Assembly: GCA_002633115.1 (NCBI GenBank)
Contig: NWBJ01000038.1
Location: forward strand, 56,729-90,330
Source: Muribaculaceae bacterium Zag1
GTDB taxonomy: Bacteria > Bacteroidota > Bacteroidia > Bacteroidales > Muribaculaceae
Reading direction: 5' to 3'
DNA length: 33,602 bases
Part shown: positions 1 to 33,602 of the stretch, piece after piece
Position numbering within the stretch: position 1 is the first letter of the stretch
Layout of the letters: each line of letters starts with the position of its first letter
The notes under the pieces: model-generated
The model's database searches: none
What the model was told of the DNA's origin: nothing
Seen by the model: only the letters and a program-made list of their open reading frames with translations
Made by a program: the position numbers and the translations under genes

Positions 1-1319
1 TCAGAGTATATGTCGATGCTGGTGCCGGGTGCGCCTTTTACGGCTATGCCTAAGCGATAGCGGCTCCAAGCTCCGTTGACCGAGTATTCTGGTGCGGTGA
101 TGTCACATAGCATACATGCGTTGTAGCGATTATTTAGGTCGTCGATTCCAGCAGCCAAGTCGACACTGCCGGTTAAGTATTGGCCCCATTCGGTGTCTTC
201 ATCGCTTGTGATGGAAATATATGAAGGTTCATCCTCGCCTCCGATCCAAGGCGACGTGTAAACCAGTTCTTTTTCGTCATTGTCATACACCTCGATGCGG
301 CAACTCAACAGAGTATTGTCGTGGCCCCACACATCTGTGAGCCCGTAAACCTCCAAACCAGAAACATTTGGATTATCCATTACCATCACTCTGGTCAATG
401 GGTCATCGGTTGTGAAATCCCAACTGGCCGAGATGTTTTTGTATCCGTAATTTCCTGATGAGAGGCAGATGATGGCCTCCTCGGCGCATAGGCTCAGATA
501 GCGGCACATCAAATCGGTGCCGTCGTGTGGACCGGTATAGGAACCTAACGACAGGTTCACCACGGCAGGCTTTTGGGCCTCGCGGGCGTATTGCAAGATG
601 TCCTCCACGCCGCACAGGATGCCTACGTCAGCCAATTGGCTGGTCGTAGCCACAATCTCGGCGTTGGTGGCCACACCGTAATAGGGAGATGACAAATATC
701 CGCCAGCCATGATATTGGCAACATGCGTGGCATGGAAATATTCATTGTCGTCAGTGACCCAAGCTTTTATTTCGGCAGCAGTAGTGGCTGACAGGGCTAT
801 GCCCTGATATGTGTCGTAATCGTAAATAGCCCCGATACGGCCCTTGAACGCTATGTGCTGAGCATCAAAGCCAATGTCAGAAAATCCAGCGATAATGCCA
901 GTGCCATCGTACCCTTGGGGGAGTTCCGAGCCAGACTGTACGGCATCGACTTCGCAAAATGGACGAGCCATATTCATGTCGGGGGCAGCCGAAAAAGCCG
1001 CTTGCACATTTTTTACCCCATCAAGATAGAGGGCCTGGGTGAGCATCTCGACAGGCACCGATGTGAGAAGCATATCCTCGCGTTGCCTATAGATAATGCA
1101 GCCAAGGGACAATAGCTGGTCGATGGTATCGTCTGATGATATTTGTATTATTAATGACTGATAGGGGTAATCTGCAGCTCGTGATTGGCCGCGTTGGCTG
1201 GCCGATAGGATGGCGCGCGTCGACGCTGACATCTCGGCAGCGGCAACCGGCATCTGGTCTATCCATGTTAGGCTCAATGCCCACAGGGCTGATAGAGCTA
1301 TGGTGCGGGTAAGGGTCAT
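1..1319 (-). CDS. S8 family (subtilisin-like) serine peptidase, 5' part only
   Basis: The reading frame stays open from an ATG at 1319 to the window edge (about 439 codons), so the C-terminus is missing. Residues 1-27 look like a Sec signal peptide. The subtilase catalytic Asp is seen in SDIGFD (D148), the catalytic His in HATHVA (H196, in place of the usual HGTHVA), a substrate-binding strand in VVNLSLG (about 254-260) and the oxyanion Asn in SSGN (N290). The catalytic Ser motif GTSMA is not reached. The GTS near the window edge lies in a beta-rich segment after N290 and does not have the GTSMA context. Subtilases of this kind are exported endopeptidases, and residues 30-130 probably include a propeptide. 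A TAACTTTG box lies 28 bases upstream. Function is by family; substrate unknown. Confidence 0.88.
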   Translation of the reverse strand, partial: MTLTRTIALSALWALSLTWIDQMPVAAAEMSASTRAILSASQRGQSRAADYPYQSLIIQISSDDTIDQLLSLGCIIYRQREDMLLTSVPVEMLTQALYLDGVKNVQAAFSAAPDMNMARPFCEVDAVQSGSELPQGYDGTGIIAGFSDIGFDAQHIAFKGRIGAIYDYDTYQGIALSATTAAEIKAWVTDDNEYFHATHVANIMAGGYLSSPYYGVATNAEIVATTSQLADVGILCGVEDILQYAREAQKPAVVNLSLGSYTGPHDGTDLMCRYLSLCAEEAIICLSSGNYGYKNISASWDFTTDDPLTRVMVMDNPNVSGLEVYGLTDVWGHDNTLLSCRIEVYDNDEKELVYTSPWIGGEDEPSYISITSDEDTEWGQYLTGSVDLAAGIDDLNNRYNACMLCDITAPEYSVNGAWSRYRLGIAVKGAPGTSIDIYS

Positions 1320-1346
1320 AACGATTGTCAAAAATAAAATTGTTTA

Positions 1347-1354
1347 CAAAGTTA
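1347..1354 (-). promoter_or_regulatory. Bacteroidota -7 box for the subtilase gene
   Basis: TAACTTTG on the minus strand matches TAnnTTTG and sits 28 bases upstream of the ATG at 1319. I see no convincing -33 TTTG at the usual spacing. Confidence 0.5.
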
Positions 1355-1449
1355 GCCTTTTTGGCGCAATATTTGTTATATTAACAACAAAAATATGTGT
1401 TTGTGGCTTTTCGCCACTGGATTTTTAACAAAAACTATTGAATACGACA

Positions 1450-2043
1450 ATGGAAAAAATCGAACCTGGCAAGCATGTATCGCTTGTGTACGATCTATAC
1501 GCCATCTCTGACGATGGTAAGCAAGAACTGGTGCACCAATCCGACCCCAAAGATCCCGAACAAATCATCTTCGGCGTTACCCAAGGCGTGATCGCACCGT
1601 TGGAGAAAGCTCTCGATGGCCTCAAGAAAGGCGATGAATATAATGTCGTGGCCAATGCTGAAGAGGCTTTCGGCCCATATCTTGAAGAAAACATTGTCAC
1701 CCTCGACAAGGACCTCTTCTTGGTCGATGGCAAATTCGATGCCGAGTTGGTAGCCGTTGGCAAATACGTGCCGATGGTGACCCAAGACGGTTTCCATGTG
1801 AGCGGTCTGGTCAAGGAGGTAACAGATGACAAGGTAAGACTTGACTTCAACCATCCTCTGGCTGGCAAGACTGTCCGCTTCAAAGGCAAAGTGCAAGATG
1901 TGCGCGACGCTACCGAGGAGGAACTCCACATAGCCCAGGGCGGTTGCGGATGCAGCTGTCACGACTGCGGCGACGGAGGTTGCGGTGATGGATGCGGCGA
2001 CAGCTGCAGCCCCAAGGGATGTGGCTGCGGATGCGATGATTGA
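1450..2043 (+). CDS. slyD: SlyD-like FKBP-type peptidyl-prolyl cis-trans isomerase with Cys-rich tail
   Basis: Cytoplasmic prolyl isomerase and chaperone of the SlyD type. The FKBP core is split by an insert-in-flap region, seen in VSLVYDLY near the N-terminus, the stretch FGVTQGVIAPLEKAL, and DFNHPLAGKTVRF, which corresponds to the NHxLAG element of SlyD. The last 34 residues are a Gly/Cys/Asp tail with ten cysteines and one histidine. In the family such tails bind Ni(II) and other soft metals. I chose ATG 1450 (197 aa); the frame is open from a TTG at 1438, which would add four residues. The gene is followed by an intrinsic terminator and then by an ECF nickel/cobalt importer, which fits a metal-handling role. 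That link is inferred from position. Confidence 0.9.
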   Translation: MEKIEPGKHVSLVYDLYAISDDGKQELVHQSDPKDPEQIIFGVTQGVIAPLEKALDGLKKGDEYNVVANAEEAFGPYLEENIVTLDKDLFLVDGKFDAELVAVGKYVPMVTQDGFHVSGLVKEVTDDKVRLDFNHPLAGKTVRFKGKVQDVRDATEEELHIAQGGCGCSCHDCGDGGCGDGCGDSCSPKGCGCGCDD

Positions 2044-2077
2044 GTCCCCTCGACCACCCATACCATCCCATCTGTAT

Positions 2078-2110
2078 AACTCATAACTCATAACTCATAA
2101 CTCACAACTA
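2078..2110. repeat. Heptamer tandem array, unit AACTCAT
   Basis: Four full 7-bp units (AACTCAT three times, then AACTCAC) start at 2078, 2085, 2092 and 2099, followed by a partial AACTA. The array lies between the slyD stop and its terminator and is one of several 7-bp-period intergenic arrays in the window. Confidence 0.85.
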
Positions 2111-2115
2111 TAAGG

Positions 2116-2156
2116 CAAGTGCCGAACCAAAGAGGTCTGGCACTTGTTTAATTTTC
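2116..2156 (+). terminator. Intrinsic terminator after slyD
   Basis: CAAGTGCC at 2116-2123 pairs perfectly with GGCACTTG at 2139-2146 across a 15-nt loop, followed by the T-rich TTTAATTTT. It lies 72 bases after the slyD stop. Confidence 0.75.
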
Positions 2157-2242
2157 AGAGAGGGGTCCCTTGGGGCTCATTCTCGACAGAGTTATACAGA
2201 AGTAGTAGCACCCAATTCATAACCAAATAAATGTCAAGGATT

Positions 2243-3190
2243 ATGCACAGGGCCGACGCTTTGGTATCACCTCCGATAGCCGCTGCGGCAGGGGTGATAG
2301 CCCTCACATTGATTGTCACTGCCTCAAAAGAAATTTCACGTAACAAGAGGGAAGGAATGATTCCCCTGATGGGAATCCTGGGAGCTTTTGTTTTTGCTGC
2401 CCAGATGATAAATTTCACCATACCCGGCACTGGGTCGAGCGGGCACATCATCGGAGGTGTGCTGCTTGGGGCGTTGTTGGGGCCATGGTGCGCGTTTTTG
2501 ACATTATGTTCGGTGTTGATCGTGCAATGCTTGGTTTTTGCCGATGGCGGCTTGATGGCTCTTGGGTGCAATATCATTAATATGGCGGCCATGAGTTGCT
2601 TGGTGGCATACCCGTTGGTGTATAGGCCGCTGGTGCATGTCAACGCCTCGAATGCTCGCATCATGTGGGTGTCTATTCTGGCCTGCGTGGTGGGTCTGGA
2701 GTGCGGCGCGCTGCTCGTGACAGTCGAGACTGTTGCCTCGCAGATTACAGCCCTGCCGTTTGGGGAATTCCTGCTATTCATGTTGCCGATACATTTGGTG
2801 ATAGGCATCTGCGAGGGTATTGCTACCGGTCTGGTGATAATGGTCATCAAGCATGGCAATCCAGCGCTATTGCAATATGATGATGACAGAGAGGTTGACC
2901 CCTCGCTGCGCTATCGTCGTCGCATGACTTTGATAGCATTTGGGGCAGCCGCAATTGCAATGGGCATAGCATTCGCTTGGATCGCTTCGACCAATCCCGA
3001 TGGATTGGAGTGGTCGATCATGAAGATTACCGGAAGTCCCGAATTGCAAGAGACCATCAATCCCCCGACTGCCATAATGCCAGACTATAATTCGCATATA
3101 GCCGGTGTAGTAGGCGGTGTGATAGTGATGGCTATGGTTTGGGCTATATCCACGCTGCTATTTCGCAAGAAAAAACATAAGTTGGCATGA
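2243..3190 (+). CDS. cbiM: ECF transporter S component, CbiM/NikM fused to a PDGLE domain
   Basis: Membrane substrate-capture component of an energy-coupling-factor importer for Ni(II) or Co(II). The frame is open from ATG 2231, but I prefer ATG 2243, giving MHRADALVSP. In CbiM/NikM the N-terminal Met-His forms part of the metal site together with a histidine near residue 67, and here the latter appears as SSGHIIGG (H68 from this start). Several hydrophobic segments follow. The C-terminal third carries NPDGLEW (the PDGLE-domain signature) and one more membrane helix, so the separate N protein of other systems is fused here. Length is 315 aa. The stop overlaps the next start (ATGA), so translation is probably coupled to cbiQ. 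Nickel versus cobalt cannot be decided from sequence, and I saw no cobalamin riboswitch upstream. Confidence 0.88.
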   Translation: MHRADALVSPPIAAAAGVIALTLIVTASKEISRNKREGMIPLMGILGAFVFAAQMINFTIPGTGSSGHIIGGVLLGALLGPWCAFLTLCSVLIVQCLVFADGGLMALGCNIINMAAMSCLVAYPLVYRPLVHVNASNARIMWVSILACVVGLECGALLVTVETVASQITALPFGEFLLFMLPIHLVIGICEGIATGLVIMVIKHGNPALLQYDDDREVDPSLRYRRRMTLIAFGAAAIAMGIAFAWIASTNPDGLEWSIMKITGSPELQETINPPTAIMPDYNSHIAGVVGGVIVMAMVWAISTLLFRKKKHKLA

Positions 3191-3981
3191 GCGGCATTGA
3201 CAAGGCTATAGTGGCCCTCAGGGAATTGGATACTGGGGCCACACGGATAGCAATCGATGCTCGCATACAATTAATAGTAGCTCTGGGGTTTGTGGTTGTG
3301 GTACTGACAGTGCCGCTCACCAATCCCGGAGCTCTTGTTTGGATGTTTGCCTATCCGATAATAATGTCTGAGGCCTCGGGCGTGGGCTATCTGAGGGTGC
3401 TGAAGCAATCGCTGTGGGTGCTACCGCTGATTGCTGCCATAGGCATGTTTAATCCCATCCTTGACACTCGGCCAGTGGCCGTGGTGATGGGCATCACTCT
3501 CACTGAGGGCTGGGTTACCTTTGCGGCCATCTTGCTCAGAGGTTTGCTCTCTGTACAGGCCTTGCTGGTCTTGACCAATACTTGCGGCTTTCGCGAGGTG
3601 TGTCGAGCTTTGCAGCGTCTTGGCTGTCCGGCTGTGTTGGTCACACAGCTAATGATGCTGTATCGATATATAGGAGTATTACTCGAAGAGGCTCAGTCGA
3701 TGCATCGAGCTCGTCTGGCTCGCGGCTTTGGACGCAAGAGTTATCCGCTGAAGATGTGGAGCGAGTTTGTAGGCCAACTCTTGTTGCGCTCGATCAAGAG
3801 GGCGCAAAGGGTGCATCTGGCCATGTTGGCACGCGGTTTCAATGGCAATTGCTTCATTGAGTGGGCACGTCCCTCGCTGCATTGGAGGGATTTGACCTTC
3901 TTGCTGGGATGGGCTGCGGTGATAATCGCATTGCGTTTCTTGCCCATCAATGCCTTTTTGTCAAATCTTATCAGCCGATAA
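3187..3981 (+). CDS. cbiQ: ECF transporter T component CbiQ
   Basis: Energy-coupling transmembrane protein (264 aa) that links the ATPase to the substrate-capture component. Hydrophobic segments lie at about residues 28-60, 75-90, 95-125 and 235-255. Two Ala-Arg-Gly coupling motifs, RLARGFG and LAMLARGFNG, sit in the cytoplasmic region that contacts the ATPase, as in the CbiQ/EcfT family. Its ATG overlaps the cbiM stop by 4 bases, and cbiO follows after 54 bases that include a heptamer array. The three genes make a complete importer when a single CbiO homodimer serves as the ATPase. Confidence 0.9.
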   Translation: MSGIDKAIVALRELDTGATRIAIDARIQLIVALGFVVVVLTVPLTNPGALVWMFAYPIIMSEASGVGYLRVLKQSLWVLPLIAAIGMFNPILDTRPVAVVMGITLTEGWVTFAAILLRGLLSVQALLVLTNTCGFREVCRALQRLGCPAVLVTQLMMLYRYIGVLLEEAQSMHRARLARGFGRKSYPLKMWSEFVGQLLLRSIKRAQRVHLAMLARGFNGNCFIEWARPSLHWRDLTFLLGWAAVIIALRFLPINAFLSNLISR

Positions 3982-3993
3982 CCCATCATTTTT

Positions 3994-4028
3994 CCAAAAG
4001 CCAAAAACTAAAAACCAAAAACCAAAAA
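3994..4028. repeat. Heptamer tandem array, unit CCAAAAA
   Basis: Five 7-bp units (CCAAAAG, CCAAAAA, CTAAAAA, CCAAAAA, CCAAAAA) fill most of the cbiQ-cbiO gap and end 7 bases before the cbiO ATG. The unit is the reverse complement of the TTTTTGG unit in the array between cydA and cydB. Confidence 0.85.
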
Positions 4029-4035
4029 AAACACC

Positions 4036-4779
4036 ATGAGTCATCATTACATACGATATACCAATGTTCACTATAGTTATCCCTCGGGGCAAGAAGCTCT
4101 AAAGGGTGTGGATTTGTTGATTAAGCATGGCGAGAAGGTTGCCCTGCTTGGCCTCAACGGTGCTGGCAAGTCTACGCTGTTGCTCCTTACCAACGGCTTG
4201 CTTTTGCCCACCGAGGGGGAAGTGAATGTTGGAGATGTGCCAGTGAGCAAAAAGACTGCACCAATGGTGAGGCGAGCGGTGGGTATGGTTTTTCAGAATC
4301 CCGATGACCAATTGTTTATGCCCACAGTGTGGGACGATGTGGCTTTTGGACCGAGGAATATGCAATTGCCGCCATCCGAGGTTGAGAGGCGAGTTGAAGT
4401 AGCCTTGCGGTCGGTGGGCGCGTGGGATTTGCGCGACCGTGCGCCGAGTGATTTGTCGGGGGGACAAAAGAGAGCCGTAGCGATAGCCACGGTGTTGTCG
4501 ATGGAACCCAACATCCTGGTAATGGATGAGCCGTCGAGCAATCTCGATAGCCGCACTCGCGAGCAGCTTATGGCCATTGTCAATGACTTTCATCATACGG
4601 TGGTGATTGCTACTCACGATTTGGAGATGGCTCTTGAGCTATGCCCACGGTCGGTGATAATGAAAGATGGTCGCATCATAGCAGATGGATTGACCGAGCG
4701 GCTGCTGCGCGACCAGGAGCTGTTGGAGTTGGCCGGTTTGAGCCTCACCCCAGCATTGGCGGAATACGTTGAGAAATGA
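4036..4779 (+). CDS. cbiO: ECF transporter ATP-binding protein CbiO
   Basis: Cytoplasmic ABC ATPase (247 aa) driving the upstream importer. Walker A is GLNGAGKST (residues 39-47), the Q-loop is in VFQNPDDQ, the ABC signature is LSGGQKRAVAIA (about 140-151), Walker B is ILVMDEPSSNLD (about 160-171), and the switch histidine is in IATHDLEMAL. FQNPDDQLF and the short C-terminus without extra domains are typical of the CbiO/EcfA group. The gene follows a heptamer array, and its own stop codon TGA is the end of the first unit of the next array. Confidence 0.93.
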   Translation: MSHHYIRYTNVHYSYPSGQEALKGVDLLIKHGEKVALLGLNGAGKSTLLLLTNGLLLPTEGEVNVGDVPVSKKTAPMVRRAVGMVFQNPDDQLFMPTVWDDVAFGPRNMQLPPSEVERRVEVALRSVGAWDLRDRAPSDLSGGQKRAVAIATVLSMEPNILVMDEPSSNLDSRTREQLMAIVNDFHHTVVIATHDLEMALELCPRSVIMKDGRIIADGLTERLLRDQELLELAGLSLTPALAEYVEK

Positions 4780-4835
4780 AGAGTGAGAAATGAAGAATGA
4801 AAAGTGTAGGATGAGAAATGAAAAATGAAGAATTA
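4773..4835. repeat. Heptamer tandem array, unit GAAATGA/AGAATGA
   Basis: Nine contiguous 7-bp units (GAAATGA, AGAGTGA, GAAATGA, AGAATGA, AAAGTGT, AGGATGA, GAAATGA, AAAATGA, AGAATTA). The first unit contains the cbiO stop codon. A shorter array in the opposite sense lies at 4953-4980. Confidence 0.85.
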
Positions 4836-4860
4836 TGGGAAGAGGTTGAGAAAAAAGTCG

Positions 4861-4868
4861 TACCTTTG
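4861..4868 (+). promoter_or_regulatory. Bacteroidota -7 box upstream of nadC
   Basis: TACCTTTG matches TAnnTTTG. It lies 116 bases upstream of the nadC ATG, between two heptamer arrays of opposite sense, so the leader would contain the 4898-4928 repeat and the second array. No clear -33 element. Confidence 0.5.
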
Positions 4869-4897
4869 CACTGGCAATGGAATTAATCCTGGTCTCC

Positions 4898-4928
4898 CTT
4901 GTGGCTTTATGCCCTTGTGGCTTTATGG
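4898..4928. repeat. Dispersed 31-bp repeat, copy 1 (CTTGTGGCTTTATGCC unit)
   Basis: Two tandem 16-base words (CTTGTGGCTTTATGCC, the second ending GG). The whole 31-bp stretch is the exact reverse complement of 25621-25651, downstream of miaB. Confidence 0.85.
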
Positions 4929-4952
4929 TTTAAAGGCGCATCGCGCCGCTCC

Positions 4953-4980
4953 CATTTTTCATTTTTAACTTTTCATTTCA
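4953..4980. repeat. Heptamer array, unit CATTTTT (inverse partner of 4773-4835)
   Basis: Four units in 7-bp phase (CATTTTT, CATTTTT, AACTTTT, CATTTCA) end 3 bases before the nadC ATG. They are near reverse complements of units in the 4773-4835 array, so together they could form a stem around the promoter region. Confidence 0.75.
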
Positions 4981-4983
4981 ACT

Positions 4984-5841
4984 ATGGATATCAGAGAGAA
5001 ACTAATCGATCAACTAATTGACCTTGCTTTTGCCGAAGATATCGGCGATGGCGACCATACCACCCTCAGTACAATACCTGCCAGCGAATACGGCGCACAG
5101 CAACTCATCATTAAGGAAGAAGGCATCTTGGCCGGAGTTGAGATTGCCCGTAAGGTCTTTGAACGTTTTGACCCAGACCTGGAGATGACTGTCTTCATCG
5201 AAGACGGCGCTCATGTCAAGCCAGGCGATGTGGCTTTTGTGGTCAAGGGGTCGGTGCGTTCTCTGCTCCAGACCGAGCGTCTGATGCTCAACATCATGCA
5301 GCGCATGAGCGGTATCGCTACCACTACGGCTCGCTATCAAGCCGAACTCAAAGGGCTTAAGACTCGCGTGCTTGACACTCGCAAGACCACCCCTGGAATG
5401 CGTCTTTTGGAGAAGGAAGCCGTGAAGATTGGCGGTGGCTGCAACCATCGCATTGGCCTATTCGATATGATTCTCATCAAGGACAATCATGTGGATTTCG
5501 CCGGAGGCATTCCGCAGGCTGTGGCCTCGGTGCGCGAGTATCTGCGTCGCAACCACAAGGACCTGAAGATCGAGCAGGAGGTGCGCAACACCGAGGAGAT
5601 TGATCAAGCTCTTGAGGCTGGCGTTGACCGCATAATGCTCGACAATTTCACTCCTGAACGTACACTCGAAGCTGTGAAGCATATCCGCGAGAAGAATCCC
5701 ACTGTGGAGATTGAGTCTTCGGGTGGCATCACTCTTGAGAATCTGCGCAAGTATGGCGAGTGCGGTGTCGACTTCATCTCGGTTGGCGCTTTGACCCACT
5801 CGGTCAAAGGTCTGGATATGAGCTTCAAAGCAGTAAAATAA
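4984..5841 (+). CDS. nadC: Nicotinate-nucleotide pyrophosphorylase (carboxylating)
   Basis: Quinolinate phosphoribosyltransferase (285 aa) of de novo NAD synthesis: quinolinate plus PRPP gives nicotinate mononucleotide, CO2 and pyrophosphate. The N-terminal alpha/beta sandwich (about 1-110, with EDIGDGDHTT and GILAGVEIA) precedes the barrel, where family motifs DTRKTTPG, GGGCNHR, ILIKDNH and the late IESSGGI and DFISVGALTHS are all visible. These carry the basic residues that hold the substrate carboxylates and PRPP phosphates. Full length for the family. The ATG immediately follows a heptamer array. No nadA or nadB is in the window; hemW follows after a second array. Confidence 0.96.
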   Translation: MDIREKLIDQLIDLAFAEDIGDGDHTTLSTIPASEYGAQQLIIKEEGILAGVEIARKVFERFDPDLEMTVFIEDGAHVKPGDVAFVVKGSVRSLLQTERLMLNIMQRMSGIATTTARYQAELKGLKTRVLDTRKTTPGMRLLEKEAVKIGGGCNHRIGLFDMILIKDNHVDFAGGIPQAVASVREYLRRNHKDLKIEQEVRNTEEIDQALEAGVDRIMLDNFTPERTLEAVKHIREKNPTVEIESSGGITLENLRKYGECGVDFISVGALTHSVKGLDMSFKAVK

Positions 5842-5870
5842 CAAGTGACAATTCACAATTCTTAATTGAT

Positions 5871-5933
5871 ATTGTGCATTGTGCATTGTGCATTGTGAAT
5901 TGTGCATTGTGAATTGTGCATTGTGAATTGTTA
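5871..5933. repeat. Heptamer tandem array, unit ATTGTGC/ATTGTGA
   Basis: Nine perfect-phase 7-bp units run from 5871; the last (ATTGTTA) supplies the A of the hemW start codon. Two inverse units (ACAATTC) lie at 5848-5861 just after the nadC stop, so the nadC-hemW gap is almost entirely repeat. Confidence 0.9.
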
Positions 5934-7024
5934 TGGGAATCTATATTCATACCCCTTTTTGTCACAGTAAGTGCGCTTACTGTGACTTTTATTCTATGGC
6001 TAATGTCAGCAGCGAGAGCCGTTGGGCTGAGGCTATAGTGAAGGAGTATGAAATGCGCCGCGGCGAGGTGCCTAAGCCTAATACTATATATATAGGTGGA
6101 GGCACTCCGTCGATTCTTTCTGAGGAATCTCTTGCAAAGGTAATTGAGGCGCTGCCAGTTTCTGATTTGGAGGAGTTTACCATCGAGGCCAATCCCGAGG
6201 ATGTCACTGTCGAGAAGGCTCGCTTTTGGCGCAGCCTCGGCATCGATAGGGTGAGCATGGGGGTGCAGTCGCTATGCGATGCCGAACTGAAAATCATCGG
6301 TCGGCGCCATACTGCCGCTGAGGCCGAACAAGCTATTAAGAATCTGCGAGAGGCTGGTTTTGACAATATTAGCATCGACCTTATTTATGGGTTGCCCGGG
6401 CAAGACCTGGTATCGTGGCAGCGATCGTTGACACGGTTGCTCGACTTCAGGCCGGAACATTTCTCAGCCTACATCTTGAGCTACGAACCAAAGACTCGCC
6501 TGTCGGTGATGCTACGTCGCGGCGAGGTATGCGAGGCGACAGAGGATGAGATAGGGGAGATGTATGATTTTCTCTGCGTTTGCGCTCGCGACCGAGGGTA
6601 TGACCATTATGAGATTTCTAATTTCTGCCTTCCGGGTCGTGAGGCTCGCCACAACAGCAGTTATTGGCGCGACGAGCCCTATCTTGGCTTGGGCCCTTCG
6701 GCCCACAGTTTTGATGGTTCATGCCGCCGCTACAATCCCTCCAACCTCAAAGAATACCTAGCCAAGATCGAGTCTGGCCTCCCGGCCTATGAAATAGAGA
6801 AGGAGACTCCCGACAACCGCTTTAATGACCTCCTGATGGTCACCCTCCGCACCCGACAAGGCCTCCCTCTGGCCTCTGTCCCCACCTCACGTCTCCCCCA
6901 GCTTCTCCGCGATGCCTCCCCCTGGCTCGCCTCTGGCTCCCTCATCCTCACTTCCACTCACCTCTTCATCCCCGAGCCCCACCTCCTCATCTCCGACTCC
7001 ATCATATCCTCCCTCATGCAATAA
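5933..7024 (+). CDS. hemW: HemW-type radical SAM heme chaperone
   Basis: Cytoplasmic radical-SAM protein of the HemW family (often misnamed oxygen-independent coproporphyrinogen III oxidase), 363 aa. The N-terminus MGIYIHTPFCHSKCAYCDF gives the CxxxCxxC cluster ligands C10, C14 and C17. TIYIGGGTPS is the SAM-binding GGG motif, and FTIEANPEDV, GVQS, DLIYGLPGQ and the HNSSYW segment are family features. In HemW the cysteine normally following CxxC in true HemN (CxxxCxxCxC) is replaced by Phe, as here (CDF), supporting heme chaperone rather than oxidase. The final 85 codons are strikingly cytosine-rich compared with the rest of the gene, but the frame is intact and the C-terminal ISDSIISSLM resembles the family end. 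Confidence 0.93.
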   Translation: MGIYIHTPFCHSKCAYCDFYSMANVSSESRWAEAIVKEYEMRRGEVPKPNTIYIGGGTPSILSEESLAKVIEALPVSDLEEFTIEANPEDVTVEKARFWRSLGIDRVSMGVQSLCDAELKIIGRRHTAAEAEQAIKNLREAGFDNISIDLIYGLPGQDLVSWQRSLTRLLDFRPEHFSAYILSYEPKTRLSVMLRRGEVCEATEDEIGEMYDFLCVCARDRGYDHYEISNFCLPGREARHNSSYWRDEPYLGLGPSAHSFDGSCRRYNPSNLKEYLAKIESGLPAYEIEKETPDNRFNDLLMVTLRTRQGLPLASVPTSRLPQLLRDASPWLASGSLILTSTHLFIPEPHLLISDSIISSLMQ

Positions 7025-7037
7025 CCCTTAACCCAAT

Positions 7038-7090
7038 GCCGATAGCGTGCGAAAGTTGAAAGATTTCATCAACTTTCGCACGCTATCGGC
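7038..7090. repeat. Perfect 22-bp inverted repeat with 9-nt loop, copy A
   Basis: The arm 7038-7059 (starting GCCGATAGCGTGCG) is the exact reverse complement of 7069-7090, with loop AAGATTTCA. The same stem recurs at 14562-14616 with a loop whose reverse complement begins AAGATTT, so copy B is in the opposite orientation. It lies 13 bases after the hemW stop and could also act as a terminator, although no T-run follows. Confidence 0.95.
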
Positions 7091-7111
7091 GCATCTGTCA
7101 GGAAAAATTAC

Positions 7112-7119
7112 TATCTTTG
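7112..7119 (+). promoter_or_regulatory. -7 box for the ATPase gene
   Basis: TATCTTTG matches TAnnTTTG and ends 18 bases before the ATG at 7138. It decides the start, because the TTG at 7117 lies inside the box. Confidence 0.6.
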
Positions 7120-7137
7120 CGTAAATTTTACGTGCGA

Positions 7138-8562
7138 ATGGTACAGAAGATTATCGGAAGACGAGACGAGATGAAGGCACTGGACTCATATTATAGGTCT
7201 GGTGATGCTGAATTTGTGGCCATCTATGGAAGGCGTCGCGTTGGCAAGACTTTCCTCGTGCGCCAATATTTCGGGGGCAACATCGATTTTGACCTTACTG
7301 GAGTGATGGAGGGCAATAGGTCTGAGCAAATGGAGGCTTTCCATCAGGCGATGGTCCAGTATGGCTATAAAGGCAAAAAGGCAAAGACTTGGATGGAGGC
7401 TTTCTTCTCATTGCGCCAATTGCTTGAACCAAGAATTGAGGCCGGGAAAAGATGCGTCATATTCATTGACGAACTTCCTTGCCTTGACACCCCAAAATCC
7501 GGTTTTGTAAAAGCCTTAGGCCATTTTTGGAATAGCTGGGCAAATTGGCAGTCAGAAATAATGCTGATGGTGTGTGGGTCGGCAACCTCATGGATGGTTC
7601 GCAACATAATCGACAATCATGGTGGGCTTCACGACCGCATTACCCATGAGATGCATCTACATCCCTTTACCCTCAAAGAAACAGAAGAATACTTCCAGTC
7701 CAAAGGCTATTATTGGAATAGGCTTAGCATTGTCCAAGCCTACATGGCTATTGGAGGCGTGCCATATTATATGAGCCTATTCAATCGTGGCGAAAGTCCA
7801 GCCATTGGACTTGATCGCCTATTCTTTGGAGAAAAGTCGGAATTGAAGAAAGAGTACAAGCGTCTCTTCTCCTCGTTGTTCAAGAACGCTCAGCCTTACC
7901 TTAATATAGTAGAGGTGTTGGCTCAGAATGGAGCTGGTTTAACCAGAGATGAGATTGCAGCCAAGCTCGATCTCTCAAACAATGGCAAACTTGGAGATTG
8001 GCTTACCGATTTGGAGTATTGCGATTTCATCTCCAAAAATAAAGTTCGGAATAAGAAGGTTAAAGAAAACTCTGCGGTCTATCAACTAATTGATTTCTAT
8101 ACTATCTTCTATCATACTTTTATTCACAAGGCCTCGGCACAGCCGGACTATTGGTCGCAAAACTCTGGTTCACCAAAGGTAAACACTTGGTATGGTCTGG
8201 CTTTTGAGCGAGTTTGCAAGGCTCATGTGGCACAAATAAAAGATGCGCTGGGCATACCCAAGGTTGCCACAGAATCGTATGTATGGAGAAGCAGCACAAT
8301 GAAACCTGCTGCACAAGTAGACCTTATCATCGATCGAAGAGACGATTTCATAAACCTTTGTGAGATCAAATACAGCAAAGGCCAATATGAGCTTGATCAA
8401 GAAGAGTACCAAAATATCATGCGTAGAGTAGAGACATTCAAATCCGAAACTAACACTCACTCAAGCGTCATACCTACTCTCATTTCGACCTTCGGAATGA
8501 CGCCTGGCCTCTACAGTGATCAAATCTCAGTTTCCCTCACCCTTGAAGACCTATTCAGATAA
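7138..8562 (+). CDS. ATP-binding protein with ATPase_2 and DUF234-like nuclease-fold C-terminus
   Basis: A STAND/AAA-type ATPase of the archaeal-ATPase (ATPase_2) group, 474 aa from ATG 7138. Walker A is GRRRVGKT (residues 31-38) and Walker B is VIFIDEL (D111, E112), followed by a sensor-like VCGSATSWM and a winged-helix-like region (about 255-330). The C-terminal domain has D395 in VDLIID and E409-x-K411 in CEIKYS, the D...ExK pattern of PD-(D/E)xK folds found in DUF234. Such proteins are numerous in Bacteroidales and their cellular role is not established; catalytic nuclease activity is uncertain. It sits just inside palindrome copy A and is followed 13 bases later by a 64-aa ORF, probably cotranscribed. 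Confidence 0.85.
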   Translation: MVQKIIGRRDEMKALDSYYRSGDAEFVAIYGRRRVGKTFLVRQYFGGNIDFDLTGVMEGNRSEQMEAFHQAMVQYGYKGKKAKTWMEAFFSLRQLLEPRIEAGKRCVIFIDELPCLDTPKSGFVKALGHFWNSWANWQSEIMLMVCGSATSWMVRNIIDNHGGLHDRITHEMHLHPFTLKETEEYFQSKGYYWNRLSIVQAYMAIGGVPYYMSLFNRGESPAIGLDRLFFGEKSELKKEYKRLFSSLFKNAQPYLNIVEVLAQNGAGLTRDEIAAKLDLSNNGKLGDWLTDLEYCDFISKNKVRNKKVKENSAVYQLIDFYTIFYHTFIHKASAQPDYWSQNSGSPKVNTWYGLAFERVCKAHVAQIKDALGIPKVATESYVWRSSTMKPAAQVDLIIDRRDDFINLCEIKYSKGQYELDQEEYQNIMRRVETFKSETNTHSSVIPTLISTFGMTPGLYSDQISVSLTLEDLFR

Positions 8563-8575
8563 AATTACCAAAGTT

Positions 8576-8770
8576 ATGGCCTTACCCATTAAAGGAATAC
8601 CCACTCTCTACGGAGAAGAGGCTCGCCGATTAAGAGAAAAGATAGAAGAAGTAGAAAAGAAATTTGATGCTTCCCCTCCTAGAGACATCACCAAAGACCC
8701 ACGCTATATCATGGCCCTCAAGATAATTGAGAAGGCCTCAAACAGTCCCCTAAATAACTCATCAGCTTAA
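8576..8770 (+). CDS. Small conserved-looking protein downstream of the ATPase gene
   Basis: A 64-aa ORF starting at ATG 8576, 13 bases after the ATPase gene stop; the frame opens further upstream, inside the ATPase gene, but this ATG gives a non-overlapping start. It begins MALPIKGIPTLYGEEARR and continues with a charged helix (REKIEEVEKKF). No signal peptide or membrane segment. The size, acidic/basic helix and position resemble an antitoxin-like or regulatory partner, but I do not recognise a family with confidence. Real coding is supported by its spacing and amphipathic composition only. Confidence 0.6.
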   Translation: MALPIKGIPTLYGEEARRLREKIEEVEKKFDASPPRDITKDPRYIMALKIIEKASNSPLNNSSA

Positions 8771-8847
8771 TGTTTATGAAACCGAGATGATTGTAATCAT
8801 AAGGCAAAAATTTTTCTTCAAAATTTCTTAGTTTCAAAACAAAGCAC

Positions 8848-8855
8848 TATCTTTG
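8848..8855 (+). promoter_or_regulatory. -7 box of exported-protein copy 1
   Basis: TATCTTTG is embedded in a longer segment (GTTTCAAAACAAAG then ACTATCTTTG) that is repeated almost exactly before copy 2 at 11475-11482. It places transcription start near 8862, about 295 bases before the ORF. Confidence 0.6.
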
Positions 8856-8861
8856 CAATAA

Positions 8862-9150
8862 GATAGATGAAAAGGTGTCTTTTCGTCGATTTACTCTGTT
8901 TGGCAGAGGCCAACAGGAACTACATAATAAAAAAGAAAGCGTCTATGCTTATCTTGTCAACTGAAACCTGGAAAATTTCTACGCAAACAAGGACAAGCAT
9001 AGTAGAATCCACGCATATACGTATATGCGTGGGCTACTATACCCACATCTGTTTGCAAGGTTTTTCCAGGGCCACAGTTGAAGGCGTGGCATAGCGGTCC
9101 ACGCATTTCTTGTCTTTAAACATAAGCCACTTAGGACCGAAGGGCACTTT
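8862..9150 (+). promoter_or_regulatory. Candidate structured 5' leader RNA, copy 1
   Basis: This 387-base gap holds a non-coding leader that can fold as follows. An outer stem pairs 8871-8887 with 9135-9150 (about 15 pairs including wobbles, one C-C mismatch). Stem 1 is CTG-T-TTGGC (8896-8904), loop AGAG, GCCAACAG (8909-8916). Stem 2 pairs GC..CTATGC (8939-8948) with GCATAG and ACGC (9089-9104). A long hairpin at 8958-9080 is closed by CAACTG/CAGTTG. GCTTAT (8947-8952) can also pair with ATAAGC (9122-9127). Copy 2 at 11489-11673 preserves these elements, with a compensatory change in stem 1. No Rfam family was recognised. Function unknown. Confidence 0.5.
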
Positions 9151-9156
9151 AATTCA

Positions 9157-10401
9157 ATGAATAAAGCTATTTCATTCTTTAGGCTTGGCCTGATGATGCT
9201 GATGCTTCTATGTTGCTTTAGCATCAAGGCAGACGATGTCATTGTCATGCGCAATGGGGATGTGGTGAACGCCAAGGTCACTGAGATTACCCAAGACGAA
9301 ATCAAATACAAGAAGGCCTCCCGTCCAGATGGCCCTCTCTATACCGTCAACAAGTCAGACGTACTCGCTATCAACTACGAAGACGGTGAAAAGGAAACCT
9401 TCGAGGATTATGCCCCAGCCGCTAATGAAGAGCCTTCAGGGGTGACCTATCTCAAGCCCGAAAACTTATCGCCAGAGATAGCTCAATTGAATGCTCAAGC
9501 CATCCAAAAAATCAACAGAGAAGTACCAACTAAATGCGAGGATAAGGAAATAGGCAAAAAATCTAAGGATATCATTTATCGTTTCTTGGTAGATGAGAAT
9601 TCTATATTGCTCAATGAGGATTTAGCTATTACTCTTACTCCAGGGAAAAGGGTTAGATGGGGCAAAAAAGATATTGGAGAATTCAAAGAGTGCCATACAG
9701 CTTTGAGTCCTGCCTTGTTAGTGACTATATCCAACAAGTCTAATAGCACCATTTATCTCGACCTGGGTAACACCTTCTTTATACGTCAAGGGAAACCAAT
9801 ATGTTATTATGTGCCTTCCGTCACCACATCAGCCTCATCTAGCACTACTGGGGGTTCAGTAAATCTTGGTTCTGTGGCAGGGGCTATGGGAATTGGAGGA
9901 GGTGCGAAAGCATTAGCTAGCGGTGTCAATGTAGGGGGGAGTAATACCTCAACTACAGGGACAACTATTTTCTCTCAACGCATTATAGCAATCCCGGCCA
10001 ATACCTCTTATGAATTGGGGGCAGAATATATTCTTATGGATGAAGTTTCAAACGGCCAATATCCTCTTTGTAAGGGATTGTATTATAAAGTTGATGCCAT
10101 GTGGGTAGCACAATATAATGGATTCGCGTTGTTTAATTTCTTGGAAGGTAGCGAATCTGAGCCTATAACTTTTGATGAATCTTTCAGATATACTTCACAG
10201 GAATCCCCTCTTAAGGTAAGTTATTCTCTCACTTACTCCAAAACTGAAGACTTGAAACTTTCTAACACTTTTGAATTCTCTTTGTATTTGGGAGAATTAG
10301 TTGGTGGATACTATGATGGAGAGAATCTGCAAGATCTCCTTTTTTACGGGGGGAAAGCTCACACAAAAAAGAACGAGCCAGTTTTCCCGCGACCTAATTG
10401 A
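9157..10401 (+). CDS. Exported protein of unknown function, paralog copy 1 (intact)
   Basis: A 414-aa protein with a signal peptide (MNKAISFFRLG to about residue 25, predicted cleavage before DDVIV). Residues 26-80 (DVIVMRNGDVVNAKV, EIKYKKASRPDGP, YTVNKSDVLAINYEDG) resemble a short beta-rich domain often found at the N-terminus of exported Bacteroidales proteins. A central low-complexity Gly/Ser/Thr stretch (about 225-275, SVNLGSVAGAMGIGGG) separates it from a C-terminal domain. I know no function for it. It is paralogous to the frameshifted copy at 11681-12936. Strong promoter, long leader and a perfect 16-bp terminator hairpin suggest a single-gene transcript. Confidence 0.8.
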   Translation: MNKAISFFRLGLMMLMLLCCFSIKADDVIVMRNGDVVNAKVTEITQDEIKYKKASRPDGPLYTVNKSDVLAINYEDGEKETFEDYAPAANEEPSGVTYLKPENLSPEIAQLNAQAIQKINREVPTKCEDKEIGKKSKDIIYRFLVDENSILLNEDLAITLTPGKRVRWGKKDIGEFKECHTALSPALLVTISNKSNSTIYLDLGNTFFIRQGKPICYYVPSVTTSASSSTTGGSVNLGSVAGAMGIGGGAKALASGVNVGGSNTSTTGTTIFSQRIIAIPANTSYELGAEYILMDEVSNGQYPLCKGLYYKVDAMWVAQYNGFALFNFLEGSESEPITFDESFRYTSQESPLKVSYSLTYSKTEDLKLSNTFEFSLYLGELVGGYYDGENLQDLLFYGGKAHTKKNEPVFPRPN

Positions 10402-10402
10402 T

Positions 10403-10446
10403 AAGTAAGGTCGAGCGATCAAACGATCGCTCGACCTTACTTTCTA
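10403..10446 (+). terminator. Intrinsic terminator of copy 1
   Basis: GTAAGGTCGAGCGATC (10405-10420) pairs perfectly with 10425-10440 across loop AAAC, flanked by AA and TTT. Copy 2 has the same hairpin with a covarying stem pair (GAAAGG/CCTTTC in place of GTAAGG/CCTTAC). Confidence 0.85.
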
Positions 10447-10502
10447 TTACTTTTGGTTGAAAAAGGTGTGAAGAAATTCAAAAGCACCTTATCTAATCCC
10501 CT

Positions 10503-11258
10503 TTACCAGATCATATTGCGGTAGAGTAGATAGTTGTCGAGAGCATCTTGTTGCTGTCTAAGATTAGAGAAAGATTGACATGTATTACGGTATTGTGTAC
10601 CCGTATTCTCAGCTATCTTGATTACCTGTTGGAGAAATGGGAGGAGCGCTTGATTACTAACCGCACCAGCAGCGGTATAATTGTTGTACTGGTTGCATGT
10701 GATATTCCACATATTCTGTACTTCCTGTGGAGTCACATACCTATACTGCAATTTAGCATTTCCCTCATTACACCACTGGATGAAATTGTCCAGTATTCCT
10801 CGAGCCGTCTCGTAGCGCTGGGCTAAATCTGGAGAAGATTTACGCAATTCGTTGAAGAGACGTATCTCTTCATCGCACCAGCGGCATCCATATCGTAGGT
10901 TGCGGGCCACAGCATAAGGATTGGGGAGGCCTAGGTCATTGCCCTCATAAAAATCAGAACTATAGTCGCTCCCAGAAGAGGAACCTCCATTCTTGCGATA
11001 GCCAGTTCCACCGCAGTGCGAGCAATGCACATGAGTATGTCCCGAGTAGTGCCATTCTCCACATTCTGGACATTTTTTCTTTGTGTCTTTTCCGTAGGTA
11101 CTAACCGTTAGGTTCTTCACTACTTTGCCCGTACCTCCGCAGTAAGAGCAGTCGCCACGGGCCGACATCATAAGGGGCATAGCGGCTGCTACAACCATTG
11201 CTATGCCAGCAGTTAGAAGTTTATTCAACATTTTCTTCATAAAAGATTTACTTATCAT
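10503..11258 (-). CDS. Exported protein with DnaJ-type CxxCxGxG zinc-finger motifs
   Basis: A 251-aa protein. An N-terminal signal peptide is clear (basic MKKMLNKLL, then a hydrophobic core, ending near LMMSA); the start may be ATG 11258 or the internal ATG 11240, six codons later. Cysteine motifs CSYCGGTG (about 37-44), CPECGEWH (about 64-71) and CSHCGGTG (about 79-86) match DnaJ central-domain zinc fingers, but there is no J domain. The C-terminal half (about 110-251) is helical with Tyr/Gln/Asn. Similar zinc-finger-only exported proteins occur in Bacteroidales; role unknown. It lies on the opposite strand between the two paralogs and has its own -7 box. Confidence 0.8.
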   Translation of the reverse strand: MISKSFMKKMLNKLLTAGIAMVVAAAMPLMMSARGDCSYCGGTGKVVKNLTVSTYGKDTKKKCPECGEWHYSGHTHVHCSHCGGTGYRKNGGSSSGSDYSSDFYEGNDLGLPNPYAVARNLRYGCRWCDEEIRLFNELRKSSPDLAQRYETARGILDNFIQWCNEGNAKLQYRYVTPQEVQNMWNITCNQYNNYTAAGAVSNQALLPFLQQVIKIAENTGTQYRNTCQSFSNLRQQQDALDNYLLYRNMIW

Positions 11259-11390
11259 TGATGGAATAGTTGATAGAGCAAGTTTTTTGGTATGTTTAAA
11301 GACAATAAATAGTGAAAGTTGACGAGAGATTTTATAACTTGGTGGGTAAAGTCTTCAAGTTTATCTAAACAACGCCATCCCTTTCAAAAG

Positions 11391-11398
11391 CAAAGGTA
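11391..11398 (-). promoter_or_regulatory. -7 box for the zinc-finger protein gene
   Basis: TACCTTTG on the minus strand. Predicted start of transcription is about 120 bases upstream of the ORF. The rest of 11259-11474 shows no further feature I can support. Confidence 0.5.
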
Positions 11399-11474
11399 CG
11401 GAATTTTTTCTGAATTAAGGTAGATTAAACCTAAAAATTTCTCTGCGAAATTTCGCTGTTTCAAAACAAAGTAC

Positions 11475-11482
11475 TATCTTTG
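11475..11482 (+). promoter_or_regulatory. -7 box of exported-protein copy 2
   Basis: TATCTTTG in the same context as the copy 1 promoter at 8848-8855, diverging from the zinc-finger gene promoter. Confidence 0.6.
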
Positions 11483-11488
11483 TAATAA

Positions 11489-11673
11489 GATAGATGAAAA
11501 AGTGTCTTTTAGTCGATTACTCTGGATGGCAGAGGCCATCAGAACAACATACCAATAAGAAAAGCGTCTATGCTTATCTTGTCAACTGTAGCCTTCCGCA
11601 GTTGAAGGCGTGGCATAGCGGTCCACGCATTTCTTGTCTTTAAACATAAGCCACTTAGGACCGAAGGGCACTT
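11489..11673 (+). promoter_or_regulatory. Candidate structured 5' leader RNA, copy 2
   Basis: Shorter version of the copy 1 leader. The outer stem pairs about 11499-11514 with 11658-11673. Stem 1 is CTG-G-ATGGC (11522-11530), AGAG, GCCATCAG (11535-11542); relative to copy 1 a T-A pair becomes A-T, a compensatory change. GCGTCTATGC and its partners are conserved. The peripheral hairpin is closed by the same CAACTG (11583-11588) and CAGTTG (11599-11604), but holds only 10 bases instead of about 111. Confidence 0.5.
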
Positions 11674-11680
11674 CAATTCA

Positions 11681-12936
11681 ATGAATAAAGTTATTTCTTT
11701 TTTCAGATTTTACCTGATGATGCTGATGCTTCTATGTTGCTTTAGCATCAAGGCAGACGATGTCATTGTCATGCGCAATGGAGATGTGGTGAACGCCAAG
11801 GTCACTGAGATTACCCAAGACGAAATCAAATACAAGAAGGCCTCCCGCCCAGATGGCCCTCTCTATACCGTCAATAAGTCAGACGTACTCGCTATCAACT
11901 ACGAAGACGGTGAAAAGGAAACCTTCGAGGATTATGCCCCAGCCGCTAATGAAGAGCCTTTAGGGGTGACCTATCTCAAGCCAGAAAACTTATCGCCAGA
12001 GATAGCTCAATTGAATGCTCAAGCCATCCAAAAAATCAACAGAGAAATCCCTACTACCTGTAAAGAGAAGGAAATAGGGAAAAAATCGAAATGGCCTCTA
12101 TGTCGTTTCTTGGTCGATGAGAATTCGATACTTCTGAATGAAGATATAGAAATAACTCTTTCTACCGGCCAAAGATGGAGAAATAGTAAAAAGACATTGG
12201 TGAATTTGAAAAATGTCATCCAAGAATCAGCCCAGCATTGGCTGTAACCGTAACCAATAAGTCCAACGGTACTATTTATCTGGATCTTGGAAATACATTC
12301 TTTATCCGTCAAGGTAAATCAACGTGTTATTATGTCCCTTCAGTTACAACTTCAACCTCATCCAACACAACAGGTGGGTCTATCAATCTTGGCTCAGTAG
12401 CCGGAGCTCTCGGGGTAGGAGGAAGCGCAAAAGCTTTAGCCAATGGAGTAAATGTAGGAGGAAGCAATACCTCTACTACTGGAACCACTTTTTTCTCACA
12501 ACGTGTAATAGCCATCCCAGCTCACACTTCTTATGATTTAAGTGCTGAATATGTTTGGATGGATGAAGTTGAAACCGGACAATATCCCCTCATTAAAGGG
12601 ATGTATTATAAGATAGGAGGTAATAATGGATATTACAAAAATGGTTATGCACTATTCAATTTTCTTGAGGGAAGTGAATCGGAACCTATAATGAATGAGG
12701 AAACAATCAAATTCTCGTCACAAAATTCGCCATTTAAACTAGGATACTCTATAACCTATTCTAAAACAGAAGATTTTAAGAGTTCAAACACTTTTGATTT
12801 TTCTTTGTATTTGGGAGAATTGGTAGGAGGATATTATACGGGGATGGAAAAAGACGAAAATTTCACCGATATCCTTTATTATGGTGCGGGAGCTCACACG
12901 AAGAAGGACGAATCAGTTTTTTCCCGACCCAATTGA
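11681..12936 (+). pseudogene. Exported protein, paralog copy 2, frameshifted
   Basis: Paralog of 9157-10401. The first frame runs 11681-12247 and the rest continues in another frame to 12936. The break falls at an A-run: copy 1 has six A in the stretch before GATATTGG, whereas copy 2 has five (12188-12192) before GACATTGG. Adding one A restores KKDIGEF and the alignment to copy 1 through to the common C-terminus (NPVFPRPN-like end, SVFSRPN here). The first 350 bases are almost identical to copy 1, while later parts are much more diverged. It retains promoter, leader and terminator. It may be a recent pseudogene, a slippage-controlled gene or an assembly error. Confidence 0.8.
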
Positions 12937-12937
12937 T

Positions 12938-12982
12938 AAGAAAGGTCGAGCAATCTTTTGATCGCTCGACCTTTCTTCTTTT
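12938..12982 (+). terminator. Intrinsic terminator of copy 2
   Basis: The 18-base arm 12938-12955 pairs with 12960-12977 with one mismatch and is followed by a TTCTTTT tail. Homologous to the copy 1 terminator. Confidence 0.8.
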
Positions 12983-13037
12983 AGCACCCATGTCGATAAT
13001 GTACACGTTGTGTACCTAAGCTCATGCCTTACAAAGA

Positions 13038-13064
13038 TCTCCGCAGTGCGGAGACTCTTTTCTC
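13038..13064 (+). terminator. Possible small hairpin terminator
   Basis: TCTCCGC (13038-13044) pairs with GCGGAGA (13048-13054), then CTCTTTTCTC. Weak candidate; no gene clearly ends here. Confidence 0.3.
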
Positions 13065-13169
13065 TATTGGCTATGGGAACTTTATCATCACTACAAAACT
13101 ATGATAATTTCCAGCATCTTAAATAAGAAATTTTCTAATAGACCTCTTCCATTTATCCATGCTTTTGGC

Positions 13170-13177
13170 TATCTTTG
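13170..13177 (+). promoter_or_regulatory. -7 box for the aspartic-protease-like gene
   Basis: TATCTTTG ends 19 bases before the ATG at 13197 and supports that start over the upstream ATG at 13101. Confidence 0.6.
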
Positions 13178-13196
13178 CACAAAAATTTCTATACTG

Positions 13197-14507
13197 ATGA
13201 GAAGAATATTCTATTTGTTTATAACCCTCATTACTTTTCTCTCGACGTTGGCCCAAACTGCAGAGGAAAGAGTAGGCAACATGATAAACAACCGCCAATG
13301 GTTTGAGCTTCGCGAGTTCTACGAAACAAATAACGAGCCCATAACGCCATATCTCGATATCTTAGCCAAGGCTATGCTCACCTATTTCTTCAACCAACCT
13401 GAAGAATCAGTAAAGTATTGTGGAGACTTGCTTAATAACTACGCGGGTGAATTAGGATTGAGCAACGTTTTTTCTATAAATACTATCCTATGCGATAATC
13501 TTAGTGCGCAAGGTAAGAATGAGCAGGCTGCCTCCATATTACAGTCCATAACCTCCCAAATAGTTGAGTATCTTGACTCGGCCACTGTTGCGGGGGCACA
13601 AACGCTAATTGCGCTCTATAAGGCAAAGGCTCCTTTTAAGATGAATGAAGTGCTTCCTTTTGAAAATGCTGCAACCGTCAAATTCCGACTTGACTCAATT
13701 GGCGCTCCGGGTAAGCGCTCGGTTTTAATGATGTTAGACAACTCTACCATAAACGGACACTCTTGCTCACCATTATTCGATACCGGTGCTGGTGTAAACA
13801 TTATATCCGAAGACTTGGCCTCGAGAATGGGGCTGGAAATTTTCGACATAAATGTGACGGCCATAGGCAAGGGGAAGCAATCTGCAAAGTTTGGCATTGC
13901 CAAAGAGATGCGACTCGGTGAACTGACCATTCACAACGTACCTTTTTATGTGATGACAATGCTATCGGGCCACGACGAGGCCGACAAATATATGTCGCCT
14001 TTCGAACTTGTCGTAGGTCGTCCGGTGATGGAGGCGGTAAAATATCTGACACTGGACTACAATAATAACGAGATAGTCTTCAGTGTTCAGTCAACAGTGC
14101 CCACCTCAGCCAAGCCTAACCTTTGTATAAGCCCCACCGGTGTATATCTTCTGCAATGCTACATCGAGCGCGGCCACCCGGCAGTGGTAATTCCCGATAC
14201 GGGAGATGCATCGTTCGGCAGTTTGGAACTCTCGCAATGCCCTTATCTGGCAGAATTAATCCCAGAAGGCATAACTCCCGAAACCATACGCTCGGCAGGG
14301 GCTGGAGGCTATACAGAATTATCTGGAGTCCATCTCTCCGACCTCCACTTTGCGATAGGAGAGGCGACGGTTACCATCCCTTCCATAAACCTTCTGCTGC
14401 AAAACGACCCCACAGGCACCAGCAACCGTATGGGCATTGAAACCTTCGAACTCTTCAAGGTTCTTTCATTCGACCTTGAGCGTATGGTTTTATATGCCCC
14501 ACAATAA
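13197..14507 (+). CDS. Exported aspartic-protease-like (clan AA) protein with two DTG motifs
   Basis: A 436-aa protein from ATG 13197; the frame is open from 13101, but the promoter box and the signal peptide (MRRIFYLFITLITFLSTLAQ) favour 13197. After a helical repeat-like region (about 25-150) comes LFDTGAGVNIIS, with candidate catalytic D195, followed by the LG..I.NVPFYV pattern of retropepsin-like domains. A second half has IPDTGDASFGS (D334) and an SINLLLQND ending, so the chain contains two retropepsin-like lobes in one polypeptide, pepsin style. Related aspartyl-protease-like exported proteins are common in Bacteroidota. Substrate and actual activity are unknown. It is the last gene before palindrome copy B. 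Confidence 0.8.
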   Translation: MRRIFYLFITLITFLSTLAQTAEERVGNMINNRQWFELREFYETNNEPITPYLDILAKAMLTYFFNQPEESVKYCGDLLNNYAGELGLSNVFSINTILCDNLSAQGKNEQAASILQSITSQIVEYLDSATVAGAQTLIALYKAKAPFKMNEVLPFENAATVKFRLDSIGAPGKRSVLMMLDNSTINGHSCSPLFDTGAGVNIISEDLASRMGLEIFDINVTAIGKGKQSAKFGIAKEMRLGELTIHNVPFYVMTMLSGHDEADKYMSPFELVVGRPVMEAVKYLTLDYNNNEIVFSVQSTVPTSAKPNLCISPTGVYLLQCYIERGHPAVVIPDTGDASFGSLELSQCPYLAELIPEGITPETIRSAGAGGYTELSGVHLSDLHFAIGEATVTIPSINLLLQNDPTGTSNRMGIETFELFKVLSFDLERMVLYAPQ

Positions 14508-14561
14508 TCCTCGTAATTTTCGGGCCACAGTTTAGAGCAAAGATGAGAATCAGCCTCAAGA

Positions 14562-14616
14562 CGCCGATAGCGTGCGAAAGTTGACTAAATCTTTCAACTT
14601 TCGCACGCTATCGGCG
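14562..14616. repeat. Perfect 23-bp inverted repeat, copy B
   Basis: Same stem as 7038-7090, extended by one C-G pair: arms 14562-14584 and 14594-14616, loop CTAAATCTT. It is oriented opposite to copy A judged by the loop. It starts 54 bases after the protease gene. Confidence 0.95.
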
Positions 14617-14633
14617 CTGGGATTGGTGGAACA

Positions 14634-14647
14634 ACCCCTAACGGGGT
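14634..14647. repeat. Single ACCCCTAACGGGGT element
   Basis: Small perfect hairpin word identical to the core of the 51-bp tandem repeat at 21375-21498; flanked by AACA and AGC as in that array. Confidence 0.75.
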
Positions 14648-14671
14648 AGCTGGGGGATTTCAAATGACATT

Positions 14672-14747
14672 CCTACACAGAGGCGACCCTACGGGCCGCG
14701 ATGGGGATACCATACCAATGCGGCCCGTAGGGTCGCCTCTGTGTAGG
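14672..14747. repeat. Perfect 28-bp inverted repeat
   Basis: The arm 14672-14699 (CCTACACAGAGGCGACC and onward) is the exact reverse complement of 14720-14747, with a 20-base loop. With copy B and the ACCCCTAACGGGGT word it makes a nest of three repeat types in the 368-base gap. From 14748 to 14874 the gap is AT-rich and shows nothing further I can support. Confidence 0.95.
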
Positions 14748-14874
14748 TGGGGCAAACATTTAAGGTGGTTAAAACGTTATAATAGTGTAAATTAAAAGGG
14801 GTATAACACACACTGACACACACGCGCCCCGAGGAGAGATTTACACCTTTATTAATGTCTTAATTTCAACTATT

Positions 14875-15345
14875 ATGAAAAAAATGTTTTACCTACTGAT
14901 TGCAGCATTGCCGATAATGGCCATAGCGTTCGCATCATGCAGCAACGATGATGACCTGCCAAATGTCGACATTTCGCTTGACGTGTCTGAAGGCACCGTT
15001 GTCGATGACACGATTTATGTGGTGCAAGGCGATTCGTTGGTAATCTCCGGAATCACGGTAACTAACAATGAAGAGGGAAAGGCCGCTACCGTCACTAATG
15101 TCAATTATTACTGGGATGGCTATTTCATGGGTCCTTCCATTTTCTCACCCTTTGGTTTTGCAATCTCAACTGAGAACGTATCCGTTGGCATCCATACCAT
15201 AGGAGTGACTTGCACAGTGCTCGCTGTGGATAAGTCGATAGCCACTGCGGCATTGTCATTCCCAGTAAGAGTTGTGGAATCAACCACCGACTTGCCCGAA
15301 GCCGATGCCTCGGCAGTGCATGGCTTGGCGAGATTGAAATTATAG
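14875..15345 (+). CDS. Small lipoprotein of unknown function
   Basis: A 156-aa protein with a type II signal peptide (MKKMFYLLIAALPIMAIAFA) and lipobox AFASC (Cys22), followed by SNDDD, an acidic stretch of the kind associated with surface export of Bacteroidota lipoproteins. The mature part is beta-rich (VDISLDVSEGTVVDD, VSVGIHTIGVTCTV), like an Ig-like or PKD-like fold, but I do not recognise a family. It stands alone, followed by two tandem hairpins. Confidence 0.8.
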   Translation: MKKMFYLLIAALPIMAIAFASCSNDDDLPNVDISLDVSEGTVVDDTIYVVQGDSLVISGITVTNNEEGKAATVTNVNYYWDGYFMGPSIFSPFGFAISTENVSVGIHTIGVTCTVLAVDKSIATAALSFPVRVVESTTDLPEADASAVHGLARLKL

Positions 15346-15351
15346 CTTAGA

Positions 15352-15378
15352 GGTTCTCCAATCCACGCTTGGAGAACC
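15352..15378 (+). terminator. First of two tandem hairpins after the lipoprotein gene
   Basis: GGTTCTCCA (15352-15360) pairs with TGGAGAACC (15370-15378), loop ATCCACGCT. No T-run follows, so it is not a complete terminator alone. Its loop nearly equals that of the next hairpin. Confidence 0.6.
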
Positions 15379-15393
15379 GACAAGAAGAAACAA

Positions 15394-15427
15394 AGCATCC
15401 GAATCCACGCCTCGGATGCTTTTTTAT
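15394..15427 (+). terminator. Intrinsic terminator after the lipoprotein gene
   Basis: AGCATCCGA (15394-15402) pairs with TCGGATGCT (15412-15420), loop ATCCACGCC, followed by TTTTTTA. Separates the lipoprotein gene from the AddB-like gene. Confidence 0.85.
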
Positions 15428-15450
15428 TTCCTCGTCTCAACAAAATTCAG

Positions 15451-15458
15451 TAACTTTG
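15451..15458 (+). promoter_or_regulatory. -7 box abutting the AddB-like start
   Basis: TAACTTTG ends only 4 bases before the ATG at 15463, so the transcript would be leaderless or nearly so if this box is used. Confidence 0.45.
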
Positions 15459-15462
15459 CCGC

Positions 15463-18400
15463 ATGGACAAATTCCTCAAACAAGTGGCAAGCTACTACGC
15501 TGCCAAAAAGGCCGAGGGGCTCGATTTGGGCTCCTACACCTTCGTGTTCCCCAATAAGAGGGCGGCAATGTTTATGCGCAAATACCTTAAGGAAACTTAC
15601 GGGCAGAGTTGCTTTATGCCGCGCATGATCACCATCACTGCATTTACTCAGGAGTTCTCATCCCTGCCCATCGGGGGCAACATCGAATTGCTGTTCCTGC
15701 TCTACCAGGCTTATGCCCAAGTGATGAAGGAAAAAGGCCGAGCCGACCAGGCCAAAGACTTTGACGCATTTGTATTCTGGGGCCAAGTATTGCTCAACGA
15801 CTTCAACGATGTGGATTCATGCCTTGTCGATGAGTCTCAGCTTTTCAAAAACGTCAAGGCCGAACGTGAGATAATGTCCAATTATCTCACTCCCGAGCAG
15901 ATCGAGGTGGCTCGCATCTTGGGTGAGAAATACATCCAAGAGGTAAAACCCGAACATTTCTGGCGCCACGTGGGCCATAACGATGATGCCGAGAGCGCCC
16001 AGAAAAAGTTTATCAACCTATGGGAGGTACTGCATGAACTCTATTGCCGCTTCAACCGCTTGCTGGCTCAGCGAGGCATCACCTATTCGGGCATGCAGTC
16101 GCGAATGGTGCAGCATGACATAGCTGACATGGGAGTTGAGGATTTCCATGGGCACCGCTACGCATTCATAGGATTCTATGTCCTGCCTCCGGCGCGTATG
16201 CTGATTTTCAAGAAGCTGAGGGAATTGGGTATCGCGGAATTTTTCTGGGACACCGCTTCGCCTCTATTGTCGCTCCCTGGCAATAAGGCTGCAGACTTGA
16301 TAAAGGCTCTTGCCAAGGAATTTCCAGCGCCCCGAGATTTTCAACTTGAGGAGATAGCCATCGACGACCTGCCCGATTTTCGCATCATAGCCGTGCCGTC
16401 AAATATCGGCCAAGCCAAGGTCGCTGCCAGAGTGCTGCGCCAATGGAGCGAGAATGACCGCGAGGCAGGGACCGATGCCATCAACCATGAGATAACGGGT
16501 CTGGTGCTCCCCAACGAAAAACTACTCACCCCTGTGCTATATTCCCTGCCCGGCGATGTCAACAAGCTGAATGTGGCTATGCGCGTCAACTTCACCAACA
16601 CGCCATTCGCTTCGCTCATCACGGCAATCCTGTATATGCAAGAGAATTGCCGCACTATGGCCGGAGCGCACAGCTATTTCTACAAAGATGTCTTAGAGAT
16701 ACTCTCTCAGCCGTATGTGTCCTCGATGGCTCCGACCGAAGCCCAGGCTCTGCGCGACAAAATCACAAAAGAGCATCTCTACAATGTACCATCGGCCGAA
16801 ATATGTCAGATGTGCCCCACGCTGGCTCCGATATTCCGTGAGGCTGGTCGCGATATCATCTTGGTTAAAGCATATCTCGATGGCTTGATTGAGGCCCTCT
16901 CAAAATTTGTCACCGAGAGCATTGGTAAGATGTCTCATAATATTGATGAGGAGATAACCACGCCCTACGAAGCTCTGATTCTCGAGGCTTACGGATTAGC
17001 AATCCGTGATATCTACGAGCTTGCCGACCAGTATGGAATTGCGATGAAAGAACGCACCTTCTTCAGTCTGCTGCGTCGACTGCTCATATACACCCATATC
17101 CAGCTCAATGGCGACCCAGTGACCGGGTTGCAGATTTTAGGACTACAGGATGCCCGCGGCCTGGACTTTGACAATCTCATCGTCTTGTCGCTCAACGAGC
17201 GCATCCTGCCCAAGAAGAATTTCAGTCCATCGCTTATTCCTCCTACGCTGCGCGCTGCCTACGGCATGCCCACTGTCGAGACTGAGGAGATCACGATGGC
17301 CTATCAATTCTATCGCCTAATCACTCGCGCCACTCGCCTGTGCCTAATCTATGACAGCCGCACGCCGGATGAAGCCTCGGGCGAAATCTCGCGCTATCTG
17401 CAGCAGCTCAAGATTATGCTCAAAGACAAGGCCAAGGTGGAATCACCCTACGTGGGTATGAAGCCATTCTCGCCTCGCACTATCACTATTGAAAAAGATG
17501 AGAGAGTGATGGAAGAGCTAAAAAGCTTCCTGCCCGGCGGTAATCGCAATATCTCTGCCTCGGCGCTCAAATCCTACATCCAGTGCCCACTGCGATTCTA
17601 TCTACAGAGCGTCAAGGGCATGAGGTATGACAATTTCGATCCTGAGTACATGGATGCGGCCTCGTATGGAAGCATCCTCCACAAGGTGGCTGAGAGATTC
17701 TATATCGGACTCAGAGGCGAGGGCAAAAACGTGTTGATACGACCGGAGCATCTGCGCCAGATTCTTGACAACCCACGACTGATAGGGCAGCTCACCAAAA
17801 TGGCCCTTGACGCTATGAATGAAATATACTATGGCGGCAAGTACGCCGATGTCAGGCTAATCCCAGGCGAGGGCAGAGTATTGGCACGAGTCATAGCTAC
17901 CTATATACGCCACATGCTGCAATGTGAGAGCGGAGGCAAGGAGTTTGTCTTTGTCTCGGGCGAGGACGAAGGCGGCAAGCATACCCATCAGTGGTGTGTT
18001 GACGGGGAGCGCACGGTCAATTTCACTATGTCGATCGACCGCATCGACCAACTCGATGACGCTGGCCAATATCTGCGCTTCATCGATTACAAGACTGGCA
18101 GCGATGAGTTGAGAGCGCCCTCAATTGAGTCGCTTTTCGTCAACCACGATTTCGGCGCAATCTTCCAGCTGATGCTGTATTGCTTGGCTTACGGCGACCT
18201 GATGCAGGGTCAGCGCGGGGTCGACTATGCAATCCAACCCAAGGTGTATCTGTTCTCAAAAATCAAGACAGAGGGTCTGCCGGATTTGCTGATAGGCAAA
18301 GAGCCATTGCTCGACTATCGCAAATACCGGGATGAGTTCAGAGAGCGCCTATCGGGCTTGCTTGAGGACATCTTCGGCCCGGAAAAACCTTTCACACAGA

Positions 18401-18471
18401 CCGAAGACGCTGATCAGTGCAAGTACTGTCCCTTTGCGACCATGTGCGGCCGCATCGACACTAAAGATTGA
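15463..18471 (+). CDS. addB: AddB-like PD-(D/E)xK nuclease (ATP-dependent nuclease subunit B)
   Basis: A 1002-aa protein resembling the AddB subunit of AddAB helicase-nuclease, which processes double-strand breaks for recombination. The N-terminus (SYTFVFPNKRAAMFMRKYL) is the degenerate helicase-like start typical of the Bacteroidales family. The C-terminal RecB-type nuclease domain has FIDYKTG (D873, K875 region) and four candidate iron-sulfur cysteines: C708 in IQCPLRF and C986, C989, C995 in QCKYCPFATMC, the AddB iron-staple pattern. A partner helicase (AddA) is not adjacent in this window. The gene overlaps the end of uvrA by 11 bases tail to tail. The start is supported by the conserved N-terminus. 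Confidence 0.82.
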   Translation: MDKFLKQVASYYAAKKAEGLDLGSYTFVFPNKRAAMFMRKYLKETYGQSCFMPRMITITAFTQEFSSLPIGGNIELLFLLYQAYAQVMKEKGRADQAKDFDAFVFWGQVLLNDFNDVDSCLVDESQLFKNVKAEREIMSNYLTPEQIEVARILGEKYIQEVKPEHFWRHVGHNDDAESAQKKFINLWEVLHELYCRFNRLLAQRGITYSGMQSRMVQHDIADMGVEDFHGHRYAFIGFYVLPPARMLIFKKLRELGIAEFFWDTASPLLSLPGNKAADLIKALAKEFPAPRDFQLEEIAIDDLPDFRIIAVPSNIGQAKVAARVLRQWSENDREAGTDAINHEITGLVLPNEKLLTPVLYSLPGDVNKLNVAMRVNFTNTPFASLITAILYMQENCRTMAGAHSYFYKDVLEILSQPYVSSMAPTEAQALRDKITKEHLYNVPSAEICQMCPTLAPIFREAGRDIILVKAYLDGLIEALSKFVTESIGKMSHNIDEEITTPYEALILEAYGLAIRDIYELADQYGIAMKERTFFSLLRRLLIYTHIQLNGDPVTGLQILGLQDARGLDFDNLIVLSLNERILPKKNFSPSLIPPTLRAAYGMPTVETEEITMAYQFYRLITRATRLCLIYDSRTPDEASGEISRYLQQLKIMLKDKAKVESPYVGMKPFSPRTITIEKDERVMEELKSFLPGGNRNISASALKSYIQCPLRFYLQSVKGMRYDNFDPEYMDAASYGSILHKVAERFYIGLRGEGKNVLIRPEHLRQILDNPRLIGQLTKMALDAMNEIYYGGKYADVRLIPGEGRVLARVIATYIRHMLQCESGGKEFVFVSGEDEGGKHTHQWCVDGERTVNFTMSIDRIDQLDDAGQYLRFIDYKTGSDELRAPSIESLFVNHDFGAIFQLMLYCLAYGDLMQGQRGVDYAIQPKVYLFSKIKTEGLPDLLIGKEPLLDYRKYRDEFRERLSGLLEDIFGPEKPFTQTEDADQCKYCPFATMCGRIDTKD

Positions 18472-21286
18472 GCCAACGGCCAGTGTAACTCTCCTCGCAG
18501 GCGGCTATCTGCTCGGGTGTGCCTTGCGCCACAATGTAGCCACCGGCATCGCCGCCCTCGGGGCCAATGTCTATCACATGGTCAGCGCATTTGATCACCT
18601 CGAGGTTGTGTTCGATGATGACAATGGTATGGCCCTGTGAGATTAAGCGGTCAAACGATGCCATCAGCACGCTGATGTCATGGAAATGCAGACCCGTGGT
18701 CGGTTCGTCAAATATGAGCATGGCCGGCTGCGGTTTCTCTTGCGACAAGAAATATGCTAACTTGACGCGTTGGTTCTCGCCCCCTGATAGGGTAGAACTG
18801 GTTTGGCCCAACTTGATGTAACCCAAACCTACTTGCTGGAGCGGTAATAGGCGCTTTACAATCTTTTTGGCCTGGCTGTCACCGTCTTCGCCAAAAAATT
18901 CAATGGCCTGATTTACTGTCATATTCAGCACATCATCGATGTTCTGGCCGCGATAGCGCACCTCGAGGATGTCGGGCTTGAAACGCTTGCCATGGCAAGC
19001 CTCGCAAGGAATTGAAATATCGGCCATGAACTGCATCTCGATATTTATCACGCCAGCGCCCTTGCACTCATCGCATCGGCCGCCATCGGTGTTAGTCGAG
19101 AAGTAAGCGGCTGTGAAGCCCATCTGCTTTGCTGCTTGCTGGTCGGCAAAGAGTTTGCGTATCTCATCGTAAGCCTTGAGATAGGTGGCAGGATTGGAGC
19201 GCGATGAGGTGCCGATAGGATTCTGGTCGACAAACTCGACAGCGGTAATGCGATGCAGATCGCCCTCGAGGCCGAGATGCGCACCCGGTGCCTCGCCAGC
19301 CTCGCCGAGACGGCGCCGCATAGCGCGGTACAGCACATCCCTTACGAGAGTGGACTTGCCGCTGCCACTCACACCTGTCACAACAGTCATCACTCCGAGA
19401 GGGAATTTGACATCGACGTTTTTCAGATTATGCTCGCGTGCGCCTTTCACCTCGATAAAACTGCTCCAGTGGCGGCGCTGCTTAGGCGTGGGTATCTCAA
19501 GTTGATTGGCAAGATATTTGAGCGTGTACGAGTCGGGGTGCTGCTCAACCAGCGCCTTGTCGTCATCAGCTGGCACTGGCCCTTCGTAAACAATCTGTCC
19601 ACCCAATCGCCCTGCTTTGGGCCCAACATCCACAATCCAATCGGCAGCGCGCATTATCTCCTCATCATGCTCAACAACCACGACGGTATTGCCGATTTGC
19701 TGCAGGTCGCGCAGCACCCCAATCAGCTTCTGGGTGTCGCGGGGGTGGAGGCCGATTGACGGCTCATCAAGGATATAAAGCGAACCCACCAGGCTGCTGC
19801 CAAGTGAGGTGGCGAGGTTGATGCGTTGGCTTTCGCCGCCCGACAGGCTGTTACTGAGGCGGTCGAGGGTTAGATAACCCAAGCCCACTTGCATCAAGAA
19901 TCCAAGTCGATTATTGATTTCGGTTAGTATGCGTTTTGCTATTGCGGCATCTGTGGGATCGAGCTCGAGCTTGGCGAACCACTGCTGCAATTCGCTCACG
20001 GGCATTCTCACCAATTCGGTGATGCTGCGTCCTGCTACCTTGACATACTCTGCCTCGGGGCGCAAGCGAGCGCCGTGGCAGTCGGGGCAAGTGGTCTTGC
20101 CACGGAATCGAGCCAGCATCACTCGGTATTGGATTTTCGCTTGCTGGCGCTCGACCCATTTGAAGAAACCGTTGATACCCTTGAATCTCGAATTGCCCTC
20201 CCAGAGCAGTCGCTTTTCGGCCTCGGTGAGGTCGCAATAGGGACGATGGATTGGGAAACTGATGTGGGGCGCAAGATGTATGAGTTCGCGTTTCCACTCG
20301 CTCATCTTTTCTCCGCGCCAGCACACCACGGCATCGTCAAAGACCGAGAGGGCTGGGTTGGGAACTACCAGCTTCTCGTCAATGCCTATGATTTTGCCGA
20401 AGCCCTCGCATGTAGGGCATGCTCCGTAAGGGTTGTTGAAATTGAAGAGTTGGTCCGATGGCTCGAGAAATGTTATGCCATCGGCCTCGAATCGCTTTGA
20501 GAAATCATGCCGACGAGCGGTGCCATCGGCATCCCAAACTACCAAAGAACATTGGTCATGGCCCTCAAAGAATGCGGTTTCGACTGATTCTGAGAGTCTC
20601 GACACCTCGTCTTGCTCATGGCTGGCCGCGAAGCGGTCGATGAGCAGGTCGTAACCCTCGGGGGTAACCGGGAGCTTAGGCTGCGCCAGCAGTTCGTCGA
20701 TTGGCACAAACTCGGCCTTTGGAGCCTTGCCTTTGGCGCGTGTCCACTTTACCAAGCGTGAGAATCCCTCCTTAATATATATGTCGAGTTGCTGGGCCAA
20801 GGTGCGACCCTGGGGCAAAGATATAGGCGCAACCAAAGCCAAGCGTGTGCCGTCGGGATAAGAAGTGGCGCACTCGATGACATCTTCGGCCGTGTGTTTC
20901 TTGACTTGTTCGCCACTTATGGGCGAATACGTGCGGCCCACTCTCGAAAAGAGCAGGCGCAGATAATCGTAAATTTCGGTGCTTGTGCCGACCGTGGAAC
21001 GTGGATTCCTTGTATTCACTTTTTGCTCGATGGCGATGGCTGGGGGCAATCCCTTGATCCAGTCACATTCGGGCTTAGAGAGTTTGCCCATAAATTGTCG
21101 AGCATAAGCCGAAAGGCTCTCCACATATCGGCGTTGTCCCTCGGCATAGAGGGTGTCAAATGCTAAAGAAGATTTGCCGGAACCAGACAGGCCCGTTATG
21201 ACTATGAATTTATTTCCGGGCAGCTCGAGGTCGATATTCTTGAGATTGTTGACCCGGGCTCCCTTCACTACTATGTTTGCTGACAT
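18461..21286 (-). CDS. uvrA: UvrABC excinuclease subunit A
   Basis: Damage-recognition ATPase of nucleotide excision repair (941 aa, full length). The first ATPase has Walker A GLSGSGKSS (residues 32-40) and signature LSGGESQRINLA; the second has GVSGSGKST (near 630) and LSGGENQRVKLA. Zinc-module cysteines appear in CPTCEGFG, CPDCHGARL and, in the second half, CDECKGAG and CEACHGKRF. VIIEHNLEVIKCADHVIDIGPEGG is the family C-terminal region. A TACCTTTG box lies 30 bases upstream. It converges on the AddB-like gene with an 11-base overlap and no terminator between them. Confidence 0.98.
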   Translation of the reverse strand: MSANIVVKGARVNNLKNIDLELPGNKFIVITGLSGSGKSSLAFDTLYAEGQRRYVESLSAYARQFMGKLSKPECDWIKGLPPAIAIEQKVNTRNPRSTVGTSTEIYDYLRLLFSRVGRTYSPISGEQVKKHTAEDVIECATSYPDGTRLALVAPISLPQGRTLAQQLDIYIKEGFSRLVKWTRAKGKAPKAEFVPIDELLAQPKLPVTPEGYDLLIDRFAASHEQDEVSRLSESVETAFFEGHDQCSLVVWDADGTARRHDFSKRFEADGITFLEPSDQLFNFNNPYGACPTCEGFGKIIGIDEKLVVPNPALSVFDDAVVCWRGEKMSEWKRELIHLAPHISFPIHRPYCDLTEAEKRLLWEGNSRFKGINGFFKWVERQQAKIQYRVMLARFRGKTTCPDCHGARLRPEAEYVKVAGRSITELVRMPVSELQQWFAKLELDPTDAAIAKRILTEINNRLGFLMQVGLGYLTLDRLSNSLSGGESQRINLATSLGSSLVGSLYILDEPSIGLHPRDTQKLIGVLRDLQQIGNTVVVVEHDEEIMRAADWIVDVGPKAGRLGGQIVYEGPVPADDDKALVEQHPDSYTLKYLANQLEIPTPKQRRHWSSFIEVKGAREHNLKNVDVKFPLGVMTVVTGVSGSGKSTLVRDVLYRAMRRRLGEAGEAPGAHLGLEGDLHRITAVEFVDQNPIGTSSRSNPATYLKAYDEIRKLFADQQAAKQMGFTAAYFSTNTDGGRCDECKGAGVINIEMQFMADISIPCEACHGKRFKPDILEVRYRGQNIDDVLNMTVNQAIEFFGEDGDSQAKKIVKRLLPLQQVGLGYIKLGQTSSTLSGGENQRVKLAYFLSQEKPQPAMLIFDEPTTGLHFHDISVLMASFDRLISQGHTIVIIEHNLEVIKCADHVIDIGPEGGDAGGYIVAQGTPEQIAACEESYTGRWLNL

Positions 21287-21315
21287 TTTCTATTCGTACC
21301 AATTGAAATAACCTA

Positions 21316-21323
21316 CAAAGGTA
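21316..21323 (-). promoter_or_regulatory. -7 box for uvrA
   Basis: TACCTTTG on the minus strand, 29 bases upstream of the uvrA ATG. Confidence 0.6.
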
Positions 21324-21374
21324 CGAATAATTTCTGACATAAACAATACCTATTATTGTTAAGGGGGGTGCTAA

Positions 21375-21510
21375 ATGAAACAACCCCTAACGGGGTAGCA
21401 GGGAGGGGACAACCAATGCGGCTAGATGAAATAACCCCTAACGGGGTAGCGGGGAGGGGACAACCAATGCGGCTAGATGAAATAACCCCTAACGGGGTAG
21501 CAGGGTGAGG
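21375..21510. repeat. 51-bp tandem repeat, about 2.6 copies
   Basis: Units begin at 21375, 21426 and 21477 (ATGAAA(C/T)AACCCCTAACG). Each holds the hairpin ACCCCTAACGGGGT (21383-21396, 21434-21447, 21485-21498). The third unit runs into the 3' end of the next gene and supplies its stop codon at 21489-21491. Confidence 0.95.
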
Positions 21511-22085
21511 CCGGAGACTGAGGTGAGGCGTGCCTCCACCATAGGAGAGTCGGCGAGGTTGCACTCGATGGTCATCGAGCAGGAATTGTCGAATTGTTGG
21601 GAGATTACCCTTACTTGCGGCATTTTTGCTATGCGCATCACTTCGTTCATCGACAGGTATGGGAATGTGAAGGAGAATCGGGCGGTTTGGTGTTTTTCAA
21701 TGATTTCGGCCTCGCTGAGAGCCAAGCGCGCGGCCTCGCGGTAGGCAGCAATAAGGCCAGATGTGCCGAGCTTGATGCCCCCGAAATAGCGCACCACGAT
21801 CACCACGATATCGGTCAGATTGAATGAATTGATTTGGCCCAAGATTGGCTTGCCAGCAGTGCCGGAGGGTTCGCCATTGTCAGATGACAGAAATTGCTTC
21901 CTCTCTGGGCCAATCATGTATGCCCAGCACACGTGGCGGGCATCGTGGTATTCGTTTTGCTTGCGAGCAATCTCAGCCTTAGCCTCTTCGGCTGAGGCCA
22001 CAGGTATGGCAAAGGAGATGAAACGGCTCATCTTCTCCCTCAGCTGCGCCTGCGATGGCTTGCTTATCGTAAAATATGAATCCAT
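21489..22085 (-). CDS. yigZ: YigZ/IMPACT family protein (UPF0029)
   Basis: A 198-aa protein of the YigZ/IMPACT family. Motifs of the N-terminal UPF0029 domain are present: FISFAIPV, ARHVCWAYMIG, SSDNGEPSGTAGKPIL, VVIVVRYFGGIKLGTSGLI and AYREAA. A C-terminal ferredoxin-like DUF1949-type segment follows (about 130-198). Eukaryotic IMPACT regulates Gcn2; the bacterial role is not settled. The last residues LLPR and the stop codon fall inside the 51-bp repeat, so the repeat has become part of the coding end. Length is near the usual 200. Confidence 0.93.
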   Translation of the reverse strand: MDSYFTISKPSQAQLREKMSRFISFAIPVASAEEAKAEIARKQNEYHDARHVCWAYMIGPERKQFLSSDNGEPSGTAGKPILGQINSFNLTDIVVIVVRYFGGIKLGTSGLIAAYREAARLALSEAEIIEKHQTARFSFTFPYLSMNEVMRIAKMPQVRVISQQFDNSCSMTIECNLADSPMVEARLTSVSGLTLLPR

Positions 22086-22093
22086 AGGGGTAA

Positions 22094-22270
22094 AACGTAA
22101 GCACGTAACTTAACGTAAGCACGTCCCAACGTAAGCACGTAAGCTTTACGTAAGCACAATATTGATAATTATTTTTTAGACAATTATTTTTTTGTTTTAG
22201 GTTAAAACCTATTACTCAGTTTGTGCTTTCGTAAAGCTTACGTGCTTACGTTGGGACGTGCTTACGTTAG
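22094..22270. repeat. 49-bp inverted repeat built from ACGTAAGCACGT words
   Basis: Arm 22111-22159 is the reverse complement of 22221-22269 with one mismatch; the spacer 22160-22220 is AT-rich. Within the left part, ACGTAAGC begins at 22094, 22113, 22129 and 22148, separated by different short linkers. It fills the yigZ-cydB gap; on the minus strand it follows cydB and could act as its terminator, but the size and word structure exceed a normal terminator. Confidence 0.93.
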
Positions 22271-22277
22271 GAAGAAA

Positions 22278-23408
22278 TTAGTAGACGTGGGAATCGGATT
22301 GGAGTTCTTTCTGGGTGAGCGGTGTGGCATTCATCTTGTACCAGCAATACCAGATGTAGGCCAGCACAAACGGCACCAGAATCGATACCCAGCTCATCAC
22401 TACCAGGGTGAAGTGAGAAGAGCTGCTGTTGGTAATCGAGAGCGAGCTCTGAGCGTCGAGCAGCGATGGATAGTAGGCCGTGCCGTTGTATCCGGCCAGC
22501 CAGAACAGCACAAGCACAACAAGCACTGTGCCGATGCCGCTCCACCAAATGCCCTTGAAGAAGGTGCCGCACAGAGCAGTGCGCAAGATGGCGAACAATA
22601 CCATCACCACGCCAATCAGCAGGATTGGCACGCACCACCACATCTGCCATAGGTTGGTCCAATAGATGTGAGGCTCGTAGGCGAATGTGCCCTCGGGGGT
22701 CATGCGATAGCCGCCTTGCATAAACAGCAGGATGGCGAATGCAATGAAGAGCAGGGCGAAGATAGCTCCATTAAAGAGGGTCTTGATGCGCATCGACTGG
22801 GTGAAACCGTTGCCTCCATCGATATTGTTGATGAAATACATGCAAGCCTGAGCGCGAGCCAGGAAGAAAACTGCAAAGCCAAGCAGCAAGCAGCCGGGCA
22901 CGATCATAGCCTCGAGGCCATGAGTCTCGGACCATTGCGAAATCACCGGAGCAGAACCGTTGAGGATGTTGCCCTTTGAAACTGTGAACTCAGCGCCGAA
23001 GAAGAACATGCCCACGGCGATGCCGAGCATCACGCAGCCAAACAGGCCGTTGAAAGTCAGCAAGGCATCGTAGGTGCCAGTGCCGTAGAGATTGCCGTGC
23101 TTGCGGCGGAACTCAAAGCTGAAGGCTTGCACAACAAAGCTGACCAGGATGAGCATCCACAGCCAGTAAGCGCCGCCGAAGCTGGTTGAGTAGAACAATG
23201 GGAATGAGGCAAAGAATGCGCCGCCAAACACCACCAGGGTGGTGTATGTGAATTCCCATTTGCGGCCTATCGAATTGACGATGAGGTCGCGGTAGTCGCG
23301 ATGGGTCGACCAGATGAGGCTCTGTCCGCCTTGCACGAAGAGCAGGAACACGAGCAGGGCGCCAAGCACCGATATTAAGAGCCACCAATAGGCTTGTAAG
23401 CAATACAT
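22278..23408 (-). CDS. cydB: Cytochrome bd ubiquinol oxidase subunit II
   Basis: Integral membrane subunit (376 aa) of cytochrome bd, which reduces O2 to water using quinol and supports growth at very low oxygen in Bacteroidales. Multiple hydrophobic segments span the chain. The N-terminus YWWLLISVLGALLVFLLFVQGGQ with following GR.W is typical of CydB. It lies downstream of cydA, separated by about 196 bases that hold a 45-bp tandem repeat. Probably same operon. Confidence 0.95.
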   Translation of the reverse strand: MYCLQAYWWLLISVLGALLVFLLFVQGGQSLIWSTHRDYRDLIVNSIGRKWEFTYTTLVVFGGAFFASFPLFYSTSFGGAYWLWMLILVSFVVQAFSFEFRRKHGNLYGTGTYDALLTFNGLFGCVMLGIAVGMFFFGAEFTVSKGNILNGSAPVISQWSETHGLEAMIVPGCLLLGFAVFFLARAQACMYFINNIDGGNGFTQSMRIKTLFNGAIFALLFIAFAILLFMQGGYRMTPEGTFAYEPHIYWTNLWQMWWCVPILLIGVVMVLFAILRTALCGTFFKGIWWSGIGTVLVVLVLFWLAGYNGTAYYPSLLDAQSSLSITNSSSSHFTLVVMSWVSILVPFVLAYIWYCWYKMNATPLTQKELQSDSHVY

Positions 23409-23410
23409 AA

Positions 23411-23550
23411 TTTTGGTTTTTGGTTTTTAGTTTTTGGTTTTTGGAAATATTACCAACCAGGTTTTTAGTTTTTAGTTTTTGGTTTTTGGAAATATTACCA
23501 ACCAGGTTTTTAGTTTTTGGCTTTTGGTTTTTGGAAATATTACCAATCCA
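23411..23550. repeat. 45-bp tandem repeat, three copies, made of TTTTTGG heptamers plus a 17-base word
   Basis: The word AAATATTACCAA recurs at 23445, 23490 and 23535, spaced exactly 45 bases. Between them lie four 7-bp units (TTTTTAG or TTTTTGG), so each repeat is 28 plus 17 bases. It lies in the cydA-cydB gap. The heptamer is the reverse complement of the CCAAAAA unit at 3994-4028. Confidence 0.95.
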
Positions 23551-23604
23551 TAGCCCATTACATGAAATATGGAGGTGGTAATATCTATATGGGCCAAGGC
23601 GTCG

Positions 23605-25170
23605 TTATTGCTTGGGGATGATGTTTTTCTTCTCTGAGTTGATGATGAATCGCACCATGATGCTGATTTCAGCAAAGAGAAGCAAAGTGAATATTGCGGC
23701 GAATACCCAGAATGTGGCTTCGACTGATCCAGCCGAGATGTCTGAGATAGCCACATTGCGCGGCAGCACATCCTGGATGGTCCAAGGTTGACGGCCCACC
23801 TCGGCTGTAATCCAGCCAGCCTCAGAGCAGATGTAGACTATGGGAATAGAAATCAGGCCGAAGAAGCAAAGCCAAGGATTCTCGAGGGTCTTGTCAGAGC
23901 GGTAGCAAACGAAGATAAGCACCACGAAGAGCAGCAACAGGTAACCGCCAAAGATTACCATGATGTGGAATGCGTAGAATGTCATTCCCACTGGCGGGAT
24001 GGCATCGGCTGGCGACTGGAGGTAGCCGTAACCGAAGTTCGCGTAATTCTCCTTGATAACCTGGGCGGCTTGCGCCATCGTCTCTTGATCACCGATAGCT
24101 TGAGCCTCTCCATAGAGTTTGAGAGCATCTTGGGCGAGCAAGCCGCTGGCCATGCGGTCGGCGTAGGTGATACCGTAGACGGTGTCTCCAGCCTCATTGA
24201 TGGAGATGCCATTGATCAGGTCGTTGATGCCCGGCACAAAAGCGTCAAAGTCATGAGTGGCAAGGAATGACAGTCCCTTGGGAATCTCGATGGCAAAGAG
24301 CATGGTCTCCTCATCGTTGTCATATTTCTTGTCGGGATTGAGGATGCCAAAACCGGTGAGGCCCTGTCCGCGACTGCCATTGTATACACCCTCCATAGCG
24401 GCGAGCTTCATTGGCTGAACGCGGGCCACATCGACTGCCGAACCATCGCCAGTCCACATCACCAACAGGATGCCGATAAGGCCTACCCACGATGCCACGC
24501 GCACCGAATCCTTGGCCATCAGGATGTTGCTCTTCTTATACAGGAGCCAGCTGCTGACGCCCACCACGAATACGGCCGACAATACCCAGCCGCTGGTGAC
24601 AGCGTGGCAGAATTTGTGCATAGCCACTGTCGAGAGGGCTACGTCCCAGAAATTATCCATTACATTGCGCATTTGAGCCGGGTCAAACTCCATGCCAACG
24701 GGATATTGCATCCAAGCATTGGCGATGAGGATCCAGAGAGCCGAGAGCGATACGCCGATAGCGGTGAGCCAGGTCGAGGCAAGGTGGAAGCCGCGGCTTA
24801 CCTTGTTCCAACCAAAGAACATCACGGCCACAAAGGTTGCCTCCATAAAGAAAGCCAAAAGGCCCTCGATGGCGAGAGGGGCGCCGAAGATGTCGCCCAC
24901 AAACCAGCTGTAGTTGCTCCAGTTGGTGCCAAACTCAAACTCGAGAATAAGGCCGGTGGCGATGCCGCAGGCGAAGTTGATGCCGAAGAGGGTCATCCAG
25001 AATTTTGTGATGGCCTTCCATTTCTGTTGTCCCGTGCGCACATAGATGCTCTCCATGATGGCGACTATCAAGGATAGGCCGATGGTGAGGGGCACGAAGA
25101 GCCAATGGTACATGGCTGTGAGAGCGAATTGCGCCCTCGACCAGTCGACTAAGCTCGTAAGTTCGTTCAT
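23605..25170 (-). CDS. cydA: Cytochrome bd ubiquinol oxidase subunit I
   Basis: Heme-bearing membrane subunit (521 aa) that oxidises quinol and carries hemes b558, b595 and d. The N-terminal YHWLFVPLTIGLS holds the conserved His (H22) corresponding to the b595/d-site ligand. AGWITAEVGRQPW is the conserved GWxxxExGRQPW motif near the quinol site. Length matches the long form (E. coli 522), so an extended Q-loop is likely (about 245-380). Preceded by the DUF4492 gene and followed by cydB. Confidence 0.97.
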   Translation of the reverse strand: MNELTSLVDWSRAQFALTAMYHWLFVPLTIGLSLIVAIMESIYVRTGQQKWKAITKFWMTLFGINFACGIATGLILEFEFGTNWSNYSWFVGDIFGAPLAIEGLLAFFMEATFVAVMFFGWNKVSRGFHLASTWLTAIGVSLSALWILIANAWMQYPVGMEFDPAQMRNVMDNFWDVALSTVAMHKFCHAVTSGWVLSAVFVVGVSSWLLYKKSNILMAKDSVRVASWVGLIGILLVMWTGDGSAVDVARVQPMKLAAMEGVYNGSRGQGLTGFGILNPDKKYDNDEETMLFAIEIPKGLSFLATHDFDAFVPGINDLINGISINEAGDTVYGITYADRMASGLLAQDALKLYGEAQAIGDQETMAQAAQVIKENYANFGYGYLQSPADAIPPVGMTFYAFHIMVIFGGYLLLLFVVLIFVCYRSDKTLENPWLCFFGLISIPIVYICSEAGWITAEVGRQPWTIQDVLPRNVAISDISAGSVEATFWVFAAIFTLLLFAEISIMVRFIINSEKKNIIPKQ

Positions 25171-25285
25171 GATTGTGATTTATTGGTTTATTGATTTATG
25201 GATTATCTGGGGATTCGGGCCACAAACTGGCCCGACACAGTAGCCGCCATCCGGATTATTTTGAGGGGAAGGACCGTGGTGAGGA

Positions 25286-25516
25286 CTATGGAGGGCTGAG
25301 GGCCGAGCGGACGGCCTCGGCTTTTTCGGCATCGGTTGAGCAGCGCTCAGAGAGCACATCCGGCATGAAGAATAGGCGCATCACCAATAAAATCACAATG
25401 AGTTTGATGATGATCAGCGCCCACAATTTGCGGCCAATGGTCATCGAGCGAAAACCAGTGACGTAAAATTGCCAGATACGCATTGGCAGGGATGGAGCTT
25501 TTTGAGTTGTGCTCAT
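25286..25516 (-). CDS. DUF4492 family small membrane protein, cyd operon
   Basis: A 76-aa protein with a single membrane helix (about 33-50, LWALIIIKLIVILLVMRLFF). The N-terminal MRIWQFYVTGFRSMTIGRKLW is typical of DUF4492, a family that recurs directly upstream of cydA in Bacteroidota and some Campylobacterota. By size and position it may be an accessory subunit analogous to CydX, but this is inference. It has its own -7 box, so it is probably the first gene of the DUF4492-cydA-cydB operon. Confidence 0.85.
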   Translation of the reverse strand: MSTTQKAPSLPMRIWQFYVTGFRSMTIGRKLWALIIIKLIVILLVMRLFFMPDVLSERCSTDAEKAEAVRSALSPP

Positions 25517-25541
25517 GGTAGATTGCTTTGCATATATGTTG

Positions 25542-25549
25542 CAAATTTA
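25542..25549 (-). promoter_or_regulatory. -7 box for the DUF4492-cydAB operon
   Basis: TAAATTTG on the minus strand, 25 bases upstream of the DUF4492 ATG. No clear -33 element or regulator site recognised. Confidence 0.5.
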
Positions 25550-25620
25550 AAGAAAAAAATTGGAAAACCACTAATAAAATAAGATAAAAATGTGATGAAA
25601 AGCCACAAAGCGGCTATTGA

Positions 25621-25651
25621 CCATAAAGCCACAAGGGCATAAAGCCACAAG
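25621..25651. repeat. Dispersed 31-bp repeat, copy 2
   Basis: Exact reverse complement of 4898-4928 (two ATAAAGCCACAAG words, 16 bases apart); a degenerate third word follows at 25652. Confidence 0.85.
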
Positions 25652-25673
25652 ATAAGGCCACAAGCGGCTACCG

Positions 25674-25730
25674 CAAAGGAGCAAAGGCACAAAGCAGCCC
25701 TCTTTGCTCCTTTGTGCCTTTGCTCCTTTG
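25674..25730. repeat. 21-bp perfect inverted repeat of AAAGG words downstream of miaB
   Basis: CAAAGGAGCAAAGGCAC and onward (25674-25694) pairs perfectly with 25710-25730 across 15 bases. It follows the miaB stop by 9 bases on the minus strand and could end transcription, but no T-run follows. Confidence 0.8.
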
Positions 25731-25739
25731 TAGCAGCCC

Positions 25740-27104
25740 TTATGCCAGCTCGCAAATCAGCGTAGCTGAGGTGGCATCGATTACTTTGACCATCACATAG
25801 TCGCCCGGGCGGAAGTTGCCGCGCGGGAATACGCAGGTCTTGTTTTGCTGGGTGCGTCCTACCCACTGGTCGGTGCTGCGCTTTGACACGCTCTCGACCA
25901 GCACTTCGAATGTCTTGCCGATGTCGCGGCGATGCGATTCGAGCGACAACCGATTCTGCAGAGCAATCATGCGGTTGAGGCGTTCGATCTTCACCTCTTC
26001 CGGCACGTTGTCGGGCATCTGCCGAGCGGCGAGGGTGCCGGGCCGCTCAGAGTATTTAAACATAAAGGCAGAGTCAAATCCTACCTCGCGCATCAGCGAT
26101 AGGGTCTCCTGAAAATCCTCCTCGGTCTCATCATGAAATCCAGTGAATAGGTCGGTCGAGATGCCGCAGTCGGGAATTGCGGCGCGGATAGCGGCGATGC
26201 GGCCCAGATACCACTCGCGGGTGTATTTGCGGTTCATATCCTTTAGCACCTTGTTCGAGCCCGATTGCACCGGCAGGTGCACATGATTGCAAATATTATG
26301 GTGCGACGCTATGGCGGCAATCGTAGCATCGGACATATCTTTGGGGTGCGAGGTGGTGAATCTCACTCTCATCTCGGGCGCAGCCTCGGCCACCATGCAG
26401 AGCAACTGATCAAAGGTCAGTCCCTCGTGGTTGTAAGAATTGACATTCTGGCCCAGCAGCGTTACCTCTTTAAAACCCTTAGCTCGCAGGTCGGCCAGCT
26501 CTGAGAGGATGCTGTCGGCTGGGCGGCTGCGTTCGCGTCCTCGGGTGTAAGGCACGATGCAATACGAGCAGAAATTGTTGCACCCGCGCATGATGCTGAT
26601 GAATCCGCTCACCGGGTTTTGTCCGATGCGTCGGGGTATGATGTCGCGATATGTCTCGGTGGTGCTGAGCTCGACATTGATAGCCTTCTCGCCAGCGGTG
26701 GCAGCAGCGAATAGGGCTGGCAGGTCGAGGTATGAATCGGGTCCGGCCACCACGTCGACTCCCATCTCATTGATGAGTTTGTCCCTGACGCGTTCGGCCA
26801 TGCATCCAATCACACCCACAATCAGCCGATGCTTCTCTTTGTTTTTATTCTTGCGCAGCGAGGCCAGATATTGCAGTCGAGCCACAATCTTCTGCTCAGC
26901 GTTGTCGCGGATTGAACAAGTGTTGAGCAGTATCGCATCGGCCTCAGAGATATCCTCGGTGAGTTGATAACCCTCCATTCCGAGGATGGCAGCCACTACC
27001 TCAGAGTCGGCTACGTTCATTTGGCATCCGTAGGTCTCGATAAAGAGCTTTTTTGCCCCTCCGGGGGCCTGAGATTTGTTGTTTGGTGAGATATTTTTGT
27101 CCAT
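25740..27104 (-). CDS. miaB: tRNA (N6-isopentenyl adenosine-37) 2-methylthiotransferase MiaB
   Basis: Radical-SAM methylthiotransferase (454 aa) that converts i6A37 to ms2i6A37 in tRNAs reading UNN codons. The N-terminal MTTase domain has cluster cysteines in ETYGCQMN, LNTCSIR and GVIGCMAE; the radical-SAM cluster is CNNFCSYC followed by VPYTRGRERSR. The C-terminal TRAM domain ends FRPGDYVMVKVIDATSATLICEL. The frame is open from a GTG at 27143, but ATG 27104 gives the usual length. It diverges from the gene at 27180 with overlapping promoters. Confidence 0.96.
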   Translation of the reverse strand: MDKNISPNNKSQAPGGAKKLFIETYGCQMNVADSEVVAAILGMEGYQLTEDISEADAILLNTCSIRDNAEQKIVARLQYLASLRKNKNKEKHRLIVGVIGCMAERVRDKLINEMGVDVVAGPDSYLDLPALFAAATAGEKAINVELSTTETYRDIIPRRIGQNPVSGFISIMRGCNNFCSYCIVPYTRGRERSRPADSILSELADLRAKGFKEVTLLGQNVNSYNHEGLTFDQLLCMVAEAAPEMRVRFTTSHPKDMSDATIAAIASHHNICNHVHLPVQSGSNKVLKDMNRKYTREWYLGRIAAIRAAIPDCGISTDLFTGFHDETEEDFQETLSLMREVGFDSAFMFKYSERPGTLAARQMPDNVPEEVKIERLNRMIALQNRLSLESHRRDIGKTFEVLVESVSKRSTDQWVGRTQQNKTCVFPRGNFRPGDYVMVKVIDATSATLICELA

Positions 27105-27152
27105 TTGTCGAATCTTGGGGAAAGTAATTTTGGTAGATTGCACAATAATTAG

Positions 27153-27170
27153 TAATTTTGTGCAAAATTA
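27153..27170. promoter_or_regulatory. Symmetric divergent promoter: two -7 boxes in one palindrome
   Basis: TAATTTTG on the plus strand (27153-27160) and TAATTTTG on the minus strand (27163-27170) form an 18-bp palindrome with a 2-base centre. The plus box ends 19 bases before the ATG at 27180; the minus box faces miaB. Confidence 0.6.
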
Positions 27171-27179
27171 CAAAATTAT

Positions 27180-27557
27180 ATGGAAGCTGACAACATCTTA
27201 TGGGTAATATTGTGGATTGCACTCATGCTTGTAGGGTGGGCTGTGGAGACAAAAAAGAAGAAACAGGCCGCCGAGGAGCAGCGCAAGCAAGCCCAATCTG
27301 CCCAAAAGGCAATGATGGAGACCTGGGCTGAAAGCCCGGTTGAGCCCAGTAGGAATCCTATGATTCCTAAGATTCCTAAACCAGAAAAGTTGGCTCCCCA
27401 ATCGATGGCTGTGAGCCTCCCCGAGGAGGGGCAGCGCGTCACCAAAAAGCGCATCCAGCCCACACCCTCGGCCGCTCTCCAAGCCTCGGGCCTCCACAAC
27501 AAGGAAAACCTGAAGCGAGCCATCATCTTTGGCGAGATCCTCGCACCTAAGTTTTAA
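27180..27557 (+). CDS. Small single-pass membrane protein of unknown function
   Basis: A 125-aa protein with an N-terminal membrane helix (about 6-22, ILWVILWIALMLVGWAV), a lysine/glutamine-rich cytoplasmic stretch, a proline-rich middle and a C-terminal LKRAIIFGEILAPKF that looks like a conserved docking tail seen in small Bacteroidales membrane proteins. I cannot assign a function. It precedes the CoA transferase by 51 bases and is probably in the same transcript. Confidence 0.75.
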   Translation: MEADNILWVILWIALMLVGWAVETKKKKQAAEEQRKQAQSAQKAMMETWAESPVEPSRNPMIPKIPKPEKLAPQSMAVSLPEEGQRVTKKRIQPTPSAALQASGLHNKENLKRAIIFGEILAPKF

Positions 27558-27608
27558 GTGATAATCAATTTAAACAGAAAACCAAACATATACTTTAACC
27601 TTATTTCC

Positions 27609-29090
27609 ATGGCATTCAATTACATCACAGCCGAAGAGGCAGCCGCAATGATTCCCAATGGCGCCACTGTAGGCATGTCGGGCTTCACAGCCCCCGGTAC
27701 TCCCAAGGCTATCCCTACTGCAATCGCTCACAAGGCTGAGGCCGAGCATGCCGAGGGTCGACCCTACAAGATTAATCTCTTCACCGGCGCATCGTCGAGC
27801 GACCGTGCCGATGGCATGCTCTCGCGAGCCAACGCCATCAATATGCGCGCTCCCTATCAGAATGTACCCGACCTGCGCAAGCGCATCAATAGCCACGACT
27901 GCCACTATTTCGACCGTCACCTCTCAGAGATGGCGCAAGAAGTGCGCTACGGCTTCTACGGCCCTATTGACTTTGCCATTATCGAGGCAGCTCATATCAC
28001 CCCCGATGGCGAAATAATCCTTGGCACCGGCGTGGGCAATGTGCCTACTTATGCCCATCTGGCCAAGCATATCTTCATCGAACTCAACGAGGCTCTGCCC
28101 AAGGAGCTTGAGGGCATGCACGATGTGATCATGCTCCAGGATCCTCCTCATCGTCCGGCTATCAACATCAACTCGCCCAAGGATCGCATCGGCAGCCCCG
28201 TGCTGAAGGTTGACCCCAACAAGATTGTGGGCATCGTCAAGACTAACTATCTCGACGGCGTGCACGAGTTCACCGCTCCCGACGAAGTGTCGAAGAAGAT
28301 TGGTTCGAACGTAGTGCGCTTCTTGCTCAACGAGTACAAGAAAGGCGGTATCCCCAAGGAGTTCCTGCCTCTGCAGTCAGGCGTGGGTAACGTAGCCAAT
28401 GCCGTGCTGTATGACCTGGCCGAGAGCCCCGAGATTCCTCCCTTCATGATGTACACCGAGGTAATCCAAGACGCAGTGCTTGAGCTGATGCGCAAGGGCA
28501 AGTGCACATTTGCCAGTACATGTTCGATGACATTTGCCGACAGCACCGAGGAGAAACTCTTTGCCGACCTCAGCGAGTTCCGCGACAAGATTCTGATGCG
28601 TCCTGCCGAACTCAGCAACAACCCCGAAGTAATTCGTCGTCTCGGCGTCATCGCCATGAACACAGCCCTCGAGGCCGATATCTTTGGCAATGTCAATTCT
28701 ACTCACGTGCTCGGCACCAAGATGATGAACGGTATCGGCGGTTCTGGCGACTTTGCCCGCAACGCTTATATCTCAATCTTCTCATGCCCCTCAATCACCA
28801 AGGGCGGAGCCATCAGCAACATCGTGCCTATGGCTGCTCACGTTGACCATTCAGAGCACTCAGTCGACATCCTGGTTACCGACCAGGGCATCGCCGACCT
28901 GCGCGCCAAGGATCCAGTGCAACGCGCTCACGAGATCATCGAGAACTGCGCTCACCCGATGTATAAAGAGCTTCTCTACGATTACCTCAAGCAGGGCAAG
29001 GGAGGCCAAACTCCAGTGTCGCTCGACAAGTCGTTTGCGTTCCACAACGCATTCAACGAAACCGGCGACATGCGCAATGCCAAATTCTAA
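27609..29090 (+). CDS. Acetyl-CoA hydrolase/transferase family protein, probable succinate CoA-transferase
   Basis: Class I CoA-transferase (493 aa) exchanging CoA between acetyl-, succinyl- or propionyl-CoA and free acids, probably in the acetate/succinate/propionate fermentation typical of the order. GMSGFTAPGTPKAIP lies near the N-terminus; LQSGVGNVANAV is the glycine-rich CoA-site loop; the catalytic glutamate is likely E284 in YTEVIQD. GGSGDFARNAY and VDILVTDQGIADLR are typical of the Cat1/AarC branch. I chose ATG 27609; a GTG at 27558 would add 17 poorly coded residues. Exact acyl preference cannot be read from sequence. Confidence 0.92.
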   Translation: MAFNYITAEEAAAMIPNGATVGMSGFTAPGTPKAIPTAIAHKAEAEHAEGRPYKINLFTGASSSDRADGMLSRANAINMRAPYQNVPDLRKRINSHDCHYFDRHLSEMAQEVRYGFYGPIDFAIIEAAHITPDGEIILGTGVGNVPTYAHLAKHIFIELNEALPKELEGMHDVIMLQDPPHRPAININSPKDRIGSPVLKVDPNKIVGIVKTNYLDGVHEFTAPDEVSKKIGSNVVRFLLNEYKKGGIPKEFLPLQSGVGNVANAVLYDLAESPEIPPFMMYTEVIQDAVLELMRKGKCTFASTCSMTFADSTEEKLFADLSEFRDKILMRPAELSNNPEVIRRLGVIAMNTALEADIFGNVNSTHVLGTKMMNGIGGSGDFARNAYISIFSCPSITKGGAISNIVPMAAHVDHSEHSVDILVTDQGIADLRAKDPVQRAHEIIENCAHPMYKELLYDYLKQGKGGQTPVSLDKSFAFHNAFNETGDMRNAKF

Positions 29091-29100
29091 CTAAAAACTA

Positions 29101-29121
29101 AGAATGAAAAATGAAAAATGA
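29101..29121. repeat. Heptamer array, unit AAAATGA
   Basis: AGAATGA, AAAATGA, AAAATGA after the CoA-transferase stop; reverse-complement partner of the array at 29139-29229, with only 17 bases between them. Confidence 0.8.
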
Positions 29122-29138
29122 AAAATACCCTTGATGGC

Positions 29139-29229
29139 ATTCTTCATTTTTCATTCTTCATTTTTCATTTTTCATTTTTCATTTCTCATTCTTCATTTTT
29201 CATTTCTCATTCTTCATTTTTCATTGTGA
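29139..29229. repeat. Heptamer tandem array, unit ATTTTTC/ATTCTTC, leading into dnaG
   Basis: Twelve units in uninterrupted 7-bp phase (ATTCTTC, ATTTTTC, ATTTCTC variants) from 29139 to 29222, then ATTGTGA at 29223-29229, which contains the dnaG GTG start codon. The array happens to be open in the dnaG frame. Confidence 0.92.
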
Positions 29230-31406
29230 AGAAGATTGACCGTGAGACGGTGCAGCGCATTCTCGATGCGGCTGACATCGTAGAAGTAGTAAGCGACTTC
29301 GTTAGCCTAAAGAAGCGCGGAGCCAACTATATAGGATTGTGTCCGTTCCACAACGAGCGGACACCATCCTTCTCTGTGTCTCGCGCCAAGGGAATCTGCA
29401 AATGCTTCAGCTGCGGCAAGGGCGGCTCTCCAGTCAATTTCATCATGGCCCACGAGCAGATGACCTACTACGAGGCCTTGAGATACCTTGCAAAGAAATA
29501 CAACATCGAGATTCGCGAGCATGAGCTTACCGATGCTGAGAAGCAGCAAGCCACTGAGCGCGAATCCCTAATGGCTGTCAATGACTTCGCTCTCGAGCAT
29601 TTCGAGACCAACATGTCGTCGACCCAAGATGGGCGCGACATCGGCTTGGCCTACTTCCGCGAGCGCGGCATCAACGACTTGATGATCAAGCGATTTAGGC
29701 TGGGCTATGCTCTCGACAAGAGCGATGTCCTGTATCGTGCTGCCATTGCCAAGGGTTACAACGAGCAATATCTCATTGCCACGGGCCTGTGTTCGCGGTC
29801 GGAGAGGGGACAAGTTTACGACCGTTTCCGTGGCCGCGTGATTTACCCCATCTTCTCGGTGTCAGGTCGAGTGGTTGCTTTTGGCGGACGCACCCTGCGC
29901 ACCGACAAGAGCATGGCCAAGTATGTCAATTCGCCCGAATCGGCTATCTATCGCAAGAGCTACGAACTGTATGGCCTGTACCAGGCCAAGGGGTCAATTG
30001 TCAAGCATGACAAGTGCATCCTGGTTGAGGGTTACATGGATGTAATCTCGATGCATCAGATCGGGGTTGACAATGTTGTGGCATCGTCTGGCACCTCGCT
30101 AACAGAGGGCCAGGTGCGTCTGATCCATCGCTTTACCCAGAATGTGACCCTGATTTACGATGCCGACCCGGCTGGCATCAAGGCTTCGCTGCGCGGTATC
30201 GACCTGCTGCTTGCCGAGGGCCTTAATATAAAGGTATTGTTGTTGCCCGAGGGGGAAGACCCCGACTCATTTGCTCAGAGCCATTCGTTGACCCAGGTCG
30301 AGGAGTACATCAAGCAAAACGAGGTAGACTTTATCCGCTTCAAGACACGCATTCTGTTGTCAGATGCCGGCAATGACCCGATTCAGCGGTCGCGTGTGAT
30401 TACCGATATTGTCAAATCAATAGCGGTTATACCCGATGCTGTGACGCGCGCCGTGTATCTCAAAGAGTGCTCGCGCATGCTCGAAATCGAGGAGAAGGTG
30501 CTTGCGCTACAGCTTGACAAGACGATGGCCGACAATCTTGACCGCCAGCAGCGTCAGCCTAAGCCGCGACCCGAGGATGTGCCAGCCGAGCAGCCTCCAA
30601 CGCAGCCAGTCCCTACATTCCAAGGACAACCAGTTGCCCAAGCCCCGGTCCAGACCCCTGGGTCGGTGAGGTTGCGCCGTTATGAACTGACCTTGATGAA
30701 ATACATCGTCAAGTACGGCTATGTGCCCATAGCGCAAGAGTTGAATGAAGAAGGGGAGGAAACGGGCCAACAAGTGACTGTGATTGAATTTATCGATTCG
30801 GAGCTGAGGATGGATGATATCGTATGGACCGACCCCGTATGCGCTCGCATGATGGAAGATGCGTGGCATATCTTCCAAGAGGATTGGCCCATGGCTCTCG
30901 CCACCCATACGGCTCAGTTGCAACAGGAGCGGGCTCAATTCATCAAGGCAGGCGAGGAGGACATACGCCTCCATGGCCGCGACCTATCGGATATTCAAAA
31001 TCGAGAGAAGGCTCTGATCGAGCGTGCTGACAGACAGTACCAGGATAGCTTGGCTCAATTCACCATGCGATATCTTGAGGATTACTTCTTGTCGGCGCCC
31101 GATGATGAAGTGCGCAATCTGTCAACCGCTTTGGCCAGTGAGAAATACCAGCTCAGCAAGGTACATACCAAGTACGCTCATGTCGAGACTGAATATGAGC
31201 GGCTGCGCGAACTGGTAGAGCGCGGAGTGTTGGAACTGAAATACGCTATCCTTGATGAGCAGATAGCCGAGCTAAATCAAGAGGCACGCGCCGCAGCTGG
31301 CAACCGCGAACGCGTCAATGAGCTGATGACGCAAGTGTTTGAGCTGTACCAGCTCAAATCACAATTTGCCAAAATCCTCGGCGACCGCATCGTCAACCCA
31401 AAATAG
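29226..31406 (+). CDS. dnaG: DNA primase
   Basis: Replicative primase (726 aa from GTG 29226). The N-terminal CHC2 zinc finger is C39, H42, C60, C63, within one residue of the E. coli positions, which supports the GTG start over an ATG at 29118 that would translate the heptamer array. The Toprim core has ILVEGYMDVISMHQ and LIYDADPAG, then GEDPDSF. A proline/glutamine-rich linker (about 425-470) leads to a long helical C-terminal region probably contacting DnaB. Longer than E. coli DnaG (581), as expected for Bacteroidota. Confidence 0.95.
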   Translation: MKKIDRETVQRILDAADIVEVVSDFVSLKKRGANYIGLCPFHNERTPSFSVSRAKGICKCFSCGKGGSPVNFIMAHEQMTYYEALRYLAKKYNIEIREHELTDAEKQQATERESLMAVNDFALEHFETNMSSTQDGRDIGLAYFRERGINDLMIKRFRLGYALDKSDVLYRAAIAKGYNEQYLIATGLCSRSERGQVYDRFRGRVIYPIFSVSGRVVAFGGRTLRTDKSMAKYVNSPESAIYRKSYELYGLYQAKGSIVKHDKCILVEGYMDVISMHQIGVDNVVASSGTSLTEGQVRLIHRFTQNVTLIYDADPAGIKASLRGIDLLLAEGLNIKVLLLPEGEDPDSFAQSHSLTQVEEYIKQNEVDFIRFKTRILLSDAGNDPIQRSRVITDIVKSIAVIPDAVTRAVYLKECSRMLEIEEKVLALQLDKTMADNLDRQQRQPKPRPEDVPAEQPPTQPVPTFQGQPVAQAPVQTPGSVRLRRYELTLMKYIVKYGYVPIAQELNEEGEETGQQVTVIEFIDSELRMDDIVWTDPVCARMMEDAWHIFQEDWPMALATHTAQLQQERAQFIKAGEEDIRLHGRDLSDIQNREKALIERADRQYQDSLAQFTMRYLEDYFLSAPDDEVRNLSTALASEKYQLSKVHTKYAHVETEYERLRELVERGVLELKYAILDEQIAELNQEARAAAGNRERVNELMTQVFELYQLKSQFAKILGDRIVNPK

Positions 31407-31449
31407 TGTGGCAGCTAAAGTGTGGCAGCGCCGCCCTCGGCGCTAAGTC

Positions 31450-31989
31450 CTAAAATGTTATTCCTAACCTGATTGTCACCATCTGCAAATCCGGCAGATG
31501 GTAATCTATCTCATTGGCCGTAAAATCTCTGCGGCCAATAAACGTATATGCCAAAATCAGATGCGAGATGAATTTTGACGATGAGGCCAAGTTGATGCCG
31601 GCGCCTATCGACACGTATTCGCCGGTCTGGGTAGTATTGGCCTCGACATCGTTGACCGATATGCCGCATCTCAGGTCGGCAAAGCACAGTTGGGGCTTTA
31701 CCGAGAAGCTGCTGCGAGCAATCAGATAGATGGGCATCGAGTGGAATGAGTTGCTCACGGGTTCGCTTATCCCGATACCTGCTCCGAGTATCTGTATGCC
31801 GGGGGTGCTCATGCCGAAATAAGCGTCAATTCCTATCGACGACATATCGTGTCCGCTCATATCGACCGACCCTTGGAATCCGGCGCCCCAGGCAAATCTC
31901 ACATGATCCTGGGTGCCAGGCTGGGCAGTGGCGGCAATCGCAGTCAGCAATGCCGCCAAGGCTATTAATATTTTCTTGCAGGCTCTCAC
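31450..31989 (-). CDS. Exported outer-membrane beta-barrel-like protein
   Basis: A 179-aa protein with a signal peptide (MRACKKILIALAALLTAIAATAQ). The mature part alternates hydrophobic and polar residues (RFAWGAGFQGSVDMSG, GAGIGISEP, YVSIGAGINLASSS) and ends in VTIRLGITF, with a C-terminal Phe, as in eight-stranded outer-membrane barrels. No specific function. It starts 4 bases after the prmA stop, so it is the last gene of that operon. Confidence 0.75.
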   Translation of the reverse strand: MRACKKILIALAALLTAIAATAQPGTQDHVRFAWGAGFQGSVDMSGHDMSSIGIDAYFGMSTPGIQILGAGIGISEPVSNSFHSMPIYLIARSSFSVKPQLCFADLRCGISVNDVEANTTQTGEYVSIGAGINLASSSKFISHLILAYTFIGRRDFTANEIDYHLPDLQMVTIRLGITF

Positions 31990-31993
31990 TGGC

Positions 31994-32842
31994 TTAATTC
32001 TTTACTAAGGATATAGCGGCCCAATTGTCGGCCTTGACAAATTGGTTGACCACCGTGAGACCCGCTTGTTTTGCGGCTTCCTCCACGATTGGGCAGTCGG
32101 CTTGGTAAAAACCGCTCAACAGCATTTTGCCGCCCTCCTTGAGGGCCGCGGCGTAATATCCCAGGTCGGCTGTGATGATATTGCGATTGATGTTGGCAAT
32201 CAGCAGGTCGGCTGCCTTGAGATGGCTCAGAGCTGAGGCATCGCCGTGGATGATCAGTATCTCGGGGTGATGGTTGAGCTTCACATTGTCGCGGGCGTTG
32301 ACATAGGCGCACTCGTCAATCTCAATGCCAGTGACAGTAGTGGCTCCGCGCATGGCGGCGAGGATTGCCAGGATGCCGGTGCCAGTGCCCATATCGATGA
32401 CTGTGGTATCCCGCAAATCCATCGCTAAGAGCTGCTCAATGATTAGCGATGTGGTGCTGTGATGGCCAGTGCCAAAGGCCATTTTGGGGTCGATTGTGAT
32501 GTCATACTCTACGGCCGGATAGTCGGTGTGGAACGAACTGTGTATCACGCATTGGTCGCCGACCACTATGGGTTGGAAATAGTTTTTCTCCCACTCTTGG
32601 TTCCAATCTTGGCCAGGCACCAGTTTGGCATGCCAGTCTATCTCAACCTTGATTGGGAAATTGTCAATGATTTCCTCTATGGCCTCGGCGCTGTAGCTTG
32701 CAGCCGGCACGTAGGCCGACACCCCCTTGGAGTCGGGTACAAAGCTCTCGTATCCAGCATCGGCGAGCTGCGATGCCAGCAGGTCGGTAGCGTCCTCAAA
32801 GCATGGCGTGAGGTCGAACCTCACCTCGTAGTAGTCGTTCAT
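31994..32842 (-). CDS. prmA: Ribosomal protein L11 methyltransferase PrmA
   Basis: SAM-dependent methyltransferase (282 aa) acting on ribosomal protein L11. An N-terminal ferredoxin-like substrate-recognition domain (about 1-60) precedes the Rossmann methyltransferase with DPKMAFGTGHHSTT, DMGTGTGILAI (SAM loop), GIEID and NINRNII. The start overlaps the upstream ORF stop by 4 bases, so translation is coupled within the operon. Confidence 0.94.
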   Translation of the reverse strand: MNDYYEVRFDLTPCFEDATDLLASQLADAGYESFVPDSKGVSAYVPAASYSAEAIEEIIDNFPIKVEIDWHAKLVPGQDWNQEWEKNYFQPIVVGDQCVIHSSFHTDYPAVEYDITIDPKMAFGTGHHSTTSLIIEQLLAMDLRDTTVIDMGTGTGILAILAAMRGATTVTGIEIDECAYVNARDNVKLNHHPEILIIHGDASALSHLKAADLLIANINRNIITADLGYYAAALKEGGKMLLSGFYQADCPIVEEAAKQAGLTVVNQFVKADNWAAISLVKN

Positions 32843-33105
32843 TTCTGTGTCTTTTTCTTGCTGCTGAACATTCTCATCACCCGACGGGTAAGCTTGAATG
32901 CGATGAGGATATAGTCGGCATAACTGATAGCGCTGCTCAGGCGCGAGAATAGGGGATAGGCGCGACCATTGTTGCCCATCAAGGCTTGGTAGTCGTTGGC
33001 TATCTTGTGCTTTTCCAGCTCGATGCGAGTCAGGGAAAGGACGCGGTTGAATCGGAGGTCGTCGAAATTATAACCTCGCCACTGTGAGGGTACTTGCTCG
33101 TTCAT
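32839..33105 (-). CDS. Small conserved-type protein between holin-like gene and prmA
   Basis: An 88-aa protein, MNEQVPSQWRGYNFDDLRF, with charged helices (RIELEKHKIANDYQALM) and a basic C-terminus with a weakly hydrophobic stretch (ISYADYILIAFKL). It overlaps prmA by 4 bases and the upstream membrane-protein gene by 4 bases. I do not know its function; such ORFs recur in Bacteroidales beside holin-like membrane proteins. Confidence 0.75.
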   Translation of the reverse strand: MNEQVPSQWRGYNFDDLRFNRVLSLTRIELEKHKIANDYQALMGNNGRAYPLFSRLSSAISYADYILIAFKLTRRVMRMFSSKKKTQK

Positions 33106-33470
33106 GACTTTTGTTGGTTCTGGTTGGGAGGGGTGAGCAAAAGTTTAGAGATGAATCGCGCTACTGGGTTGTAGATCAGCGGTATTCTCAGCAGCACGAT
33201 CAGCGCAATGATCAGGATGAATACTCCGGCCACGATGAAATATGTCCAGAAAGGCTCGATGTATGATTCGAGCAGGGTGGCTATGCCCATCACCAAGAAA
33301 ATCATCACAATCACCGACAGCATCAGGGCGAGCATGGCTATGGCAAACACCGAGATGAGCATGGTGGCCTTCTCGGCTGCGGTGAGTCGAGCATTCTCGA
33401 TGTATAGGGTCACGAGGCGCGCCAACGCATCGACGAGTGATTTGAGTGGCGAATCAGATTTTTGGTTCAT
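33102..33470 (-). CDS. Holin-like (DUF1469/Phage_holin_3_6 type) membrane protein
   Basis: A 122-aa protein with two long hydrophobic segments (about 37-63 and 75-95) separated by a short loop, followed by a basic tail. Topology and the LTAAEKATMLISVFAIAMLAL start resemble the phage-holin-superfamily-III-like proteins encoded on many Bacteroidota chromosomes; despite the name there is no phage context here. Function unknown. First complete gene of the prmA operon. Confidence 0.8.
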   Translation of the reverse strand: MNQKSDSPLKSLVDALARLVTLYIENARLTAAEKATMLISVFAIAMLALMLSVIVMIFLVMGIATLLESYIEPFWTYFIVAGVFILIIALIVLLRIPLIYNPVARFISKLLLTPPNQNQQKS

Positions 33471-33495
33471 AAATAATAGTTGAATATGACGAAAG

Positions 33496-33523
33496 AGGCA
33501 GGCGCCAATGCGCCCGCCTGCTT
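33496..33523 (-). terminator. Hairpin between partial gene and holin-like gene
   Basis: GCAGGCG (33498-33504) pairs with CGCCTGC (33515-33521), extended by weaker pairs. It has no clear T-run on the minus strand, so it is a weak terminator or attenuator. Confidence 0.4.
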
Positions 33524-33539
33524 AGGTGGTAGGTAGGCC

Positions 33540-33602
33540 TTATTTCTTTGCCTCGATTTCGGCTACGATCTGGTCTACAATTTCTTCTTCCTGCACGTTG
33601 CC
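33540..33602 (-). CDS. C-terminal end of an unidentified protein
   Basis: Twenty codons ending in TAA, reading GNVQEEEIVDQIVAEIEAKK, are open from the window edge. A short acidic/amphipathic tail only; family cannot be told. Position before the holin-like gene would fit a YtxH-like protein, but that is a guess. Confidence 0.6.
   Translation of the reverse strand, partial: GNVQEEEIVDQIVAEIEAKK

Follow-up and report, generated by a model that had tools for sequence, protein, structure and literature searches.

What do two paralogous genes on this Muribaculaceae contig carry between their promoters and their start codons, and is it particular to them? The stretch of DNA analysed here (the window, 33,602 nucleotides) had first been read from its letters alone, and this sequence-only reading proposed a leader RNA shared by the two genes. 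The sharing holds, whereas the confinement to a pair does not: the leader belongs to a family that is multi-copy and taxonomically wide. A folded leader RNA of about 180 nt, standing before many unrelated Bacteroidales genes, most of them for exported-looking proteins, may be an undescribed gene switch.

A complete leader, a shortened copy and their family

All the features described below lie on the forward strand. The -7 promoter box TATCTTTG is read directly at 8848-8855 (copy 1) and at 11475-11482 (copy 2), which confirms both boxes. Downstream of the first, positions 8930-9112 hold a complete core RNA, a rod made of the helices P1 to P6. The sequence is a full-length representative of an extensive RNA family without a match in Rfam 15, with a covariance-model match of 148.4 bits (copy 1 being one of the 26 sequences from which the model was built) and a folding energy z of -7.46. 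The open reading frame that follows (9157-10401) encodes an exported-looking protein of 414 aa. The leader of copy 2 is a deletion derivative of 82 nt (11555-11636, 63.3 bits), the fold of which keeps P1, P2, P3 and the bulge and has lost P4 to P6. The extra ~100 nt of copy 1 are no insert: they make up the arm P4-P6 of the element in its full form (183 nt matched, against 82 nt in copy 2). The whole leaders also fold beyond chance (z of -5.83 for copy 1 and -3.16 for copy 2), and the copies are 88% identical over 86 nt upstream and 96% identical over 300 nt from 9072. The gene of copy 2 (11681-12936) lies in two frames, 11681-12247 and 12238-12936. Because of this, the comparison of the two copies is weak evidence, and we agree with the earlier judgement that the covariation to be drawn from them is thin.

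The evidence has to come from relatives, and these are numerous. In genomes sampled at three taxonomic levels, the covariance model matches 299 of 397 in the host's family, 75 of 295 in its order and 19 of 395 in its phylum. Matches on the opposite strand, which are echoes of the self-complementary rod, were removed along with other overlaps, so that 194 rows became 179, and then 171 elements once identical sequences had been dropped; the pairing test was run on 163 of these, the eight elements without a recognisable 3' motif being left out. A pattern search of the genome contigs gave 41 matches, 18 of which lacked the 5' core motif according to a regular expression. One of the 18 (L048) is nevertheless a genuine member whose 5' end is variant, and the other 17 were taken as chance, L050 alone having been scanned with the model (R1), without a match. 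L013 and L015 were taken, by eye, as chance matches in coding DNA, and the single match on a viral contig had no 5' core motif alongside.

The sequence-only reading had recognised no Rfam family in the leader, and scans of the window and 30 other loci against Rfam 15 bear this out. No match reached the gathering score on the whole window, and those found at E<=5 between 8700 and 11800 were all sub-gathering (eukaryotic, plastid, sucC and Termite-leu families). On 12 loci the scan returned two tRNAs only, both outside the leader element, and on 18 further loci, at E<=0.5, the sole match was to a microRNA family, sub-gathering and again outside the element (L076, 1255-1304).

The rod, the bulge and the P7 hairpin

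The members follow one layout: a promoter, a 5' hairpin (H0), the rod of about 180 nt, in which a conserved bulge separates P2 from P1, a further hairpin (P7), about 16 A/T-rich bases and the AUG. A TA-N(1-3)-TTTG box is found at most 140 nt upstream in 163 of the 171 elements, and in 107 of the 171 it stands 41-50 nt 5' of the core. This intervening stretch is occupied by H0, and its mean folding energy in those 107 members is -8.9 kcal/mol, against -4.1 when shuffled. In the window, H0 lies at 8896-8916 in copy 1 and at 11522-11542 in copy 2; it is the hairpin with an AGAG loop that had been described as stem 1, and the T-A to A-T change reported in it is confirmed. At related loci, inspection by eye finds a hairpin of other sequence at this position.

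The rod itself can be followed helix by helix in copy 1. The 5' strands of P1 and P2 (8933-8949) are drawn from the fold of the isolated core and from pair counts; the minimum-energy fold of the complete leader does not contain these helices. P3 (5' strand TCAACTG, 8957-8963, pairing with 9075-9081) and P4 (8967-8975, partner within 9061-9070) are drawn from the sequence, pair counts and a phylogeny-aware test. P5 (GCAAACA, 8983-8989, pairing with 9050-9056) comes from the fold of copy 1 and from RNAalifold on 27 sequences, outside the counted pairs, and the apical hairpin P6 (9000-9039) from the fold, with pair counts for part of it. Across 26 aligned members, 97.2% of the cells are paired (85.5% in shuffled controls), both sides have changed in 98 cells (33 shuffled), and the covariation score is 0.407, against 0.183 when shuffled and at most 0.147 when slid. 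Two of the five measures are unremarkable, namely double-change pairs (49 of 500 shuffles as high) and further pair types (266 of 500). Under the phylogeny-aware null, applied to 157 sequences, four pairs covary at E<0.05, all of them among the 45 consensus pairs and none elsewhere. At paired sites G-U is found in 993 cells and A-C in 223 (of 6815).

A further contact, absent from the sequence-only reading, links the rod to P7: 5-8 bases of the P7 loop are complementary to the CRGUCC-type bulge. In copy 1 the bulge CGGTCC (9095-9100) pairs with positions 9134-9139 in the loop of P7 (9126-9145; GCC-A-CTT, loop AGGACCG, AAG-GGC), a hairpin recognised as a class by comparison. The shortened copy 2 retains these kissing parts despite the loss of P4-P6 (bulge CGGTCC at 11619-11624, P7 at 11650-11669). 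The pairing is found in 117 of 163 members, where 4.1 would be expected with the letters shuffled and 52.5 (at most 58) with the downstream parts swapped between members; the mean score is 15.1, against 11.8 (at most 12.3) in 30 permutations. With a single representative for each of the 57 bulge types, the score is 13.6 against 10.6 (maximum 11.6 of 200). Moreover, in 28 loci fetched after the pairing idea had been recorded, some of which resemble earlier members, the score is 15.0 against 12.1 (0 of 300 as high), with 18 passing individually and 10 lacking the pairing. Bulge and loop change together, as in CGGTCC/GGACCG, CAGTTCC/GGAACTG, TAGTTCC/GGAACTA, GTTGGCTC/GAGCCAAC and AGTTGCTC/GAGCAACT, and the sequence of the P7 stem varies between loci. 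At a threshold that we set ourselves, the pairing is missing from its expected place in 46 of 163 members, including 14 of the 21 from other orders; close members without it include L110 and L169, and in L136 the gap between element and ATG is just 14 nt. The end of P7 lies a median of 16 nt from the ATG (n=84), in a spacer that is 76% A/T.

Comparison of members shows the rod, P7 and its pairing with the bulge, selection on the RNA and the location between promoter and start codon. Covariation among homologous leaders, the check that had been named for the leader, is found in P3, P4 and the bulge/P7-loop pairing. The picture of a multi-stem leader RNA with possible switching is therefore retained, with another architecture: a P1-P6 rod with P7 docking on its bulge, and not a stem that closes the ends.

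That closing outer stem does belong to the lowest-energy fold of each copy (in copy 1, 8868-8887 with about 9136-9156). It is set aside as the main architecture: members with a promoter close to the core offer no equivalent of its 5' strand, and we disfavour it because it consumes P7 bases of the better supported bulge-loop pairing. We found no support from relatives for this stem. The minimum computed for the entire leader of copy 1 contains it together with an alternative hairpin, and has none of P1, P2 and P7; that of copy 2 contains P1-P3 and lacks P7. The folding program cannot represent the bulge-loop contact. The long-range pairing GCTTAT/ATAAGC, likewise without support from relatives, was dropped, as its partner is not conserved, its 3' half falling inside the P7 stem. 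The alternative hairpin GCGTGG/CCACGC (9084-9104), which competes with P1/P2 and the bulge, fared better: a local hairpin of at least 5 bp is present at its site in 128 of 163 members, against 15.6 expected when the 5' segment is shuffled, which makes a genuine alternative fold probable. Most of the members examined have P7, paired with the core close to the ATG, and also this hairpin, as candidates for the second, expression-acting domain that a riboswitch would need. For the P6 3' strand (GCGTGG) and the terminal CCACGC, there is a suggestive double change in L124, in an overall table that is not clean.

Downstream genes and what the leader may do

No common function was found among the downstream genes: 50 Pfam families turn up among 94 proteins, with at most three members each. 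These 94 come from 113 complete downstream proteins, 17 seeming near duplicates and the doubtful open reading frames L134 and L234 having been dropped by hand. The single shared function typical of a ribosomal-protein or metabolic-operon leader is thus not seen, and such scatter is unusual for a metabolite riboswitch. By a crude rule, signal-peptide-like proteins make up 67 of 92 downstream products, against 73 of 255 background open reading frames of at least 150 aa. Of 22 loci for one family of secreted-looking proteins, 16 have the leader at most 100 nt ahead of the gene and two others have it about 500 nt ahead. Cores up to 98% identical sit before unrelated genes with unrelated flanks, and one copy lies in an integrase-bearing plasmid region of P. 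distasonis. As to a phage origin, one member searched against 50,697 phage records gave no match. Type III toxin-antitoxin RNAs (ToxI-like) are tandem repeats directly before a ToxN-like gene; this candidate was rejected, the element being a single rod without repeats, and the Pfam families listed (25 of 50) including nothing ToxN-like.

We lean towards a riboswitch-like leader, in an RNA family uncatalogued in Rfam, that would gate translation through the bulge-loop contact. The members have a conserved structured domain of the kind that riboswitches have in the 5' UTR, and we infer that the region is transcribed as a 5' UTR. In a properly folded rod the bulge would kiss the loop of P7 close to where the ribosome lands, and the making or breaking of this contact would set how often the gene is translated. 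More tentatively, the folding of the rod might respond to a cell-wide signal (a small molecule, an ion or a protein), which we suggest because the controlled genes share no pathway. A bolder version, conceivable and rather doubtful as a whole, is that of a riboswitch class so far unrecognised, answering to a global signal of the cell, present in several copies per genome in Bacteroidales and beyond, gating scattered accessory and exported-protein genes by a bulge-loop kiss at the start codon, and whose core would spread horizontally as a plug-in module while the P7 of each gene is kept matched.

The alternative hairpin also admits transcription attenuation, in which GCGTGG/CCACGC and a U-rich stretch would be an intrinsic terminator, and the P1/P2 fold with the bulge-loop contact the antiterminator, the leader thereby deciding whether the gene is transcribed at all. 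The shuffled control of the hairpin made us weigh this reading up a little and the gating of translation down as much; attenuation is a serious rival, although we hold it to be the less likely of the two. The hairpin forms in the lowest-energy fold of copy 1's full leader, and a run of at least four T follows it within 12 nt in 101 of 163 members. A final T in CACGY faces A in the hairpin in 16 members and G in 4, whereas a final C faces G in 67 members and A in 28 (p 6e-5 by Fisher's test for the 115 of 163 members tabulated, uncorrected for kinship); the equivalent test for the P1 partner gives p 0.04 only. Yet the hairpin has just 1-3 bp in the seven other-order members that retain P7 and its pairing, the T tract in the window is interrupted (ATTTCTTGTC), and attenuation gives P7 no evident function of its own. 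The terminator scan, which flagged nothing at 9084-9115, allowed loops of up to 8 and is uninformative for a hairpin with a loop of 9.

The diversity of the targets, the excess of signal-peptide-like products and the near-identical cores ahead of unrelated genes would suit a constitutive 5' cap, that is, a folded leader that senses nothing and blocks mRNA decay or boosts the translation of exported proteins. We think this improbable, since conserved unpaired stretches and a long-range pairing exceed what a stabilising stem needs, and most members have a competing fold. The same near-identical cores with unrelated flanks and genes, and the copy near an integrase, could also recall a mobile palindrome (MITE-like, or a single-strand-DNA hairpin) transcribed by chance. 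Several features make this very improbable: G-U stands far above A-C at paired sites, the location between promoter and ATG recurs, the pairing partner P7 lies outside the shared unit, the leader directly precedes one gene family in most of its loci, and the member compared with phage records had no match there.

Relation to known RNAs

Structured RNAs from the same phylum, including Flavo-1 (RF01705) and Bacteroidales-1 (RF01693), are tabulated in PMC2864571, and those Bacteroidetes motifs with an Rfam entry gave no match on the window or the 30 other loci. 'GUCCY-hairpin' and 'Bacteroides-2' stand in that table without an Rfam entry, hence outside the Rfam comparison made here. The 3161 candidate structured RNAs of human microbiomes in PMC8040213 include some from Bacteroidetes, with palindromic elements among them, for instance HMP2_4078 (109 bp), which lies close to integrase domains; no leader of this kind is described in the passages compared, and an overlap of those candidates with the present family is possible. 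Five Bacteroidetes names do not occur in the main texts of PMC11109978 and PMC8632094.

We found no description of this leader RNA among the titles and abstracts listed from the PMC open library. Known cis-regulatory RNAs are few in Bacteroidota, which are abundant gut bacteria not known to rely on Shine-Dalgarno-driven initiation. Given its frequency in the sampled genomes of the host's family, the leader would probably rank with the more frequent regulatory RNAs of that family; with it one could readily examine how structure adjacent to the AUG controls expression without a Shine-Dalgarno sequence, and it also invites a search for the signal.

In the cobalamin riboswitch, a kissing loop joins the aptamer to a hairpin of the expression platform, and here too a structured domain in the putative 5' UTR would use the pairing of a loop to dock onto a hairpin close to the start codon. 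It differs in that the partner on the core side is a bulge adjoining the closing helix of an unbranched rod, in that the scanned loci have no match to any Rfam 15 riboswitch model, and in that the downstream Pfam families listed (25 of 50) have no evident link to B12. The c-di-GMP and c-di-AMP riboswitches are leaders that answer to second messengers. Our leader gave no match to them in sequence or structure in the Rfam scans, and it resembles them in its deployment, with several copies per genome placed before functionally scattered, often envelope-related genes.

Rod fold, covariation and distribution

Comparison among related loci shows, at the level of sequence, that the leaders of the two paralogous genes for exported-looking proteins belong to a structured RNA family in which a bulge pairs with P7, a hairpin near the ATG. 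The RNAalifold consensus is an unbranched rod made of P1 (strands AAGMRGCGU/ACGCUUNUU), P2, P3, P4 and P6, with a bulge on the 3' side separating P2 from P1. P5 was seen with other settings on 27 sequences and when copy 1 was folded; the core of copy 1 alone (8930-9112) reaches -71.7 kcal/mol (z -7.46). Over the consensus rod, 97.2% of the cells are paired in 26 sequences, with 98 cells changed on both sides against 33 after shuffling, and a covariation score of 0.407 against 0.183 shuffled and at most 0.147 when slid; in the same 26 sequences, neither pairs with a double change nor further pair types were in excess (49 and 266 of 500 shuffles equally high, respectively). Covariation among homologous leaders, a point raised by the sequence-only reading, was found under a relatedness-aware null (a tree and 40 simulated alignments, in our own implementation, not R-scape), with three pairs in P4 and one in P3 at E<0.05, no significant pair outside the consensus structure, and 41 of the 45 consensus pairs below significance. 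The alignment used there, which is poor in P5, holds 157 sequences, those among 165 between 150 and 200 nt long that passed a 97% identity filter. Among 6815 cells at paired sites (5042 Watson-Crick, 557 other), G-U outnumbers A-C by 993 to 223, which argues for selection on this RNA strand and not on a DNA palindrome.

The -7 boxes reported earlier are present before both leaders (8848-8855 and 11475-11482), as is, in each, the hairpin with the AGAG loop, where a pair that is T-A in copy 1 is A-T in copy 2. The stretch of copy 1 that resembles an insert is part of the whole core, which BLAST with the copy 1 leader also recovered at three further host-genome loci and in relatives. The copy 2 leader, which retains P1, P2, P3, the bulge and P7 and is missing P4-P6, is a natural deletion. 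Its gene is made up of two reading frames; the frame changes within 12180-12247, near a run of A, and the change may be either a genuine frameshift or a fault of the assembly. Hairpins of related sequence, with arms 90% mutually complementary, lie 3' of both genes (10403-10442, flagged terminator-like, and 12938-12977), and an opposite-strand gene with CxxCxGxG-like motifs sits between the copies (10503-11258, minus strand); a CxxCxGxG protein is also encoded downstream of the element at another locus, L060.

Used as a search pattern, the conserved 3' end matched more named Bacteroidales loci (Muribaculaceae, Paramuribaculum, Duncaniella, Barnesiella sp. An55, Candidatus Enterocola), among them MAGs bearing the labels Prevotellaceae and Porphyromonadaceae. 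R1, a covariance model built from 26 aligned members, was found in 299 of 397 genomes and 28 of 30 genera of the host's family (E 0.001, with scoring limited to 6 candidates in each genome), in 75/295 genomes and 51/184 genera of its order (E 1e-6), and in 19/395 genomes and 12/171 genera of its phylum, several of these weak (E 0.001), the host being counted in all three draws. The host genome itself carries five strong and two weak loci on the expected strand, plus one match at E 0.025; one match is an opposite-strand echo. Two weaker host matches (L076, 1501-1755; L077, 1501-1745) show a longer rod of 245-255 nt, the former with a lipoprotein-like gene 51 nt downstream. In a set of 15 genomes, the majority chosen because they had many matches, R1 gave 99 matches (E 1e-4), 3 to 10 in each. 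Of 72,556 plasmid records searched by BLAST with the copy 1 core, three gave a match: Prevotella sp. oral taxon 299, Parabacteroides distasonis and Phocaeicola massiliensis.

Pairing between the bulge and the P7 loop

The bulge, of sequence CRGUCC or a variant of it, has a complementary stretch 20-35 nt past CACGC; in copy 1, CGGTCC (9095-9100) faces GGACCG (9134-9139). Bulge variants are matched by altered partners: CAGTTCC/GGAACTG, TAGTTCC/GGAACTA, GTAGTCC/GGACTAC, GTTGGCTC/GAGCCAAC and AGTTGCTC/GAGCAACT. With a single score of at least 13 and an offset of 20-35, the pairing qualifies in 117 of 163 members, against 4.1 with letters shuffled and 52.5 (maximum 58) with downstreams swapped, the latter being high because one bulge type is common. 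Counting a single representative of each bulge type gives a mean score of 13.6 versus 10.6 permuted (maximum 11.6 of 200). A further 28 loci were retrieved once the idea had been noted; 26 come from other families, and a few resemble earlier members or each other. Their mean is 15.0 versus 12.1, none of 300 permutations being as high, and 18 pass individually. The partner sits in the loop of P7. The stem of this hairpin is locus-specific in sequence and yet pairs (score 6.8, against 5.3 when the flanks are shuffled; n=117), and the median distance from the end of P7 to the ATG is 16 nt (n=84).

Although R1 itself does not include P7, the pairing is also present in 7 of 21 members from other orders; it is absent in the other 14. 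Six loci from other orders of the class (L116, L123, L125, L129, L130 and L132; 1501 to ~1667) lack both the P7 pairing and a start codon at the distance typical of other members, and a U-run follows several of them, so that in these relatives the rod may be an RNA in its own right.

Genomic setting, spread and retention

A TA-N(1-3)-TTTG box lies at most 140 nt upstream of 163 of 171 distinct elements (for 107 of them the closest box is at -41 to -50), and an ORF starts within 140 nt downstream of 146, in 87 cases 40-59 nt past the element. The stretch between box and core forms a hairpin (mean energy -8.9 kcal/mol, against -4.1 after shuffling; n=107), and ACAT is found in the last 25 nt in 121/171 elements, 22 being expected. 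By a crude rule, 67 of 92 downstream proteins of at least 150 aa are signal-peptide-like, against 73 of 255 background ORFs (p 3e-13). Pfam assigns 50 families over 94 downstream proteins, none with more than three members; SPFH, GYF, LysM, BspA-type LRR, HaeIII endonuclease and N6 methylase are among the 25 families listed. On the P. distasonis plasmid, the element (L136, 8003-8177) stands before a DUF4433 gene; the region looks mobile and includes an integrase gene and PDDEXK genes. Just 14 nt separate the element from the ATG, and P7 is absent at its usual place.

Cores 95-98% identical precede unrelated genes within unrelated flanks (e.g., L053/L060/L036 and L137/L136). A matching P7 partner accompanies every member of the two largest groups of near-identical cores (14 elements), 4/4 and 3/3 members of smaller groups C and E, and only 1/4 of group D (L137, L136, L110, L169). 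In one secreted-looking protein family (22 loci, 12 genera), the leader lies at most 100 nt upstream in 16 loci and about 500 nt upstream in two more, these 18 covering 10 genera; it is absent from two of the remaining four, and the other two end at a contig edge. Homologues of the window's own protein in seven other genomes mostly have no leader, with one weak match in 11 loci scanned. From the shared cores before unrelated genes and the retention in one protein family, the module therefore seems both to spread and to be held.

Competing folds and probable role

The alternative GCGTGG/CCACGC hairpin put forward earlier is borne out in most members: a competing hairpin of at least 5 bp occurs in 128 of 163, where shuffling gives 15.6. 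Four or more consecutive T lie within 12 nt in 101/163, and the partner base covaries (p 6e-5, uncorrected, 115/163 members tabulated). For these reasons attenuation through this hairpin is a live rival to translational control, although the other-order members with P7 have no such hairpin. When the copy 1 leader is folded whole, its energy minimum contains this hairpin and not P1, P2 or P7, and that of copy 2 contains P1-P3, as computed by a program that cannot represent the bulge-loop contact. The outer stem, proposed to join the leader ends just before the ATG, forms in both minima, and comparative support for it was not found.

In line with the sequence-only reading, which recognised no known family in the leaders, nothing in Rfam 15 matches at gathering score, and the weaker matches are all implausible. 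Our best inference is that the leader RNA controls translation in cis, and it is plausible that it acts as a putative sensor of a signal.
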